Below, piece by piece: positions 1 through 64,000 of a stretch of 64,000 bases of DNA. Every line of letters starts with the position of its first letter. Positions within the stretch are counted from its first letter, which is position 1. The stretch covers positions 62,001-126,000 of the forward strand of contig JANYKT010000140.1 of NCBI GenBank assembly GCA_025358085.1, written 5' to 3'. Both the position numbers and the translations under genes were made by a program. The notes beneath the pieces are model-generated. The model did not search any database and had not been told where the DNA came from. It worked only from the letters and a program-made list of their open reading frames with translations. This DNA comes from Deltaproteobacteria bacterium. Lineage in GTDB: Bacteria > Myxococcota > Myxococcia > Myxococcales > 40CM-4-68-19.

Positions 1-96
1 TATATCTCGACCGAGCTGAAGGACGTCTGCGTCTATTCGCTGTTCCTCATCGTGCTGATCGCCAGGCCGGGCGGGCTGCTCGGCAAGGCGGAATGA
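1..96 (+). CDS. livH: Branched-chain amino acid ABC transporter permease (LivH-type), C-terminal end
   Basis: Only the last 31 codons are in the window, ending in a hydrophobic stretch and the motif RPGGLLGK. That motif closes LivH permeases of the high-affinity branched-chain amino acid uptake system. The stop codon overlaps the ATG of the livM-like gene by 4 nt (ATGA), so the two are translationally coupled. The assignment rests on this short tail plus the livM-livG-livF order that follows. The gene start and the periplasmic binding protein lie outside the window. Confidence 0.8.
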   Translation, partial: YISTELKDVCVYSLFLIVLIARPGGLLGKAE

Positions 97-1052
97 AGCG
101 CGCCTGGATCCCTGCCGTCATCGTGGCCGGCGTCGCGCTGGTGGCGCTGCTGCCGGTCTTCGTCAAATCCGATTACCCGCTCGGCGTGATGATCGGCGTG
201 CTGCTCGCCATCTCGCTGGGCGCGGCCTGGAACATCATCGGCGGCTTTGCCGGGCAATACTCGGTCGGTCACTCCGCGTACTTTGGTATCGGCGCTTACA
301 GCATCGTGGTGCTGCTCGGACGCGGCCTCGCGCCCTGGTGGGGGGCCCTCGCCGGCTCCTTCATTGCCGCTGCGGTAGCGCTGCTGGTCGGCTCCATTAC
401 TTTGCGGCTGCGCGGCGCATACTTCGTGCTCGCCTCCATCGCCGTGGCCGAGATCCTGCGGCTGCTCGCGCTCTGGGCAAAATCCATCACCAATGGCGCC
501 GAAGGGATCCTGGTGGGCGAGTTTCCTCCGCTGACTTTGGCGGGCCACACCATCACTGATTTCACCGGCAAGCCGCCCTTCTTCTATATGGCGCTGGGCC
601 TCGCGGTCTTCTGCGTCGCGGTCAATGCGGTGATCGCGCACACCAAGCTTGGTTATTACCTGCAAGCCATTCGCGAGGATCAGGACGCGGCCTGGTCGCT
701 GGGCATCCCGCTGTCGCTTTACAAGAACGCGGCGCTACTCATATCGGCGGCGCTGGCGGCGCAGGCAGGCGCATTGACCGCGACCTATGTCTCCTTCATG
801 GACCCGAACTCGATGCTCGGACTCGACGTCTCGGTGCGAGCGGTGCTGGTCTGCATCCTGGGGGGCGTCGGCACCATCTGGGGCCCGGTCGCCGGTGCCA
901 TCGTCTTTACGCTGCTCGATGAAGTGCTGTTGCGCTATCTCACGCAGAGTCACCTCCTCGGCCTGGGAGCGCTCTTGATCGCCGCCATCCTGTTTCTCCC
1001 GGACGGGCTCATGGGCCTCGTGACCCGGCTGCGGCAGAGGTCGCGCGCATGA
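93..1052 (+). CDS. livM: Branched-chain amino acid ABC transporter permease LivM
   Basis: A 319-residue inner-membrane permease with about eight to nine hydrophobic segments. It has the LivM signature GQYSVGHSAYFGIGAY near residues 54-69 and, near residue 250, the cytoplasmic loop GGVGTIWGPVAGA that docks on the ATPases. It pairs with LivH to form the channel for Leu/Ile/Val or related substrates. It overlaps the livH stop by 4 nt and the livG start by 4 nt. Length and motifs are normal for the family. Substrate specificity cannot be read from the permease; some Liv-type systems carry urea, amides or aromatic acids. Confidence 0.93.
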   Translation: MKRAWIPAVIVAGVALVALLPVFVKSDYPLGVMIGVLLAISLGAAWNIIGGFAGQYSVGHSAYFGIGAYSIVVLLGRGLAPWWGALAGSFIAAAVALLVGSITLRLRGAYFVLASIAVAEILRLLALWAKSITNGAEGILVGEFPPLTLAGHTITDFTGKPPFFYMALGLAVFCVAVNAVIAHTKLGYYLQAIREDQDAAWSLGIPLSLYKNAALLISAALAAQAGALTATYVSFMDPNSMLGLDVSVRAVLVCILGGVGTIWGPVAGAIVFTLLDEVLLRYLTQSHLLGLGALLIAAILFLPDGLMGLVTRLRQRSRA

Positions 1053-1777
1053 CGGCCCTCCTCGAAATCGTTGCCCTGAGCAAGCACTTCGGCGGCGTCA
1101 AGGCGTTGAGCGACGTCTCGTTTTCGGTCGAGCCCGGCACCGTGCTGGGCCTGGTCGGCCCCAATGGCTCGGGGAAGACAACGATGTTCAGCTGCCTGAC
1201 GGGCTATCTGAAACCCACGCACGGCGAAGCGCGATTCGAGGGAAGATCCCTGAGCGGCCTCTCGCCCGAGCGCGTCTGCAAGCTTGGCGTGGTGCGCACC
1301 TGGCAGAAGGTGCGGCCGCTCGCGAAGCTTTCGGTGCTGGACAACGTGGTGGTGGGCGCGCTCTGCCGCACCGGCTCAGTCAAGAAGGCGCGGGAGATCG
1401 CGCATGAGCAGCTCAAGCTGGTGCGGCTGGATGCACGGGCCAGCGTCCTGGCCGGCGCGCTGCCCATCGGCGAGCGCAAGAAGCTGGAGGTCGCGCGCGT
1501 GCTCGCGACCCAGCCGCGGCTGGTGCTGTTCGACGAAGTGATGGGCGGGCTCAATACGAGCGAAAAGGAGGAGCTGTCCGAGCTGATTGTGGAGTTGCGC
1601 AGAAAGGGCCTCACGCAAATCGTGATTGAGCACGATATGAAAGCGATCCTGCGCGTTTCCGATCGGCTGGTGGTGCTGGGCTCGGGAGTGAAGCTCGCCG
1701 ACGGCGCGCCGGCCGAGGTGGTGCGCGAACCGGCGGTCATTTCCGCTTATCTGGGGGAACCCATTGCTGCGGGTTGA
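1049..1777 (+). CDS. livG: Branched-chain amino acid ABC transporter ATP-binding protein LivG
   Basis: A 242-residue cytoplasmic ATPase. The Walker A motif GPNGSGKTT lies near residue 37 and the Walker B region LVLFDEVMGGLN near residue 158. The switch histidine is in IVIEHDMKAI. The ABC signature is the Liv-type variant around LPIGERKKLE rather than canonical LSGGQ. Walker B reads DEV instead of the usual DEP but keeps the catalytic Glu. The ATG overlaps the livM stop by 4 nt, and the gene runs 14 nt into livF. It works as a LivG/LivF pair powering LivHM. Confidence 0.92.
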   Translation: MTALLEIVALSKHFGGVKALSDVSFSVEPGTVLGLVGPNGSGKTTMFSCLTGYLKPTHGEARFEGRSLSGLSPERVCKLGVVRTWQKVRPLAKLSVLDNVVVGALCRTGSVKKAREIAHEQLKLVRLDARASVLAGALPIGERKKLEVARVLATQPRLVLFDEVMGGLNTSEKEELSELIVELRRKGLTQIVIEHDMKAILRVSDRLVVLGSGVKLADGAPAEVVREPAVISAYLGEPIAAG

Positions 1778-2462
1778 ATCCCTGAGCTTCGCCTATGGCG
1801 ATGCGCAGGTACTGGACTCGGTCTCGCTCGAGGTCGGCAAGGGCGAGATCGTCGCATTGGTGGGGGCGAACGGTGCCGGCAAGACAACGCTGCTCCGCAC
1901 TGTCTCGCGGCTCGTCAAGCCGGTCTCCGGCAAGGTAACGCTCGACGGCGAGGATTTTTCGCGCCTGCGCGCGCACGAGGTGGTGCGGCGCGGGCTGATC
2001 CATGTTCCCGAGGGCCGGCGCATCTTTCCCGAGATGACGGTGCGCGAGAACCTGCGCCTGGGCTCATTCACCACTCGTACGGATCGTGAGCGCAACCTTG
2101 AAAAGGCGTTCGCGCTTTTCCCTGTGCTGCTCGCGCGCGAGGGGCAGCTGGGCGGAACGCTATCGGGCGGCGAGCAGCAGATGCTGGCGCTGGCCCGCGG
2201 GCTGATGGCGAACCCGCGCTTGCTCCTTCTCGACGAGCCGTCGCTGGGCCTCGCGCCCATCATCGTGAAGCAGATCTTCGAGACCATCGTGGCCATCAAT
2301 CAGCAGGGGATCTCGATACTGCTGGTCGAACAGAACGTCTACCAGTCGCTGCACATCGCGCAGCGGGCCTATGTGCTGGAGCGCGGTCGCGTCGTGCTGC
2401 AGGGCGAAGGAAAGGCGCTGCTGGAAAACCCCGACGTCAAAAAAGCGTTCCTTGGCGCCTGA
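1764..2462 (+). CDS. livF: Branched-chain amino acid ABC transporter ATP-binding protein LivF
   Basis: A 232-residue ATPase with Walker A GANGAGKTT, signature LSGGEQQM, Walker B LLLLDEPSLGLAP and a switch-region His replaced by Gln (LLVEQNV), which is usual in LivF. The start is TTG inside the end of livG (14-nt overlap). It follows directly from the reading frame and from the normal N-terminus MLRVESLSFAYGD. It is the last gene of the liv operon; an untranslated gap of about 100 bp follows before the MFS gene. Confidence 0.92.
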   Translation: MLRVESLSFAYGDAQVLDSVSLEVGKGEIVALVGANGAGKTTLLRTVSRLVKPVSGKVTLDGEDFSRLRAHEVVRRGLIHVPEGRRIFPEMTVRENLRLGSFTTRTDRERNLEKAFALFPVLLAREGQLGGTLSGGEQQMLALARGLMANPRLLLLDEPSLGLAPIIVKQIFETIVAINQQGISILLVEQNVYQSLHIAQRAYVLERGRVVLQGEGKALLENPDVKKAFLGA

Positions 2463-2566
2463 CGATTTCGGGCGGGTGATTTTGCTATGTGCGGATTTGT
2501 GGTACGGACTTTTACAGTTTGTCTGAAACGCATTAACGATTTCGATAACCCTCTGGAGGCTTCCCA

Positions 2567-4222
<1,656 letters not shown>

Positions 4223-4240
4223 TCGATCAAAACAGGGCAC

Positions 4241-4276
4241 CTGCAGCCGCGGAAGTAGAGGTTTCCGCGGCTGCAG
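4241..4276. terminator. Hairpin between convergent genes
   Basis: A perfect 14-bp inverted repeat (CTGCAGCCGCGGAA at 4241-4254, complement at 4263-4276) with an 8-nt loop. It sits between the stop of the MFS gene and the 3' end of the convergent ketopantoate-reductase-like gene. There is no immediate T-run, so it is terminator-like or a 3'-end stabiliser serving both directions. Confidence 0.55.
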
Positions 4277-4288
4277 CTGCAGGCTTGC

Positions 4289-5158
4289 TCAACTCTTTTG
4301 CTGCGGGAGCAGGCAGGCGTAGAGGAAGTCGTGGACTGGAGTGGCCACGCCAGCCGCGAGACCATGGCGGACGACCGCAAAGGTCAGCTCGCTCAGCTCG
4401 CTGCGCCGGCCGTCGCGCAGGTCGCGCTGCATGGACGACATTGAATCGGGCGGCAGCGAGTCGAGGCGAGTGAGCGCCGCAGCCACCGCCTCGCGAGCCA
4501 AAGCAATGTTGAGACCTTGCGCGACGGCCGCGACTTCGCGCATCGCGCTCTCGAGCAGCTTGCGCGTCTCGGGTACCGCGCGAATGACGCCGGCCGGGGA
4601 CCGCGACGCGGCGCCGACCGCGCCCAGCGGCTCGACGAAGAGCAGCTTTTCCCAGAGCGTCGCGCGGATGTCCGGCACCACCTGGGCATCGACGCCCGAC
4701 GAGCGCAGCACATCGCACAGCCCTTCGGCACCCGGCCCCGCCAGCACGCGCGGCGCAAGGCCCTTGTGCTGGATGACGCCGGGCGCGGCAATCCAGCTGA
4801 AGACGAAACAGGCGCCGGGAATCGAGCCAGGCAGGAGACTGCCCGCGTCGACGCCATTCGAAAGCGGCAGGACGACGCGCGCCTTCGGTATTCGTCTCGC
4901 CAGCTCAGCCAGCTGAAAAGTCTTGACCGCGACGATGATGGCTTCTGCGCCCGCCGCGCGCGAGGGGTCGCTGGTCGCGTGCAGGCGCGCGGTGATGGTG
5001 CCGAGTGTCTCGCTCTCGAGGCGCAGCCCGTCGCGCGCGATGGCCGCCAGGTGCTCACCTCGTGCGACCGCCACCACCTCATGCCCCGCCCGCGAGAGCA
5101 GGGCCGCGAGGGTCCCACCGAGCCCGCCGACACCGATGACTGCAATGCGCATGTTCAT
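4289..5158 (-). CDS. 2-dehydropantoate 2-reductase (PanE/ApbA family)
   Basis: A 289-residue cytoplasmic NADPH-dependent reductase. It has a Rossmann motif GVGGLGGTLA at residues 8-17, the central PLSNGVDAG, and LWEKLLFVEPLGAVGA, which contains the conserved catalytic Lys and hinge. The family reduces ketopantoate to pantoate for coenzyme A, though many paralogues act on other 2-keto acids. The start chosen is the ATG at 5158 (MNMRIAVIGVGG). A longer frame upstream only adds low-complexity sequence and would break the normal N-terminus. It is monocistronic and convergent with the MFS gene, so panE is not certain. Confidence 0.85.
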   Translation of the reverse strand: MNMRIAVIGVGGLGGTLAALLSRAGHEVVAVARGEHLAAIARDGLRLESETLGTITARLHATSDPSRAAGAEAIIVAVKTFQLAELARRIPKARVVLPLSNGVDAGSLLPGSIPGACFVFSWIAAPGVIQHKGLAPRVLAGPGAEGLCDVLRSSGVDAQVVPDIRATLWEKLLFVEPLGAVGAASRSPAGVIRAVPETRKLLESAMREVAAVAQGLNIALAREAVAAALTRLDSLPPDSMSSMQRDLRDGRRSELSELTFAVVRHGLAAGVATPVHDFLYACLLPQQKS

Positions 5159-5207
5159 TTGGATGCCAGCGGCACCTTGAGGTCGCGCTGACCCTATCCC
5201 TTCAACG

Positions 5208-5396
5208 AGACGCTCAAGCGGTCCATCCTCGCTACATCGCGCTGGAGCTCGGGCAGATGTTCCGCCACTTCGGCACCGAGGTGACTTTGGTCGAGCGAGG
5301 GCCTTCGATCCCATTTGCTGCCGTGGGGTTGACGGATAAAGAGGCGGTGGCCGCGGGCCATCCCTGCTGGTGCGCGCTACCAGGACCCGGCCAAGC
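5208..5396 (+). pseudogene. Remnant of a pyridine nucleotide-disulphide oxidoreductase (Lpd/MerA-like)
   Basis: One frame reads RYIALELGQMFRHFGTEVTLVERG, split here as RYIALELGQMF then RHFGTEVTLVERG. This is the start of the NAD-binding domain of dihydrolipoyl dehydrogenase or mercuric reductase-like flavoenzymes. It runs straight into VGLTDKEAVAAGH, which belongs some 150 residues later in such proteins. The active-site disulphide domain and most of the central domain are missing, so this is a deleted relic with no plausible product. It lies directly upstream of the broken arsJ gene, as if a former metal(loid)-resistance locus is decaying. Confidence 0.6.
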
Positions 5397-5426
5397 TCTC
5401 CTGCTGCGCCGAATAGCCAAAACGGA

Positions 5427-6693
5427 TTGGACCCGGGCGCGGTATGTTCTTGCGCCCTGCGCAACTACGCCGTCGTCACCGCCGCCTATTGGGCCTTTGC
5501 GCTCACCGATGGCGCGCTGCGGATGCTCGTCCTGCTGCACTTCCATGCGCTTGGATATACGCCGGTACAGCTTGCCTTCCTGTTCCTGTTCTATGAGTTC
5601 TTCGGCATCGTCACCAATCTGCTGGGCGGATTTCTCGCGGCTCGCCTGGGCCTCAAGGTCACGCTGACCTTCGGTCTGGTGGTTCAAGTCGTGGCGCTTT
5701 TGGCCCTCGCGGGATTGCCACAGTCCTTACGCATCCCGGCCTCCGTCGCCTATGTCATGGCCGCGCAAGCACTCTCGGGCATCGCCAAGGACCTGACCAA
5801 GATGAGCGCCAAGTCTTTCATCAAGGTGCTTGTTCCCGAGGATGCCAAAGGCACGCTGTTCAAATGGGTGGCGCTCCTTACCGGGAGCAAGAACGCGCTC
5901 AAAGGAGCCGGGTTCTTCATCGGTGGACTGCTCTTGTCCCGGCTGGGCTTCAGAGACTCGCTGCTGGCAATGTCGGTGGTCGTTACACTCGTATTGATCG
6001 GAGCCCAGGCAGCGCTGCCGCGAGACCTGGGCCGTACCAAAGCAAAGGCGAAGTTCACGGGCATGTTCTCCAGAAATCGCGCGGTCAACCTGCTTTTCGG
6101 CAGCGCGCTTTTTCCTCTTCGGCGCGCGCGACGTCTGGTTCGTGGTCGGCGTGCCCGTCTTTCTCTACGGCGCCGGCTGGAGCTTCGCTCGAGTCGGCGC
6201 CTTTCTCGCGCTCTGGGTCATCGGCTATGGCGTCGTGCAGTCATTCGCGCCATTGCTGGTCCGGCGTTGGACCGGCGGCACTGCACCCAGTGGCAGGAGT
6301 CTCTCGGTGCTCGCGTTCCTGCTCGCAGGGGTCACGGCGGGCATGGCGATTGAACTTCAATTCAGCGTACAGCCGGTCACACTCATCGTCGGGGGCCTGG
6401 CGCTTTTTGGCATTCTTTTCGCGGTGAACTCTTCCATTCATTCGTATCTGATTCTTGCTTACTCAGACGGCAATCAGGTCGCGATGAACGTCGGCTTCTA
6501 TTACATGAGGAATGCGGGCGGACGACTTGCCGGCACCCTCTTGTCAGGCCTCCTCTTCCAGCGTGCAGGGATCCCCGGATGCCTCTGGGGCTCCGTGGTG
6601 TTCGCCGCGCTCGCTGGCGCGCTCTCGGTCAACCTCCCACGACTGAATCTCCAGACTCAATTTGAGCAAGACCCTGAATCGCAGACGCAGTGA
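5427..6693 (+). pseudogene. arsJ: arsJ-like organoarsenical efflux MFS transporter, frameshifted
   Basis: The conserved ArsJ opening (NYAVVTAAYWAFALTDGALR) and FEFFGIVTNLLGG-type helix (here YEFFGIVTNLLGG) are followed by SKNALKGAGFFIGG. About residue 210 the frame breaks, and the protein resumes one frame over with FFLFGARDVWFVVG through to 6693. Removing one T from the TTTT run at 6094-6097 restores the expected reading NLLSAARFFLFGARD, so this is a +1 insertion. The two parts together give the normal family length of about 410 residues. ArsJ exports 1-arseno-3-phosphoglycerate made by a partner GAPDH, but no GAPDH gene is nearby. The start is unclear: TTG at 5427 or ATG at 5370. The frameshift may be real or a sequencing error. 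Confidence 0.8.
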
Positions 6694-6790
6694 GCCGTTC
6701 TCCGCTCTCACGAGCTCCGAATCATCGCGGCATGGCTCCCGCGCAGCCCGTTATGTCACCAGCCGCCGCCCCGGCCAGGGCGCAGCAGCG

Positions 6791-7045
6791 CTAAGCCGAC
6801 AATGTCTCGAGTCCCGCGAGCTTTGCCTCGAGCAGCGTCTGGAAGCGAGAGAGCGAATCGATCTGGACGATCTCGTCGGAGTCGAATCGCACCCCGAACT
6901 CCTCTTCGACCGCCATGATCAGGCGCAGATGGTTCAACGAGTCCCAGACCGGCAGGGACGCGCGCTGCACGTCGACGCCTGGCGCGAACTCCGTCTCCAG
7001 CGTTTCGGCAATGAGAACCCGCAGCTTGTTTCCCGTGCTGTTCAT
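6791..7045 (-). CDS. Acyl carrier protein
   Basis: An 84-residue acidic protein with the phosphopantetheine attachment motif DSLNHLRLI (Ser36) and the typical helix EEEFGVRFDSDEI. It has standard ACP length. The ATG overlaps the stop of the upstream FkbH-like gene by 4 nt, so the two are translationally coupled. Such stand-alone ACPs next to FkbH-like proteins accept a C3 unit derived from 1,3-bisphosphoglycerate, or another acyl group, for transfer to a secondary metabolite or surface glycan. It is not the fatty-acid synthesis ACP, which would sit in a fab cluster. Confidence 0.85.
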   Translation of the reverse strand: MNSTGNKLRVLIAETLETEFAPGVDVQRASLPVWDSLNHLRLIMAVEEEFGVRFDSDEIVQIDSLSRFQTLLEAKLAGLETLSA

Positions 7046-8757
7046 CGATGCTCCTTGATCGTGGCCGGGTGGGTCTTGCAGGCCTCTGCCGCGAGCGCCT
7101 TGACGTCGAGGATAGCCGCCTCGGTCCCCTCGGGCAGGAAGCGTTTCAGCCAGTCGCGCGCTGGCCCGTTGCGCGGCCCTTCCACGACATTGAAGCGGAC
7201 GCGCCGCGCCCCGCGCTCCTCGAGCCAGCCGCAAAAGCGCAGCAGTGAAAGGGTCTCTACCTCGCGCCCCAGCACGCGGCAGCTGAAGAGCACCTCGCGG
7301 ACCGTGGCCAGCTCGCCATTGAGGCGAGCGATGAGCACACCCACCAGGCCGCTGTCGGACAGCGCGTCCCTGAGCGAAACCGTCATGGTCAGATGGTCAG
7401 GAGCAAAAACTTCTTCGGTTTCGGAGGCCGATAGTCGCGCCAGTCCCAGATTGAATTGATTGGTCTTGTTCGAGAGTTCGTGAACGCGCGAAAGGTGCGG
7501 CCGGCAATCGCGGTGGAGATCGATCTCCATTTTCAGCGCCGCCAGGTATCCATTCAAGTCCCCCGCCTCCGCGCGGAGGGTCTGGCGTCTGCGGTTGGCT
7601 TGAATGTCCCCGGTACGCACCGAGGCAGCGCTGTCATCGCTGACCGCGAAGAGCCCCGGATAGTGGCGCAGCGCGCTGGCCGTCTCGACTCCGGAGGGAT
7701 CGGCGAGCAGCGTCCGGAGCCCGGAGATCGCACCGCTCGCCTTCGCCAACTCGGAATCGTTGTCGTCGACAAAGAGCATGGCTGAAGCGTGAATGTTCAA
7801 ATCAGCAGCGATGGCGACGAGGTTATCGACTTTGCGAGACCAATTGACCTTGATGGAGGCGAAGTCCGTGAGCGCGAGTCCCAGCCCGGGCCGCGACCGG
7901 AAGACAGCCTCGACATCGGAGAGCTCATTGCGCGAGCAGAGCGTGAGCAGGATGCCGCGTGCGCGAAGAGCTTTCAGCAGCTCGTGCAACTCGATGTGTC
8001 CGGGTTCAATCAATACCCCCCCGACGCCATCCTCGCCGAGCACGCCGCGCCAGAGCGTGTCGTCCAGGTCGAGCACCAGCGCTTTCAACTTCTCCCCCAA
8101 AAGCGAAGGGAGCAGGTCTGCGCCCAGGTGCCGCGCAATGGCCACTGCCGCGCCGCTCGCGAAGGGAAACTTGCTGACCTGGTCATTGCGCGGGTCGAAG
8201 AACTCGCCCCGGAAGCCGGCGCGAACCGACTCCAGATCGATCAGGCTGAGTCCCGGCAACCGCGCGGGCAAGGCACCGAGCGCCGCATTCAATGCGCGGC
8301 CCCACTTCTCGAGCCGGTCACCGGACTTGATGGGCCAGTTGTTCAGCAGCACAGGAGAGCGCCGGCCACCTGCGCGAATGGCCGCTTGCGCGCGTCCCGC
8401 TACCCATTCGGCAGCTTCCGCGGGCGTAAGCCGGTCGGCCAGAAGCCTCCAATCAAGAAAGATGAGCCGCGCGTCGGCTTCCAACCCGGATGCGTCGATT
8501 TGAGAAAGCCCAGGGTCATAGTCCGAATAGCTGGTCTGGTGATGCGCGCCCCAGGTGTCGAGAAAGGCATCAAGAAACTCATCGACGAATTCAAATGGCA
8601 GCGAGCGGTCGCAGCGGAGGCGCAGCAGCCTGCCTGTGCGGGCCGGCTTCAGACGTCGGAGCGCGGAGGCGCCTGGTGGCGTCCCGAGGAGCTGGCGGGT
8701 GGCGACCCAACCTCGAACGTCGCTCGTGCGCGGCGGGCTCACGGGCTCAAGGTTCAC
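7042..8757 (-). CDS. HAD-IIIC family phosphatase / FkbH-like protein
   Basis: A 571-residue cytoplasmic protein. The N-terminal region (1-220) resembles the SGNH-like domain of long FkbH proteins. A HAD domain follows with the motif I LVLDLDDTLWRGVLGEDG at about 227-244, and a GNAT-like C-terminal region lies at about 400-560. Characterised FkbH relatives load D-3-phosphoglycerate from 1,3-bisphosphoglycerate onto an ACP and dephosphorylate it to glyceryl-ACP. The coupled ACP gene fits this. The likely start is GTG at 8757; no clear ribosome-binding site supports it. It is divergent from the acyltransferase pair, with a gap of under 100 bp. The end product is unknown. Confidence 0.85.
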   Translation of the reverse strand: MNLEPVSPPRTSDVRGWVATRQLLGTPPGASALRRLKPARTGRLLRLRCDRSLPFEFVDEFLDAFLDTWGAHHQTSYSDYDPGLSQIDASGLEADARLIFLDWRLLADRLTPAEAAEWVAGRAQAAIRAGGRRSPVLLNNWPIKSGDRLEKWGRALNAALGALPARLPGLSLIDLESVRAGFRGEFFDPRNDQVSKFPFASGAAVAIARHLGADLLPSLLGEKLKALVLDLDDTLWRGVLGEDGVGGVLIEPGHIELHELLKALRARGILLTLCSRNELSDVEAVFRSRPGLGLALTDFASIKVNWSRKVDNLVAIAADLNIHASAMLFVDDNDSELAKASGAISGLRTLLADPSGVETASALRHYPGLFAVSDDSAASVRTGDIQANRRRQTLRAEAGDLNGYLAALKMEIDLHRDCRPHLSRVHELSNKTNQFNLGLARLSASETEEVFAPDHLTMTVSLRDALSDSGLVGVLIARLNGELATVREVLFSCRVLGREVETLSLLRFCGWLEERGARRVRFNVVEGPRNGPARDWLKRFLPEGTEAAILDVKALAAEACKTHPATIKEHR

Positions 8758-8853
8758 GAGAAGGATTTAAGTCTTGCGCTCTGACCTGCCAAGCGTGCCC
8801 TGTCTCTCTCTGAACGAAGAAAATCGCCTCCGGCGGCTTGCGCCCGGACCCTG

Positions 8854-9501
8854 GTGGCTCAAGATTTTCACCGCATGAACGTCGAGCACTCGAGCGTCCC
8901 GCGCGGCTTCAGGGGATTCCGCGGGGACTACGCCCACTATTGCCGCATGCACGGAGCAACCACCCCGCTCGACCGGGTGCTGTTGCCGCTGCGCGCGCCA
9001 GCCCTCTTTGCGCTGGCGGTCTATCGATTCGGCCGCTGGCTGCACTTTGGTTCGCGCTTGCCGCGGCCACTGGCACTTCCCCTGCGTGTCCTCTACATCG
9101 CGCTCTTTGAGATGTCGCGCCATCTGACTGGCATCCTCCTGCACACCTGGGCCGAGCTCGAGAAGGACGTCTGGCTTGGGTCCTTCGCGCCCATCATGGT
9201 CGGGGCCCGGCGCATCGGCAGCGGCAGCATGATTCACGGCGGAGTCACGCTGGGCGCGGGCGGCGCTCGCGGCGCGCGCGGCATGCCCACGCTGGGCCGC
9301 AACGTCGTTGTCGGGCCCGGCGCCAGTATCGTGGGCCCGGTCCTGGTCCCGGACGGCACCGTCCTGGGTCCAAACACCTTGATGACGAGCACGCCTTCGA
9401 CGGTCTCCGCGTGGCTCGGTGCACCTGCCATGCGCTGGAAACGTGCGCCTGAGTTGCTCATTCCTGAATACCCGGCTCGGGCTGGAGGATTTCAATCATG
9501 A
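8854..9501 (+). CDS. Hexapeptide-repeat acyltransferase, serine acetyltransferase-like
   Basis: A 215-residue protein (GTG 8854; an alternative ATG at 8875 trims seven residues). An N-terminal helical half carries ALAVYRFGRWLHF. A C-terminal left-handed beta-helix is built from repeats such as IGSGSMIHGGVTLGAG and LGRNVVVGPGASIVGP. This CysE-like layout is common in exopolysaccharide clusters, where the enzyme moves an acetyl group from acetyl-CoA to a sugar or serine-like acceptor. The stop overlaps the next gene's ATG by 4 nt. The His of the CysE active site is present in IHGG. Together with its paralogue and the divergent FkbH/ACP pair it suggests a small acyl-decoration module. Confidence 0.78.
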   Translation: MAQDFHRMNVEHSSVPRGFRGFRGDYAHYCRMHGATTPLDRVLLPLRAPALFALAVYRFGRWLHFGSRLPRPLALPLRVLYIALFEMSRHLTGILLHTWAELEKDVWLGSFAPIMVGARRIGSGSMIHGGVTLGAGGARGARGMPTLGRNVVVGPGASIVGPVLVPDGTVLGPNTLMTSTPSTVSAWLGAPAMRWKRAPELLIPEYPARAGGFQS

Positions 9502-10145
9502 GCGAAGGCATCATCGTTGCGGTGCGGTCGCCGAGCGAGCCTTTCTGGCCAGCTTTCCGCGCCGACCTGCACCGCCACTTCGTTTACCGTCCAGATGCGA
9601 GCCTCCTCCGGAAGCTCACCATCTGCCTGATGGTCGAAGGGATCTGGGCCATGGCCGTCTATCGCTTTGGCCGCAGCCTGCGAACGCGGGGCGGTCCTTT
9701 CCTGGTCTTCTGGCCCCTCTTTGCCCTCTGGGAGATGGCGGTCCGGATCCTCACGGGCATTCAACTCGATATCGGCGCGGAGATTGGTCCGGGCTTCTAT
9801 GTCGGGCATCACGGAGCCATCTATGTCGGGCCGGGAAGCCGGATCGGTCCCGATTCGAACATTGGTCAGATGTGTTATGTCGGTTCGGCCATGGCCATCC
9901 AGGGCGCGGCGCCGGTGATTGGCGCGCGGGTCTATCTGGGGCCGGGCTGCAAGGTAGTGGGCGCGGTGAAGATTGGCGACCGTGCCGCCATCGGCACCGG
10001 CGCGGTCATCCTCGACGACGTGCCCGCAGGCACCACCGCGGTAGGAAATCCCGCGCGCGTGGTCAGCAAGACCGGCTCGGACGATCTGATCTATCTGGGG
10101 AAAGGCACGCCGCTCCCGACCGGCGTCGCCGCGGCCGATCTATAA
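9498..10145 (+). CDS. Hexapeptide-repeat acyltransferase, serine acetyltransferase-like (second copy)
   Basis: A 215-residue paralogue of the preceding gene, coupled to it by a 4-nt ATGA overlap. It shares the helical half (MAVYRFGRSLRTRGG) and the beta-helix with IGPGFYVGHHGAIYVGPGSR and IGDRAAIGTGAVILDDVP. The GHHG sequence aligns with the catalytic His region of CysE. The last turn PAGTTAVGNPARVV is typical of sugar O- or N-acetyltransferases. The two copies differ enough to have different acceptors. The gene ends 35 bp from the convergent kinase gene. Confidence 0.8.
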   Translation: MSEGIIVAVRSPSEPFWPAFRADLHRHFVYRPDASLLRKLTICLMVEGIWAMAVYRFGRSLRTRGGPFLVFWPLFALWEMAVRILTGIQLDIGAEIGPGFYVGHHGAIYVGPGSRIGPDSNIGQMCYVGSAMAIQGAAPVIGARVYLGPGCKVVGAVKIGDRAAIGTGAVILDDVPAGTTAVGNPARVVSKTGSDDLIYLGKGTPLPTGVAAADL

Positions 10146-10179
10146 AGCGGCGCACATCTTATCGAGTTGATTCGAGACT

Positions 10180-12321
10180 TCAGGCCGGATCAGCAGAATT
10201 TGAAATCGCTGCAACGATCGCTTCCAGCTCCGCAGGCTTGACCAGATGCAGATTGAATCCAGCTTGCAGACTCCGGGCCTTGTCCGCGCTTTGCCCATAC
10301 CCGCTCAGGGCGATCAACCGCAGATCCTGCAGACCTGGAAGTAAACGCAACCGGCCTGCCAACTCATATCCATCCATGATCGGGAGTCCGATATCGACCA
10401 CGGCTACGCTCGGCTGGAAACTGGCAGCCAGCAGCAGGGCCTCCGCGCCGTCATGAGCAACCGCCACCAGGTGGCCGCACGATTGCAGCATCTCACCCAG
10501 CAGGTCGGCGGCATCGGCGTTGTCGTCCACGACCAGCACGCGCGTGGGGGCACTTTCTCCTGCCGACGGCAGCACCGCCGGCAGAGACTGCGCGAGCTCT
10601 TGCGCCGCCGGCAGCCGGACCACGAACTCGCTGCCCTTCCCCGGTCCGTCGCTGTGGACTGACACGGTTCCGTGGTGACTCTCCACCAGGCTGCGGACCA
10701 GGGCGAGGCCGATCCCGAGGCCGCCCTGCGACCGATCGAGACCGCGCTCCCCTTGCACGAAAAGGTCGAATACTTTGGGGAGCAATGCCGCCGAGATGCC
10801 GATACCCGTGTCCCGGACTACGATCTTGACGATAGTGCCGTCGCAGCTTGCGACCACCGTGATCCGGGCGCCCGGGAGAGAGTATTTGGCTGCGTTGGTG
10901 AGCAGGTTTGCGAAGATCTGCGCCAGCCGGACTCCGTCGCCCATGACGCGAGCCGCGGGAGGGTCCACTCGCAAGGTCAGGTGATGAGAAGCCTGTTCGA
11001 TCAGCGGGTGCGCGATCTCGATCGCTTTGGCGAGCACCTCGGCGATGAGCAGCGGCTCGACTTTTAAATCGACCTTGCCGCGGGTAATACGGGAGATATC
11101 CAGGAGGTCGTCGACCAACCGGACGACATGCCGGACCTGGCGTTCAATGATCTGGTGCTCTCGGTCAGCGGCGGTTCCGCGCAGGCGCAGAAGCTGGATG
11201 GCGCTGAGAATGGGCGCGAGCGGATTGCGCAGCTCGTGGGCGAGCATGGCGAGGAATTCGTCTTTACGGACTGCGGCGTCGCGCGCTTCCTGCGCGAGGC
11301 GGGCGACCTCCAACGCCCCACCCAGCCGGCGACCGAAGTCCTCGGCCATCTCCAGATCGGCGGCTCCGTAATCAATACCCTCGCGCGGGGGAAAAAGGGA
11401 TACCGCTCCAATGACCTCGCCGCCGGTAATGATTGGCGCCGTCACCGCCGTTTTCTTGAGTGCCAACCCGGCCGCGAGAGGAGCCATGAGGGCGCGGCCG
11501 TCGCGCATGACCCGGCCCACCAGCTCGCGTACGGCCGGCTGGCTTTGCATTTTTCGCGCCTCGGCCACCTTCTCGGGATTCCGATGCGCAAGGGCAGCAA
11601 TCGAAAGAAAGCCCGTGGAAGCTTGCAAGAGTTCCACGGCGCAAACTTCTGCCACGCGCTGGACGGCGATCTTTGCCGCGGCCGCCAGCGGAACTTCGGC
11701 GAGCTGCGAGGAAGAGGAAAGCGCTGCGCTGACCTCGGCGAGGAATGCGGCCCGGGACCGTGCAGCCTCGGCCTCCTCCACCAGTCGGGCGCTTTCGACC
11801 GCGTTGGCGAGGAGGTTCGCTGCCGCGCGCAGCAGCATTGACTCAGCAGGATCGGGGAATCCAGGCCGGCAAGCTCCGAATGCAATCACGCCGGTTCCGC
11901 CGTAGAAGCCGAGCTGCGTCACCTGCAACGGGATCACGCCCGTGCCGGGGAGATCGCAGGAAGCGCTTCCGGGGCTTTTGAGCCTCTCGTCCATTCCTGC
12001 GCGCACCCTCGCGATCACTTTCTCGTCGACAGTCGCCTTCCCGAGAAAGTGCGTCGCCTCCTCGCACTGCTGCTGCCCCGGTCGCGGTGTCAGGCGCGCA
12101 TAGACCAGGTCGAGATGCACCAGCGAAGACAGCGTATCAACGGCGAGAGCGAGCGTTGCGGTGGGCGAGCGGCTGCTCCAAAGAGCCGGAAGGGCAAGCA
12201 GCGTCACCATGTTGAGCATGGCCCCGCGCAGCTTTGTCAATTCAACGGCCGCGGAATCCTCTGCCGATGCTTCCCGTCGCAGGGCTGCCGCTCCGAGGGC
12301 CTCTCCCGCCGAACGGCTCAC
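10180..12321 (-). CDS. GAF-domain hybrid sensor histidine kinase/response regulator
   Basis: A 713-residue cytoplasmic signalling protein with no membrane segment. It has two GAF-like regions (about 30-180 and 190-345) and a HisKA domain with the phospho-acceptor His362 in MLAHELRNPLAP. The HATPase domain shows the N box NLLTNAAKY (about 472), the G1 box DTGIGIS (about 504) and GGLGIGLALV (about 533). A C-terminal receiver carries acidic pocket VVDD (about 599), phospho-acceptor Asp643 in VVDIGLP and Lys in VKPAEL. It overlaps the upstream MEDS gene by 4 nt. The GAF domains presumably bind a small ligand or heme; no output domain is fused, so a partner is needed. Confidence 0.92.
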   Translation of the reverse strand: MSRSAGEALGAAALRREASAEDSAAVELTKLRGAMLNMVTLLALPALWSSRSPTATLALAVDTLSSLVHLDLVYARLTPRPGQQQCEEATHFLGKATVDEKVIARVRAGMDERLKSPGSASCDLPGTGVIPLQVTQLGFYGGTGVIAFGACRPGFPDPAESMLLRAAANLLANAVESARLVEEAEAARSRAAFLAEVSAALSSSSQLAEVPLAAAAKIAVQRVAEVCAVELLQASTGFLSIAALAHRNPEKVAEARKMQSQPAVRELVGRVMRDGRALMAPLAAGLALKKTAVTAPIITGGEVIGAVSLFPPREGIDYGAADLEMAEDFGRRLGGALEVARLAQEARDAAVRKDEFLAMLAHELRNPLAPILSAIQLLRLRGTAADREHQIIERQVRHVVRLVDDLLDISRITRGKVDLKVEPLLIAEVLAKAIEIAHPLIEQASHHLTLRVDPPAARVMGDGVRLAQIFANLLTNAAKYSLPGARITVVASCDGTIVKIVVRDTGIGISAALLPKVFDLFVQGERGLDRSQGGLGIGLALVRSLVESHHGTVSVHSDGPGKGSEFVVRLPAAQELAQSLPAVLPSAGESAPTRVLVVDDNADAADLLGEMLQSCGHLVAVAHDGAEALLLAASFQPSVAVVDIGLPIMDGYELAGRLRLLPGLQDLRLIALSGYGQSADKARSLQAGFNLHLVKPAELEAIVAAISNSADPA

Positions 12322-12965
12322 GCGACGGCTCTCGCTCCCGCGCGCCGCCGGTCGTCCAGTTCCCGCAAATACTCGTCCGGAGGCGTATAGAAAGGATTCT
12401 CGTGCAGGACACCGCCGACGATGGTGAGCGGGTGCGCCCGCAGGACTTCCATCATCAGTTTCGCACTCAGCTTGTTGACGTCGTAGACGCAGATGGCCAT
12501 TTGCTGGCTGCGGGCCAGCACGGCATTCACCTTGATTTCGAATTCAACGAACTGTTCGGCGCCCTGGTGTCCGTCCAGCAACCAGTCGGTATGACCGAGA
12601 ATGCGCATGCGCGCATAGCCCTGCTCTTTTCCTTCCGTCAAAGCGCCCTCGAACGTCTCCATCATGCGGGCTGGATCGAATCGTCCGTCCTGCAGGTAGA
12701 CGTCATCCGTCGAAAGGATCGCCAGCTGGCCGTCGCGCTCGCAGTCGGCGACGCCGATCCCGGCGCTGGCCAATCGCTGCGCATGCTGCTCGCGCAATTT
12801 CGGGTCCCAGATGTGGAGGGCCTTCTCGTGATTCTCCAACCCCTCGCGCACGAAGGGCAGCAGGACGCGGTACTCCTCCTCTGTGCCATTGAAAAGGCCG
12901 CAGACATGGAAATACCGATCGAGTTTGCCGCCTGCAATGGATGCTGGCCAAAGCTGCTCAGTCAT
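12318..12965 (-). CDS. MEDS domain-containing protein (DcmR-like sensory domain)
   Basis: A 215-residue soluble protein resembling the MEDS domain (methanogen/methylotroph DcmR sensory domain). Visible features are HVCGLFNGTEEEYRVLLPFV near residue 20, GHTDWLLD near 124 and a C-terminal ICVYDVNKLSA. MEDS proteins are P-loop-fold relatives without ATPase motifs that serve as sensory or anti-sigma-like partners beside histidine kinases. Its stop overlaps the start of the hybrid kinase by 4 nt, so the two probably form one signalling unit. The ATG at 12965 is the natural start. The ligand is unknown. Confidence 0.85.
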   Translation of the reverse strand: MTEQLWPASIAGGKLDRYFHVCGLFNGTEEEYRVLLPFVREGLENHEKALHIWDPKLREQHAQRLASAGIGVADCERDGQLAILSTDDVYLQDGRFDPARMMETFEGALTEGKEQGYARMRILGHTDWLLDGHQGAEQFVEFEIKVNAVLARSQQMAICVYDVNKLSAKLMMEVLRAHPLTIVGGVLHENPFYTPPDEYLRELDDRRRAGARAVA

Positions 12966-13107
12966 GAAGCCTCCAAGTGAACAATCTCGGGTCCAAAGTT
13001 GGCAATTTTACTTCACGGGCGACGCACCAGCTAGCCAATCGTTCCCAGGTGCCGGCGGAGTGTTCAATAGCTCCCACCCACCTGCTCGCTGGTCGATCAG
13101 CCACGCT

Positions 13108-13556
13108 CTAGCCGGGCAGCTCAACCGTAAACCGCGAGCCAACCCCAGGCTCGCTCTCCACCCGAATGGAGCCGGCATGCGCGTCGATGATTTGTTTGGC
13201 GATATGCGTCGATGATTTGTTTGGCGATATAAAGACCGGGGCCAAGCCCGCTGACTTCGTTGGCGGATATAGCTCTTTCAAATTGCTTGAAGATGCGGCC
13301 GAAGTCCTGTTTGGCGATGCCGATGCCGAAATCTTCAATCACGATGCGAGCGCACGCGGCAGTTTCGTCGACGCTGATTCGAACCGGTTGAATTCGACGG
13401 GTTCCTGGTTGATACCGAACTTGCCGGAGTTTAAACGCCGATTGAAAGGAATTGATCGCGCACCCGCACTGCCCGCTTCAGCTCGTGCACGTCGCGCGTG
13501 ATGCCCACCAGGTATTCAATCGTTCCCTCTTCGCCGGAGCGGGGCTCAGGATGTAA
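13108..13556 (-). pseudogene. Decayed PAS/GAF-type sensor histidine kinase
   Basis: Reading right to left there is first the end of a PAC region and the start of HisKA (YLVGITRDVHELKRAVR, then RDQFLS). The phospho-acceptor His segment is missing. The ATPase domain then appears as VRISVDETAACARIVIED, FGIGIAKQDFGRIFKQFERA and GLGPGLYIAKQIIDA. At 13181-13230 a 25-bp tandem duplication shifts the frame, after which HAGSIRVESEPGVGSRFTVE and a stop follow in another frame. An internal deletion plus the duplication make this a dead gene. It lies beside an intact kinase/MEDS pair but is not an obvious copy of it. Confidence 0.8.
13181..13230. repeat. Perfect 25-bp tandem duplication inside the kinase remnant
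   Basis: The 25-bp unit starting GCGTCGATGATTTGTTTGGC occurs at 13181-13205 and again, immediately adjacent and identical, at 13206-13230. Since 25 is not a multiple of three it shifts the kinase reading frame. Perfect identity suggests a recent slippage event. Confidence 0.95.
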
Positions 13557-13560
13557 TCAA

Positions 13561-13740
13561 AGTTAAGTGGCTCAAAGAGTCCATCTCGCGCCCGCTCGGG
13601 CCGAGGGTCGCCTCACCGGCCCGCCCGCGGCTCGCGAGGTGAGCCGCCAACGCTTCAGCCGTGGAGCTGGATGGGCGGCCTTGGCTACGAGGTCCGCGGT
13701 TGCGATCAGCGCAACGACTCACAACCGCCGTCGCACCTGA
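13561..13740. other. Non-coding stretch between kinase remnant and tRNA terminator
   Basis: I see no convincing gene, repeat or RNA here. Open frames exist on both strands, but none has a recognisable domain or ribosome-binding site. Confidence 0.5.
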
Positions 13741-13778
13741 AAGAAGAAGGGGCCTGCATCCTTTCGGATACAGGCCCC
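13741..13778 (-). terminator. Rho-independent terminator of tRNA-Ala
   Basis: On the minus strand, 17 nt past the tRNA 3' end, GGGGCCTG pairs with CAGGCCCC (13749-13756 with 13771-13778). The stem continues after one mismatch through four more pairs to a small loop. It is followed by a pyrimidine-rich TTCTTCTT run. Confidence 0.8.
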
Positions 13779-13795
13779 AGTTCCACAAACGGGAG

Positions 13796-13868
13796 TGGAG
13801 CGTGCCGGGATCGAACCGGCGACCTCCGCAATGCCATTGCGGCGCTCTCCCAGCTGAGCTAACGCCCC
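13796..13868 (-). tRNA. tRNA-Ala(GGC)
   Basis: The minus strand folds into a full cloverleaf. The acceptor stem is GGGGCGT/ACGCTCC with the alanine identity pair G3:U70. The D-arm contains GCTCAGCTGGGAGAGC, the anticodon stem-loop is CCGCA-ATGGCAT-TGCGG giving anticodon GGC, and the T-arm is GCCGGTTCGATCCCGGC. Discriminator is A and the CCA end is not encoded. Length is 73 nt. Confidence 0.97.
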
Positions 13869-13918
13869 GTAAAAGCCGCGCGGGTGTAGCCCGACCGGGT
13901 AGCTCGTGTCAACGTTCT

Positions 13919-15076
13919 TCAGGCTGCCTTCGGAAGCGATTGGGCCGGCTGGCCAGCGAGCACTCGCCGGTACAGTTCGCCAGTCTTCCGACTCATGACC
14001 GGCAAGGTCAGCTCCGCCTGGACCCGCGCGCGCCCAGCCGCGCCCAGCCTGCGCGCGAGTGAGGAGTCGCGGAGCAGGCCGATGAGCTGCTCCGCCAGCA
14101 AGTCGGGACTGTGCGCGGCGACCAGACGTCCCGAGGCGTCCGGGCCGTCCACGCGCACCAGCTCGACATTGCCGCCCACCGCGGTGGCGACCACCGGAAG
14201 GGACGCGGCCATCGCTTCGATGAGCGCGTTTGAGAGTCCCTCGGCGTGCGACGCGAGGCAGGCGACATTTGCCCGCGCCAGCAAGGCCGGGACATCGAAG
14301 CGGTGTCCGAGCAGCAAGACGGTTTCCTTGAGGCCGCGCTCCGCGATCTGTTGCTCGAGCGTCGCGCGCATCGGCCCTTCGCCGGCACAGAGCACCAGCA
14401 CGTCGGGGACCGCGAGGCGGGCCCGATCGATTGCCTCGATCAAATCGAGATGGCCTTTGACGGGGGAGAGGTTGCCAATCGCGACCACCGTGGGCCGGCC
14501 GGAGGGGAAAGGAAGCTCCGGCTCCCGCTGCGCCGCCGCGTCGAAGGCCGGTAGATCGAGGCCATTCTGCACCACGCACACGCGCTCTGCCGGCACGCCC
14601 TCTTCGTCCACGCAGAGCGCTCGCACGGCCTCGGCATTGACGTAAACCGCATCGGCCGCTCTGCACGCCACCGCTTCGACCAGGTGGTGAGCGCGCGAGT
14701 ACCAGTGCCCAAGATCGAAACGGCTGCAGATCACCTTTGCGCCCACCAGCCGCGCGGCCGGGACCGCAAGCAGGTTGGCGTAGAAGTCGTTGGCGTGAAT
14801 GAGCTTCACGCCTTCACGCTCAAGGAATGCCGCGAGCTTCAAGATCTGGTGACCGGTGTTGAGCTGCGCGAGCCCGCCCTTGAGGCCGAACTCCTCGACG
14901 AAGAAGCCCAGCTTCTCAATCTCGGCCAGGTGCGGACCCGCCTTGTTGATGCAGGCAACCACCGGCCGAAACCCGGCGGGATGGCCGCGAAGGCGCGCGA
15001 CGAACTGCTCCTCGGCACCGCCGATCGCGAATTGATTGACGAGCTGGAGGACGGGCACCTCTTGCCTGGAAGCCAC
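13919..15076 (-). CDS. Glycosyltransferase family 4 protein
   Basis: A 385-residue GT-B enzyme. The N-terminal half has the acceptor-side motif QFAIGGAEEQFV near residue 15 and IHANDFYANLLA near 95. The C-terminal donor half has VVAIGNLSPVKGHLDL (about 190) and the GT4 signature ASHAEGLSNALIEAMAASLPVV (about 273), where the E-x7-E pair binds the nucleotide sugar. It probably adds a sugar to a lipid-linked or lipid A-linked glycan at the inner face of the membrane. The start is GTG at 15076, 6 nt after the stop of the O-antigen ligase-like gene, so they share an operon. Confidence 0.92.
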   Translation of the reverse strand: MASRQEVPVLQLVNQFAIGGAEEQFVARLRGHPAGFRPVVACINKAGPHLAEIEKLGFFVEEFGLKGGLAQLNTGHQILKLAAFLEREGVKLIHANDFYANLLAVPAARLVGAKVICSRFDLGHWYSRAHHLVEAVACRAADAVYVNAEAVRALCVDEEGVPAERVCVVQNGLDLPAFDAAAQREPELPFPSGRPTVVAIGNLSPVKGHLDLIEAIDRARLAVPDVLVLCAGEGPMRATLEQQIAERGLKETVLLLGHRFDVPALLARANVACLASHAEGLSNALIEAMAASLPVVATAVGGNVELVRVDGPDASGRLVAAHSPDLLAEQLIGLLRDSSLARRLGAAGRARVQAELTLPVMSRKTGELYRRVLAGQPAQSLPKAA

Positions 15077-15082
15077 GAACGA

Positions 15083-16426
15083 TCACCCCACCAGGCCCAG
15101 CGCGGGCAGCTCGCTGTTCGCGGGCGGCAGCACTGCCGGCTGGCTTTTTGTCCTATGCCCCCAGATGTCCAGGCATGCGGCAAACGCGCAGAGCGCATAC
15201 AGGAACCAGCTCAACGAGTAGCCCGAGAAGAGCTGGCAGACGAGGTACCCCACCAGCGCCGCGAAGACGGCGCGCGCCTCTCCGCCGAGCTCGCCATTGC
15301 GGGCGCGCCAGCCTGACCAGAGTGAGCAGAGCAGCAGACCCACCATGCCGAACAGTCCGACCAGGCCCAGCTCGCCGACCACCTCGAGAAAGAGGTTGTG
15401 AGCCACGTAGGGGTGATCGATGGGCGCGTCGATGGCTGCGTATTGCTTCCAGGCGGCGAGGAAACTGGCCTCGCCCACGCCCAGAAGCGGGCGTTCGCGG
15501 ACGATGCGGAAGGCCACGTGCCAGGCGTTGACGCGGCCCTGGACGCTGACGTCCTCGGCATATCCGGCGATGGTTTCATTGCGCTGCCAGAAACTCTGCG
15601 GTGCGAGGATGAGCACGCCAGCCGCGGCCACCAGGACGACCAGTCCGGCAACGGCCTTGCGCCGCGACATGAGCGCGAAGACCACCACGCTGACGGCGAG
15701 TCCCAGCGAACCGCCGCGCGAGTGGGTCGCGATGATGCCCATCAGGCAGACGACCACGCCGACAGCGCCGACGATGCGCTTGAACCAGTGCTGGTTCTTG
15801 CCGATGGCGAAGAAGAGAAGAATGGGCACCACGCCGACCAGGGCCATGGCGTCGTGATTCGGGTCCGCGAGCACGCCCAGCCAGCGGCCGCGGAAGCCTT
15901 CCACCAGCAGGAGGTCGTGGCTGTAGTTCCACCAGGTTCCCCAGGCGGGAATGATGGCAGCGGCGCAGTAGAGGAACAGCGAAGTCCGGATCCGTTTGGG
16001 CGTATTGGCGGTGTTCAACACCGAGAGGAAGAAGATGAAGTGCTTCGCGACCTCCATGGCGCCGAAGATCGTGGCTGGGCGATCGATGGCCCACATCGGC
16101 GAAAGCACTGCCGTACCCGCGTAGACCGCGAGGAGAGCGGTGCGCCAGCCCATCCAGAGCGGCTGGTTCGTGAGCACGCGGTGCAGGAAGATCGCCAGGA
16201 GGCCTACCAGCGAAAGCATGAGCGGCAAGTGGAGCGGCTCCAGCCACGGCTGCCACTGCCCGAGCGACAGATAGGACTGCGCGGTGAAGAGGGCGACCGC
16301 CCAGAAGCCGATGCTGGCGATCGTCGATGCTTGCCAGCGGCGCGCTGAATCTCCGCTTCCGGAAATCACCAGATCCTGCGTTGCGGCGATTTGCACCAGA
16401 ACCTCCAACGCGGAGAAGCCGCGCAC
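15083..16426 (-). CDS. O-antigen ligase family membrane protein (Wzy/WaaL-type)
   Basis: A 447-residue protein with about 11-12 hydrophobic segments. It has the Wzy_C-type periplasmic loop: THSRGGSLGLAVS near residue 215 and a second loop GVGEASFLAAW with HPYVAHNLFLEVVGELG around 310-335, where the conserved His and Arg residues of ligases lie. The family polymerises O-units or transfers undecaprenol-linked glycan to lipid A core. The start used is GTG at 16426, without a strong ribosome-binding site. It is first in a two-gene unit with the GT4 gene. Confidence 0.85.
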   Translation of the reverse strand: MRGFSALEVLVQIAATQDLVISGSGDSARRWQASTIASIGFWAVALFTAQSYLSLGQWQPWLEPLHLPLMLSLVGLLAIFLHRVLTNQPLWMGWRTALLAVYAGTAVLSPMWAIDRPATIFGAMEVAKHFIFFLSVLNTANTPKRIRTSLFLYCAAAIIPAWGTWWNYSHDLLLVEGFRGRWLGVLADPNHDAMALVGVVPILLFFAIGKNQHWFKRIVGAVGVVVCLMGIIATHSRGGSLGLAVSVVVFALMSRRKAVAGLVVLVAAAGVLILAPQSFWQRNETIAGYAEDVSVQGRVNAWHVAFRIVRERPLLGVGEASFLAAWKQYAAIDAPIDHPYVAHNLFLEVVGELGLVGLFGMVGLLLCSLWSGWRARNGELGGEARAVFAALVGYLVCQLFSGYSLSWFLYALCAFAACLDIWGHRTKSQPAVLPPANSELPALGLVG

Positions 16427-16824
16427 CGCCGCAACCTAAGCACTGCCGGGCCGGCGAGAAGCCGCCTGCTTCCACTCGCGGACTGCTCGCTGTTCATTGG
16501 TGAGCAGCCAAAGGCTGCCTTGGGCTCCCTGCCCTGTAGAGGCAAGCGACAGCTGAAGGCTTGGTCGGTAGAGTTACAGCCTCTTCAAAAGCTTGATCGC
16601 TACCCTTCTCTTCGATTGAGAAAGCCCTGACTCGTTCCGAGAGCTGCAATTGTAGCACCTGATGGTTCTGCGGCTCTATCTGGGCGGGGTGACGCACACA
16701 GCGGGGAGTGTGCGGCTGTCGGCTGACCTCTGACCCCATTCCCGGTCGCACGATAAGCCCGCCCAAAGTGGCACTTGCCCGCCAAAGATTCGTGCAATAC
16801 GGGGCAAGCCTCCTGAGTTGGTCA
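16427..16824. other. Intergenic region between divergent genes
   Basis: This stretch of about 400 bp separates the divergent O-antigen ligase and DUF4091 genes and should hold both promoters. I see no coding sequence with recognisable similarity and no RNA gene. No confident sigma-factor boxes could be picked out by eye. Confidence 0.5.
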
Positions 16825-16854
16825 ACCGAAACGCGAAGCACCCGGCGTTTCGGT
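16825..16854. promoter_or_regulatory. Inverted repeat upstream of the DUF4091 gene
   Basis: A perfect 10-bp inverted repeat, ACCGAAACGC at 16825-16834 and GCGTTTCGGT at 16845-16854, with a 10-nt spacer, ends 22 bp before the TTG start. It could be an operator for a dimeric regulator or a 5'-UTR hairpin. No T-run follows, so a terminator is less likely. Confidence 0.5.
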
Positions 16855-16876
16855 AAGCAGCCAACCTGGAGGCATC

Positions 16877-18901
16877 TTGAAGTCATTCATCTTCGGTATC
16901 GCAGCCGCACTTGCCGTCGCAGGAAGCGCATCCGCAGCGCAGGTCTGGGTCGCTCCGTCGTCCATGAAGGTCCGCCCGGCCATGCAGCCGGCCGCGAACG
17001 CCCCCGTCGTGGCGAACCTTTCCGCAGCCCAGAATGAGTTCGAAGCGTTTCAAGTCGTGGTGAGCGGACAGGCCACCGGGATGTCGATGGCGCTCGAGTC
17101 CATGACCGACGGCGCTGGCCACAGCATCTCGGGCCGCGAGCTGGTGCTCTACCGCGAGGCGATTATCAATGTTCAGTTCCCCAGCGGCGGCGATGGTGCC
17201 GCTGGTGCCTGGCCCGACGCGCTGATCCCTGATGTGGACCCAATCGTGGGCGAGAAGCGCAACGCCTTCCCCTTCGACGTCCCCGCGGGAGAAAACCGCG
17301 TGGTGCTGGTCGACATCCACGCCCCGGCCGGCACGCCCGCGGGCACCTATCATGGCAACGTGGTGGTCACCGGCAGCGTGTCCGCCAACATCCCGGTTAC
17401 GCTGACCGTGTGGGACTTCGCGGTGCCCTCGACCTCGACGTTGAAGAGCGCGTACGGCATGTCGTGGAACGGCCCCTGCATGGGTCACGGCGACGCCAGC
17501 TGCGGCAACTACGCGGCGGAGATGGCGCTTCGCGCTCGTTACGTGCAGGCCGCGCTCGACAACCACATCTCGATCTACGCGCCCTTCTACACCTCGACCG
17601 TGGACGCGAACGGCAACGACACCAACTGGACCGCCTTCGATCAGTACGTCGGCCCGGTGCTCGATGGCACCGCCCCCACCCGCCTGCAGGGCGCGAAGCT
17701 GACGGCGGTGCAGGTCAATGGCCCCACCACCACGCCGGTCGTCGGTGCCTGGGCAAAGCACTTCAAGCAGCACGGCTGGCCGCAGCTCTTCACCTACGTT
17801 TGCGACGAGCCGCCGCTGACCTGCAACTGGTCGGACATCGCGAGCCGCACCGCCGCCTCGCACGCTGCTGACGCCTCGGTCCCGACGCTGGTCACCACCA
17901 CTACCGACGAGGCCAACAAGCAGGGCGCAACAGGCATCGACCTCTTCGTGCCGGTGGTGAACTTCATGGACGGCAAGACCGACCACCAGGGCAGCCAGCG
18001 CGCGAAGTACGGCGCCACCGCGTGGTGGTACCAGTCGTGTATGTCGTTCGGCTGCTCGAGCGTGGGCGGCGGGCGCGACGGCACCGGCGAGACCGGCTGG
18101 CCCTCCTACGCCATCGACACCGACGGCACCCGCAACCGCGCGCAGGAGTGGATGTCCTTCGCGTACAACATGCAGGGGGAACTCTACTACGAGACCACGC
18201 AGGGCTACTTCAACGGCGACCCGTGGTCGAACCAGTGGAACTTCGGCGGCACCGGCGACGGCAACCTTTTCTACCCGGGCACCCCGGCGAAGATTGGCGG
18301 CACCACCGAGATCCCGGTCGAGTCGCTGCGCATGAAGGGCATCCGCGACGGCATGGAAGACTACGAATTCCTCGCACTGGCGACCAGGCTGGGCGCCGGC
18401 GCGCAGGCGCTGAAAATTGCCCAGGGCCTCTTCCCGCACACGTACCTGTCCAGCATCACCGCGGACAGCATCGACGCGGCCCGCGCTGAGCTGGCCGGCC
18501 TCATCCTCCACGCGCTGGGCAAGGACGTCGTCGCCACCGGCGGCGGGTCGGGCGGCACTGGCACCGGCGGCACTGGCACCGGCGGCACTGGCACCGGCGG
18601 CGCTGGCACCGGCGGCACCGGCACCGGCGGCACCGGCACCGGCGGCACCGGCACCGGCGGCACTGGCACCGGCACTGGCACCGGCGGCACTGGCGGAACC
18701 GGCACCGGCACCGGCGGAACTGGGCCCGGCGGCACGGGCGCGACTCCGACCACGCAGCCTCCGGTCATTCCGGTCCTGAAGGCGAACGCCGGCGGCTGCT
18801 CCAGCGGGGGTGCGCAGACGGCGTGGCTCGCTCTCCCCCTCTTTGCGATGGTGGGACTGCGCCGCCGCCGGGCCCTGGGCCTGGTGCGCCGCCGCAAGTA
18901 G
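16877..18901 (+). CDS. Exported DUF4091-domain protein with MYXO-CTERM-like tail
   Basis: A 674-residue protein. It has a signal peptide (MKSFIFGIAAALAVAGSASA) and a large body of GH123/DUF4091 type, ending with the family motif SLRMKGIRDGMEDYEFLALA near residue 480. A low-complexity Gly-Thr linker (about 555-625) follows. The tail is GGCSSGG (about 637), a hydrophobic segment and RRRR. This tripartite tail matches MYXO-CTERM sorting signals, which anchor or process proteins at the myxobacterial outer surface, so the catalytic part is probably displayed outside. DUF4091 proteins are glycoside-hydrolase-like. The TTG start is supported by GGAGG 5 nt upstream. The substrate is unknown, presumably a polysaccharide. 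Confidence 0.82.
   Translation: MKSFIFGIAAALAVAGSASAAQVWVAPSSMKVRPAMQPAANAPVVANLSAAQNEFEAFQVVVSGQATGMSMALESMTDGAGHSISGRELVLYREAIINVQFPSGGDGAAGAWPDALIPDVDPIVGEKRNAFPFDVPAGENRVVLVDIHAPAGTPAGTYHGNVVVTGSVSANIPVTLTVWDFAVPSTSTLKSAYGMSWNGPCMGHGDASCGNYAAEMALRARYVQAALDNHISIYAPFYTSTVDANGNDTNWTAFDQYVGPVLDGTAPTRLQGAKLTAVQVNGPTTTPVVGAWAKHFKQHGWPQLFTYVCDEPPLTCNWSDIASRTAASHAADASVPTLVTTTTDEANKQGATGIDLFVPVVNFMDGKTDHQGSQRAKYGATAWWYQSCMSFGCSSVGGGRDGTGETGWPSYAIDTDGTRNRAQEWMSFAYNMQGELYYETTQGYFNGDPWSNQWNFGGTGDGNLFYPGTPAKIGGTTEIPVESLRMKGIRDGMEDYEFLALATRLGAGAQALKIAQGLFPHTYLSSITADSIDAARAELAGLILHALGKDVVATGGGSGGTGTGGTGTGGTGTGGAGTGGTGTGGTGTGGTGTGGTGTGTGTGGTGGTGTGTGGTGPGGTGATPTTQPPVIPVLKANAGGCSSGGAQTAWLALPLFAMVGLRRRRALGLVRRRK
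18541..18740 (+). repeat. GC-rich minisatellite encoding a Gly/Thr linker
   Basis: Near-perfect repeats of a 15-bp unit based on GGCACTGGCACCGGC encode (GTGTG/GTGGT)n between the catalytic body and the sorting tail of the DUF4091 protein. Third-position C/T changes distinguish the copies. Repeat number is likely to vary between strains. Confidence 0.85.
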
Positions 18902-19082
18902 GATCGGGCGGTGAGCTGCAGGCGCCCTGCGAGGCAGCGCGCCTGCAGTCCCGGACGACCCCGCCTGAAGGGCTCCTGCTCCGGGCCGCTGGTTGCATCT
19001 TTGTCCCCGCGCGGCCTCACCTCGCCGAAAGGTGGGCGCGGCACAGGCTCGACGGTGCAACCCCGGTTAGAGTGCCTGCTAC

Positions 19083-20255
19083 ATGCAGACCAAAGCGCAG
19101 CTTCTCAAGCAGGCACGAACGCAGGTCACTGAACTTTCACCCGCGGAGCTGGCGCGCGACGGGACGAGCCCTGTGCTCCTCGACGTCCGCGAAAAGCAGG
19201 AGACCGATGCGGGCATGTTGCCGGGCGCACGTCACGTCCCGCGCGGCTTCCTGGAGCTTCGCATTGAGGAGGCAGTGGCCGACCGCAATGCCGATGTGGT
19301 GCTCTACTGCGCTGGCGGCACGCGCTCGCTGTTGGCCGCGCGCACGCTGCAGGAGATGGGCTACACGCGGGTCCGCAGCCTGACGGGCGGCTACGGCGCC
19401 TGGAAAGACGGCGGCTTTCCGGTAGAGGTGCCGCCACGCCTGACCGAGGCCCAGCGCAGTCGCTACTCGCGGCACCTGCTCATCCCGGAGGTCGGCGAAG
19501 CCGGGCAGGCGAAGTTGCTGGCGGCCAAAGTGCTGCTCGTCGGTGCGGGCGGGCTCGGTTCTCCGTCTGCTCTCTATCTGGCAGCTGCCGGTGTGGGACG
19601 ACTCGGGCTCATCGACGACGACGTGGTCGATGCTTCAAATCTGCAGCGGCAGATCATCCACAGCAACGACCGCGTCGGGATGGCCAAGACCGAGTCGGCG
19701 CGGAAGACCATCGTCGGGCTCAACCCGGACGTGAGGGTGGACGAGCACCGGCTCCGGCTCAACCACGACAACGCGCTGCAGCTCTTCGAGCCTTACGACC
19801 TCATCGTCGACGGCAGCGACAACTTCGGCACGCGCTATCTGGTGAACGACGCGTGCACGATTCTCCGCAAGCCCCAGGTCCACGGGTCGATCTTCCGTTT
19901 CGACGGGCAGGCGACCACCTTCGTTCCCGGCGGGCCCTGCTATCGCTGCCTCTTTCCTGAGCCGCCGCCACCGGAGTTGGCGCCCTCGTGCCAGGAGGCC
20001 GGCGTGCTGGGGGCGCTCCCCGGCATCATTGGTGTCATCCAGGCCATCGAGGCGCTCAAGCTCATCCTTGGCGCCGGCGAGCCGCTCGCGGGCCGGCTGC
20101 TGCTCTACGACGCACTGGAGCAGCGGTTCCGCGAGGTCAAGTATGCGAAGGACCCCGCGTGCCCGGCCTGCGGCAGCACGCCCATGCGCGAGCTGCTGGC
20201 GGAATATACTGAAGCGAGTTGCGCGGTGGCGCCAAGGCGCGGCGCCGTCACGTAA
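19083..20255 (+). CDS. moeB: Rhodanese/MoeB-type adenylyltransferase fusion
   Basis: A 390-residue cytoplasmic protein. The N-terminal rhodanese-like domain (about 10-118) has the persulphide Cys in LYCAGGTRS. The C-terminal E1-like ThiF/MoeB domain (about 120-380) has nucleotide-binding VGAGGLGSP (about 155), LIDDDVVDASNLQRQ and the DGSDNFGTR motif. Zinc Cys pairs are CYRC and CPAC, and a conserved Cys lies in SCQEAGVLG. It adenylates the C-terminal Gly-Gly of MoaD- or ThiS-like sulphur carriers and can supply sulphur itself. The fusion is usually rhodanese at the C-terminus (MOCS3/UBA4); here it is N-terminal. No moaD or thiS is adjacent, so the pathway cannot be fixed. Confidence 0.9.
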   Translation: MQTKAQLLKQARTQVTELSPAELARDGTSPVLLDVREKQETDAGMLPGARHVPRGFLELRIEEAVADRNADVVLYCAGGTRSLLAARTLQEMGYTRVRSLTGGYGAWKDGGFPVEVPPRLTEAQRSRYSRHLLIPEVGEAGQAKLLAAKVLLVGAGGLGSPSALYLAAAGVGRLGLIDDDVVDASNLQRQIIHSNDRVGMAKTESARKTIVGLNPDVRVDEHRLRLNHDNALQLFEPYDLIVDGSDNFGTRYLVNDACTILRKPQVHGSIFRFDGQATTFVPGGPCYRCLFPEPPPPELAPSCQEAGVLGALPGIIGVIQAIEALKLILGAGEPLAGRLLLYDALEQRFREVKYAKDPACPACGSTPMRELLAEYTEASCAVAPRRGAVT

Positions 20256-20310
20256 CGGAGCCTTCGGCCCTGCCGGGGGGTGAGTGACGGCGACGCCGCG
20301 CGAAGCGCCA

Positions 20311-20334
20311 GCGGCCACCCCAGGAGGTGGCCGC
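20311..20334. terminator. Hairpin between convergent moeB and dksA-like genes
   Basis: A perfect 9-bp stem (GCGGCCACC at 20311-20319 with GGTGGCCGC at 20326-20334) and a 6-nt loop lie in the short convergent gap. There is no T-run, so it is terminator-like only. Confidence 0.45.
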
Positions 20335-20390
20335 GTCACATTGCTGCGTGCTTCGGAACAGCCTGACAGGAGCGACCCTTGCAGGTCGCC

Positions 20391-20753
20391 TCAGCCGTAG
20401 CTCTTCTCCTGCTTTTCCTGCTCTTCCTTGCAGCGGATGCACATGGTCGTGACCGGCCGCGCCTCCAGCCGCTTGGCCGAGATCTCCTCCTCGCAGATCT
20501 CGCAGACTCCATAGGTACCGGCGTCGATGCGGCCGATGGCGTTGTCGATCTTCTTGAGCAGGAACTTCTCCCTGTCTCGCAGCCTGAAGACCATGCTCTG
20601 GGTGTACTCGGAGGACGCCAGGTCGATCTCGTCCGGCAGATCGTCTGTGTCGAAGGTTGCCTCTTCCAAAAGCGTCTTGCGAGCGCTCTGGAGCAGCCCC
20701 TTCTTGTCGTCTTCGAGCTTCTTCTTGAAGCGCTTCAGGTCTCTCTGATTCAC
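20391..20753 (-). CDS. TraR/DksA family transcriptional regulator
   Basis: A 120-residue protein with a long N-terminal coiled-coil hairpin (about 1-75). Its tip has the acidic DDLPDEIDLAS sequence. A C-terminal zinc finger follows with CEICEEEI and CIRCKEEQ. DksA-type proteins enter the RNA polymerase secondary channel and, with ppGpp, adjust rRNA and amino-acid promoters. Myxobacteria carry several short DksA homologues of this kind (RNA polymerase-binding transcription factors). It is convergent with moeB and divergent from the diadenylate cyclase gene. Confidence 0.9.
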   Translation of the reverse strand: MNQRDLKRFKKKLEDDKKGLLQSARKTLLEEATFDTDDLPDEIDLASSEYTQSMVFRLRDREKFLLKKIDNAIGRIDAGTYGVCEICEEEISAKRLEARPVTTMCIRCKEEQEKQEKSYG

Positions 20754-20915
20754 GGTGCTGCCCCCGCGGCTCGTGCTGGGAATCGCGCTGCTGCCTATTT
20801 TCAGCCTCCAGTTTTCGAGGCAAAAAAGAGGCGGGAGCTTAGGGAGTCGCTATAGCTGAGTCAAGACCGAAGGCTCCTTTCGGAAGAGACAGCTCCCCGG
20901 CGAAAGCGAAAACCA

Positions 20916-21800
20916 ATGGCCGACAGCAAGCTTGACCGAGAGTTTCTCAAGTCGATTCTCTCGCTCGCGGCGAAGCCGGTGGTGGACCATCTGCTCATGG
21001 TCACGGACGTACCGCTCTCGACCCAGGACCTGCGCGGGCGCCCGCTGAAACGGAAAATCATTTACGCCGTCACCGAGGAGCAGCTCGCGGTGCCGCTGCG
21101 CAAGAATGGCTACGTCTGCGTGACGGTTCCGCCCTACGACTACTCGCGCGTCGAGAAGGTGAAAGTCGCGCTGGTGGCGGCGATGACCGCGAATGTGCTC
21201 CGGGAAGGCGAGGACGTGCTCTGCCTCACGGGTCGCTCGGGCGCGCGGCTTCCGGACACGGTGGTGCACCTTCAGATCGGCCGCGGGTTCGAAGAGAAAG
21301 CGGCCATCGACACGCAGGGCCTCGGAGCCGAATTCTCCTCTCAGGTGGTCGAGGCGCTGGTCTCGCTCGCCATGGCCGTCGGGCACGAGGGGTTCGAGGG
21401 CCATCCCATCGGCACCATCTTCGTGCTGGGTCACTCGACCGAGGTGATGGAGAAGAGCAAGCAGCTGACCATCAATCCCTTCCAGGGCATCAGCGAGGCC
21501 GAGCGCAACGTGCTCGACCCGAAGATCCGCGAGGCGCTGAAAAATTTTGCTGTGCTCGACGGAGCGTTCGTCATCCGGGAGGACGGGGTGGTGCTCGCCG
21601 CCGGACGCTACCTGCAGGCTGCCGACGGCAACAAGGTGGAGCTCCAGCTGGGCCTCGGCGCGCGGCACGCAGCGGCCGCAGCCATCACGGTCGAAACCTC
21701 GGCCATTGCGATCTCGGTCTCGCAGTCAAGCGGCACGGTCCGAATCTTCAAGGGCGGGCAGGCGCTGCTCGAGTTGCAGCAAGTGGCCCGGCGGAGCTGA
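20916..21800 (+). CDS. Diadenylate cyclase, DacZ-like
   Basis: A 294-residue soluble protein. The N-terminal half (about 15-130) resembles the pyruvate-kinase C-terminal-like alpha/beta domain of archaeal DacZ. The C-terminal DAC (DisA_N) domain carries the DGA motif in VLDGAFVI and the second motif as ARHAAAAAIT, where DisA and CdaA have RHR. DAC domains join two ATP into cyclic di-AMP. The third residue of RHR is Ala here; as I recall archaeal DacZ also deviates at that place, so activity is likely but not proven. No membrane helix or DNA-binding HhH domain is fused. It lies 62 bp upstream of hemE on the same strand. Confidence 0.82.
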   Translation: MADSKLDREFLKSILSLAAKPVVDHLLMVTDVPLSTQDLRGRPLKRKIIYAVTEEQLAVPLRKNGYVCVTVPPYDYSRVEKVKVALVAAMTANVLREGEDVLCLTGRSGARLPDTVVHLQIGRGFEEKAAIDTQGLGAEFSSQVVEALVSLAMAVGHEGFEGHPIGTIFVLGHSTEVMEKSKQLTINPFQGISEAERNVLDPKIREALKNFAVLDGAFVIREDGVVLAAGRYLQAADGNKVELQLGLGARHAAAAAITVETSAIAISVSQSSGTVRIFKGGQALLELQQVARRS

Positions 21801-21862
21801 TTGGCAAAGCAGCCACCGGCGAAGATGTCCGGCTGTCAGTTTCATCTGATAGACCCTCCGTC

Positions 21863-22903
21863 ATGTCACAAGCCGATCGGTTCCTGAACGCCTGCCGTGG
21901 CCTCCCCGTCGATCGCACTCCCATCTGGATCATGCGGCAGGCCGGGCGGTATCTGCCCGAGTATCGCGCGGTCCGCGGCAAGGTGCCCTTCCTCACGCTC
22001 TGCAAGACGCCGGACCTCGCGGCGGAGGTGACGCTGCAGCCGGTGAATATCCTCGGCGTCGATGCGGCAATCCTCTTCAGCGACATCCTGCTCGTCTGTG
22101 AAGCCATGGGAATGGAGCTCATCCTTGAAGACCAGGGACCGCAGTTTCCCTCGCCGCTCAAGTCGCGCGCGGACGTAGACCAGCTGCATGTTCCCGACCC
22201 CGAGACCGAGCTTGCGTTCGTGCCGGAGGCGGTGCGGCGCATCCGGCGTGCGCTCGACGGGCGCGTGCCGCTGATCGGTTTCTGCGGCGCGCCCTGGACG
22301 CTGGCTGCGTACATGATCGAAGGAAAGACCTCGCGCAGCTTCGAGAAAGCCAAAGCCATGCTGCTCGCCGATGACGCGCTCGCAGAAGCGCTGCTGGGCA
22401 AGCTCTCGGCCGCGCTGATCCTGTATCTCAATGCGCAGCTCGCGGCGGGCGCGCAGGCCGTGCAGATCTTCGACTCATGGGCCGGTGCTCTCGGCCCCGA
22501 GGACTATGCGCGACTGGGCGCTCCTTACATTGCACGCGTCATTCGAGGACTGAAGCGCGATTCAAACCAGCCCGTCATCGTCTTCGGCGTCGAGACCGGA
22601 GAGCTGCTCAGCCAGCTGGCGGGGACCGGCGCGGGCGTGGTCGGGGTCGACTGGCGCGTGCCGCTGGACCAGGCTCGCGGGCGGGTCGGACCCACCGTCA
22701 CCCTGCAAGGCAACCTCGACCCGACCAGCTTGTTCCTCCCTCGCGCGCGCCTGGAACAACGGGCGCGGCGCGTCTTGGAGCAGGCAGATCTGGCGGGCGG
22801 CGGTCACATCTTCAACCTGGGACACGGCATCCTCCCAGGCACTCCCGTCGAGGCCGCGCAGGCTCTGGTCGAGGTGGTCCACGCTCACTCTCCCGCCCGC
22901 TGA
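21863..22903 (+). CDS. hemE: Uroporphyrinogen decarboxylase
   Basis: A 346-residue cytoplasmic enzyme of heme synthesis that removes four carboxyl groups from uroporphyrinogen III to give coproporphyrinogen III. The N-terminal signature PIWIMRQAGRYLPEYR includes the substrate-binding Arg residues, and the catalytic Asp lies in ILFSDILL. GFCGAPWTLAAYMIEG and NLGHGILPGTP near the C-terminus are also standard. Length is normal. Two genes downstream on the same strand is a protoporphyrinogen oxidase-like gene, so the region is a small heme cluster interrupted by a Gly-rich gene. Confidence 0.97.
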   Translation: MSQADRFLNACRGLPVDRTPIWIMRQAGRYLPEYRAVRGKVPFLTLCKTPDLAAEVTLQPVNILGVDAAILFSDILLVCEAMGMELILEDQGPQFPSPLKSRADVDQLHVPDPETELAFVPEAVRRIRRALDGRVPLIGFCGAPWTLAAYMIEGKTSRSFEKAKAMLLADDALAEALLGKLSAALILYLNAQLAAGAQAVQIFDSWAGALGPEDYARLGAPYIARVIRGLKRDSNQPVIVFGVETGELLSQLAGTGAGVVGVDWRVPLDQARGRVGPTVTLQGNLDPTSLFLPRARLEQRARRVLEQADLAGGGHIFNLGHGILPGTPVEAAQALVEVVHAHSPAR

Positions 22904-22998
22904 GCGGCGCCGGTCGCGGGCTTGCCCGTTCATTGCACCTGCCATGCCGCTGGCGCACGTTCCTCTGTGGGCTCCTGCTGAGCTCCGAAAGGATCGCC

Positions 22999-24015
22999 AT
23001 GGGGAAGAGCGCGCTTGGGACAGGTAGTTTCTTCATCGGAGCAGCGCTCGCGCTTTCCGCCGGGGCGGTGCCAGTCACCGTGGCGCCCGCCGTCCGGACA
23101 GCGCCGTCGCCCGCCGCGACTCCCGCCATGCCGGCCACAGCAGCAGGTAGTAACGGCATGGGCGCACCGGTGCAGCGAGGCAACATCGGCGCTGTCGGTT
23201 CGGGTTCGACAACCGCCGGGGCCAGCGCCGGGACACAGCCCGCAGCGACGACCACCCAGCCGCAGCCGAGCGGCTCGCCCGGAGGGGCGCTCAACGGCGG
23301 CGTGGGCGCTGGCGGCGCACTGAACAACGGGGTCCCCTCGGGCGGCGCAGCGAGCGCTGGCGCGGGCGCGGCGCTCGGCGGCGGCTCCGGCGCCGGTGGG
23401 GCGCTCGATGGCGGCACGGGAGCGGGTGGCGCCCTCGACGGCGGTTCCGGCGGCGGCGGCGCGCTCGATGGCGGCCTCGGCTCCGGCGGCGCGCTCGACG
23501 GCGGCGGCCCCGGAATTCCAATGAACCAGAACGCCTCGAACGGATTGAACCGCAACGGCCTTAACTCCGCGGGAGTGATCACCAACGGGGGCCTCTTGGT
23601 TCCCGGCAGCAGCACGGGCGGAGCCCCGACCGCGAACACCGGCAGCCCGCAGACGACAAATACCAACAGCCCGCAGACCACCAACACGAACTCGCCTCAA
23701 ACAACCAACACCTCCAGCCCTCAGACGAGCGTCACGAGCAGCGCGCAGACCGGTAACGGTTCCGTCAATGCAGGCACTGGCGGCGCCACCAGCGTGAACA
23801 GCGGCGTGGTCGGGCCGGGCTTGGTGTATCCTTCGGGAGCTTCGGTGGGCAACGGCGGCGTTGGATACGTCAGCGGAAATGGCTCCCAGCCCGCGGGCGG
23901 CGCAGGCGACCCGAACGGCGCGGCCGGCCCATCGGTCGGCTCGGGGCCGCAAGTCTCGGCGGGGCCATCGGTCGGCGTCGGGCCGGTCATTGGTGGCAGG
24001 GACGGAGGCCAATAG
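22999..24015 (+). CDS. Exported Gly/Ala/Ser/Thr-rich low-complexity protein
   Basis: A 338-residue protein beginning with a probable signal peptide (MGKSALGTGSFFIGAALALS then AGAVP). The rest is low complexity. There is an Ala/Pro/Thr stretch, then repeats of GGALDGG or GGALNGG (about residues 95-175), then SPQTTNTN and SPQTTNTS repeats (about 215-240), and a Gly/Ser-rich end. It has no Cys and no recognisable domain. The composition suggests an unstructured or extracellular matrix-like protein. It sits between two heme-synthesis genes, with gaps of about 90 bp on each side. The start ATG at 22999 is preceded by GAAAGGA. Function unknown. Confidence 0.6.
   Translation: MGKSALGTGSFFIGAALALSAGAVPVTVAPAVRTAPSPAATPAMPATAAGSNGMGAPVQRGNIGAVGSGSTTAGASAGTQPAATTTQPQPSGSPGGALNGGVGAGGALNNGVPSGGAASAGAGAALGGGSGAGGALDGGTGAGGALDGGSGGGGALDGGLGSGGALDGGGPGIPMNQNASNGLNRNGLNSAGVITNGGLLVPGSSTGGAPTANTGSPQTTNTNSPQTTNTNSPQTTNTSSPQTSVTSSAQTGNGSVNAGTGGATSVNSGVVGPGLVYPSGASVGNGGVGYVSGNGSQPAGGAGDPNGAAGPSVGSGPQVSAGPSVGVGPVIGGRDGGQ
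23287..23513 (+). repeat. Coding repeat for GGALDGG units
   Basis: Imperfect repeats of about 30 bp with core GGCGGCGCGCTCGACGGC encode GGAL(D/N)GG units of the Gly-rich protein. Spacing is in codons and the variation is mostly silent, so this is a protein repeat rather than a non-coding array. Confidence 0.75.
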
Positions 24016-24101
24016 CGCCTGATTCGCGAGGTCAGTGGCAGCAGACCCCGCGTCAAGGCTAGAACCGCGCGCGTGCACTCGCCCCTGCCAATGGCCGCAG
24101 C

Positions 24102-25382
24102 TTGAAGATTGCTGTCCTCGGCGCCGGCGCAGCCGGGCTCGCGGCCGGCCTTTCGCTGCGCGACCGCGGCACCGACGTCACCGTGTTCGACGCTGCCCCG
24201 CGCCCGGGCGGCAAGCTCGCGTCGCTGCGCAAAGACGGCTTTCTCCTTGAGAGCGCGGCCATCGGCCTGCTGGATCGGCATGGAGATCTGGCGCCGCTCT
24301 GCGCCCGGCTCAAGCTCGAACTCCTCGCGGCGCGGCCGGGCGCGCGCTTCGTCCAGCGCGCTGGAGTGGTGCGGAAGTTCGGTCCCGGCGTCTTCACCCT
24401 CCGCGAACTGCTGGGCGCGGCGAGGCTGCCATTTACCCGGCGCGCACCCGGCCCGCAGGAGACGGTCCTTGACTATTTTCAACGCCGCGCGGGCCCCGCG
24501 GGCGCTTTCGTCGCCGACGCTATCCAGACCGGTGTCTACGCCGGCGACCCTGCGCGGCTCGAGATGGCGAGTGCTTTCCCCTCGCTGGGCCAGCGCGCGC
24601 GAAGGCCGCTGAGCTCGTTCGCGGGTGGCCTGCAAGAGCTGGTGGACGCCTTCGCCCGCGAACTCGGCCCGGCGCTGCGGCTCAACGCGCGAGTGCGCGC
24701 GGTGAGTTCAGACCTGCAATCCGGGCGCGCTTCGAGTCTCCCGCAGCCGCGCTCTGCCGGAACGCTCCCTCGCGGTGCCGGCCAGCCCCGCGACGCGTCC
24801 GCAGGGAGCCCGGGCTTCATGCTCTCTCTCGACGACGGCGAGCTGCACGTCGACCGGATCATCTGCGCCCTGCCCGCCCCCGCGGCCGCCGCGCTCTTCC
24901 CCGCGCTTGCTCCGCATCTGGCGCTGTTCGAATCGGCGCCGCTCGCACTGGTGCACTTCGACATTGACGGGCCGGGCCCGCAGTCATTCGGCCTGCTCGC
25001 GCCCGGACAACCCGTTCCCGGACTGCTCTTCCCGTCCGCGCTCTGGCCCGGCCGCGCTCCCGCGGGCCGCGCGCTGGTCACCGCCATCGTCGGCAGCGTG
25101 CGCCATCCCGCCGCGGCAGCGCTGCCCGACGACGCGCTCGCCGCGCTCGCCCGCGGCCACCTCGCGCGCACGCTGCACCTCGAGGTGCAAGCGCCGCTGC
25201 ACATCACGCGCTGGCCCCAGGCCATCCCGCAGCCGCGGCCGGGTCACGCGCAGCGCCTGGCCGCTCTGGAACGAGCGCTCCCTGCTGGCGTGCTGCTGGC
25301 GGGCGCGTGGTACCGCGGGGTGTCGGTTCTCGATTGCCTTCGCCAGGGCCGCCGCGCAGCCGAAGCAATTCATGCCACCTGA
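24102..25382 (+). CDS. hemY: Protoporphyrinogen oxidase, oxygen-dependent HemY-type
   Basis: A 426-residue FAD enzyme. The N-terminal dinucleotide-binding motif is VLGAGAAGLAAGLSLRDRG with the GG doublet RPGGKL further on. The family segment DAIQTGVYAGDPARLEMASAFPSL near residue 145 (cut here to GVYAGDP and LSMRSAFP-like positions) and the C-terminal FAD-contact VLLAGAWYRGVSVLDCL near 395 are typical. It oxidises protoporphyrinogen IX to protoporphyrin IX, the penultimate step to heme. The start is TTG at 24102. HemE upstream supports the role. An Arg/Ser/Pro-rich insertion around residues 205-240 is unusual and looks like a loop expansion. Confidence 0.87.
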   Translation: MKIAVLGAGAAGLAAGLSLRDRGTDVTVFDAAPRPGGKLASLRKDGFLLESAAIGLLDRHGDLAPLCARLKLELLAARPGARFVQRAGVVRKFGPGVFTLRELLGAARLPFTRRAPGPQETVLDYFQRRAGPAGAFVADAIQTGVYAGDPARLEMASAFPSLGQRARRPLSSFAGGLQELVDAFARELGPALRLNARVRAVSSDLQSGRASSLPQPRSAGTLPRGAGQPRDASAGSPGFMLSLDDGELHVDRIICALPAPAAAALFPALAPHLALFESAPLALVHFDIDGPGPQSFGLLAPGQPVPGLLFPSALWPGRAPAGRALVTAIVGSVRHPAAAALPDDALAALARGHLARTLHLEVQAPLHITRWPQAIPQPRPGHAQRLAALERALPAGVLLAGAWYRGVSVLDCLRQGRRAAEAIHAT

Positions 25383-25558
25383 GCATTTCGTGGAACTTGC
25401 GTCCGGCAATTCCCCCGAGCCCGACGCCACCCAAGGACTCTGTGGCACAGGCCGCCGCTTGGCGGTGGCAACGCGCGGCTCGGTGCGAGTGCTGGAGTAG
25501 TCGCGACGGCCCTTGATCGGTAGCGCGCCGCTTGCCGCAATGATAGACCGCCGCGCCA

Positions 25559-27592
25559 ATGCATACAGACGGACCGTCAGAGACGCCCGCCCGGGCATCG
25601 GAGCGGCTCAAGCGCGCGATCCTGGGGGGGCCCAAGAATCTTCAGGACCCGGGCATCTTCCACAGCATCTCGCTGGCGGCGTTCCTCGCCTGGGTGGGCC
25701 TCGGCGCTGACGGGCTCTCGTCGTCCTCCTACGGTCCACAGGAGGCCGCGAAGAATCTCGGCACCCACACCTACCTGGCCGTCTTCCTCGCGCTCGCCAC
25801 CGCCTTCACGGTCTTCATCATCGCGGCCGCTTACAGCCGCGTCATCGAGCACTTCCCTTTCGGCGGCGGCGGCTATGTGGTGGCCAGCCGGCTTCTGGGA
25901 CCCAGGTTCGGTGTGGTCAGCGGCGCGGCGCTGCTGGTGGACTATGTCCTGACCATCGCCACCTCGATCTCGTCCGGCGGCGACGCCATCTTCTCGGTGC
26001 TTCCCAACGGCGAGCATTGGTCGACCTTCACCCTCATCGGCCTGCCCATCAAGCTCCACGTCGAACTCTTTGCCGTCGTGCTCCTGGTGATGCTGAACCT
26101 GCGCGGCGTCAAGGAATCGGTCCGCATCCTGATGCCCATCTTCGTCGTCTTCCTGATCACCCACGCCATCATCATCGTCGCCGGCATCGGCCTCAATCTG
26201 GGCCACACAGCAGCGGTGGTGCACGAGGTCCGCACCGGGCTGTCGAACGACCTGCACTCGATCGGAAAGGGCGCGCTCGCGCTCATCTTCCTCAAGGCGT
26301 ACTCGATGGGCGGCGGCACCTATACCGGCATCGAGGCGGTCTCGAACGGCCTGTCCATCATGCGCGAGCCGCGCGTCGCCACCGGCAAGAAGACCATGGT
26401 CTACATGGCCGTCAGCCTGGCAGTGACCGCAGGTGGCATCATCCTCTGTTACCTTCTGCTCGATATTCATTATCTCGACGACAACCACACCATGAACTCG
26501 CTGCTCGCCGACAAGATCGCCGGCGGCTTCGCGTTCGGGGGCCTGCCGCTCGGCAAGTGGTTCGTCTTCGTCACGCTCGCGTCCGAGGCGCTGCTGCTCT
26601 TCGTCGCCGCGCAGGCTGGATTCATCGACGGCCCGCGCGTGATGGCGAACATGGCGCACGACTCGTGGTTCCCGCACCGGTTCAGCGCGCTCAGCGATCG
26701 GCTCACCATGCAGAACGGCGTGCTGCTGATGGGCGGCGCGAGCTTCGTGGTGCTGCTCTACACAAAGGGCGCGGTCGAGGCGCTCGTGGTCATGTACTCG
26801 ATCAACGTCTTCCTCACCTTCTCGCTCACCGAAGTCGGCATGCTCCGCTACTGGTTCCAGCACGAGACGCACGTCAAGCATCCGGACTGGAAGAGCCACA
26901 TCTGGATCCACATGGTCGGCGGCACGCTCTGCGTCACCATCCTCGTCATCACCGTCTCCGAGAAGTTCAAGGAGGGCGGCTGGCTCACCATCGTCGCGAC
27001 CAGCGTGCTGGTGGGCCTATGCATCCTGATCAAGCGCCACTACACGGGCGTGTCCGCGCGGCTCCAGCGGCTCGACTCCATCATCGAAGCGCTGCCCACC
27101 GGGCCGGCGAAGGAGCTGCCGCTGGACAAGACGGCCGCGACCGCGGTGCTGCTGGTCGGCAGCTACTCGGGCCTCGGCGTGCACTCGCTCTTGACGGTGC
27201 TGAAGCTGTTCCCGCGCCACTTCCACAACGTCGTCTTCATGAGCGTCGGCGTGGTCGACAGCGCGACCTTCCAAGGGGTGGCGGAGGTAGACCGCGTCCG
27301 GCAGCAAGCCGAAGATTCGATGAAGCAATATGTCGCGCTCGCGCAGCGGATGGGCCTGCCCGCCGATTCGCGCGTCTCGATGGGCACATAGGCGGTCAGC
27401 GAGTGCGAGCGGCTCGCGGTCGAAATATCCAAGGACTACCAGCGCGCCATCTTCTTCGCCGGCAAGCTCATCTTCGAGCGCGAGAAATGGTGGGACCGCC
27501 TGCTGCACAACGAGACCGCCTACCAGATCCAGCGGCGCCTGCAGTTCGCCGGGCAGGCGATGGTGATCCTCCCGGTCCGGGTGCTCGAGTAG
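25559..27592 (+). pseudogene. APC-superfamily permease interrupted by an in-frame TAG
   Basis: A 12-helix-type amino acid/polyamine transporter followed by a soluble C-terminal domain. Helix 1 region WVGLGADGLSSSSYGPQEA and IAAAYSRVIEHFPFGGGGY are typical. Codon 611 (27389-27391) is TAG, after MGT. The same frame then continues with AVSECERLAVEISKD and ends LPVRVLE-TAG at 27592, giving 677 residues with the usual end of the family. Thus only the last 67 residues of the cytoplasmic domain are cut off, and the membrane part may still work. Cause: point mutation (for example GAG to TAG) or sequencing error. Confidence 0.82.
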
Positions 27593-27598
27593 CTATTA

Positions 27599-27674
27599 AA
27601 TATGGGGACACCATACGCATTTGGCTCAAGCAGACCGCTTGAACCGGCGTTAATGCGTATGGTGTCCCCATATT
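27599..27674. repeat. Perfect 22-bp inverted repeat with nested hairpin (REP/MITE-like)
   Basis: AATATGGGGACACCATACGC plus AT at 27599-27620 is exactly mirrored at 27653-27674. The 32-nt loop holds a second stem, TCAAGC/GCTTGA. The GGGGACACC/GGTGTCCCC core resembles short repeats mobilised by REP-associated tyrosine transposases (RAYTs). It begins 7 bp after the permease stop and ends 8 bp before the sixA stop, so it also lies where a bidirectional terminator would be. No transposase is in the window. Confidence 0.7.
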
Positions 27675-27681
27675 AGCTAAG

Positions 27682-28338
27682 TCAGCGCGGGCCGGGTGGG
27701 CGCCCCTTCGCGGGTGGCGTGTCGGCGGGTTTTTCCTTCGCTGAGTTTGCTGAGGCTGCTGCGCCGGCTCCGCCCGGGCTCGCCTTCCCGTTGACGGCTT
27801 TCTGCAGCGCCTTTTCCTCGCGGGTCTTGCGCACCGGCAGGCCCCGGGCGAGCTCGCGCGATTTCGGCTTCAGCCACCAGCGCGGCTGGCTCGGCCGCGC
27901 CGACGGCAGCGCGCCCACGTCGATGCGCACGATGGACCCCTTGCGGAAATCCACCGAGCGATCCTTCGGCACCTCACCCAGCGCCGAGACCAGCGCCGAC
28001 ATCTGCGGATCGTGCCCGACCAGCGCCACCGCCTCCTCGTCCTTGACCCGCCGCGCGATCTCCGCCAGCAGCCGCCCAACGCCCCCCTCGGGCCGCAGCT
28101 CCTCGAGGATGGTCACGTCGTGGTGGAGCGTGGTGCCAGCCAGGATCTCCGCGGTCTGCACCGCGCGCACGAGCGGGCTCGAGAAGAGGTGCTCGAGCGG
28201 CTCGCCCAGCCGCGCAAAGGCCCGCGCCAGACGCTTGAACCGCCGCCGCCCTTTGGACGTCAGCCACCGCGACTCATCGGCGATGCCACCCTCCGGCTCG
28301 ATCGCGATCCCATGCCTCACCAGGTAAATCCGGATCAT
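27682..28338 (-). CDS. sixA: SixA-type phosphohistidine phosphatase
   Basis: A 218-residue histidine-phosphatase-superfamily protein. The catalytic RHG motif is in IYLVRHGIAIE at residues 3-13 and the second His in VALVGHDPQMSALV. SixA removes phosphate from histidine of HPt or PTS proteins. The last 60 residues are a Lys/Ala/Pro-rich basic tail not found in short SixA proteins, so total length exceeds the usual 160. The ATG at 28338 is preferred over the GTG at 28344 because AAGGAG lies 5 nt upstream of it. The ppx/gppA-like gene starts upstream on the same strand, so the three phosphatase genes form one transcription unit. Confidence 0.85.
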   Translation of the reverse strand: MIRIYLVRHGIAIEPEGGIADESRWLTSKGRRRFKRLARAFARLGEPLEHLFSSPLVRAVQTAEILAGTTLHHDVTILEELRPEGGVGRLLAEIARRVKDEEAVALVGHDPQMSALVSALGEVPKDRSVDFRKGSIVRIDVGALPSARPSQPRWWLKPKSRELARGLPVRKTREEKALQKAVNGKASPGGAGAAASANSAKEKPADTPPAKGRPPGPR

Positions 28339-28359
28339 CGTCACTCCTTGAAGAAGTCT

Positions 28360-29883
28360 CTAATTCTTCTCCAACAGCTTGAAGCGGATTTCGCCGCCGC
28401 AGATCTCTTCGAGCAGATCGGACTTCTGCTTGGCGGACCAGACTTCCAGGTCCGACCCCGCCTCGGCCACCACATCGATCTGCAGCCCGGTCCCGCGGCG
28501 GGCGACCTTGACCGATCGCACTTGCCGCTTGTGTCCGCGATCGAGCCCGTCGGCCACCCGCAGCAGCGCCGCCAGCCGGCGCACCACGATGCGCTCCTCC
28601 ATGGTGAGCCGCTGGAACTCCGCGTGGCGGTCCTTGGGCGTTCCGCGCCGGTGGTAGCGTGCGATGGTCGCCACCAGCTCGCGCTCGCGGTCGGTGAAGC
28701 CCGGCAAGTCAGCGTGGTAGAGCAGATAATAGCTGTGCTTGTGGTGCCGGTTGTAGCTGACGAAGGCGCCCACGTCGTGCAGCATCGCCGCCGCATTCAA
28801 TAGGGCGCGCTCCTCTTCGCCCAGCCGGTGGATCTCGCGGGTCTGGTCGAACAGGCTCAAGCTCAATTGCGCCACCTGCTCGGCGTGCTGTTCGCGATAG
28901 CCGCAGCGCCGCCCGAAAGCGCGCAGCCCCTCCAGCACCGCCGCCTCCTGGTGCAGCCCCGCCTTGGGCACCCGCACCACGCGGCGCACCAGATCCGCCA
29001 TCAGACCGTCGCGCAAGGATCGCGTGGTGACGGTCAGCTCCTCGATGCGGAGCTTGCGCATCACCCCTTCAAGGATGGCGGTGCCGGCGTAGATGATGTC
29101 CAGCCGCTGCTAGTCCACGCCCAGCTTGCGCCGCTGCTTGGCCGTCGTGCCGCGCAGGTGCTCGAGAACCCGCCGCACCTCTTCGTGCTTGACCGGCGCC
29201 GATCCGCCCGGGGCCTGGTGGTGCAAGCGACGCGACAGCGCCGCCACCGCGCCAGTGGTCCCCGCCGCGCCGGTGATGCGCTTGAACTTGCCCACCAGCA
29301 GCGGATCGATCTGGGCCACCGCGTCCTGCACCGACTCTTCGACCAGCCGGATCTCCTTGCGGCTGATGGGGTCGGTCTTGACGAAGAACTCGGTCAGCCG
29401 CACCGAGCCGAGCTGCAGGCTCATCGACGACTCGGGCTCCTCGCCACGCGCCGCGATGATCTCGGTCGAGCCGCCGCCGATGTCCAGCAGCAGCGCGCGC
29501 TCGGTCGGCGGGCCGCCCTGCAGCACGCCCAGGCAGACCAGCCGCGCCTCTTCCGCGCCGCTGATCACCTCGATATGAATTCCGCAGTGAGCGCGGATGG
29601 TCCGCACCAGCTGCTGGCGGTTCGACGCCTCGCGCACCGCCGCCGTCGCCACTGCGCGCACGCTGGTTGCGCCCGCCCGCTGCGCCAGACCGGCAAATCG
29701 CGCCAGCACCACTGCGGTCCGCGCGATGGCATCGGCCGCCAGCCGCCCGGTGCGAAAGACCTGCTCGCCCAGACGCACCGCCGCGCGATCTTCCGACAGC
29801 ACGACCACCGATCCGTCGGGCGAGGCCTGCGCGATCTGGAGCCGGACCGCGTTGGAGCCGAGGTCGACCACCGCGAGGACCAT
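28360..29883 (-). pseudogene. Ppx/GppA-family phosphatase interrupted by an in-frame TAG
   Basis: The N-terminal half shows the ASKHA-fold motifs VDLGSNAVRL and LLLDIGGGSTEII. Codon 258 (29112-29110) is TAG. The same frame continues with QRLDIIYAGTAILEGVMRKL and then an HD-like C-terminal domain (NAAAMLHDVGAF, LATIARYHR-like VATIARYHRRG) to 28360. Total is 507 codons, the family length. Ppx/GppA enzymes hydrolyse polyphosphate or pppGpp. Truncation removes the C-terminal domain and the end of the ASKHA fold. Start ATG 29883 is chosen because AGGAGA lies 8 nt upstream; a TTG at 29898 is less likely. It may be a sequencing error. Confidence 0.85.
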
Positions 29884-29894
29884 CCCCGCTCTCC

Positions 29895-30656
29895 TCAAAG
29901 TGCGTCCATGCGAAAGTCCGCGATGGATGGAATCGAGGGCAGCACCTCGACCGGCCTCCGCGAGTGGTCGGTGTCGAGGTGGACGATGGCCGCGTCCGGG
30001 AACGCGCGCTTGTACGCATTGACGTGCGTGGGCTCGTTGTCAAAAGCGCTAGCGATGCCGCGCATCGACAGCAGCCGGTCGTGGCAGATCTCCTTCCAGC
30101 GATCGTCGTCATCGGCGAGCACCGGCTTGAGCCAGAGCTGAACCCGTGCGCCATCGGGCAGCGGCAGGCCTGCGCGGCGGAAGCTCTCGACGGTGCCCTC
30201 GCCCATCTCCTGGGGACGGCCGGTGATGTAAAGAATTTCGGCGCCGCGCTCGAGCATCGCCTGGAGGAAGTCGCGCGCGCCCGCGACCGGTAGATCCTCG
30301 CGGCAGTAGGCGCTGGTGAAGAAGCGCTCGCGCCAGAACTCTTGCAGCCGCGGATGGATTTCTTCGGCTTCCGCCTCGGTGAAGCCGCAGAACCGCGCCG
30401 AATCACGCAGGTCCCAGGAGACGATGGCTTCGGGCGGACAGCGAGCGAGTCGCTCGTCGCCGGTCGCCTCGCCAAACTCGCGGACGATGCGCGCCTGCCG
30501 CACGTGATTCATCAAGAGCGTGCTGTCGAGATCGAAGGCTGCGGCCGGGCGCTCGGGCGTCAGCGCCTCGAGCGTCCGATTGAGAATGCGTGCCTGCTGG
30601 CTTGCAATCACGCGGCTGCCGAACGCTGCCTGCCAGGAGGGAATCGCCGGGGCCAT
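29895..30656 (-). CDS. HAD-family phosphatase (phosphoserine/phosphocholine phosphatase-like)
   Basis: A 253-residue HAD-superfamily protein. Motif I is AAFDLDSTLL (about residue 33), motif II is LYITGRPQEMGEG, and motif III/IV lie in GIASAFDNEPTHVN. A cap insert lies between motifs I and II. The DxDST motif groups it with phosphoserine or phosphorylcholine phosphatases; the substrate is open. Start ATG at 30656 is chosen because the sequence upstream in the frame is Arg-rich and not HAD-like. The stop is 12 nt before the ppx ATG, so it is first in a phosphatase operon (HAD, ppx/gppA, sixA). Confidence 0.75.
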   Translation of the reverse strand: MAPAIPSWQAAFGSRVIASQQARILNRTLEALTPERPAAAFDLDSTLLMNHVRQARIVREFGEATGDERLARCPPEAIVSWDLRDSARFCGFTEAEAEEIHPRLQEFWRERFFTSAYCREDLPVAGARDFLQAMLERGAEILYITGRPQEMGEGTVESFRRAGLPLPDGARVQLWLKPVLADDDDRWKEICHDRLLSMRGIASAFDNEPTHVNAYKRAFPDAAIVHLDTDHSRRPVEVLPSIPSIADFRMDAL

Positions 30657-30821
30657 TGGGGAAAGGAAGTACCAGACCCGCCGCGAGATGGGCAAAACGC
30701 TTCTGCGAAAATGGACAATCGATTTCCGTTTGCGGCGACCGCTGTCTCGCCCGCACGGGCGACTGCGGTTGGCTCGCGGCTCGCAACGCACATTCTTAGG
30801 GGACTCGCGAGGGGCTGAAAT

Positions 30822-32597
30822 ATGAAAGCGTTGGCGTTGGGGTTTTGTGCGGTGGTGGTGTTGGGCGCTTGCGTGCGCGGATCATCTGGGTCAGGCAACG
30901 TCGAGGTGAACTCCGTTGACGCGGGCATTCCCGACGCCGGCCCCGGGAACCCAGGCGTTGACGCAGGTCCCGCGGACGCGGGTCCGGCCGACGCCGGTCT
31001 GATCGACGCCGGTCTACCGGACGCCGGTCCAGCCGACGCGGGTCGAGTCGATGCCGGTCAACCGGACGCCGGTCTGGTTGACGCGGGTCTCCCGGACGCC
31101 GGTCCGGCCGATGCGGGCCAAACAGATGGCGGCCCCGCCGATGGCGGCGGCGACGGGGGCACCCTCGGGTTCGGGGGCCCTGGCCCTTGGCCAATGCAGA
31201 ACGTCACCTACGGCCAGAACGACGGAATCCAGGAAACGCCCATCGTCGGCATGAGCACCGACGAGACGCAGAACCTCTGGGTGGCCACGCACGCCGCGGT
31301 CTATCTGCGGCGTCCCACGGATCTGAAGTTCACCCGCTACGACGTCAAGAGTGGGCTGCATATGGCGGGCAACAACACGAAGTACTGCGACAGCAGCAAC
31401 TTCCTCGACGCCCAGGGCCGTGCGGCCGGGCTTCCGGAGCCCGACAAGGCCTGTCCCATCTATGGCGCGGCGGACAACAGCGGCATTTCCGAAATCGTCG
31501 GTGGCGGGCCGAACGAGGTCTTCGTCGGCTACAACGGCACGCACAATTGGAATGATCAGAACGACGGCACCTGGGCCGACCCGCTCCGTCACACAGGAAT
31601 GCTCGACCGCGTGAAGGTCAAGCCGGACCAGACCCTCCAGATCGATCGACTGCAGATGGTTGCCGGCAACAGCGTCGCCTTCTGGCACAACCGCGACGTG
31701 ATGCGCCTGGTCTACGACCACTTCAAGCATCCGCACGACCTCTACGTGGGAACCAACCACGGCATCGACAAGATGACGCCCGACGCGTTCGTGGCGCAGG
31801 CGGCAACCTTCGAAGGCGAAGTGACGAATCCGTCCCAGACGTATCCCTGGCTATCCGACCATCTGCACCCTCAGGTGTGCTCGTGCGGTCCATGCCCGGA
31901 CAAAACCGAGGGCTCCCTGCTGCTCGGCGACTGGCGCGGTCTCGCGGTCACCGCCAACGGCAATTTGTTGGTTGGCGGTCGGTGGGGAGCAGGCAAAATC
32001 CTCTGGGACGCAATCAACGGCAGCGCGGATCAGAAGAGCGGCTGGTACCAGCGCAACAACCTGGCCTACGAATTCGCGATGGGCGACGGGTATGGCGGCG
32101 GCTGCACCAGCGGCCGTCCGGTCTTCTGCGTGAGCCGCGAGGGCGACGTGGTCGCCATCAGCGCGGTGACCGAGACCCCCAACGATGGGCTGCAATGGTT
32201 CGCGAGCGGCTCGTACGGAACCCAGCCTGACCAGCTCTGCTCGGATCAAGTTGCCTATAAAGGGCAGAAGAACGTGGGCGACAGGGACCTCGGCGTGGCG
32301 TCTTACGATCCGAAGACCGGCCAGTTCGCCTACTACACTGCGGCGGACGTCGGTCTGGCCGACCCCAACGTGCGCGACATGATGGCTTTGCCGGACGGCC
32401 GCATTGTCTTCGCGAGCCACCGCAACGGCCTCGCCATCTGGAACCCGAAGACCAAGCTGATCGTCCCGATGAACGCCAGCACGCGCCACCTGCCCGACGA
32501 CGCGGTCGAGCGCATCGAGCTGGATCTAATGGTCTCGCCGCCGATCCTTCACGTCTCGACGAATTCAGGGGCGACCTCGATTCGCCTGCCCAAGTGA
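30822..32597 (+). CDS. Lipoprotein with DAG-repeat linker and propeller-like domain (paralogue A)
   Basis: A 591-residue exported lipoprotein. The signal peptide ends in lipobox VLGAC (Cys16). A linker of VDAGLPDAG/PADAG repeats covers about residues 32-100. A globular domain follows with repeated blades such as DETQNLWVATHAAVYLRR, EIVGGGPNEVFVGYNG, DLYVGTNHGID and NVRDMMALPDGRIVFAS. These look like the two-component-regulator beta-propeller repeats. It has several Cys, as expected for an oxidising compartment. A tandem paralogue follows with a 4-nt GTGA overlap. The DAG linker probably spaces the domain off the outer membrane. Ligand or enzymatic role unknown. Confidence 0.78.
   Translation: MKALALGFCAVVVLGACVRGSSGSGNVEVNSVDAGIPDAGPGNPGVDAGPADAGPADAGLIDAGLPDAGPADAGRVDAGQPDAGLVDAGLPDAGPADAGQTDGGPADGGGDGGTLGFGGPGPWPMQNVTYGQNDGIQETPIVGMSTDETQNLWVATHAAVYLRRPTDLKFTRYDVKSGLHMAGNNTKYCDSSNFLDAQGRAAGLPEPDKACPIYGAADNSGISEIVGGGPNEVFVGYNGTHNWNDQNDGTWADPLRHTGMLDRVKVKPDQTLQIDRLQMVAGNSVAFWHNRDVMRLVYDHFKHPHDLYVGTNHGIDKMTPDAFVAQAATFEGEVTNPSQTYPWLSDHLHPQVCSCGPCPDKTEGSLLLGDWRGLAVTANGNLLVGGRWGAGKILWDAINGSADQKSGWYQRNNLAYEFAMGDGYGGGCTSGRPVFCVSREGDVVAISAVTETPNDGLQWFASGSYGTQPDQLCSDQVAYKGQKNVGDRDLGVASYDPKTGQFAYYTAADVGLADPNVRDMMALPDGRIVFASHRNGLAIWNPKTKLIVPMNASTRHLPDDAVERIELDLMVSPPILHVSTNSGATSIRLPK
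30915..31150 (+). repeat. Coding repeat for VDAG/PDAG linker
   Basis: About twenty in-frame copies of a 12-bp unit (variants of GACGCCGGTCCGGCC) encode xDAG units of the lipoprotein linker. Such linkers recur in myxobacterial lipoproteins. Silent changes between copies show selection on the protein. Confidence 0.85.
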
Positions 32598-34021
32598 GCG
32601 CCCTCCGCCCCTCGTTGGTCTTCGCCGCGCTGCAGCTTGTGATGGGTCTGGTGGGGTGCGGGAGCCGCAGCGGCTCCCTGCCCGGAAGCGGCGGCAGCGG
32701 CAGCGGCGGCAGCGGCGGCGGCGGCGGCTTCGGCGGCCCCGGCCCGTGGGGCGCGGACAACGCGGTCTACGGCGCTGCCGAAGGGATCCGGGAAGCGCCG
32801 GTGGTCGGCATCTCCACCGACGAGTCGCAGAATCTCTGGATCGCCACCAACGCCGCGCTGTACCTGCTCAAGCCCGGCGAAAAGTCCTTCCGTCGCTTCG
32901 ACGCGCGCGACGGGCTGCACCTGGCAGCAAATCCCGTCGCCTATTGTGACAGCGCCTTCGCCGGCGGAGACAAGGCGTGCCCCATCCAGGGCGCCGCCAG
33001 CAACGCCGGCATCAGCGAGATCGTTGGCGGGGGGCCCAATGAAGTCTTCGTCGGCTACTTCGGCGACGACGAGGGCAACGGCGACTGGAGCGACGCGGCC
33101 CGCCACAGCGGCAAGCTCGATCGCGTTCGTTTGAGCACCACCGGTCTCGCCGTCGAGCGGTTCGATTTGGTCTCCAGCACCACCGCGCAGTTCTGGCACA
33201 ACCGCACCGTCCAGCGGCTCCTCTACGATCACTTCCAGCACCCGCACGAGCTCTACGTCGGCACCAATCACGGCGTCGATCGCCTGCTGCCGGACCAGTA
33301 CCGCGCGCCCCGGCAGGGCGAATGGTTTCTCGCCGCAACGCAGGACTGGATGAGCGATCACCTGCACCCGCAAGTCTGTTTCCACCGCGCCTGCGACACG
33401 TCCGAAAGCGGCCTCATGCTGGGCGACTGGAAGGGCCTCGCGCTCGGCCCCGACGGCAACCTCTGGGTCGGCGGCCGCTGGACCGGCGGCCTCATCCGCA
33501 CCACCGCCGCGCTGCGCGACTGGCTCAACCGCCCCGGCGACCAGATCTACGCGCTGGCGTTCGGCGACGGCTATGTCTCGGGCCACTGCAATGCCGAGGG
33601 CTTCTGCAACCAGCCGGTGTTCATGGTCCCGCAGGAGGGCGACGTGGTCTCGGTGCAAGCGGTCGCGGTCACCCCCGACGGACGGGCATGGTTTGCCAGC
33701 GGCAAGACCAATGGCTCCGATCAGCCCCGCGGTCTCGCGGTCTGGGAGGGGAAAAACTTTCGCTATTATGACCCTCGGAACGACCTCGGAATGGCCGAGA
33801 GCGACGTGCGCGACCTGGTGGCGCTTCCGGACGGACGGCTCGCGATTGCGGGCGCCTCCACCGGCGTGACCGTCTGGGACCCGAAGACTGGCGCGCACAT
33901 GTCCATTCCCGGATTACCGGACCCGCATGTGTTGCGAATGGAACTCGACACCATGGTGTCGCCTCCCGCCCTGCACATCGCCACTTATGGCGGCGCGGTC
34001 TCGCTCAGAAAGTGGCCTTGA
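32594..34021 (+). CDS. Lipoprotein with Gly/Ser linker and propeller-like domain (paralogue B)
   Basis: A 475-residue exported lipoprotein starting with GTG inside the previous stop. The lipobox is LVGCG (Cys22). Instead of DAG repeats it has a short Gly/Ser linker (about 26-45). The globular domain is clearly homologous to paralogue A: DESQNLWIATNAALYLL, EIVGGGPNEVFVGYFG, ELYVGTNHGVDRLLP, HPQVCFHRACD and DVRDLVALPDGRLAIAG align in order. It arose by tandem duplication with linker replacement. No enzyme motif was recognised. Both proteins are probably made together and may act together on the cell surface. Confidence 0.78.
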   Translation: MSALRPSLVFAALQLVMGLVGCGSRSGSLPGSGGSGSGGSGGGGGFGGPGPWGADNAVYGAAEGIREAPVVGISTDESQNLWIATNAALYLLKPGEKSFRRFDARDGLHLAANPVAYCDSAFAGGDKACPIQGAASNAGISEIVGGGPNEVFVGYFGDDEGNGDWSDAARHSGKLDRVRLSTTGLAVERFDLVSSTTAQFWHNRTVQRLLYDHFQHPHELYVGTNHGVDRLLPDQYRAPRQGEWFLAATQDWMSDHLHPQVCFHRACDTSESGLMLGDWKGLALGPDGNLWVGGRWTGGLIRTTAALRDWLNRPGDQIYALAFGDGYVSGHCNAEGFCNQPVFMVPQEGDVVSVQAVAVTPDGRAWFASGKTNGSDQPRGLAVWEGKNFRYYDPRNDLGMAESDVRDLVALPDGRLAIAGASTGVTVWDPKTGAHMSIPGLPDPHVLRMELDTMVSPPALHIATYGGAVSLRKWP

Positions 34022-34234
34022 AGATGCAGTGACTGCGGGCCAAGGGACGCAAGCTGCGCTGCGTGGGAGAAATCAATGAAGACGAAGAGCCTGCGAATGA
34101 AGAATGGAAAGCTGTTGGGCGCCCGGGTCGTCGAGTTGTGCGACCTGTCGGCGGCGCGGACGGCACGCTCGCTGGGCCGCGTCCCGCGCCGGCGCCGCGG
34201 GGCCTCATGGGCGCGCGCGGCCTGAGCAAAGGCA

Positions 34235-35676
34235 TTATAGGTCGACCGGCACCGCGTTCTCGTCGGCCTTCTCGTCCGACAGCGCCGCGGCGGCCTCGGC
34301 ACAGGTGCGGGCTAGTTCGGGTCGCTCCTTCCAGCGCGCCAACTCTGGCTCTTCGCAAGGGAGCTTGTTGAATCCCCCAGCGCGCGCTTTTTTCAATTCA
34401 TCGACGGCTTCTGCATACTTGTTCTGCCTGGCATCAATGCGCGCCAGATCGCTGTGCGCGAGACCGCGCGTCTTCGCCTCGTCGTCGCGGTGCGCAGCGG
34501 CGATGCACTGCTCCAGCGCCGCGCGCGCCTCCTTCAGCTTGTGGGCGCGAAAGTAGACATAGCCCAACCGCAAGAGCGCCAGCGGACGCGGCGGGACGGC
34601 GTGCGCGGCCCGCTGCAGGAGCGGCTCGGCCCGCGCGTCGCGGCCCGCGTCGATATACCGCGAGGCCGCTTCTATCTGCACCTCCGGATCATCCGGACTC
34701 AAAGCCAGCGCCTTCTCGCTCACTTCAATGGCCTCATCGAATAGCTTCAGCCTGGCCAGCTCGCGCGACTTCTTGCCCAGCGCCCAGGGATGGCCCGGCG
34801 CCCGCGCGAGATATCGATTCAGGATCGCCAGCGCCTCCTGGTCTTCTCCTTTCTCGATTCGAACTTCGACCATGATTCCGAGGGCGTGCAGGAAGCCGGG
34901 CCGCTCCTCGACGGCATCGTGCAGCACGCCGCGCGCGGCCCCGAGGTCGTGCAGCTGCTGCGCCGCGAACGCATCGGCGAGCGAGGCCAGGGGAACGAAC
35001 CGCAACGCGCTCGCCGCGCGCGCCTCCTCCCGCGCCGGCCCCGGTTTCCCTTGCGCCAGCAGCGCCACCGCGAGACCGGCATGCGCGAGACCGCAGCCCG
35101 GGTCGGCGTTGATCGCCAGCCCGCACTCCTTCTCCGCAAGTCCCGCCTGCTCCGGGTCACCGGGATCTGCGACCGCGAGTCCAGCTGCTGCCGCACCAGC
35201 ACCAGCTCGCAACGCACCGCGTGTTCCAGGGCCTGCACGCTCCTGGTCATGGGACCCAGCGTGCCCGGTTCACCCAGCAAAGCGCGCCCAAGCTTCTGCG
35301 CCAGCACCGGCAGCTGCGCGCGCGTTCCTTCCTCTTTCGCGGTGACCAGAACCACGCCGTCCCGCACCCGCAAGCGCCGCGCCAAAAGCGCGAAGCTGTT
35401 CTCCCGAACGGTGACCTCGCCGACGACCAGGTCCGTCGCACCGAGCGCCCGAGCGGCCTCGCCGGCCCGCGGCAGGGTCGTCGCCTCTTCAAGCTTCAGG
35501 TCGCGCCGCCGCAGCACCGCGTCCAGCTGTTCCAAGGTGATGAAGTTGCCGCGATTCGCCTGCACCACCACGTCGATCACGCTCTCGGCCACGGCGACAC
35601 CGGCCCACGCAGCCTCGCCTTGCACGGCAAACGGCGCGACCAGGATGGTTTGAGCCGCCAGCAGGGCAATCAGCAT
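34235..35676 (-). pseudogene. Exported TPR-repeat protein, frameshifted
   Basis: From ATG 35676 the protein has a signal peptide (MLIALLAAQTILVAPFAVQG) and a GGA/TolB-like domain (GATDLVVGEVTVRENSFAL). The frame is lost near 35175-35205. The adjacent frame then continues GLAVADPGDPEQAGLAEKEC and carries on through several TPR units (for example HAGLAVALLAQGKPGPAREE and LLRLGYVYFRAHKLKEARA) to TAA at 34235. Joined, they give about 480 residues. A one-base indel in the GCAGCAGCTG tract is the simplest explanation. Role unknown; TPR domains assemble protein complexes. Real mutation and sequencing error are both possible. Confidence 0.75.
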
Positions 35677-35723
35677 ACGGTCATATGTACCAGCGAACCG
35701 CGACTAAGGTACCGTGCGCCACC

Positions 35724-37202
35724 ATGGCCCTCGAGATTCATTACCCGGACGGTCGCGTCGAGCTGGAAGACAATCTGCGCGTGGAGCACTCGCCGCTCTT
35801 CAATGAAGACCTCGCGCCCGTCCGGGTCAAAGACCGGAACTGGTCCACCTACAATTTCGCCGCGCTCTGGGTTTCAATGGCCCATTGCATACCGACTTAT
35901 ATGCTCGCCTCGGGATTGATGGACAAGGGAATGAGCTGGAGCCAGGCGCTCTGGACCATCCTGCTCGGCAACCTGATCGTGTTGGTCCCCATCTTGATGA
36001 ACAGCCACCCGGGCACCAAGTATGGCATTCCTTTTCCCGTCTTTGCCCGCGCGAGCTATGGAGTCTATGGCTCGAATCTTCCCGCGCTGCTGAGGGCTCT
36101 GGTCGCCTGCGGGTGGTTTGGTATCCAGGCGTGGATTGGCGGTCAGGCCGTCTATACCTTCCTGCGCGTGCTGTTTCCCTCGTGGCCCGCGCTGCTGGGC
36201 GCGTTCGGGGGCCATCCGACCACGGAATGGATCAGCTTCATGCTCTTCTGGTCGCTCAACATCCTCATCGTCTATCGCGGGATGAACCTGCTGCGCGTCG
36301 TCGAGAATTGGGCCGCGCCTTTCGTGCTGGTCATGACGGCTGCGCTGGTCTGGTGGGCCATCGACCGCGCGCACGGCCTCGGCCCCATCCTGGCGCAGCC
36401 CGGCCGGTTGAATGGTGCTGCCTTCTGGCCGGCCTTCTTTCCGGCCTTGACTGCGATGGTCGGCTATTGGGCAACCCTCTCTTTGAACATGCCTGATTTC
36501 ACCCGCTTCGGGCACAGCCAGCGCGAGCAGGCCTTCGGACAGGTGGTGGCGCTCCCGACCACCATGACCCTCTTTGCCGGTATGGGCGTGGTGATTACCA
36601 GCGCGACCGCAATCATCTATGGGAAAGCCATCTGGGAGCCGGTGGAGCTGGTGGGAAAGTTTCAAAGCCCGCTGGTCGTCGCCATCGCCATGTTCACCAT
36701 CGTGGTGGCGACATTGAGTGTGAACATCGCCGCCAACGTGGTCTCGCCTGCCAATGACTTTTCCAATGCTTTCCCGAGGTGGATCAACTTCCGCACCGGC
36801 GGGCTCATTACCGGCCTCATCGGTATCGCGATGCAGCCCTGGCGGCTGCTGGAATCTGGCGAGCGCTATATTGGCTGGCTGATTACCCTGAGCGGCGGGA
36901 TGGGCACGATCGCGGGCGTCCTCATCGCCGATTACTGGGTCGTGCGCCGCCGGAAGCTGCAGCTGGAAGATCTGTATCTGGTCGAGGGGGCCTATACCTA
37001 TCGCGGCGGCTGGAGCCCCAAGGCCGTGGCAGCAACGGCCTTCGGGTGCGCGCTGGCCTGGTCGGGCCTGATCTTTCCGCCGCTCGCGCCGCTGGTCGAT
37101 TACGGCTGGTTCGTGGGCGCGTTCGGCTCGGCCGCGCTCTATCTCGTCCTCCATCGCTTGTCCCCGCGGCCCCGCATTGAAATGGCAGTGAACCCGAATT
37201 GA
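35724..37202 (+). CDS. NCS1-family nucleobase:cation symporter
   Basis: An inner-membrane transporter of about 492 residues and 12 helices. The opening NEDLAPVRVKDRNWSTYN and ALWVSMAHCIPTYMLASG, then GQAVYTF and the helix 8 region NIAANVVSPANDFSNAFP, are NCS1 hallmarks. Members take up cytosine, purines, allantoin, hydantoins or thiamine precursors with Na+ or H+. The start is uncertain: the ATG at 35724 gives the typical N-terminus, while an ATG at 35685 would add 13 residues; neither has a strong ribosome-binding site. It is coupled by a TTGA overlap to the ABC genes downstream. Confidence 0.9.
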   Translation: MALEIHYPDGRVELEDNLRVEHSPLFNEDLAPVRVKDRNWSTYNFAALWVSMAHCIPTYMLASGLMDKGMSWSQALWTILLGNLIVLVPILMNSHPGTKYGIPFPVFARASYGVYGSNLPALLRALVACGWFGIQAWIGGQAVYTFLRVLFPSWPALLGAFGGHPTTEWISFMLFWSLNILIVYRGMNLLRVVENWAAPFVLVMTAALVWWAIDRAHGLGPILAQPGRLNGAAFWPAFFPALTAMVGYWATLSLNMPDFTRFGHSQREQAFGQVVALPTTMTLFAGMGVVITSATAIIYGKAIWEPVELVGKFQSPLVVAIAMFTIVVATLSVNIAANVVSPANDFSNAFPRWINFRTGGLITGLIGIAMQPWRLLESGERYIGWLITLSGGMGTIAGVLIADYWVVRRRKLQLEDLYLVEGAYTYRGGWSPKAVAATAFGCALAWSGLIFPPLAPLVDYGWFVGAFGSAALYLVLHRLSPRPRIEMAVNPN

Positions 37203-38718
37203 GCGTCGTCCTGCTCTTGTGCGCCGTCGCAGCCTCGGGCGGCCTTGCGCGCATACAAGCCCAGGGCGAGCTGCGCTGGGCCGGCGACCTGCAGGGCGGC
37301 GAGCCGTATGTCTTTCGCGACCCGCGCGATCCGTCGAAATTGATTGGATTCGAGGTCGACCTCGCCAAGGCGCTCGCCGCCCGGTTGCAGGTCCGCCAGA
37401 AATTCATTCAGAACGACTGGGGCAATCTGGTTCCGTCGCTGGAGCGCGGCGACTTCGATATCATCCTGAATGGTCTGGAGGACACGCCGCAGACGCGAGG
37501 GCGTATTCTCTTGTCGCGTCCGTACTTCGCCTTTGCCGAGCAATTGGTGGTGCGACGTGGCGCTCCTTTGCGCTCGCTTTCGCAGCTCGACGGGCACCGG
37601 GTGGGGACGCTCTCATCATCGCTCGCGCAGCTGCTCTTGCGCGCGCACCCGCGCATTGAAATCGTTCTCTATGGCGGACAGGAAGAGCCTTATCGAGACC
37701 TCGAGTTGGGCCGCACCGACGCGGTGCTGCTCGATTCTGTGATCGCTGCCCGCTATGGCCTGACCAAGCCCGGCCTGGAGCTGGCCGATCCGGACGTGGC
37801 CCGCGGCACCTATGTCATCGGTCTGCGACGCGCCGACGAGGACCTGCGCGCTTCGATCGATTCCGCGCTCGCGGCACTGGAGACGAGCGGCGAACTCTCG
37901 GCCATCTATCAGCATTGGCGCTTGTCCCAGCCGGCCGCGACAGCGTCGTCTGCGGCAGCGTCGTCTGCGGCGGCGTCGTCTGCGGCGGCGTCGTCTGCGA
38001 CAGCGTCGTCTGCGACAGCTTCACCGGGGCCGGCCGGACCCTCGCCCGCGGTCTCCGATGACCCGCAGGCGCAGTTCGACCTTCCGCAAATACTTCTCTT
38101 CCTGCGCGGCGCCTGGGTGACGCTTTTGATCTCGACGCTCGCCATGGCGCTGGCGGTGCCGCTGGGCCTCGCGCTCGCGCTCGCGCGCACCTACGGCGGG
38201 CGGCCTCTGCGGCTCGCCGCGCATTGGTATGTCGAGCTGTTCCGCGGAACGCCGGTGCTGCTGCAGCTCTATCTCCTCTATTACGGCCTCGCGCCGGTCG
38301 TCCACCTGTCGGCGCTGTCCGCCGCCATCTGGGGCCTGGGCCTGAACTATGGCGCTTACGAAGCCGAGGTGCACCGCGCTGCCCTCGGCGCCATCCCCGT
38401 GGGACAGGGCGAGGCCGCCGCGGCGCTGGGGCTCTCGCGCGCGCAATCCCTGCGGCTGGTGTTGCTGCCGCAGGCCCTGCGCACGGCCCTGCCTGCGATG
38501 ACCAACGATTTGATTGCCTTGTTGAAGGACAGTTCGCTCGTCTCGGTGATTACGGTGGTTGAATTGACCAAGCAAATGACCATCACCGCCGTCGATGTTC
38601 GTTCCTGGGCGCTGCCCGGGCTTTTCTGCGGGCTTCTTTACTTTGCCATGAGCTATCCGCTGGGCCGGCTGGCGGCGAGGCTCGAGGCGCGACTCGAAGG
38701 CAAAGCCGAGCTGGCAAC

Positions 38719-38722
<4 letters not shown>
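37199..38722 (+). CDS. Amino acid ABC transporter: binding protein-permease fusion
   Basis: A 507-residue fusion. Residues 1-20 form a signal/anchor. Residues 25-245 are a family 3 solute-binding domain (GGEPYVFRDP, IGFEVDLAKALAARL, GDFDIILNGLEDTPQT). Residues 246-285 are an Ala/Ser linker of repeated ATASS/AAASS units. Residues 295-500 are a His/Glu/Gln-type permease with EAA loop region ALGLSRAQSLRLVLLPQALR. It imports a polar amino acid together with the next gene's ATPase. Such fusions tie the receptor to the channel. Start is TTG at 37199, overlapping the NCS1 stop by 4 nt. The stop overlaps the ATPase start by 4 nt. Confidence 0.9.
37938..38020 (+). repeat. 15-bp tandem repeat encoding the Ala/Ser linker
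   Basis: About five and a half copies of a 15-bp unit based on GCGTCGTCTGCGGCA (with GCGACA variants) encode ASSAA/ASSAT between the binding and permease domains. Being in frame, copy-number changes would only alter linker length. Confidence 0.85.
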
Positions 38723-39465
<743 letters not shown>

Positions 39466-40196
39466 GCACCCACTGTTGTCCAAAATGACCTGCGGACTAC
39501 AAGAGCTGGTCCTGAAGGACTCGTCCCGGGACGAGCTGCACCTGCCATGCGAACGGCCTGCGCCTCATCGGCTGCTCAGAGCCGGAACGGCTCTCCGTGA
39601 GGGCCGGTCCGCTTGCGCGTGTCCCCTCGGATAACAAACGGCGTCGAAGTCGGCAGCTTCCACCTCGGACAGCTTGCCGGTCGCCACGAGCACAGCCTGC
39701 GCAGCAGTGTCCGCATTGAAACGCCCAGTGGCGGCGCTCTGCGCATCCGGCTCGTCGCTTTTCCGATCGAGCGGTGGATTGGCCGCCCTGCGGCGAGACC
39801 TCGGTAACGTTGGCGCCGGCATCGTTCAGCGTTTAGGAAGTTACGATGCTGCTAGAGCCAAAAGCAGATTTTCTTGCAAGTGGTGCCGAGCTGGTCGTGC
39901 GAGGTCAGTATTCATATGGTCACGTCAATCTCGTGGTGGGTGGCGATTCAGTCTTGAAAGAATTGGATGACGAGCTTTCCAAAAGTGTTTTCCTCCAGCA
40001 GGCCGCTAGAATCGTATGCGCGAGACGATTTGCCGCGCAATATTTCCGGGTTCGCAGGACAGCTCGCCATTGTCGTTGCCGAATATTCAACACTCCGGCA
40101 CCTCTCAGGCGAAGGTGGTCTGCTGGCCACTCGATCCTGGGTTGCGCAAGCCGCATGACCAGCCGCCTAAGACTTTAGTTAGCCCAAGGAGATCCG
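39466..40196. other. Gap of about 730 bp before katG, mostly without intact genes
   Basis: Apart from the DJ-1/PfpI relic on the minus strand, I recognise nothing here. The part from about 39850 to 40190 is visibly richer in A/T than its surroundings and contains short overlapping open frames of 60-110 codons with no recognisable domain. One of these may be another decayed gene. The katG promoter should lie in the last 100 bp, but no boxes could be assigned with confidence. Confidence 0.4.
39612..39785 (-). pseudogene. Remnant of a DJ-1/PfpI family protein (Hsp31-like)
   Basis: The minus strand reads PPLDRKSDEPDAQSAATGRF, then ADTAAQAVLVATGKLSEV and AADFDAVCYPRGH. This matches the region before the nucleophile elbow of class I glutamine amidotransferase-like glyoxalases (consensus ...DYDAVFYPGGHGP...). 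The Gly of the YPGGH motif is replaced by Arg. The following sequence, including the catalytic Cys, is gone. It is about 55 codons long with no start signal, so it is a relic. Confidence 0.6.
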
Positions 40197-42518
40197 ATGA
40201 AAGATCCGACTCAAGATAAAACTTTTACCGACACTTACAAGATGGCTGGCAAATGTCCTTTCGGCGGCGACCGGATCGGCGGCGCGTTCGGCACGCCTCC
40301 AACGCTCGAGAACTGGTATCCCAATCGCCTGAGAGTAGAGTTGCTTCATCAAAACGGCCTGCAGGCCGACCCGCTGGGCCCGGAGTTCGACTACGCCGCC
40401 GAGTTCAAAAAACTCGACTTCGAAGCCCTCAAACGCGACATCAAACAGTTTCTAACGAGCTCGGTCGCGTGGTGGCCATCCGACTACCAGAACTACGGCC
40501 CGCAGATGGTCCGGATGGCGTGGCACGCAGCGGGGACCTACCGCATCGCAGATGGGCGAGGCGGTGCCGGCACGGCGATGCAGCGCTTCGCGCCAATCAG
40601 TAGCTGGTGGGACAACGGCAATACCGACAAGTCACGCCGCCTTCTGCAGCCGATCAAGCACAAGTACGGAAATGGCCTGTCCTGGGGCGATCTGATGATC
40701 CTGACGGGCAATTGCGCGCTGGAAATCATGGGCTTCCCGACCTACGGCTTTGGTGGAGGCCGACTCGACGCCTGGGAAGCAGACAATGCAACTTATTGGG
40801 GTCCGGAAATCTGGGATCCGAACCATGTCGACAGCTACGACAGCATGGTCACCCGCGACAAGCGCTGGCGCGGCAAGAATGCTGATGCCGATTACGACCT
40901 TGAAAATCCGCTTGCGGCCTCGCACCAGGCGCTCATCTACGTCAATCCGGAAGGCCCTTACTCCAATGGCGATCCTCTAGGGTCGGCACGCGATATCAGA
41001 ATCACCTTCACGCGTATGGCGATGAATGACGAAGAGACGGTGGCCCTGATCGCCGGCGGCCACGCATTCGGCAAAAGCCATGGGATGGTGCCGTCGAAAA
41101 AGATCGGCCCGCCGCCCGAAATCTCACCCATTGAAGCGATGGGACTCGGCTGGCACAACCCGCAGGGACCGGGTTTCGCGCAGGACACAATGACCAACGG
41201 GATCGAGGGCAGCTGGACGCAGAACCCGACCCAATGGGACAACAGCTACCTCGAAAACCTGTTCAAATTCGAATGGGAGCAGACCAGGAGTCCGGCCGGC
41301 GCGTTGCAGTGGAAACCGACCGACCCGAGCGCGCCCAAGACCCCCGACGCACACATCAAAAACCAGCTGAATCCTTTGATGATGATGACCAGCGATCTCG
41401 CGCTCAAGGTTGACCCCGAGTATCGGAAGGTCTGCGAAAAGTTCCTGAAGGACTTCGATGCCTTCACCCAGGCTTTTTCCAAGGCCTGGTACAAACTGAC
41501 CCACCGCGACATGGGTCCCAGGCATCGCTACCTGGGCCCGGAAGTAAAAATCGAGGACGGGCTGTTATGGCAGGATCCACTACCTGAGCGCGGCCATGAG
41601 TTGGTCGGCGAGGCAGAAGTCGCCGCGCTGAAATTGGCGATCATGAAGACCGGGCTTTCGGTTTCCGATTTGGCCTTCACCGCTTTTTCCGCGGCTGCGA
41701 CTTATCGCGACAGCGACAAGCGTGGCGGGGCCAACGGTGGCCGCCTGGCGCTCTCACCCCAGAAGGATTGGGCGGTCAATCGCCGCGCCGCGCCCGTGAT
41801 CGAAAAGTTGCGCGGCGTGATGGCGGAGTTCAACGGCAAACGGGCCGCCGGCAAGAAAATCTCGTTGGCCGATCTGATCGTGCTGGGCGGTTGCGCTGCC
41901 GTCGAGAAGGCCGCAAGAGATGCGGGGGTCGAAGCCGGCGTTCCTTTCACCCCGGGTCGTGTGGATACGACGCAGACACTCACCGATATTGAAATGACCG
42001 AATGGCTGAAGCCGGTTGTGGATGGCTTCCGTAATTATGTGGATGGTAACTTCAAGCAGCTTTCGCAAGGCGTCGCGCCCGAGGAGTTCTTTCTCGATAA
42101 AGCAAACCTGCTGACGTTGACCGCTCCGGAGTGGACTGTCTTGACGGGAGGCCTGCGCGTTCTGAACGTAAATCATGATGGATCGGCCATGGGCGTCTTC
42201 ACCAATAGAATTGGCGTTTTAACCAACGACTTTTTCGTGAATCTGACCGACACCGACCTGGTGTGGGAAAAGACTGATGCAGAGGCAATGCGCTTCGCCC
42301 TCAAGGACCGTGAAACCGGCACAACAAAGTTCACAGCGACACGCAACGATCTGGTTTTCGGGTCGAACTCGCAATTGCGTTCCATCGCGGATGTCTACGC
42401 CGGCAGCGATGGCCACCAGCGCTTCGTCAAAGACTTCATCAAAGCCTGGGACAAAGTGATGATGCTCGACCGTTACGACGTCAAGGGGCACAAGCGCTAC
42501 GGGGCTTTGGCTGCCTGA
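40197..42518 (+). CDS. katG: Bifunctional catalase-peroxidase
   Basis: A 773-residue heme enzyme that removes H2O2 by catalase and peroxidase reactions. Distal Arg106-Trp109-His110 are in [13 protein letters not shown]. Tyr248 ([10 protein letters not shown]) and Met274 ([10 protein letters not shown]) complete the Met-Tyr-Trp cross-link of catalase activity with the same spacing as mycobacterial KatG. The proximal His289 lies in [12 protein letters not shown]. The C-terminal duplicated domain is complete. The strong ribosome-binding site AAGGAGAT fixes the ATG. Codon use is less G/C-extreme than in neighbouring genes, and both flanks contain gene relics, which suggests later acquisition. No signal peptide is seen, so it is cytoplasmic. 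Confidence 0.98.
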
Positions 42519-42534
42519 ACGAACCTGCTTCGAA

Positions 42535-42901
42535 CGAATGGGCGCGTTCGCCGCACCCGACGACGAGCCATCCGGGATGCGCCCGGCCGCCCGATCAAAG
42601 ACGTTTTTTGGCGTTCCGTAGTCTGGATTGATGCCGAGGCCCGAGAGGGCGAACTCGACGAGGTTCTCCCTGCGGGTCCTGGATGGCCGCAAGCGACTGC
42701 TCGACGAGGTGCCGGTTGGTGTCTTCCGGCTGGCGAGAAAGTCGCGAAAGCTCGATGCGTGTCATCCTGGCGAGCTCGTTCCCGGACGCGCTTTCTGCGC
42801 GCGCGGACCCGAGACGGTCGAGCGCTGCGCTGGCAAGTGCAACAGCGCCCGCGCGGGCGGAGTTGCGCAAGAAGTCTCGGCGATATTGATCCAGAGTTCA
42901 T
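42535..42901 (-). pseudogene. Remnant of a Tat-exported amidase (amidase signature family)
   Basis: After ATG 42901 (preceded by GGAGG) removal of one G at 42891-42892 gives MNSDQYRRDFLRNSARAGAV, a clear twin-arginine signal; as written the frame is broken. It goes on through ARMTRIELSRL. After another shift, near 42670, the other frame gives VEFALSGLGINPDYGTPKN and FDRAAGRIPDGSSSGAA, the amidase signature (consensus GGSSSG) with one Gly changed to Asp. About 80-100 codons between the two parts and everything after the signature are missing. It has at least two frameshifts and two deletions. Confidence 0.75.
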
Positions 42902-42922
42902 CCCTCCTGGCACAAGCGCGTT

Positions 42923-44050
42923 TCATTGCGAGAAGTCTCGCAGGCGCAAAACCGCGTCGGCGTCGAGGCGCTGGAGGAGCGCGACTACCAGCGCGACCGT
43001 CTGGTCGAAGTCCTGCCGGTTGATGAGGCCGTTGTGCGAGTGGGTGAAGCGCACCGGCACGACGATGTTGATGGTCGGCACGCCGCCGTTCGACTTCTGC
43101 ATCTCCGCCGAGTCGTCGCCGTAGCCCTGCACCAGGTCGACCTGCAGCGGGATCTTCTTGTCCGCCGCCGTCTGCCGCACCAGCTCCACCAGCTTGCGGT
43201 TGGGCAGCGCGCTCGAGTCGTAGAGGAAGATGGCCGGGCCGGCCCCGAGCACCTCCTGCGCCTCCTCGGGGTGATTGCCGGGAGCGTCCTTGACGACCCC
43301 GCCCTCGATGGCGATGCCGACCTCCGGCTTCACCAACTCGCTCGAGGTGTGGGCGCCGCGCAGACCGATCTCCTCCTGCACGGTAGCGGCGTAGAAGAGC
43401 TGGTTTTGGTGCCGCCCGCCCCGCAGGCGCTTCATCACCTCGACCAGCACCGCGCAGCCGACCCGGTCGTCCCAGGCCTTGCCGAGGTAGTTCTGGGTGT
43501 TGTTCATCACCGCGAAGGGCGCGTCGGGCGCGACCGGATCGCCCGGCGCAATGCCCAGCGCCAGGACTTCCGCCGCGCTCTTCGCGCCCACGTCGAGAAA
43601 GACCGACTCGCGCGGATACGCCTTGGTCCGCTCTTCGGTCGGCACGAGGTGGATGTCGCGGATGCCGGTGATGGCCCGCACGGGCCCTTTGCTGCCGAGG
43701 ATGGTCCAACGCTGGTCGAGGAGCGCCTGGTCGAGCCAGCCGCCCAGCATCTGCATGGTCAGCCAGCCTTCGGGGGTGACCCGGCGGACGATGCCGCCGA
43801 GCTCGTCCATGTGCGCGTCCACCATGATGCGAGGCCCGGCGCTGCCCTGGACGGCGATCACCGAGCCGAGCCCGTCGTACGACAGCTTGTCCGAGAGCGG
43901 CTTCATCCGCTCGACCATGATCTTGCGCACCGGCTCCTCGAAGCCCGAGGGGCCGTGGGCATCGGCGAGCTGCTGCAGGAGCTGCTGGGTGTCGTCAGCG
44001 CGCGCCGCGCCGGCGAGGAGGATGGCCGCGAAGAAGGTCCGTTTGAGCAT
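42923..44050 (-). CDS. Exported M42-family metallopeptidase
   Basis: A 375-residue zinc aminopeptidase-like protein with a signal peptide (MLKRTFFAAILLAGAARA). Metal and catalytic residues of M42/M20 enzymes are visible. They are His and Asp in MVDAHMDELGG, bridging Asp in KAWDDRVGC, catalytic Glu pair in TVQEEIGLRG, a further ligand in IAIEGGV and His in RFTHSHNGLI. M42 enzymes (glutamyl aminopeptidase, TET, endoglucanase-annotated FrvX) are normally cytoplasmic dodecamers, so an exported form is notable. It is flanked by an amidase relic and a TolB-like relic and has no operon partner. Confidence 0.9.
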   Translation of the reverse strand: MLKRTFFAAILLAGAARADDTQQLLQQLADAHGPSGFEEPVRKIMVERMKPLSDKLSYDGLGSVIAVQGSAGPRIMVDAHMDELGGIVRRVTPEGWLTMQMLGGWLDQALLDQRWTILGSKGPVRAITGIRDIHLVPTEERTKAYPRESVFLDVGAKSAAEVLALGIAPGDPVAPDAPFAVMNNTQNYLGKAWDDRVGCAVLVEVMKRLRGGRHQNQLFYAATVQEEIGLRGAHTSSELVKPEVGIAIEGGVVKDAPGNHPEEAQEVLGAGPAIFLYDSSALPNRKLVELVRQTAADKKIPLQVDLVQGYGDDSAEMQKSNGGVPTINIVVPVRFTHSHNGLINRQDFDQTVALVVALLQRLDADAVLRLRDFSQ

Positions 44051-44129
44051 GTATGCCTTGTACCACCGGAGCAGCGGAGCGGATCCAGCCGTCTAGAGCC
44101 CGAGCTGCGCCCTGGGCGTTGCGGTTCAT

Positions 44130-44410
44130 GCCGACGTCGATGACGGTCGCGCCCGGCTTCACCGAGGAGTTGCTCAACGTCCTCACGCAGGTGAACGGAC
44201 TCGACGTCGCCGGCCGAACGTCATCGTTCGCATTCAAGGGAAAGAACGAGGACTCGGGCAGCATCGCGCAGAAGCTCCACGTCGCGACGTTGCTGGAGGG
44301 AGCTTACGTAAGGCCGGCAACCGGCCTCGGATCACCACCCAGTTGATGATCGACGGCGCTGATCGGGTACTCGCGTGGTCGACAGCCATCGGATCGGGTT
44401 TCGGCCACCG
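44130..44410 (+). pseudogene. Remnant of a TolB-like/FlgO-type domain of a signalling protein
   Basis: One frame reads FTEELLNVLTQVNGLDVAGR, then TSSFAFKGKNEDSGSIAQKL and VATLLEG. This is the region N-terminal to TPR repeats in adenylate-cyclase- or kinase-linked TPR proteins. Near 44299 one base is lost (GGAAGC to GGAGC), and the next frame goes on RKAGNRPRITTQLMIDGADR before reaching a stop. Both ends are missing, so it is a fragment of a larger gene. Confidence 0.7.
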
Positions 44411-44481
44411 ACAACATCACTAAAGCGGGCAATTCCCGATAAAGCGGGCGAGCCTGAGTGCCGTCCTTGACTGCAATTGAA

Positions 44482-44500
44482 CGCCGGCAACTTGCCGGCG
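44482..44500. terminator. Near-perfect palindrome downstream of the SGNH hydrolase gene
   Basis: CGCCGGCAA and TTGCCGGCG (44482-44490 and 44492-44500) flank a single base about 70 bp past the stop of the minus-strand hydrolase gene. It is GC-rich and terminator-like, but the one-base centre and lack of T-run make a protein-binding palindrome equally possible. Confidence 0.35.
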
Positions 44501-44568
44501 AGGCCTTCACTCAGTAGCTCGCCCTTGTCGCACTGGAGACGAAGCTGACGGCTCCTCTCGGGGACCGG

Positions 44569-45864
44569 TCAGTGGAAGAACGACAGGTCGAACGCGTTCG
44601 CCATCGCGATGAATCCCGGGCGGCTCGGGTGCAGGTGGTCGCCCACTCCCCCGGTCGTGCTCTGCAAGTTGAACTGAGGCAGCAGGAAGCCAGGGGCGGC
44701 GGGGTCGCGGGTCGCGGCGTCGAAATCGACGACGCCGTCGAACGAGCCGCCGTAGCGGATGAACTCGTTGACGATTTTTCGCTCCGTGTTCGTCGTCGTG
44801 GTCCCGTAGCCCCCGAAGGCCGTGCCCTCGCTTGGCGTGAGCGTCGCTCCGATAATTTTCAGGCCGCGGGCATGAACCCGATCGATGACCGTCCGCATCC
44901 CGCCGATGACAGTTGCGGCGCTCGCATCGGCGCCGCCGATGTCGTTGATCCCCTCGAGCCAGACCACCGTCGTCACCCCGGCCTGATCGAACACGTCGCG
45001 CTGAAGCCGGATGCCGGCGCGCTCGCCGTCGCAGAGCGTGCACCCCGGTGCAGGCCGCACAGCGATGACCATGTTCCCACCGATTGCCTCGTTCACCACT
45101 GAGAATCTCGAGCCGAAGTCCGCCTTCAGCCGGCGATCGAGGAAGTTCGCCCAGCGATCTTCGCCATTGGGGGTGGAGAAGAACCCGTCGGTGATCGAAT
45201 CGCCGAAGGCCACGATTACCTTGGTGTCGGAGTCCGCGCGCACCTCGACTCCGTCCAGCCAGAACCACGAGGTGGTCGAGTTCGCGTACACATCGCCGGC
45301 CTCCTTGGCGGTCTGATCGCCGACGCCGGGGAACGAAAGGTACGACGTCGTAAAGGCGGCCGCGTGCCAGGTAATGGGTCCGGTCGTCCCGGGTGCGTAG
45401 AGGCTGACTGCGAGCGCCTGTGCGCCGCCACCCTCGTGATCCGTCTCGAGATGGACGGGATCGCTGAACACCTCGGTGCCGACCGAAATGGTCACCTCTC
45501 TGCGACCGCCGAAGGTCAGCTCGCGGTTCGTTCCTGGAACCAGGTTGGAGCCGCTCTCCTGCACGCCGATGAACGCGTGGCCGATGGTGACCGGTGTGGT
45601 CCCAAAGTTGTTGGAGAGCCGGATGCGCCACTTCTCGCCCCAGACGCTCGGGTGGACGATGAGGCGGAAGGACTGCTCGTGCGCGACGTCGTTGGGAAGA
45701 GCGTACTTGAGGAGCGGCTGCCCGACTGCGTAACCGATCGGGTACGGCCCTTGAGGCGGGGTGCTCCAGGTCGCGACCCACTTGCCACCCGAATCGGCGA
45801 GTGCCGCGGCCGAAACGAGCAATGCGGCGAAGAACGCGATCGTACGATTATTTCGTTGGTCCAT
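44569..45864 (-). CDS. Exported SGNH/GDSL hydrolase
   Basis: An exported esterase-type hydrolase of about 431 residues, with signal peptide MDQRNNRTIAFFAALLVSAA. A jelly-roll-like N-terminal half (WVATWSTPPQGPYP; RLSNNFGTTPVTIGHAF) precedes the catalytic half. Its block I nucleophile is Ser in VIVAFGDSITDGFFS, block II Gly in NEAIGGNM, block III Asn in LEGINDIGG, and block V DHLHPSRPGF supplies Asp and His. The family removes acyl groups from polysaccharides or lipids. The ATG at 45864 is preferred to the GTG at 45876. A run of exported hydrolases follows on this stretch of chromosome. Confidence 0.92.
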   Translation of the reverse strand: MDQRNNRTIAFFAALLVSAAALADSGGKWVATWSTPPQGPYPIGYAVGQPLLKYALPNDVAHEQSFRLIVHPSVWGEKWRIRLSNNFGTTPVTIGHAFIGVQESGSNLVPGTNRELTFGGRREVTISVGTEVFSDPVHLETDHEGGGAQALAVSLYAPGTTGPITWHAAAFTTSYLSFPGVGDQTAKEAGDVYANSTTSWFWLDGVEVRADSDTKVIVAFGDSITDGFFSTPNGEDRWANFLDRRLKADFGSRFSVVNEAIGGNMVIAVRPAPGCTLCDGERAGIRLQRDVFDQAGVTTVVWLEGINDIGGADASAATVIGGMRTVIDRVHARGLKIIGATLTPSEGTAFGGYGTTTTNTERKIVNEFIRYGGSFDGVVDFDAATRDPAAPGFLLPQFNLQSTTGGVGDHLHPSRPGFIAMANAFDLSFFH

Positions 45865-45876
45865 GGTTTGCCCCAC

Positions 45877-46476
45877 ATTTTCGATTTTGCAGAAAGAGGT
45901 GCTTGCAAATCACATCGACTCGTTCGTTCGAACGGCCCCCCTTTCTGGCGTATGCGCGGTCTGCCCAGCTGCTGGGACTTCTCTGCTTGTCGCTTGCCCG
46001 CGCAGCGCCGGTACGCTCATGGGCTGCATCCGGGCGCGGGCCCAGCATGCGCGCGCACCGTGGGCGTGGACGATCCGGAAATCAAGACGCGACGTGTCGC
46101 GGCGCGGACCACCGCGGCGGCGCCCGAGGGCAGGTGACCGGTCGGAACCGGTTGGGGTGCAGCATTGGTGGTCCGCAATCAGAGAGGCCACGCAGGCAAT
46201 CAACTTCCTTTCCGTCGGAATGTGCAGGAACTCATATCGTCCCGGCCGAGAGTGCCGGCAGCAAGAGAGACGCCGGGCTCCATGCCGAAGGGTCCGCCGG
46301 TATGGAGAATCAGGACGCGCGGGAGCACGCAGGCACCGCGGAATCAGTGGACACCGGCCTGCGGCCGTCCCTGCGCGGCCGGTGCCTGGCACGGCCGCGG
46401 ACCGGTCTGCTACGCTGCGCCCGGTGGCCGGTTTTCATGCTGGTGACGTTGCAATTTTCTTATTGAGGTATCGCTG
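45877..46476. other. Intergenic region of about 600 bp
   Basis: Between the divergent SGNH hydrolase and Pr6Pr genes I find no recognisable gene. Open frames exist on both strands but show no domain. It includes a CGTTCGTTCGAACG near-palindrome at about 45929-45942, close enough to the hydrolase start to be an operator. Decayed coding sequence beyond recognition is possible. Confidence 0.4.
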
Positions 46477-47118
46477 ATGCACACTCGAAACCGGCAATTG
46501 CACTGGTATGCGGCCGGCGCCGCAATCCTCGGATGGTCGGCGCTCGTCGTCCAGCTTTACATTATTTGTGCGTTGCGCTTGTCTACCGGGGCGAGCCTGG
46601 TTGGCGGCTTGTTCAACTTCATCAGCTTTTTTACGATTTTGACCAACCTGCTGGTCGCGTTGGCGCTGACCCTGTCGTTGCCGCGTACGGGATCGGGTCC
46701 GGCACCCTTCTTTTCCCGGCCCGCCGTGAGTACCGGGATCGCCGCTAGCATTGCCTTGGTCGGCATCACGTACAGCCTGCTGTTGCGGCAGCTTTGGCAG
46801 CCGCAAGGTTTGCAACTGCTGGCCGATATGCTGTTGCATGACGTGATGCCGGTCGTCTATTTATTCTATTGGTGGCGCTTCGTACCCAGGAGCGCGTTGC
46901 GATGGCGGCTGATCGCTGCCTGGGCACTCTATCCGGCGCTATACCTGCTGTATGCACTGGTGCGGGGGAAACTGTTCGGACTGTACCCCTATCCGTTCAT
47001 CGATGCCGCTCAACTGGGCTATGCGCAGGTGATGCTGAATTCGGCCGGTATGCTGACCGGCTTCATCGCCATCGCCGCGCTGCTGATCGGCCTGGACCGG
47101 CTAAAGCGGCCAAGCTGA
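46477..47118 (+). CDS. Pr6Pr family membrane protein
   Basis: A 213-residue protein with six hydrophobic segments. It has the family features FFTILTNLLVA after the second helix, a central helix ADMLLHDVMPVVYLFYW with conserved His, and LYPYPFIDAAQLGY before the last helix. The Pr6Pr group is related to the FAR-17a/AIG1 proteins, some of which hydrolyse fatty acid esters of hydroxy fatty acids using a Thr/His pair. Activity of bacterial members is not established. A TGAGG before the start supports the ATG. It is convergent with the large alpha/beta hydrolase gene. Confidence 0.85.
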   Translation: MHTRNRQLHWYAAGAAILGWSALVVQLYIICALRLSTGASLVGGLFNFISFFTILTNLLVALALTLSLPRTGSGPAPFFSRPAVSTGIAASIALVGITYSLLLRQLWQPQGLQLLADMLLHDVMPVVYLFYWWRFVPRSALRWRLIAAWALYPALYLLYALVRGKLFGLYPYPFIDAAQLGYAQVMLNSAGMLTGFIAIAALLIGLDRLKRPS

Positions 47119-47134
47119 TAGGTTGCGATCTCCT

Positions 47135-49204
47135 TTACGGAAGTCCGATGTTTCGTGCCTGCTCCTGGCTGATGATGGTCGCGGCGTCCCCAGGGAGCAG
47201 CAAGCCTTCTTCGACCTGCTCTTCCACGGCTTCTTTCACTTGCTGCATGTATCCCGCCTTCGAGCCGTATCGCTGCTCCACCGAGAGCCGCGGGTCTCCT
47301 TGCCTGTCGGCCTTGTGAACCGCGAACGGGATGTACTGACCCGTCAAGTCACACAGGTCCGGGTGAGCGAAGTCGGGCTTACGCGTGTTCCATCCAGAGT
47401 AGGTTCCCAGCGGCACCCGCAGCTGCGTCGACCGAACGCCATCCAGCTCGTTGCCGTCCCCGTTTACAATGGGGAGCAGCTCCCGGTACGTGAACCTCGT
47501 TGCCGGAGGCTCCTCCATCACGCCCGAGTCGGTCCTGTCGCTGAACGACGGCCCGCGATCCAGCACCTGCCGGCTGTTGAAGATCCCTTCGAAGGTCACG
47601 CCCGGGATCTTGGGGAACTTGATCTGGTCGGCGGACACCAGCGTACCGCGCTTCAGGGTTGGATAACGGCTGCGCGGCGGCTTCTTGCCGTCAACGACCC
47701 AGTCGCGCAAGCGGACCAGCAGCGCGCGGAAGTTGTAGGTATACGAGTTTAGGTTGCTGAACTGCTCGCAGGTGGAATTCTGCGATGCAGCCACGGCGGG
47801 CTGCGATCCTCCGTGCTGCGTGCCCGCCCAGTGATAGATCCGGACGTTCTCGGGGATCTTCAGGTCCTCATCTCCGTCGGCATCCACCGTCGTGGCCGAC
47901 ATGCCCGCTTGCCAGTACTCCGTGCTGCTCACGGTGTTGAAGACCTTGGGACACGTGTGGCTCCGGCGGCAGCGGTCGAACAGTCCTCCGTCGACGTGGG
48001 AGAAGCGGTCATGCGACGCGCCCCAGGTGGTCGGCGATTCCTGGCCGGGGAACTGCTTCTCCGTGTGCTGGGTGCCCGCCAGGCGGGTGGGTTGCGCGAA
48101 TCGGATGTTGAGCGAGATGCGGAAGCTGGCGATCTCCGGGTCGAGCCCGTCGAACACCCGGTTCCCCTTCTCGTCCCGGTTGAATCCAAGGTCGAGGAAG
48201 GTGCGCAGGAAGCGGCCGCTCTGCGAGATCCCGAAACCAATGGTGCTGCGAACCGCGCCGGACAGAGGATTGACGGGACTGGACACCTCGTCGTCATCGT
48301 CCTCGCGCGTGCTGACGCGGAGGAACGCGACCAGGTCGCGGGTCGCCGCAAAACCGATCCCCATCACCTTTGGATCCTTGCCCGTGTAGACCAGCTCGTA
48401 GATGTGATTGGTATCGAATCCACCTTGCAGGCAGACGCGCGAAGTGCTCGGCGTGCCGGGAAAGACATTTTTCGCGTTGCAGTCAGCGAAGGCCCACTGG
48501 GTCCGAGGAATCAGCTCCTTGGGATCGCCCTGGTGCACGCGCCTCGTCAGCGTAGCCGTCGAGTTGTCCAGCGTGGCCGTCTCGATCGGCACCGTGTTCG
48601 CGTTGCCCGCCAGAGGCTCGAAGGGCACGGCCGCGGACGGGGTGTATTCCTGCCGCACCTCGCCGGTGATCGACGAGCCGTCCTTATGACGGGCAACCGG
48701 AACCAGCGTCATGGTCTGCCGTCCGGTGGCGGGCAACGCATCGGCCTGCCACCCACTCCACACCAGGATGAACCCTTGCTTCTCGAGGAAGCCATCCCCG
48801 GCTGGATTGGCAGCGCTCGCTCCAACATTCAGGAACGCGGGAATCAGCTTGTTCCCCCGGTTCACCACGTCATAGAGCAGGGTATGGTTGCTCTTGCCCA
48901 GGTCGACGGGCTTGAGGACCGAGAACGTCATCCCGTACTCAACGTGGCCGCGCTGGTTGCGCGGCGCTCGCTCGATGTCCTGGATGATTTGGTTGGACGG
49001 ATCGTAGGGATCGATCTCGCCGCTCACGGTGCCGTCGAGTTGTTCATAGACCCCAGCGCTTCCAAACGCGGTGGCACCGAAGGGCGAGCTGCTGGTGTAG
49101 TGAATTGCTGTCACCTCCGTCCGGGCGGCCGTCGCCAGCATCAGCAAGGCGAGTCCACACGTCGTCGACAGGCAGATCCGGGGAGCGAAGCAATGGAGCG
49201 CCAT
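47135..49204 (-). CDS. Exported alpha/beta hydrolase domain-containing protein (Abhydrolase_10 type)
   Basis: A 689-residue protein with a signal peptide (APRICLSTTCGLALLMLATA). Features are HTLLYDVVNRGNKLIPAFLN (about 100), the elbow-like GFGISQSGRFLRTFLDLGFN (about 325), where Ser is the probable nucleophile in GxSxxG form, and HWAGTQHGG (about 465), where His could complete the triad. This matches a family annotated as alpha/beta hydrolase domain proteins, often in genomes that degrade aromatic or terpenoid compounds. The ATG at 49204 is chosen for AGGAGAT just upstream; a longer frame lacks a signal. It is divergent from the DUF6351 operon with a shared intergenic promoter region. Confidence 0.85.
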   Translation of the reverse strand: MALHCFAPRICLSTTCGLALLMLATAARTEVTAIHYTSSSPFGATAFGSAGVYEQLDGTVSGEIDPYDPSNQIIQDIERAPRNQRGHVEYGMTFSVLKPVDLGKSNHTLLYDVVNRGNKLIPAFLNVGASAANPAGDGFLEKQGFILVWSGWQADALPATGRQTMTLVPVARHKDGSSITGEVRQEYTPSAAVPFEPLAGNANTVPIETATLDNSTATLTRRVHQGDPKELIPRTQWAFADCNAKNVFPGTPSTSRVCLQGGFDTNHIYELVYTGKDPKVMGIGFAATRDLVAFLRVSTREDDDDEVSSPVNPLSGAVRSTIGFGISQSGRFLRTFLDLGFNRDEKGNRVFDGLDPEIASFRISLNIRFAQPTRLAGTQHTEKQFPGQESPTTWGASHDRFSHVDGGLFDRCRRSHTCPKVFNTVSSTEYWQAGMSATTVDADGDEDLKIPENVRIYHWAGTQHGGSQPAVAASQNSTCEQFSNLNSYTYNFRALLVRLRDWVVDGKKPPRSRYPTLKRGTLVSADQIKFPKIPGVTFEGIFNSRQVLDRGPSFSDRTDSGVMEEPPATRFTYRELLPIVNGDGNELDGVRSTQLRVPLGTYSGWNTRKPDFAHPDLCDLTGQYIPFAVHKADRQGDPRLSVEQRYGSKAGYMQQVKEAVEEQVEEGLLLPGDAATIISQEQARNIGLP

Positions 49205-49430
49205 GAAAATCTCCTTGAGCCGGGATGCGCCAGTGCCTGCGTCTTTCACAGCGAGTAGTCAAGACGCGGCGCGCCAGCTCCGCGCTCCACCTCCCGAAGT
49301 GACGGTTGGTACATTCAAGCGTTGTGAAACGCTGCCCGTCACGACGGAGACGCGGCAGACGCCGACGCACGCCGACTTGACTCCATGGGACCCGTTGGCG
49401 TTTAGCACGGGTCTCACCTGAGGAGCAGCG
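49205..49430. promoter_or_regulatory. Divergent control region of the exported hydrolase genes
   Basis: These 226 bp separate the minus-strand alpha/beta hydrolase from the plus-strand DUF6351 operon and must hold both promoters. Ribosome-binding sites are visible at both ends (AAGGAGAT and TGAGGAGC). No operator or sigma boxes could be assigned by eye. Confidence 0.4.
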
Positions 49431-51686
49431 ATGAAATCACGAGATCGTTTCCTGGTGATCGTGGCGTTGTTGACGATGTCGCTGGCGCTCCAATACCGTG
49501 ATGCGCTCGCCGACGACAACGAGTCGGGGCGCTCCGGCATCCACACTCTCTCGACGCGCGCCAACCTCGTCAGCGGCGGCGACGTGCTGGTTCAGATCAC
49601 GCTGAAGCACTCCAACCAGAGCCGCCGGCCGCACATCACGCTCAACGGGCGCGACGTCTCCAGCTTGTTCCGTCCCGGCGACAGCGACGATACGCTGCTG
49701 GGCCTGGTCACTGGCCTTGCGGTCGGCAAGAACACCCTGCGCGTGCAGGGGAACGGAAGCCTGGAGATCACCAACTATCCGATCACCGGGCCCATCACCT
49801 CTGGGCCGCACATCACGCCGTTCATTTGCCAGACGCAAGCCTTCAAACTGCCCGATGGCACGCCCTATGAACTTGCCCCCGACGCGGATTGTTCGGCGCC
49901 CACCAAGATCAGTTACCTCTACCTGCCGGCCGGCGGAGTGGCTCTCAAACCGCTGCCGAGCACCTCGAGCCTGCCCGCCGACGTGGCGATGACCACCACC
50001 ACCACCGGTGCGAAGGTGAGGTTCATCGTCCGTGTCGAGACGAGCACCATCGACCGCGGCATCTATCAGAGCGCGATCCTGCACGATCCGACTTCCGATC
50101 CGCCGCCCGATGTCTTCTCGCCGCCGAAGGGCTGGAACCACCGGCTGATTGCGATCGAAGGCTTCGGATGTCCGGGTGGCTGGTACATCCAGGGCGCGGC
50201 CATCGGCAGCCTCGTGCTTCCAGGACAGATGGACGCCGACCTGCTCAGCCCGACGCGACTGGGCGAAGGATACGCGCTGTTCTCGAACACGCTCCAGCAC
50301 GCGTCTAACAATTGCAATGCAGTCCTCTCGGCCGAGGCGGCGATGATGGGCAAGGAGCACTTCATCGAAACCTACGGGGTGCCGCGCTACACGGTCAGCA
50401 CCGGGTGTTCGGGTGGATCGTACGGAAGCATCCAACTCGCCGACCAGCTGCCCGGCCTGTTCGATGGTGCGCTCATCGCCTGCACGTTCCCGGACCCGCT
50501 CTCCATCGCCCTGGGTGGCTCCGACGGCCATCTGCTCACGCATTACTTCACGAAGACCAGCCCGGCCGGCTTCACCGAATCCGAGCAAGTGTCCGTCTCC
50601 GGGTACAAGGGTCTTAAGGCTTTTATCGATGCGGCCAACCAGTCCGCGCGAACCGATCCCGTCCCGGGACGCGTCGATCTCCCCGGATACCACTCCGCGC
50701 CGTTCAATGCGGCGGTGCCGGCGGCGCTGCGCTACGACCCGGTCACGAATCCGAAAGGCGTCCGCGGAACCGTGTACGACGCCGGGCACAACATCTACGG
50801 CGTCAACCCGGAGACGGGATTCGCCCTTCGGCCCTTCGATAACGTGGGAGTGCAATACGGGCTGAAGGCGCTCAATGATCGCAAGATCACCACCACCCAG
50901 TTCCTCGACCTGAACGAAGCGATCGGCGGCTTCGACCAGAACTTCAATTATGTGTCTTCCCGGTCCGTCGGCGATCCCGGTGCAATTGAGCGCGCCTACC
51001 AAAGTGGTCTTCAGCTCGGAGGCGGCGGCGGACTCTCGTCGATTCCGCTGGTGGACATTTCCGGCATTTATAACGATGACGGCGGATATCATTATCAATG
51101 GACTCACTTCGCGACTCGAGAGCGGATGGCGCAGCAGAACGGCCATACCGACAATCACGTGATGTGGCGGGGCAAGTCGGTGCCCCAGGCGCCGTCCTGG
51201 TCGATGTTCATCCAGTGGGTGGAGGCTGTCCGCGCCGATTCCTCCGATCGCCCGGCTCGTGAAAAGGTAGTCGCCAACAAGCCTGCTTCCGCCGTGGATG
51301 GCTGCTGGACCGGTCCCATGGAGTTCATTGCCGAGAAGCAGACGTTCAGCAGCGACCCGGCCTCATCCCGTTGCAATGCGCTCTTCCCGTCGTTCGCGTT
51401 CCCGCGCTACGTCGCCGGCGGGCCGCTGGCGGCGAACAACCTCCAGTGCCGGCTGAAGCCGATCGAGATGAGCGGCTACACTGTTTCATTCACCGCGGCT
51501 GAACAGGCCCGGCTGCGGAGAATCTTTCCGGGCGGCGTCTGCAACTGGTCGAAACCGGGCGTCGGATTTCGCCGCGTCGTGCCGTGGGCCTCCTTTGGCC
51601 CTTCCCCCGATAACCTGGTGTTCGACATCACCCGCCCGGATGGGGATGCGTTCGATGAGCAGGAGGAGGAGAATTCCGACCAGTAA
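49431..51686 (+). CDS. Exported DUF6351 family protein, tannase/esterase-like
   Basis: A 751-residue protein with signal peptide ending near ALQYRDALA. It has an Ig-like N-terminal part (about 35-120) and a hydrolase body. The nucleophile elbow is STGCSGGSYGSIQLADQLPG near residue 325, which fits a Ser in GxSGGS as in tannases. A late YHYQWTHFATRERM supplies a candidate His. The end is acidic (DEQEEENSDQ). Eight or more Cys suggest disulphides. It resembles DUF6351, whose activity I cannot confirm. It is followed by two metallo-hydrolase genes within 70 and 17 bp, forming an operon. Confidence 0.8.
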   Translation: MKSRDRFLVIVALLTMSLALQYRDALADDNESGRSGIHTLSTRANLVSGGDVLVQITLKHSNQSRRPHITLNGRDVSSLFRPGDSDDTLLGLVTGLAVGKNTLRVQGNGSLEITNYPITGPITSGPHITPFICQTQAFKLPDGTPYELAPDADCSAPTKISYLYLPAGGVALKPLPSTSSLPADVAMTTTTTGAKVRFIVRVETSTIDRGIYQSAILHDPTSDPPPDVFSPPKGWNHRLIAIEGFGCPGGWYIQGAAIGSLVLPGQMDADLLSPTRLGEGYALFSNTLQHASNNCNAVLSAEAAMMGKEHFIETYGVPRYTVSTGCSGGSYGSIQLADQLPGLFDGALIACTFPDPLSIALGGSDGHLLTHYFTKTSPAGFTESEQVSVSGYKGLKAFIDAANQSARTDPVPGRVDLPGYHSAPFNAAVPAALRYDPVTNPKGVRGTVYDAGHNIYGVNPETGFALRPFDNVGVQYGLKALNDRKITTTQFLDLNEAIGGFDQNFNYVSSRSVGDPGAIERAYQSGLQLGGGGGLSSIPLVDISGIYNDDGGYHYQWTHFATRERMAQQNGHTDNHVMWRGKSVPQAPSWSMFIQWVEAVRADSSDRPAREKVVANKPASAVDGCWTGPMEFIAEKQTFSSDPASSRCNALFPSFAFPRYVAGGPLAANNLQCRLKPIEMSGYTVSFTAAEQARLRRIFPGGVCNWSKPGVGFRRVVPWASFGPSPDNLVFDITRPDGDAFDEQEEENSDQ

Positions 51687-51755
51687 GTCGTCCTGCCGCC
51701 GGCCCGGCTTTTCGTTACAGCCCGAGAGCTTTCACCCTCCACCCAAGGTTCAGCC

Positions 51756-52952
51756 ATGAAGATCCGTGCTGTCGTCCTCTTCCTCCTCTCATCGGGGCTG
51801 TTGCTTGCCTCCAGCGCCCGCGCCATCCCGCCGGCTGCGCCGGAGCTGATCAAGGCGCGGCAGCTCGTCTTCGGCATCGAGAACGTAAACGCCAGGACCG
51901 GCGACGTGGATCGCGAGAATGTCATCTTCTCCTGGCTCACCAACGCCACCCTGGCAGTGTCGATCCGGGGCCGCATCGTCCTCCTCGACACCTACGTTCA
52001 CCGCGCGGAGACGGTTCCAGGACGCACTCCGTTCGTCGTCGAGGATCTGGTCAGCCTGAAGCCCGAGGCTCTCTTTCTCGGTCATGGACACTTCGATCAC
52101 GCCGACAACGCCGCCTTCCTCTCCGGAAAGCTGGGGATTCCCATCTTCGCCTCGGCGGAGACGTGTATCGACATGCAGACCGACGCGCGGAACCTGTTCA
52201 ACGCGGGCACTATCGTCGCACCTCACGTCGAGTGCCACGACGTGACCTCGACCGGCTCCGAGCCGGGCGCCGAGGTCGTGAGGATCCGCGCGCTCGAGCC
52301 GGTGGCGTCGATCAGGGCGTTCCGCCACCTGCACTCCGGAACGTCGTATCCCGAGCTGGGCTTCCCGATTACGCCGGTCAACAATGTCGCCGATTCGCGC
52401 GACCCCGACATGTATCCGCCGGGCACCCCGCACTCCTATCCGGCCGCGCGCGGAACTGGCGGGCCGGTGAGCATCTATTACCAGTTCGTCCTCCGCGGCG
52501 AAAACTCGTTCACCTTCGTCTGGCACAACACCACCGGCGATCTGCAGAACGGCTGCACCATCGATCGCGGCGTGCCGAACTGCTGGGGCGCGCGCGTGGC
52601 CAAGCAGGTGGAGGCCCAGATCCGCGCGCTCCCGCCAACGGACCTGGAGTTCGGCTCGATGGTCAGCCTCGGCTATCGCGTGAACGGTATGCGCGACCCA
52701 ATCCAATATGGCGCCGCGCTTCACCCCAAGGTCTACATCCCGATCCACCAGACGAACGCTGCGCTCCCGACATCCTCGCTCTATTTCAAGATTGCGTACC
52801 TGAAGCAACTCGATCAGATGAAGCCGGCCCTGACCCCCTTGGAGCGCCCCGAGGCACGCTGGATGGTCGACCCGGACGACTACCTGAAGCCAATGGTGTT
52901 CGACCCGAAGGACTCGCGCTGGGCCAAGGCGCGCGAGCACGACGAGGATTAG
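51756..52952 (+). CDS. Exported metallo-beta-lactamase-fold hydrolase (A)
   Basis: A 398-residue protein with a signal peptide (MKIRAVVLFLLSSGLLLASS). The MBL-fold metal motif is LGHGHFDHADN (HxHxDH, about residue 110). Later His ligands are probably in VAPHVECHD, RAFRHLHSG and FVWHNTTG. It continues VYIPIHQTN near the C-terminus. The compartment is the periplasm or outside. MBL-fold enzymes hydrolyse lactones, thioesters, sulphates or phosphodiesters, so the substrate is not set. It is the middle gene of the DUF6351-MBL-MBL operon and a distant paralogue of the next gene. Confidence 0.87.
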   Translation: MKIRAVVLFLLSSGLLLASSARAIPPAAPELIKARQLVFGIENVNARTGDVDRENVIFSWLTNATLAVSIRGRIVLLDTYVHRAETVPGRTPFVVEDLVSLKPEALFLGHGHFDHADNAAFLSGKLGIPIFASAETCIDMQTDARNLFNAGTIVAPHVECHDVTSTGSEPGAEVVRIRALEPVASIRAFRHLHSGTSYPELGFPITPVNNVADSRDPDMYPPGTPHSYPAARGTGGPVSIYYQFVLRGENSFTFVWHNTTGDLQNGCTIDRGVPNCWGARVAKQVEAQIRALPPTDLEFGSMVSLGYRVNGMRDPIQYGAALHPKVYIPIHQTNAALPTSSLYFKIAYLKQLDQMKPALTPLERPEARWMVDPDDYLKPMVFDPKDSRWAKAREHDED

Positions 52953-52969
52953 CCGCGAGGGAATTGCCA

Positions 52970-54160
52970 ATGAAAAATCCGAACAGGTTTATCGTTGCCT
53001 TGATCGCATTTGCACTGATCGCCTCAAGCGGACCCGCTCGCGCTGAGGACGAGGGCCGCGACCGTGAAGGAGGCCCAAGTGTCGAGTTGACCTGGATGTC
53101 GATCGCAAACTGGTACTTCAAGTTTGGCGACCTGCGCATCATGATGGATGGATACTTCACGCGCGTTCCGGGGAACCTTTTCTTCGGAGGCGGCGGCGGG
53201 TTCAAGAACACGACCGCGCCGTTCAGCGTCGACCTGCCGATGGTGCTCAAGGTGCGCTACGCGCTGGATGCCGGCGGGAGCCTTGACTACGTACTCACCG
53301 GCCACAGCCACTTCGATCATTCCTACGACACCGCCACCTGGTCGGCCCTCACCAACGCGCCCATCATCGGCGGTCTTTCCACCTGCCTGCAGGCCGAGGC
53401 CGAAGGCCTGCCCAGAAGCCAATGCCTCAACGTGAAAGGCGGCGAGCGTCTCTGGCTCTCGGACAACGTGACCATGCGCGTGGTGCGGTGGAACCACAGC
53501 GGCAGCCACGCGGCCAACCCGGAGCAGCACGACCCGGTGGAGCTGAAAGCCGCGCCGATTCCTGACCCGGTGAGCGGCGGTCTGCGGGCCGGCGTGGCCG
53601 AAGACTTCCCTAACGGCGGCGGCGGCCGCATGTACCTCTTCACCGTCGGCCACGGACAGCATCGACTCAGCTTCTTCGTCAATAACTCCGCAAGTGCCGT
53701 GGACCTGACCCAGGACATCGTGGTGGAGGGCGTGAATTACGGTGCTCCGCTCGACAACCTGCGCAAAGCCATGTCCGATGCGGGCCTGGCCAGCGTCGAT
53801 CTCTGGATTGGCACTGGCAGCGTGGCGGTGGCCCAGCTGGTTGTCCCCGTGCTGCACCCTCGCAACTATATCCCCAACCATTGGGACGGACTGTTCAACC
53901 CGTTCCTCCCCGGCCTGCCGTTTCCGTACAAGGACGCCAAGCTCAAGGCGTACCTGGATGAGCAGGGGATCAATCTGCTCCCGCAGACGCAGTACTTCGA
54001 CAAATACCTGCTGGACCGGGACGGAGTGACCAAGGTGCCCAACACGGCTCAGAAGCAGAAATTGGGATTCTCCGACGTGCAGCCCTTCACTGTCACATCG
54101 GTGCTGCGCTCCGCAGCTGTCTCCAACTCGGGAGACACCACCGGCGAGTGCGATCAATAG
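52970..54160 (+). CDS. Exported metallo-beta-lactamase-fold hydrolase (B)
   Basis: A 396-residue protein with a signal peptide (MKNPNRFIVALIAFALIASS). The metal motif is LTGHSHFDHSYDTA near residue 112 (HxHxDH). Further ligand candidates are VRWNHSGSHAA and LFTVGHGQHR; VLHPRNYIPNHWDG near 300 matches gene A's late His region. It starts 17 bp after gene A with a GAGGGAA ribosome-binding site, and a long frame read-through upstream is not the real gene. An insertion GGGGGFKNTTAP around 75-90 is absent in gene A. Same operon, same compartment, probably sequential or related substrates. Confidence 0.87.
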   Translation: MKNPNRFIVALIAFALIASSGPARAEDEGRDREGGPSVELTWMSIANWYFKFGDLRIMMDGYFTRVPGNLFFGGGGGFKNTTAPFSVDLPMVLKVRYALDAGGSLDYVLTGHSHFDHSYDTATWSALTNAPIIGGLSTCLQAEAEGLPRSQCLNVKGGERLWLSDNVTMRVVRWNHSGSHAANPEQHDPVELKAAPIPDPVSGGLRAGVAEDFPNGGGGRMYLFTVGHGQHRLSFFVNNSASAVDLTQDIVVEGVNYGAPLDNLRKAMSDAGLASVDLWIGTGSVAVAQLVVPVLHPRNYIPNHWDGLFNPFLPGLPFPYKDAKLKAYLDEQGINLLPQTQYFDKYLLDRDGVTKVPNTAQKQKLGFSDVQPFTVTSVLRSAAVSNSGDTTGECDQ

Positions 54161-54167
54161 CGAAGCC

Positions 54168-54470
54168 AGCGGCTTGTCCGAAGCCTTCTGGAAGACCCGC
54201 TCGCAGGCGCTTATGATCTCGAAGTCTCGAGCCCGGGGCTGGATCGCCTGCTCCGCACCCCCGGGCATTTCCTGAAGTAGGCCGGTCAAAAGGTCCAGGT
54301 AAAGACCTACCGGTCCCGTTCCGGAGTTGTGAAAACCGCAAGACGTTCGTCGGAACCCTGAAAGGTTTCGAGCACGGCAAGGTCGGTGTGGAGGCAGACG
54401 GCAAGGTTTTCCAAGTCCGCCACGAGCAAGTCAGCAAGGCGATGATAACGAGGTTCCGTCCCGCTCAATC
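54168..54470 (+). pseudogene. rimP: Remnant of rimP (ribosome maturation factor)
   Basis: One frame reads [20 protein letters not shown] and [11 protein letters not shown], then a TAG, then AGQKVQVKTYRSRSG. The adjacent frame continues NRKTFVGTLKGFEHGKVGVE and ADGKVFQVRHEQVSKA. This is the end of the RimP N-terminal domain plus its SH3-like C-terminal domain (consensus [14 protein letters not shown]). The first 60-70 codons are missing, and there is one stop and one frameshift. No nusA or infB is next to it, so it is a displaced, dead copy. A working rimP is expected elsewhere. Confidence 0.75.
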
Positions 54471-54567
54471 CCCGCCTCGACCCGGCGTCTCGACCTCGAC
54501 TGTCAAACGACGTCGGATCTCATTGGCCGTTCACAGCCGGCAGGCGAACTGACCTGGATTCGGGGCT

Positions 54568-55062
54568 TCAGGCAGCCCGGACGGCCTCGACATGGACGTC
54601 CGCCGCAATCGGCCGCTGTCGCGTTCCCAGGAGCTCGTCGAACCAGGGATGCGTCACGCACCAATTGGTATTCTGGTTCATGCCCATATGGTGATCGTAG
54701 TGCCAGGGCAGGTGCTCGCGAGCCCACTCGGTGTCCATATGCGCACGCTTATGTACTCGATAGTAGTTCACGCAACTGTAAAGCACCGTACTCGTGAAGA
54801 AGGGCATGAACGGGAGCAGCGGCAGGTGGGCGAGCGCCAGCCCGAGCAGCGCCACGGCCTCCTTGGTCTGCGGCTCCCAGGCGAGGAACGACTTTTGGTA
54901 CTGGTCGTCCACCATGGCTTGCCTTCGCGCCTTGGCGTGGTGGTCGTGCCAGTGAAAGCTCCAGAAACTGTCGCGACGCTTGCCCAGACCGTGCAAGACG
55001 TGCTTGTGGATGAGCCACTCGCCGAGATTGCAGTAGACGAGCCCGATGGGGATACCGATCAT
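54568..55062 (-). CDS. Fatty acid hydroxylase/sterol desaturase superfamily protein
   Basis: A 164-residue membrane protein with histidine clusters of di-iron hydroxylases: HKHVLH (about 19-24), HWHDHH (about 37-42), HKRAH (about 104-108) and HYDHHMGMNQN (about 121-131). Two or three hydrophobic stretches lie between them. It is shorter than typical superfamily members (200-300) but has the full set of His boxes. The start is ATG 55062 with GGAG 6 nt upstream. It is divergent from a TetR-type regulator gene only 47 bp away, so that regulator probably controls it. Substrate: a lipid or hydrocarbon, not known. Confidence 0.8.
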   Translation of the reverse strand: MIGIPIGLVYCNLGEWLIHKHVLHGLGKRRDSFWSFHWHDHHAKARRQAMVDDQYQKSFLAWEPQTKEAVALLGLALAHLPLLPFMPFFTSTVLYSCVNYYRVHKRAHMDTEWAREHLPWHYDHHMGMNQNTNWCVTHPWFDELLGTRQRPIAADVHVEAVRAA

Positions 55063-55109
55063 GATCGCTCCACGTTTTCACTCGCCAGAGAAAGTGTGAC
55101 CACTCAGTC

Positions 55110-55775
55110 ATGATTTTGCAAAAGACGCAACGGCGGCCCGGTCCGCAGGGTGGAATACGCGACACCAACCGCAAGGAGCGTTTGCGCGCTTTAGGCGACG
55201 CGGCGCTGCGGCTCTTCCTCGAGCGCGGCCTCGATCCGGTGACCATCGACGACATCACCCAGGAGGCGGGCGTCGCCAAAGGCAGCTTCTACCGCTACTT
55301 CGACGACAAGGCGGCGCTGCTGGAATCGCTGCTCCGGCCGGTGCGCGACGAGGTGCTGGGCGCGCTCGCGACCTGCGCCCGCGCGCTCGGGAAGGCGCGC
55401 GACGCAGAGGCGATGTTCGACGCCTACCGCGCGCTGGGCGCGGTGCTGGCGGGAGCAGTCCTGACCCACGCAGGCGTCGTGCGGCTCTACCTGCAGGAGA
55501 ACCGTGGCGCTCCCACCGGCACGCGGCAACAGCTGGCGACGCTCTCGGACGAGATCTCGCGCAGCGCCATCCTGGTCGCGCGCAAAGGACACACGCACGG
55601 CCTGCTCCGCAAGGTCCACCCCGCGGTCAGCGCGCTGACCGTGGTCGGCGCCGTCGAACGCCTCTTGCTGGCGGTGCTGCGCGGCGAAGAGGTCGGCAAC
55701 CCGCTGGAGATCCCGCAGGCGCTGACGAGCATCATCCTGGAGGGCTTGCGCGTCCCGGCGACCTCGGCAAGATGA
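55110..55775 (+). CDS. TetR/AcrR family transcriptional regulator
   Basis: A 221-residue repressor-type protein. The N-terminal helix-turn-helix reads AALRLFLERGLDPVTIDDIT and QEAGVAKGSFYRYFDDKAAL (about 27-70), the TetR signature. The remaining all-helical domain, which binds an inducer, is variable. It lies 47 bp from the divergent hydroxylase gene, the classic TetR arrangement, so autoregulation plus control of the hydroxylase is likely. No obvious operator palindrome was seen in the 47-bp gap. Confidence 0.9.
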   Translation: MILQKTQRRPGPQGGIRDTNRKERLRALGDAALRLFLERGLDPVTIDDITQEAGVAKGSFYRYFDDKAALLESLLRPVRDEVLGALATCARALGKARDAEAMFDAYRALGAVLAGAVLTHAGVVRLYLQENRGAPTGTRQQLATLSDEISRSAILVARKGHTHGLLRKVHPAVSALTVVGAVERLLLAVLRGEEVGNPLEIPQALTSIILEGLRVPATSAR

Positions 55776-55886
55776 ATGAGCAGCCAAAGCTTGGTCTGAC
55801 CAGCGATTGGAGCACTCGAGTTCAGCCGATGCGGAACAAGCATCACTCGAAGATGAGGCGACAACTGGCCAATCAAAGGCACGCGG

Positions 55887-56609
55887 TCAGTCGCGGGCGC
55901 GCGCGTTCCGGTCCAGGCGCAGCTTCCAGACCATCCATAGAGCCTCAGCGACGATGAGGCGGCTCATCTTGCTCTTCCCGACGCGGCGGTCGATGAAGGT
56001 GATGGGGATTTCAATCACCTTGAAGCCGCGCCGGACGGCTCGATAGGTGAGCTCGATTTGAAAGGCATATCCACTCGAGCGGACGGTCTTCAAATCGAGC
56101 TTCTCCAGGACCTCGCGGCGGAAGCATTTGAATCCGCCAGTCAGGTCCCGCACTTTGAGCCCTAAGATAGTACGCGCGTAAAGACTGCCGCCTTTGCTGA
56201 GAACACGGCGACCAAGGCCCCAATTCACCGTGCCGCCACCCTTTACATAGCGGCTACCCAAGACTACTTCGGCGGTCCGGCTCGTGGCGAGCAGCTCGGG
56301 AAGTTTTGCCGGAGCGTGGGAAAAGTCCGCGTCCATCTCGAGAATGCGGCCGTAGCCGCGCTGCAGGGCCTCGGCGAAGCCTGCGAGATACGCGCGTCCG
56401 AGCCCCTCCTTCTTCTCCCGGTGGAGAACTCGCACCCGCGGACTCTCTTTCGCGAGCATGTCAGCCAGATCGCCGGTGCCGTCCGGCGACCCATCGTCGA
56501 CGATCAGCACGTCGATCTCTGACGCCGCCGCAAGGATGGCGGGCACGATCTCGAGCAGATTTTCCCGCTCGTTATAAGTGGGTAGGACGACGCAGGCGCG
56601 ATCGATCAT
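55887..56609 (-). CDS. Polyprenol monophosphomannose synthase-like GT2
   Basis: A 240-residue cytoplasmic-face GT-A enzyme. The N-terminal ACVVLPTYNERENLLEIVPA, VLIVDDGSPDGTGDLAD and the DxD-type EMDADFSHAP are as in dolichol- or polyprenol-phosphate mannose synthases. So are VLGSRYVKGGGTVNWGLGRR and DLTGGFKCFRREVL. No C-terminal transmembrane domain is present, as in bacterial Ppm1 catalytic parts. It probably makes a polyprenyl-phosphate-sugar donor for periplasmic glycosylation or lipid A/core modification. The ATG overlaps the lpxB stop by 4 nt, so it is the last gene of the lipid A operon here. Confidence 0.9.
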   Translation of the reverse strand: MIDRACVVLPTYNERENLLEIVPAILAAASEIDVLIVDDGSPDGTGDLADMLAKESPRVRVLHREKKEGLGRAYLAGFAEALQRGYGRILEMDADFSHAPAKLPELLATSRTAEVVLGSRYVKGGGTVNWGLGRRVLSKGGSLYARTILGLKVRDLTGGFKCFRREVLEKLDLKTVRSSGYAFQIELTYRAVRRGFKVIEIPITFIDRRVGKSKMSRLIVAEALWMVWKLRLDRNARARD

Positions 56610-57796
56610 GGGGCGCTCTCCAGAACTTGCAACAGCTCCTGCGCGGCGCGGCGGGCTGCGTGCGGCGCCCCGGGGGGGGCGATCTCCCGGCGAAGCTCTT
56701 GCAAGCCTTCGAGTTGGGCCCTGCGCTCGGCGCCGTTCTCCAGCAGTGCCCCGGCCTGCGCGGCGATGGCTTCGCTGGTGCACCCGCGCTGCAGCAACTC
56801 GGGCACCAGCAGGCGGCCGGCGAGGAGATTGACCAGCGAGACGAACTTCACGCGCACAAGCATCCTCGCGATGAACCAGCTCAACCAGCTGAGTCGATAG
56901 ATCACCACCAGCGGGACTGGCGCGAGCGCGGCCTGGAGCGTGGCGGTACCGCTGGCGACAATGGCTGCGTCGGCGGCGCGGAGCACGTCGGGGGCGCGGC
57001 CGGCGACGAAGGTGATAGCGAGGCCGCCGGTGGGGAGCGTGGCCAGGTCGATGGTGGGAGCGACGGGGACGACGAGTTGGAGATCGGGGCGGCGGGCGAG
57101 CAGCAGCCGGGAGGCACCCAGGAGCGGCGGCCAAAGCCTGAGGATCTCCTGGCGGCGCGAGCCGGGGAGGAGCGCGAGGACGGGGCGCGCGCGATCCAGG
57201 CCCAGGGAATCCTTAAGGGCTTGACCTTCAAGGGGTTCAGCAATTTCATCGGCGAGCGGGTTGCCGACGAACGTCGCCTGCACGCCGTGCTGCGCGTAAA
57301 AGGCCGCCTCGAACGGCAGGATGACGAGCATTCGCGCCACGTCGCGCGCGATCTGCTTCACCCGGTACCTCCGCCAGGCCCAGACGCTCGGGCCGATGAA
57401 ATAGACGACCTTCACGCCCAGCGCGCGCAGCTTCCGCGCCAGCCGCAGGTTGAAGTCCGGGCTGTCGATCAAGAGAGCTGCCCGCGGGCGCCGGGCCGCA
57501 GCCGCGCGCCGCAGCGTGCCCAGCGCGCGGAAGATGCGCGGCAGCGCGGGGATGACCTCGGCGATGCCCATCACTGAGAGATCTTCCGCCCGCACCAGCG
57601 CCTCGCAGCCTTCTGCGCGCATCAGCGGACCGGCGGCCCCGAAGCATCGCAGTCCGGGCCTCAGCGTCCTCAACTCGCGCAACACCGCGGCGCCGTGCAG
57701 GTCTGCAGAGGCCTCGACAGCGACGATGAGCAATTCCTCATCGCGCCCGATTCCAGCGCGGTGGCCGGCCTCCACGGCCTCCGCGCGCGCGTTCAC
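56606..57796 (-). CDS. lpxB: Lipid-A-disaccharide synthase
   Basis: A 396-residue GT19 enzyme that joins UDP-diacylglucosamine and lipid X to lipid A disaccharide. Visible are VAVEASADLHGAAVLREL (about 25), where E. coli-type LpxB has GExSGD but here EASAD. Also present are the Asp motif LLIDSPDFNLRLA, YFIGPSVWAWRRYRVKQI and FVGNPLADE. The donor site LLPGSRRQEI and ASGTATLQAAL follow. The start is GTG at 57796, overlapping the upstream stop (GTGA); a longer frame further upstream belongs to the neighbour's sequence. The residues at the GExSGD position differ (Gly and Ser replaced), worth a check. Confidence 0.93.
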   Translation of the reverse strand: MNARAEAVEAGHRAGIGRDEELLIVAVEASADLHGAAVLRELRTLRPGLRCFGAAGPLMRAEGCEALVRAEDLSVMGIAEVIPALPRIFRALGTLRRAAAARRPRAALLIDSPDFNLRLARKLRALGVKVVYFIGPSVWAWRRYRVKQIARDVARMLVILPFEAAFYAQHGVQATFVGNPLADEIAEPLEGQALKDSLGLDRARPVLALLPGSRRQEILRLWPPLLGASRLLLARRPDLQLVVPVAPTIDLATLPTGGLAITFVAGRAPDVLRAADAAIVASGTATLQAALAPVPLVVIYRLSWLSWFIARMLVRVKFVSLVNLLAGRLLVPELLQRGCTSEAIAAQAGALLENGAERRAQLEGLQELRREIAPPGAPHAARRAAQELLQVLESAP

Positions 57797-58116
57797 TGCG
57801 CGGCCACGCGCTCGAGCGAGATGACCGGCCCTTCCGGCAACAGCGCATTCGCGCGCTCGATCAATTCCAGCGCGGCCGCCGGCGGCTGCCCGCGCGACCG
57901 GACCACCACGCGCACGTTGCGCGCGACCGCCCACGGGTACAGTTCGCGCATCTTCCCGTCGAGCACGAACGAGGCATACGCATTGAGCTTCTCCTGCAGC
58001 AGGAAGACCGCGCGCGGCAGCAGCCACTCCCCCTGCTCGACGTCGAGATAAAGAAACAGCTCCCGCGCGCCCACCGCCTTGCGGATCTCGTCCACCTCGG
58101 CCGTCGTTACCAACAT
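57793..58116 (-). CDS. Small conserved-looking protein between lpxI and lpxB (DUF6572-like)
   Basis: A 107-residue protein, start ATG 58116, 3 nt after the lpxI stop and overlapping lpxB by 4 nt. It has no membrane segment. The pattern FLYLDVEQGEW, VFLLQEKLNAYASFV, GKMRELYPWAVARNVRV and a late PAAALELIERANALL resembles the DUF6572 family as I remember it. The place between lpxI and lpxB is often filled by a Gfo/Idh/MocA-type oxidoreductase in related bacteria; here it is replaced by this short protein. Function unknown; tight coupling suggests an envelope link. Confidence 0.7.
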   Translation of the reverse strand: MLVTTAEVDEIRKAVGARELFLYLDVEQGEWLLPRAVFLLQEKLNAYASFVLDGKMRELYPWAVARNVRVVVRSRGQPPAAALELIERANALLPEGPVISLERVAAQ

Positions 58117-58119
58117 TTC

Positions 58120-58935
58120 CTAAATCCCCTCGACCGCGATACCGGCGCGATCCGCTGCAGCGGCAAGCTCCGCACGATCGAACACCAGCGTGCGCCCGGC
58201 CTCGATGGCCAGCGCCGAGCAGCCGGCTTCCACCAGCACCGAGAGCGTCCGCGGTCCCACCGCCGGCAGATCGAAGCGCTCGTCCTGCGCGGGCTTCGCC
58301 GCCTTCACCACCACCGGGCCGTGCCCGCCGCCGCGCGAAAGCGGCCCGGCGCGCAGGACGCAAGCATCGGTCCCCTCGACCGCCTCGACTGCCAGCACCA
58401 CGCCGCGCTTCACCACCACGGTCTGCCCGACGTCGGCCCCGCCCAGCGCGCGCGCCACCGCGAGGCCGGCCAGCGCGTCAGCTCGCTGCGCGTCGGAGAG
58501 GCCGCGGCGACCCAGCGGCCCGCGCGGCGCCAGCAATTCACCGATGAACGGCAGTGGCGAGATGATGCGGACGCCCTCCTCCTCCAGCGCCGCCGCCACC
58601 GCGCGCAGTCCCGCGTCGTCGCCGAAGCTGCGCAGCCGCGCCAGAACTTTCAGCGCCAGCCAGTCGGGCCGCACGTCGAACAGGGACGGCTTGCGAATGC
58701 CCCCGCAGAGCACTGCCTCGCGGCAACCGGACGAGCGCAGCGCTTCGACGATATGCCCCAGCTGTCCGAGCTTCACCCAGGTCAACGACCCCACCAGCGA
58801 AGACAGCGCGGGATCGGTTTCTCCCTCATGCGCCACCGCCGCCACCGTCCGTCCCGCGCGTGCCGCGGATTGGGCAAACAGCAGCGGAAAGCGCCCCGAC
58901 CCGGCAATCAGGCCGATCGGCGCGGGCGCGGTCAC
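58120..58935 (-). CDS. lpxI: UDP-2,3-diacylglucosamine diphosphatase LpxI
   Basis: A 271-residue enzyme that cleaves UDP-2,3-diacylglucosamine to lipid X and UMP, replacing LpxH. The N-terminal IGLIAGSGRFPLLFAQSAAR, GQLGHIVEALRSSGCREAVL and GGIRKPSLFDVRPD (DUF1009 N domain) precede a C-terminal domain. That domain has VGQTVVVKRGVVLAVEAVEG, TDACVLRAG and DLPAVGPRTL with the presumed catalytic Asp. The GTG start overlaps the lpxA stop by 4 nt (GTGA). LpxI is used by alpha- and deltaproteobacterial lineages, consistent with the proposed taxon. Confidence 0.93.
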   Translation of the reverse strand: MTAPAPIGLIAGSGRFPLLFAQSAARAGRTVAAVAHEGETDPALSSLVGSLTWVKLGQLGHIVEALRSSGCREAVLCGGIRKPSLFDVRPDWLALKVLARLRSFGDDAGLRAVAAALEEEGVRIISPLPFIGELLAPRGPLGRRGLSDAQRADALAGLAVARALGGADVGQTVVVKRGVVLAVEAVEGTDACVLRAGPLSRGGGHGPVVVKAAKPAQDERFDLPAVGPRTLSVLVEAGCSALAIEAGRTLVFDRAELAAAADRAGIAVEGI

Positions 58936-59720
58936 CGCGCGATGCCCCGCTCGCTGCCCTCGAGAAAATTGAGCAGGTGATCGATCTCTTCGTGCCCGCC
59001 GTGCTCGGCTCGCACATGCGCGATGGCCTCGCGAAAGCCGAGCTTGCTGCGGTACAGGATCTTGAACGAGCTCTTCACCCGCATCTGCGCCGCCTCGTCG
59101 AAGTGGGCGCGCGTGAGACCGACCGTGTTGATTCCCGCGACCTCGGCGCGGTCGCCCTGCACCGTCACGTAGGGCGGCACGTCCTGGGTCACCATTGCCC
59201 CGCCGCTGACGAAGGCGAGCCGGCCGACGCGGGTAAATTGGTGCACGGCGGAGAGGCCGCCGAAGATCACCCGGTCCTCGACGATGACGTGCCCTGCCAG
59301 CGCCGCCGAGTTGGCGAGGATGCAGCCGTCGCCCAATTGCACGTCGTGCGCGACGTGGCTGTTCGCCATCAGCAGGCACTTGTTGCCGATGCGCGTGACC
59401 GAGCCGCCATGCGCGGTTCCGCAGTGGACGGTGGCGAACTCCCGCACGGTGTTGCCATCGCCGATGACAAGCCGGGTCGGCTCGCCGGCATATTTGAGAT
59501 CCTGCGGAATCGCGCCCACCGCCGAGAATTGAAAGAGAACGTTGTCTTTGCCAATGGTGGTATCGCCTTCAATCACCGCGTGCGACCCCACGCGGGTGCC
59601 CGCGCCGATCTTGACTTTGGCGCCAATCACCGCGAACGGTCCGACCTCGACGCTTGAATCCAACTCGGCGTGGCGGTCGATCTGCGCGGTCGGGTGGATG
59701 CGCTCAGCAGACAAGGTCAA
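58932..59720 (-). CDS. lpxA: UDP-N-acetylglucosamine acyltransferase
   Basis: A 262-residue trimeric hexapeptide-repeat enzyme, first step of lipid A synthesis, moving a hydroxyacyl chain from ACP to UDP-GlcNAc. The left-handed helix begins IHPTAQIDRHAEL; catalytic His lies in MANSHVAHDVQLG. IPQDLKYAGEPTRL and GGLSAVHQFTRVG are family marks, and the C-terminal helical domain starts about residue 190. Start TTG at 59720 overlaps the fabZ stop by 4 nt (TTGA). Length is normal. Confidence 0.96.
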   Translation of the reverse strand: MTLSAERIHPTAQIDRHAELDSSVEVGPFAVIGAKVKIGAGTRVGSHAVIEGDTTIGKDNVLFQFSAVGAIPQDLKYAGEPTRLVIGDGNTVREFATVHCGTAHGGSVTRIGNKCLLMANSHVAHDVQLGDGCILANSAALAGHVIVEDRVIFGGLSAVHQFTRVGRLAFVSGGAMVTQDVPPYVTVQGDRAEVAGINTVGLTRAHFDEAAQMRVKSSFKILYRSKLGFREAIAHVRAEHGGHEEIDHLLNFLEGSERGIAR

Positions 59721-60154
59721 TCCTTTCGGTCCGCGATGGTGGCCATCATCAGCGCTTCGCTGACCAGCGCGCCGTCCACCTTGGCCTCGCCGGCGAGCTT
59801 CCAGATGGGACCCTTCTGCCGCTCCACCGTGACAAAGAGGTCGAGCCGGTCCCCCGGCCCCACCACCTTGCGGAACTTCACCTTATCAAAGGACATCAGA
59901 TAGATGACCTTCATTGCCGGATCGAAAGGCGCGCTCTGGTGCGCGAGCAGCGCGCCGGCCTGCGCCATGGCCTCCAGCTGCAGCACGCCCGGCATGACCG
60001 GCCGGCCGGGAAAGTGGCCCTGAAAGAACTGCTCATTAAAGGTGACGTTCTTATAGGCGTGGATGCGCTCGCCCTTGACCACCTCGACCACCCGATCGAC
60101 GAGCAGGAACGGATACCGGTGCGGCAGTGCGGCGAGGATCTGCTCGATGTCCAT
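59717..60154 (-). CDS. fabZ: 3-hydroxyacyl-ACP dehydratase FabZ
   Basis: A 145-residue hot-dog-fold dehydratase of type II fatty acid synthesis that turns 3-hydroxyacyl-ACP into trans-2-enoyl-ACP. PHRYPFLLVDRVVE is at the N-terminus. Catalytic His and Glu lie in FQGHFPGRPVMPGVLQLEAMAQ. The placement between lpxD and lpxA, competing for the same hydroxyacyl-ACP, is standard. The ATG at 60154 overlaps the lpxD stop by one base (TGATG). Confidence 0.97.
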   Translation of the reverse strand: MDIEQILAALPHRYPFLLVDRVVEVVKGERIHAYKNVTFNEQFFQGHFPGRPVMPGVLQLEAMAQAGALLAHQSAPFDPAMKVIYLMSFDKVKFRKVVGPGDRLDLFVTVERQKGPIWKLAGEAKVDGALVSEALMMATIADRKD

Positions 60155-61209
60155 CACGTGCGACGCTCCTTCTCCAACTCGGCCACTCGCTGCGACAGCT
60201 TGCGCACTTCTCGCAGCAGGTCCGCAAGCCTCGGCTGCGCAGCGCTCTGCTTCAGCCACTCCCGGTGCGGGATGGCAGGGGAGCCGCTCACCGTTTCGCC
60301 GTCGGCGAGATCGCGCGAGACCCCGCTCTGCGCGCCGACGCGGGCGCCGTCGCCGAGTTTGAGGTGCCCGATCACACCCACCTGACCAGCGAGGATGACG
60401 CCCTGTCCAAGCTCGGTGGAGCCGCTGATTCCGGACTGCGCGACCAGCAATGAAAGCGCGCCGACGCGGACGTTGTGAGCGACTTGCACGAGGTTGTCGA
60501 TCTTGGCGCCGCGGCCGATCAGCGTCTCGCCCATGGTCGCCCGATCGATGCAGGAGCAGGCGCCCACTTCCACATCGTCCTCGATGCGCACGATGCCTGC
60601 CTGCGGGATCTTGCGGTGCTGCGGGCCCGACTCGCCCTCGAGGTCGAAGGCAAAGCCGAAGCCGTCCGAGCCGATCACGGCGTTCGGCTGCAGGATGACC
60701 CGGTCGCCGAGCACGCAGCGCTCGCGCACCACCGCGCCCGGCCAAAGCACGCAGGCTTTGCCGACCCGCGCGTCGTCGAGCACGACCGCGCCTGGATGAA
60801 GAATGGTTTGTGCACCAACGATCGCCCGCGCGCCCACCACCGCGCCCGCGCCAATCGACGCAGTCGCGTGCACCTGCGCGGTGGCGTCGACCTGCGCGCC
60901 AGGGTGCAGGCCCTGGGGGGGCGAGAGCTCCCGGTGAAAGAGCGCGCTCGCCTTGGCGAACGCGACGTAGGGCTGGGCCGCCACCAGCGCCGCGGTACCC
61001 TCGGGAAGGTGCGCGAGGTCGTCCTCGGCGACGATGACCGCCAAGGCCCGGGTCGCGCGCAGCGCCTTGCGGTAGCGCGGGTTGACGTAGAACGCGACGT
61101 CTTGCAGACCCGCGGTTTCGAGCGGCGCGACGCCGAGCACGCCAGCGGATCCGTCGCCGCGCAGCTGCGCGCCGATGCGTGCCGCGAGGTCGGCGAGCGT
61201 CACCGGCAC
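60154..61209 (-). CDS. lpxD: UDP-3-O-(3-hydroxyacyl)glucosamine N-acyltransferase
   Basis: A 351-residue enzyme, third step of lipid A synthesis. The N-terminal uridine-binding domain (about 1-100, [15 protein letters not shown] and [12 protein letters not shown]) precedes hexapeptide repeats with [11 protein letters not shown] (about 178) and catalytic His in [15 protein letters not shown] (about 245). The C-terminal coiled helix includes [18 protein letters not shown]. Start is GTG 61209, 5 nt after the ompH stop. Normal length. Confidence 0.96.
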
Positions 61210-61214
61210 GCCGC

Positions 61215-61778
61215 CTACTTCTTCGGCGCGGGCGGCTTTCCCTGCGCCTTCTGCGTCGAGGCCCCCGCGGTGCCGGCGCCAAAGCGCTCGTTGTAGCGGC
61301 GCACGACCTCATTGGTCACGTCGGAGGCAGCCGGTGCGTAGAGCAGCGCGGCCTTGTCGAGCACGAATGAGAAGCTCTCCTTCTCGCTCACCTCAGCCAC
61401 CACCTGCAGCAGGCGCTTGGAGATGCTCTGCATCGCCTCCTGCTCCTTGCCTTGCAGCTCCTCTTGCATCTCCTGCGCGGAATTCTGCGCCTCAATGACG
61501 AATTTCTGCAGCTCCTCCTGCTTCTTCTTCTTTGCCTCGTCCGAGAGGATGGGCGCCTGCTTGTCGTAGTCGGCTTTCAGCTTCTCCAGAGAGCTGCGCT
61601 TCTTGTCCATCGTGCCGCGGCGCTCGTCGAGTTCCTTCTTCAGGCGGGTTCGGGCGGCCTTCCCCTCTTCGACCTCCTGGACGGCGCGCTGTACATCGAC
61701 GAAGCCGAGCTTCATGCTTTGCGCGTGAGCGGCGCGAGAGGTAACGAGCAGGATCAGAGCGAGAATCAAACGGCGCAT
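61215..61778 (-). CDS. skp: OmpH/Skp-family periplasmic chaperone
   Basis: A 187-residue periplasmic protein with signal peptide ([19 protein letters not shown], cut after AHA). [17 protein letters not shown] is the trimer-core start. The central 100 residues form a charged coiled coil ([34 protein letters not shown]), the tentacles that hold unfolded outer-membrane proteins. A Pro/Lys tail follows the core. It lies between bamA and lpxD, the usual order in Gram-negative bacteria. Confidence 0.93.
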
Positions 61779-61849
61779 TGTGTCTCCAGACCGGCAGAAT
61801 CGGACGGCGGCGCACCCTAGACGGGCGCGTCCGCGGACGTCAATCGCTT

Positions 61850-64000
61850 TTAGAAGAAATTACCGATGGTGAATTCAAACAGGTAGGGCGCGTCGATGCT
61901 GCGCCTGGTGAGCGGGAAGCCGGTCTCGAAGCGCAGCGGTCCCAGCGGCGAGAACCAGCGAACCCCCAGGCCCACGCTGTGGAAGAGCCCGAGAGGCAGC
62001 GTTCCGCCCCGCTGGCTCGAGGAGAAGAGGTTCTCGTTTTCCCCGAAGGTATTGCCAGCGTCGTAGAAGACCACGCCGCGCACTCCGGCCGCCTCGAGCA
62101 ACGGGAACTCGACTTCCCAGTTCGTGATCAGCTCCTTGTTGCCGCCGATGGCGAAGTCGACCACGCCCGAGTCGGGTTCGCGGGTGGAGGCGATGCGCTT
62201 GGTCGGCGAGATGCTGCGCAGCGTGTAGCCGCGAATCGAGTTGATTCCGCCCTCAAAAAACTTTTCGCTGATGGCCACTGGATGCGAGACGGGGTCGGTC
62301 GCGCGGATGTATCCAAGCGACATATTAACCTTGAAGACCAGCCCGGCGATGAGTGGATGATAGTAACGCTCTACCAGGCGATAACGCTGGAACAGGTTCT
62401 GCGAATCAAAGATTGACGCGGCGTATTCAGCTGACGCCGACTCGAGGTGTCCCGACGTCGGGAAGAGCCGATTGTCGCGCTTGTCATAGTTGAACGAGAC
62501 GCGGACGCTGGAAGTGCGTCCGGCGGTAAACTGGTTCGCGAGCGTGCTTTGCGACCCAACGCTGGCAAAGACGTCCACCTTCTCGAGGGTGTACGTTCCG
62601 AAGAAGCGGAAGTCCTCCCAGCCGCTGCCGCAAAAGAAGAATTTGCAATCGCCCAGGATGCCGGACAGCTCGTAGCCCGCGGTGGCCGAGCCGCCGTTGG
62701 CCCTGCGATCGAAGCCCGAGAATTGCAGCTCGCTGCGGTAAAGGTCCACCGAGCCGGTCCACTTGGTATCCAAGACATACGGGTCGAGATAGCTGAGCTG
62801 GAACAGCTGCCGGACGCTGGAGATCTGCAGCGCCAGCGAGGCGGTATGGCCGTAGCCGAGCAGGTTGTTCTGGGCCAGCTGCGCCTGGCCGAAGAAGCTC
62901 TCTCCGCCGGTGAAGCCGAAGCCCACCTGGAAGGTGCCGGTGAGCTTCTCCTTCACCGTGACCTCGAGGACCATCTTGTCGTCGGTGGAGCCGCGCTTGG
63001 TGTTGATTTCGACGTTGTCGAAGAAGCCCAGTGCGGTCACGCGCTGCTTGGAGATGCGGACGCCAGTGCCCGAGTAGCGATCTCCCTCGGCGATGCGCAT
63101 CTCGCGCCGAATCACTTCGTCGCGAGTCTTGTTGTTGCCGACCATATCGATCTTCTCGATGGTGACCAGGGTGCCTTTCTGGAAGGAGTAATTGAGGTCG
63201 ATGGTCTTCTTCTCGGCGTCGACCGAGGTGTCAGGGGTGACGTTCGCGTAGGCGTAGCCTTCATCCTTGTAGACATCGACCAGCCGCTGCATGTCGCCTT
63301 GCAGCCGCGTCTTGCTGAACCGCTGGCCGGGCTTGCTGGTGACGAGTTTGAGCAGCTGCTCGCGCGGCACCAGCATGTCGCCGCTCACTTCGATCTTGCC
63401 GACGTCGTAAGGCTCGCCCTCGTCGACAGGCATGGTGATGAAAATGTAGCGCCGGTCGGGCGAGAGCTCGATGGCCGGCTTGCCGAACTTTACATAGATA
63501 TAGCCGAGGTCGAAATACATCCCTTGCAGGATGATTTCGTCGCGCTGAAAGGCCTCTTCCCGGTAGGTGCCCGTGTTGGTGAAGAAGCTGAAAAGGTTGC
63601 CTTCCTGGGTGAGCATTCCGGCTTTGAGTTCCTCGGTGCCGATGGCTTTGTTACCGATGAAACGGACCTCCTTGACAGTGACCTTGGCGTGCTCGTTGAC
63701 TTTGAAGACGACGTTGACCTCGTTGTTGGGCAGCGGGTCGATGCGCGGCGTGACCTCGGCGAGGAAAAAGCCCTTTTCGACGTATTTCTCCTGCATCTTC
63801 TTCGCCGACTTGCGCACTGTCTCCATGTCGAGGATCTGGTACGGCTTGACCTCGATGGTGTCCTTGAAATCGTCCTTGGAGAGCTCGTCGTTGCCCTCGG
63901 TCTGCACGTCGTGAATGGAGGGCTTCTCGACCACGATGATGGTGAGGCTGTAGCCCGTCTGCGGGACGGCGACCGGCGCAACGTCGAGCCGCACGTCGCT
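61850..64000 (-). CDS. bamA: Outer membrane assembly factor BamA (5' end outside window)
   Basis: About 716 residues of an Omp85 protein; the frame is open to the right edge, so the N-terminus with signal peptide and first POTRA domain(s) is not in the window. Visible are POTRA units (SIHDVQTEGNDELSKDDFKD; VKEVRFIGNKAIGTEELKAG; GKIEVSGDMLVPREQLLKLV) and IEKIDMVGNNKTRDEVIRRE. The 16-strand barrel follows with the L6 motif FEGGINSIRGYTLRSI (VRGF/Y-type RGY) and a C-terminal strand ending FEFTIGNFF with aromatic last residue. It inserts barrel proteins in the outer membrane and heads the skp-lpx operon. Confidence 0.95.
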   Translation of the reverse strand, partial: SDVRLDVAPVAVPQTGYSLTIIVVEKPSIHDVQTEGNDELSKDDFKDTIEVKPYQILDMETVRKSAKKMQEKYVEKGFFLAEVTPRIDPLPNNEVNVVFKVNEHAKVTVKEVRFIGNKAIGTEELKAGMLTQEGNLFSFFTNTGTYREEAFQRDEIILQGMYFDLGYIYVKFGKPAIELSPDRRYIFITMPVDEGEPYDVGKIEVSGDMLVPREQLLKLVTSKPGQRFSKTRLQGDMQRLVDVYKDEGYAYANVTPDTSVDAEKKTIDLNYSFQKGTLVTIEKIDMVGNNKTRDEVIRREMRIAEGDRYSGTGVRISKQRVTALGFFDNVEINTKRGSTDDKMVLEVTVKEKLTGTFQVGFGFTGGESFFGQAQLAQNNLLGYGHTASLALQISSVRQLFQLSYLDPYVLDTKWTGSVDLYRSELQFSGFDRRANGGSATAGYELSGILGDCKFFFCGSGWEDFRFFGTYTLEKVDVFASVGSQSTLANQFTAGRTSSVRVSFNYDKRDNRLFPTSGHLESASAEYAASIFDSQNLFQRYRLVERYYHPLIAGLVFKVNMSLGYIRATDPVSHPVAISEKFFEGGINSIRGYTLRSISPTKRIASTREPDSGVVDFAIGGNKELITNWEVEFPLLEAAGVRGVVFYDAGNTFGENENLFSSSQRGGTLPLGLFHSVGLGVRWFSPLGPLRFETGFPLTRRSIDAPYLFEFTIGNFF

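Follow-up and report, generated by a model that had tools for sequence, protein, structure and literature searches.

A conserved set of genes for FkbH, an acyl carrier protein and two left-handed β-helix proteins as a candidate glyceryl-transfer cassette in a myxobacterium-like genome

What would an FkbH-like protein and its carrier protein do when their genes are adjoined by those of two left-handed β-helix (LbH) proteins? The chemistry of FkbH has so far been described mainly as a supply of starter and extender units for polyketides. The locus that raises this question lies in a 64,000-nucleotide stretch of DNA (hereafter, the window), which comes from a soil myxobacterium-like genome (5.4 Mb, 98% complete) and occupies part of a contig of 139,887 bases; many genomes of the same order are 9–13 Mb in size. 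The features of the locus are as follows.

6791–7045, minus strand: acyl carrier protein (ACP), 84 aa, PF00550 22.2 bits (cut-off 20.8)
7042–8757, minus strand: FkbH protein, 571 aa, TIGR01686 215.8 bits (cut-off 146.65)
8758–8874, no strand: divergent intergenic region between the FkbH and HexA genes
8875–9501, plus strand: HexA, CysE-like LbH protein, PF00132 33.4 bits
9498–10145, plus strand: HexB, CysE-like LbH acyltransferase, PF00132 41.6 bits, with His104

These four contiguous genes comprise two divergent pairs (ACP–FkbH and HexA–HexB), and the members of each pair overlap in an ATGA, which is likewise seen for the orthologues in G005, a genome of the same family but a different genus. 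The ACP gene begins with an ATG at 7045, in a 4-base overlap with the FkbH stop, again as in G005, and a longer open reading frame (6791–7234) was rejected as the ACP gene, as its start falls inside the FkbH gene. For HexA, an alternative GTG start exists at 8854, and the start at 8875 aligns with that of HexA in G005. The intergenic region, whose counterpart in G005 is about 96 bp, probably holds the promoters of both gene pairs; a scan for sigma-70 promoters and terminators gave nothing above chance, and no sigma-70 consensus was found in 8758–8874. Only one copy of the FkbH protein is encoded in the window genome. The original prediction noted no polyketide synthase or condensing enzyme here, and indeed no condensing enzyme was detected among the main open reading frames scanned with Pfam between positions 93 and 24015. 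A ketopantoate-reductase-like gene is located near the set at 4289–5464.

All four genes were found in G005 with an unchanged layout, where the identity between orthologues is 58% for FkbH, 56% for ACP, 59% for HexA, and 70% for HexB. That the four genes belong together, as was originally supposed, is borne out by this genome, in which they are not random neighbors but keep both ATGA overlaps and stay side by side though their immediate flanks change. On one flank of the G005 set lie genes for a response regulator, a DUF47 protein, and a PHO4 phosphate transporter, and on the other lies a GreA-like gene, which was read by eye. Genes similar to these occur in G000 as well, at a greater distance upstream of the window, so that the wider region represents rearranged synteny. 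Because the layout is kept in G005, the four-gene set is confirmed as a real, contiguous arrangement beyond chance. The complete unfused set was seen in two genomes only, namely the window genome and G005, and no acceptor gene is conserved beside it, both of which weigh against the cassette proposed below.

The FkbH protein is composed of an N-terminal SGNH-like domain, a HAD core, and a GNAT-like C-terminal domain. Its HAD residues were located at D230xD232xT (T234), S275, K309, and D331–D332, and the C-terminal domain contains Cys493 in SCRVLGR; a Cys carries the glyceryl group in this family. The window protein was aligned with 29 homologues, for which the NRPS/PKS-embedded domains of G079, G092, and G094 served as controls. 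The DxDxT, Ser, and DD of the HAD core, NKTNQFN, and the Cys of SCRVLGR are all present in the window FkbH and conserved among these homologues, controls included. Membership in TIGR01686 is indicated by both the score above the curated cut-off and this full residue set. The original prediction of an FkbH protein coupled to an ACP is well supported by the catalytically complete residue set and the overlap of the ACP gene with the FkbH gene; the catalytic Cys/Asp set, whose absence had been considered to speak against this reading, was found in full. An AlphaFold (AF2) model of FkbH with a pLDDT of 82.5 gave BF1531 of Bacteroides fragilis (3slr) as its best PDB match, with further matches to MDP-1 (HAD core), GNAT (C-terminus), and TesA and PAF-acetylhydrolase (N-terminus). 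A maximum likelihood tree built from 42 FkbH domains pairs the window protein with that of G005 (100/99), and the two are joined next by the proteins of G009 and a Paenibacillus (100/97). The following branch (100/100) contains FkbH proteins of loci that often encode GNAT and/or VOC proteins, and the main NRPS/PKS-embedded clade stands apart (100/99). The nearest named relatives of the window FkbH belong to “Deltaproteobacteria”/Myxococcales MAGs, which, together with the large genomes of its order, places the window genome probably in Myxococcota. For the ACP, the phosphopantetheine-accepting residue is Ser36 within WDSL. Loading of a C3 unit onto this ACP by FkbH is predicted by analogy with the described FkbH–ACP pairs, for which the FkbH chemistry has been characterized (PMC7489565). 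Loading of other C3 acids by FkbH proteins is possible in principle.

The best curated neighbors of HexA and HexB are EpsC and CysE, though the scores fall far below the respective cut-offs of TIGR01172 (210.65) and NF041874 (150), being 50.7 and 52.4 bits for HexA and 86.2 and 98.5 bits for HexB. Identification of either protein as CysE was hence rejected, for which a better candidate also exists elsewhere in the genome. As for the features of an LbH acyltransferase, HexB possesses both the hexapeptide repeats and the catalytic His, and HexA possesses the repeats without the His. Alignment to 8i04 placed His104 of HexB at the catalytic His position of serine acetyltransferase. This His is kept in all nine B-type (HexB-like) proteins and in none of the seven A-type (HexA-like) proteins, which have S/S/P/P/P/D/E in the same column, the residue of HexA itself being Ser. 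The original prediction of two CysE-like acyltransferases agrees with HexB, which keeps the catalytic His, but is doubtful for HexA because it lacks that residue. Judging from these residues, HexA is a probable non-catalytic partner. An AF2 model of a fused HexA–HexB protein (L069) gave a pLDDT of 38.8 and was uninformative.

Homologues of HexA and HexB are fused into one protein of approximately 425 aa in G002, G009, and G010. The fused gene of G002 and that of G009 are each followed by genes for an ACP and an acyl-AMP ligase in place of FkbH, while G010 is an exception having no adjoining ACP. No FkbH was found in the G002 and G010 assemblies, and an FkbH–ACP pair is present in G009 at a site unlinked to the fused gene. 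One HexB-like gene in G062, and likewise in G045, follows those for an ACP, an adenylation enzyme, and an acyl-CoA-dehydrogenase-fold enzyme. The G062 adenylation enzyme scored 348 bits for TIGR01733, and the best PDB match of its dehydrogenase-fold enzyme was a prolyl-ACP dehydrogenase (4irn, 406.6 bits); the solved relatives of the latter enzyme, prolyl-ACP and prolyl-PCP dehydrogenases, were determined for G062. These arrangements suggest that the ACP-loading module was exchanged and the LbH transferase retained. In the simplest reading, the LbH family would use a dedicated ACP as the donor of unusual acyl groups, the loading enzyme being exchangeable.

Fusions of another type were found in five Myxococcota (G006, G012, G036, G041, and G141), in which an LbH–FkbH gene is directly followed by an LbH–ACP gene; the four domains of the window set are thus held in two genes. 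The PF00550 cut-off of 20.8 bits is exceeded by the ACP part of the G012, G036, and G141 proteins; those of G041 and G006 score lower (16.4 and 17.3 bits) and have the serine of WDSL/WTSL. The ACP-linked LbH keeps the catalytic His in all five cases, at the position of His115 of galactoside acetyltransferase (aligned for G036), whereas none of the five FkbH-linked LbH domains has it; in G141, a His is located two residues earlier. The pattern of one LbH with the His and one without it hence recurs in two LbH branches, which argues for a real partner role. On the FkbH tree, the five fusion proteins group together as a single clade (100/100), to which the window and G005 proteins do not belong; pairing with LbH corresponds to two changes in the best tree, and the well-supported branches alone are compatible with one origin. 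Since the LbH domains of the fusions resemble galactoside/maltose acetyltransferases and not CysE, the pairing of FkbH with LbH probably arose twice. Glycosyltransferase genes adjoin at least two of the five fusion pairs, as WecG/TagA is located beside the G012 pair and a GT2–LbH protein beside the G041 pair; the remaining neighbors were read by eye from the sequence. Such fusions and neighbors show a functional linkage and are not proof of the chemistry.

It appears rather probable that the four genes comprise a self-contained cassette for carrier-protein-dependent acyl transfer, in which FkbH makes glyceryl-ACP and HexB together with HexA transfers the acyl group, with no condensing enzyme. 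FkbH would bind a phosphorylated C3 acid of glycolysis, which is 1,3-bisphosphoglycerate in its characterized relatives, and its HAD domain would strip the phosphate. The glyceryl group would be held on Cys493 and then passed to the phosphopantetheine on Ser36 of the ACP. His104 of HexB would activate the OH or NH2 group of the acceptor, to which the glyceryl group would pass from the ACP, while HexA, with its His lost, may be a partner with a role in structure, acceptor binding, or ACP docking. The parts, residues, conserved set, fusions, module swaps, and His asymmetry are read from the sequences, and we infer which substrate is used, the transfer itself, and the role of HexA. An ACP-borne donor for the LbH acyltransferase is suggested by the ACP neighbors and fusions, and acyl transfer by the LbH proteins gains support from the gene fusions and the exchanged ACP-loading modules. 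It is also possible, as a tentative extension, that these proteins represent a modular acyltransferase class comprising a catalytic and a His-less LbH, a dedicated ACP, and a swappable loader (FkbH for glyceryl, an acyl-AMP ligase, or prolyl adenylation and dehydrogenation), and transferring whichever short, unusual acyl group the loader puts on that ACP, again with no condensing enzyme; the version with FkbH would have arisen on two occasions, one of them giving the LbH–FkbH/LbH–ACP fusions.

Our leading guess for the acceptor, made by analogy, is a sugar. This is favored by the fusion loci, the FkbH–ACP–GNAT–VOC cassettes beside FdtA, and naturally occurring glyceric-acid glycans (PMC3068675). 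The unfused sets have no adjoining glycan genes. A glycan acceptor, as originally predicted, is hence plausible by analogy with the LbH–FkbH/LbH–ACP fusions but does not follow from the neighborhood. No paper on a system of FkbH with a surface polysaccharide was found among open-access papers, and FkbH was not mentioned in the flagellin-glycosylation literature that we checked. The product might instead be a soluble small molecule or a lipid, with HexB using glyceryl-ACP to acylate an amine, alcohol, or amino acid and no glycan taking part. This is somewhat unlikely, since sugar genes adjoin the fusion relatives and the FkbH–ACP–GNAT cassettes beside FdtA, though the set and its adenylation-type relatives do occur as islands without adjacent glycosyltransferases (G005, G002, G009, G062, and G045), and the G005 set adjoins PHO4 and DUF47.

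We regard it as unlikely that the cassette decorates the polysaccharide of the neighboring O-antigen ligase and GT4 enzyme (13919–16426), whose genes are as follows.

13919–15076: GT4 enzyme, 3.8 kb from the four-gene set
15083–16426: O-antigen ligase (Wzy_C), next to GT4

Genes for a hybrid histidine kinase and for a MEDS protein lie between these two and the four-gene set. The proximity noted in the original prediction is real, and the G005 contig with the set also encodes Wzy_C (66%) and GT4 (71%); the glycosyltransferases beside the G012 and G041 fusion pairs are consistent with such a role. However, the two genes are about 13 kb off in G005 with unrelated genes between, and Wzy_C is conserved (59–65%) in five genomes, G001, G002, G004, G008, and G010, all of which lack the four-gene set. 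The ligase and GT4 were hence rejected as part of the set, and their neighborhood is ascribed to background synteny. It is quite improbable that the C3-ACP formed by FkbH and the ACP serves one product and that HexA and HexB are ordinary acetyl-CoA-dependent O- or N-acetyltransferases acting on that product or on a different one, with the divergent arrangement reflecting co-regulation only. HexA and HexB resemble the acetyl-CoA enzymes CysE, EpsC, and WcaB, and the fused pair of G010 stands without an ACP; however, the relatives of the pair adjoin a dedicated ACP and loaders of differing chemistry, and five genomes encode LbH fusions with FkbH and with ACP. A phosphoglycerate link between FkbH and ArsJ, for which an ArsJ-like gene (5370–6693) is located beside the ACP gene, was rejected because ArsJ is absent from the G005 set and the gene is frameshifted.

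As a glyceryl-transfer cassette, this minimal set of four genes would put glycolytic C3 units straight on an acceptor, providing a small system for the non-polyketide use of glyceryl-ACP, and the fusion relatives in related bacteria tie the same domains together. It also points to LbH pairs of which one member is apparently a dedicated pseudoenzyme.

Among known systems, the glycerate-utilization operon of tetronates and the methoxymalonyl-ACP sets (tetromadurin mad7/mad8 and mad14/mad12) share with the window set an FkbH-like protein and a stand-alone ACP. The former operon, however, contains a FabH-like condensing enzyme and an acetyltransferase/dehydratase pair, which are absent from the window set (main open reading frames, 93–24015), and the latter contains two dehydrogenases and an O-methyltransferase, none of which lies on either flank; LbH proteins are present here instead, with no polyketide synthase. 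LpxA and LpxD are LbH enzymes with an ACP as acyl donor and a catalytic His, whereas HexB belongs to the CysE/EpsC branch and has a dedicated ACP, an FkbH, and a His-less partner, and the acyl group would be C3 and not a fatty acid. The CysE/EpsC serine acetyltransferases are the closest sequence relatives of both LbH proteins and share the catalytic His position with HexB, but differ in the low family scores of the pair and the missing His of HexA. The FkbH–ACP–GNAT–VOC cassettes beside FdtA-type sugar-nucleotide genes (L025–L027 and others) have an FkbH in the same supported clade, and their ACP likewise adjoins an acyltransferase with no condensing enzyme seen; they differ in having GNAT in place of LbH, an extra glyoxalase-fold protein, and adjacent amino-sugar genes. 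In the flagellin glycan of Campylobacter jejuni, di-O-methylglyceric acid is attached to pseudaminic acid (PMC3068675), so that a glyceric acid unit is carried directly on a sugar, albeit in O-methylated form; the likeness drawn here is that of the glycan unit.

In other genomes, some FkbH-ACP loci also encode GNAT proteins, glyoxalase-fold (VOC) proteins or both; they are listed below, with FkbH-ACP loci continuing into a MaoC-like protein and the islands combining a prolyl-ACP dehydrogenase-like enzyme, an adenylation enzyme, an ACP and a CysE-like left-handed β-helix (LbH) acyltransferase.

Loci (coordinates local to each)
L026, 1086-4357: FkbH-ACP, GNAT and/or VOC
L027, 9544-12815: same
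L025, 1583-4119: same
L022, 9848-12840: same
L030, 9398-12947: same
L118, 7804-9178: FkbH-ACP, then MaoC-like
L121, 8043-9502: same
L078, 4303-5792: same
L073, 6863-10517: prolyl-type island
L072, 9797-13440: same

In the first group, FdtA, probable RmlA and probable aminotransferase genes adjoin the Verrucomicrobiota loci, which suggests N-acylation of amino sugars. The MaoC-like protein of L121 was confirmed by Pfam as a MaoC-SDR fusion. A pyrrolyl or dehydroprolyl group is probably made and transferred by both prolyl-type islands. Elsewhere, an LbH acyltransferase domain is fused C-terminally onto a family 2 glycosyltransferase (L080, 11452-13101), adjoining the LbH-FkbH/LbH-ACP pair.

Three further genes were observed in the window.

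5370-6693 (+): ArsJ-like organoarsenical MFS exporter
16877-18901 (+): secreted GH123-domain protein with a Gly/Thr-rich linker
20916-21800 (+): diadenylate cyclase (DAC) and DacZ_P sensor domains in one protein

The exporter, next to the cassette, occupies two frames (5370-6353 and 6142-6693), a split due to a frameshift or assembly error. The GH123 protein, whose C-terminal tail appeared MYXO-CTERM-like by eye, is 71% conserved in the sister-genus genome G005. DacZ_P, named from an archaeal-type enzyme, occurs here in a bacterial protein.

Follow-up and report, generated by a model that had tools for sequence, protein, structure and literature searches.

A DacZ-family diadenylate cyclase of archaeal type in a bacterium taken to belong to Myxococcota, and its likely links to potassium uptake

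Introduction

Diadenylate cyclase (DAC) domains are described as head-to-head dimers in which the DGA and RHR motifs contact ATP (PMC8573169 and PMC3328451, excerpts). CdaA has membrane helices (PMC6741144, excerpt) and DisA has a helix-hairpin-helix part (PMC3328451, excerpt). The DacZ of Haloferax volcanii is encoded by an essential gene and produces c-di-AMP in vitro when Mn2+ is supplied, laboratory E. coli lacks a DAC, and the legend of Figure A1 in the same work, by Braun et al. 2019, names Myxococcales relatives, with Myxococcus and Stigmatella sequences (PMC6741144, excerpt). Diadenylate cyclases are described as present in most members of a set of phyla to which Myxococcota belongs (PMC11018627, excerpt), and PMC8844925 and PMC11841059 (excerpts) mention c-di-AMP in their reference lists only. 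In the open literature, which formed the scope of our search as distinct from subscription journals, no experimental study of c-di-AMP in myxobacteria or Deltaproteobacteria was apparent, and no paper on the riboswitch and kup named Myxococcus in its title or at the start of its abstract.

Here we analysed a DacZ-type gene carried on a stretch of 64,000 nucleotides (hereafter the window), together with its neighbours and its relatives in other genomes of the same phylum, which is taken to be Myxococcota. The features are listed in Table 1.

Table 1 Features of the window around the dacZ gene
Feature	Coordinates	Strand	Evidence and remarks
dacZ, DacZ-family diadenylate cyclase, 294 aa	20916..21800	+	ATG start; Pfam, NCBIfam, tree, AlphaFold
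N-terminal domain, aa 1–122, Pfam DacZ_P	20916..21281	+	DacZ_P 31.6 bits; pyruvate kinase C-domain fold
DAC catalytic domain, about aa 136–290	21321..21785	+	Pfam DAC 75.3 bits; VIA-align
DGA motif, aa 215–217	21558..21566	+	D in 91/92, G in 92/92, A in 72/92 rows
RHA motif, aa 250–252, position of RHR in other DAC classes	21663..21671	+	R250 in 91/92, H251 in 91/92 rows
dksA-like gene, divergent from dacZ	20391..20753	-	Pfam, NCBIfam; pair recurrent in the order
Intergenic region common to dksA and dacZ, 162 nt	20754..20915		gaps in 14 other loci 122–410 nt, measured between tblastn ends
hemE, uroporphyrinogen decarboxylase	21863..22903	+	TIGR01464 417.5 bits; start 62 nt past dacZ
KimA-like K+ importer	25559..27391	+	phmmer to B. 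subtilis KimA 6s3k, E 7e-53

Results

Domains and fold of the DacZ protein

Two Pfam families were matched by the window protein, DacZ_P, described as a probable sensor domain (31.6 bits, aa 9–122, cut-off 27.4), and DAC (75.3 bits, aa 157–282, cut-off 27), the latter far beyond chance with an E value of 3.8e-21. The NCBIfam DacZ model scored the protein at 144.3 bits, and the models of CdaM, CdaA, CdaS and DisA scored it at 21–28 bits (DisA 21.4 bits, cut-off 201; CdaA 24.5 bits, cut-off 188.8). The DacZ model is a haloarchaeal one (NF041371, "diadenylate cyclase DacZ") with a cut-off of 430 bits; the protein stays below it and is therefore no equivalog of the haloarchaeal group, only a member of the wider family.

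An AlphaFold model was built from 92 rows, with a mean pLDDT of 89.1 and a modest pTM of 0.61, so that how the two domains lie with respect to each other is uncertain. Residues 1–126 of the model aligned with the C-terminal domains of pyruvate kinases (VIA-align Z 11.4–12.6 among the listed rows), with 5ws9 as the top match (Z 12.6), and residues 127–290 aligned with DAC domains (Z 15.8 to 2fb5 and 15.6 to Mycobacterium tuberculosis DisA, 9y4s). Given these matches of fold and family, the layout proposed in the first-pass annotation, a domain like that of the pyruvate kinase C-terminus (PK-C) followed by DAC, is right. Judged from the model, the N-terminal domain is a probable ligand sensor.

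A DAC fold, an N-terminal domain of PK-C fold, a grouping with archaeal DacZ/CdaZ apart from CdaA, and DGA together with the Arg-His pair were all found in this protein. With regard to the CdaA and DisA types, it reads RHA instead of RHR and lies outside CdaA in the tree. The window gene codes for an enzyme of the archaeal DacZ/CdaZ type, and synthesis of c-di-AMP by it is probable.

Phylogenetic placement and distribution

The tree was calculated from 149 DAC-domain columns and 80 rows, among them no DisA, Planctomycetes or Gemmatimonadota rows. DacZ/CdaZ rows were split from CdaA rows of the same phylum at 100/100, and all 37 rows of the phylum, that of the window included, formed one clade (97/98). 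This clade adjoins 20 non-haloarchaeal archaeal rows with weak support (88/68), and outside both lie haloarchaeal DacZ as well as three further rows from archaea. The proposed likeness to archaeal DacZ rather than CdaA, for which such a placement had been suggested as a check, is thus upheld by the split from the CdaA clade and by the weakly supported position beside the archaeal rows. For DacZ rather than DisA, the NCBIfam scores (144 against 21 bits) point the same way, the tree containing no DisA rows.

Most genomes of the phylum (168/195) had a DAC domain of some kind. Most matches fell into two score classes, which were DacZ-type (E about 1e-16 to 1e-22) where the protein was read and CdaA-type (E < 1e-33); some families of the phylum have both and some have CdaA only. 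The DacZ family was also present in 57 of the 60 euryarchaeal genomes searched. No DacZ relatives were found in phage records, and among 33 pattern matches in IMG/VR none was confirmed.

It had been supposed that the gene might be an additional branch of c-di-AMP signalling. A second DAC branch in the window genome is rejected, as one DAC was found in this draft assembly (217 contigs, 98% complete). A DacZ match was present in 35 of 40 genomes, comprising the window's own and its nearest relatives, and Myxococcales relatives had already been given in PMC6741144 (excerpt). The window dacZ is a genuine DacZ of an already described family.

The RHA motif is the usual state of the family

The first-pass annotation described an RHR motif changed to RHA. 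The reading of RHA is literally correct, but it is not a change, because Arg was absent from the third position in all 92 rows of the family alignment, 49 from the phylum of the window and 43 archaeal. The third residue was A in 34, S in 8, T in 5, and N and V in 1 each of the phylum rows, and M in 21, V in 7, I in 6, L in 4, A in 2, and H, S and T in 1 each of the archaeal rows. RHM was read in 11/11 Haloferax DacZ sequences, a set to which the H. volcanii sequence itself does not belong. A pattern scan covered 80 of 478 relatives, all haloarchaeal, leaving out Planctomycetes and other bacterial DacZ, and gave RHM in 77, RHH in 2 and RHS in 1; the LDG pattern probably caught an upstream stretch in 2 of these 80 rows. 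By pattern, CdaA-class loci of the phylum had RHR in 22 of 27 and another pattern in 5. An RHH counted by pattern in G025 was taken as a stray match, the aligned column having no H in the 49 phylum rows.

In M. tuberculosis DisA, exchange of RHR for AAA abolished ATP binding and activity (PMC3328451, excerpt), and CdaM activity requires DGA and RHR (PMC13022847, excerpt). Since the DisA mutant altered all three residues, since no third-place Arg occurs in the 92 rows, and since the Haloferax sequences read RHM and the H. volcanii enzyme is active, RHA is, as judged from the alignment, normal for DacZ proteins and no lesion, and its use as a sign of lost or altered activity is rejected. RHR is too strict as a signature for recognising active DACs.

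At another position, residue 173 (21432–21434), the window protein alone has His, and Asp is found in 89/92 family rows. The DacZ relative of G048 (L249) reads RNA in place of RHx, with Asn for His, and may be a degenerate member.

The dksA-dacZ pair and other neighbours

The DksA-like protein scored above the cut-offs of both its Pfam domains and just below that of the NCBIfam dksA model (110.5 against 115.5 bits), and both HemE and protoporphyrinogen oxidase exceeded their NCBIfam cut-offs, in agreement with the DksA-like and heme neighbours first annotated. Among 15 other loci from the same order, only that of G012 lacked the divergent dksA-dacZ pair, and the 14 loci with it represent seven families; in five loci outside the order, dksA was never beside dacZ. 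The 162-nt region between the two genes is a possible joint promoter region. The hemE gene adjoined dacZ in only 3 of 20 loci, all of family f1, so it does not belong to a conserved dacZ unit.

Several other observations were made in the window. An ORF at 22477–24015, between hemE and a hemG-like gene, is rich in Gly and Ser and of low complexity, with SPQTTNTN repeats. Ppx/GppA is spread over two ORFs on the minus strand (28360–29898), with the phosphatase part at 29110–29898 and the domain III/HD part at 28360–29064, as a split gene or by a frameshift. The protein at 16877, whose tail had prompted a search for sorting signals, had no family match in NCBIfam.

A KimA-like potassium importer downstream of dacZ

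A KimA-like gene, absent from the first-pass annotation, begins 3.8 kb downstream of dacZ. Compared with Bacillus subtilis KimA, by the list of K+ site and c-di-AMP pocket residues in PMC10284832 (excerpt), its product is homologous over the membrane part and matches at the K+ site residues Asp36, Tyr43, Thr230 and Tyr377. The two proteins differ at the c-di-AMP-binding Arg337, to which a His corresponds in the window protein, and in the C-terminal domain, which is matched only weakly (E 0.94 when searched alone). An LHN sequence aligned with the pocket residues His579-Asn580 was invariant in seven rows of the phylum; the window's copy lies beyond its stop. At this stop, an in-frame TAG at 27389–27391, the six relatives in the alignment carry Asp or Glu, and homology continues beyond it without a change of frame as far as about 27592. 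Either the gene is genuinely truncated or the draft genome contains a mistake here.

Both genes lay on one contig, 1.2–8.6 kb apart, in 8 of the 10 family-f1 genomes having both, that of the window included, and in the other two they were on different contigs of drafts. Outside family f1, no linkage of kimA and dacZ was seen among genomes with both positions listed.

Just past the end of the KimA-like frame is an inverted repeat (27599–27674) whose 23-nt arms match perfectly and are separated by 30 nt. It is a terminator or REP-like element, and no other copy of it within 3 mismatches was found in the window. KimA-like copies were also observed about 4–10 kb from kdpD in five genomes (G002 C70, G004 C568, G008 C486, G009 C31 and G012 C70), and in G002, G004, G008 and G009 the kdpD-linked copy is one of two or more.

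Riboswitches, phosphodiesterase and other parts of a c-di-AMP circuit

With strict filters, a search of 189 genomes from the phylum detected the c-di-AMP riboswitch RF00379 in 12, all from families other than that of the window. All 12 riboswitches were located directly upstream of a K+ importer frame on the same strand, nine before Kup (G036, G079, G122, G125, G131, G135, G136, G141 and G147, with a Pfam scan on the G131 protein) and three before a KimA-like gene (G049, G165 and G192). In ten of these genomes, the nine with Kup and G165, only one DAC match was found and it fell into the DacZ score class, and the DacZ proteins read in three of them (G036, G131 and G165) each had RHA. Of the other two, G192 had a CdaA-class match only and G049 had two DAC matches, a CdaA-type DAC being present in both genomes. 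The pairing suggests that c-di-AMP may limit K+ uptake in these related genomes. A riboswitch for c-di-AMP where the sole DAC is DacZ is the best computational sign that an enzyme with RHA works. As a separate observation, dacZ and pgpH of G165 (L227) lie less than 2 kb apart on one contig, in a genome that also has a riboswitch before kimA.

With the same strict filters, RF00379 was found neither in the window genome nor in any searched genome of its family. No c-di-AMP riboswitch reached the gathering score in the whole window, and none appeared in 20700–25700 at E up to 10, where the only matches were to IRES_Bip (E 0.07 and 3.4). Kup was not found in the window genome, and the only matches in its family came from two genomes (E 6e-4 and 8e-4).

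As to phosphodiesterases and receptors, a search for which had been proposed at the outset, the window genome has the complete architecture of the phosphodiesterase PgpH (7TMR-HDED, 7TM and HD), and neither the riboswitch nor a TrkA_C (RCK_C) domain was found in it. The 7TMR-HDED domain of PgpH occurred in 169 of 189 genomes. Among these 189, 153 had both DAC and the PgpH domain, 9 had DAC only, 16 had PgpH only and 11 had neither, an association with a Fisher p of 4.9e-6 that ignores kinship and genome incompleteness; of the 16 with PgpH only, G007 has a partial DacZ and some are incomplete. Two DHH-DHHA1 proteins of the window genome, which has a third DHH match besides, are possible pApA hydrolases.

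The window genome also contains kdpA, kdpC, a kdpB-like P-type ATPase and a short KdpD of 381 aa beside a separate histidine kinase. In phyla that include Myxococcota, c-di-AMP has been proposed to control short KdpD by way of its Usp domain (PMC11018627, excerpt); in the KdpD of the window genome, no Usp domain was reported by Pfam at E 0.001.

Discussion

We consider it quite likely that the window gene encodes a soluble, working DacZ, the sole c-di-AMP synthase detected here, with removal of the nucleotide by PgpH and control of K+ as its output. Following the mechanism of the family, two DAC domains would face each other in a head-to-head dimer and condense two ATP molecules to c-di-AMP, with the nucleotide bound by DGA and the Arg-His of RHx, and the third residue of RHR would be dispensable in this family. 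The fold of the PK-C-like N-terminal domain suggests that it probably senses a small metabolite and thereby sets the activity. A PgpH-type phosphodiesterase would degrade c-di-AMP, which would restrain K+ importers, possibly directly through the KimA-like protein and the short KdpD; some relatives would use a riboswitch before kup or kimA for this as well. What this work observed are the domains, the match of fold, the phylogeny, the linkage of genes and, in relatives, the pairing of riboswitch and transporter; catalysis, the N-domain ligand and the role of c-di-AMP as a ligand of KimA, KdpD or riboswitches in this phylum are predicted.

A catalytically dead DAC, serving as a nucleotide-binding sensor or scaffold through the missing third residue of RHR and His173, is very unlikely. 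The AAA mutant of DisA, the need of CdaM for DGA and RHR, and the presence of His173 in the window protein alone would be in keeping with it, but the mutant had lost all three residues and the window protein retains R and H. Moreover, third-place Arg is absent throughout the family, including the Haloferax kind, which has an active member, no second DAC was found beside it in a genome that has PgpH, and c-di-AMP riboswitches occur in ten genomes whose one DAC match is of the DacZ class. We also regard it as unlikely, although somewhat less so, that an active DacZ serves mainly the stringent response or stress instead of K+, with the dksA-dacZ pair reflecting shared regulation and the K+ linkage being incidental. 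The recurrence of dksA beside dacZ within the order and not outside it would fit, as would the link between (p)ppGpp and c-di-AMP in Listeria (title of PMC8549634); against this, adjacency of genes does not imply shared function, and a K+ importer follows each of the 12 c-di-AMP riboswitches detected in this phylum.

As for origin, the bacterial DacZ clade might be the result of a recent transfer from archaea, since the family is common in euryarchaea and the clade adjoins archaeal rows. We regard this as quite improbable: in a tree whose bacterial rows come from this phylum, the 37 phylum rows form one well-supported group with deep splits and a long stem, and DAC of some kind is widespread in the phylum.

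A working DacZ that controls K+ may be part of a broader scheme, which we put forward as a possible but doubtful one. In most of the phylum, c-di-AMP would come from one archaeal-type cyclase without the third Arg of RHR, tied to K+ importers by riboswitches before kup or kimA and by KimA beside dacZ, and tied to the stringent response by the dksA-dacZ promoter, with the PK-C-like domain reading a glycolytic or nucleotide metabolite. If true, carbon state, starvation and turgor would be coupled in these bacteria. Myxobacteria are known for starvation-driven development.

Comparison with known systems

Like haloarchaeal DacZ of the Haloferax volcanii type, the window protein is a soluble two-domain protein with a PK-C-like and a DAC domain, DGA, and RHx without the third Arg. 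The two differ in their N-terminal domains, DacZ_P in the window and DACZ_N in Haloferax gibbonsii, and share 26–31% identity. In addition, mscS, the operon partner of haloarchaeal dacZ (PMC6741144, excerpt), is absent from the scanned neighbours in the window. Archaeal CdaZ/DacY, a label used here for the non-haloarchaeal rows, a set that does not contain Methanocaldococcus jannaschii, is the nearest group in the tree (88/68). Its rows read RH[M/I/V/L/A] and are 27–36% identical to the window protein, and the N-terminal domain of one example is DacZ_A in contrast to DacZ_P; Pfam thus already splits the N-terminal domains into DacZ_P, DacZ_A and DACZ_N.

CdaA and DisA share the DAC fold with the window protein, which scores far lower on their profiles, and CdaA of the same phylum forms a separate clade, mostly with RHR. 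The Myxococcales DacZ relatives of Braun et al. 2019, which the excerpts list and do not discuss, are taken from this listing as members of the same clade as the window protein. What this analysis adds is a proposed, testable K+ circuit of DacZ, PgpH, a riboswitch before kup or kimA, and short KdpD, together with a dksA-dacZ pair that extends across the order.
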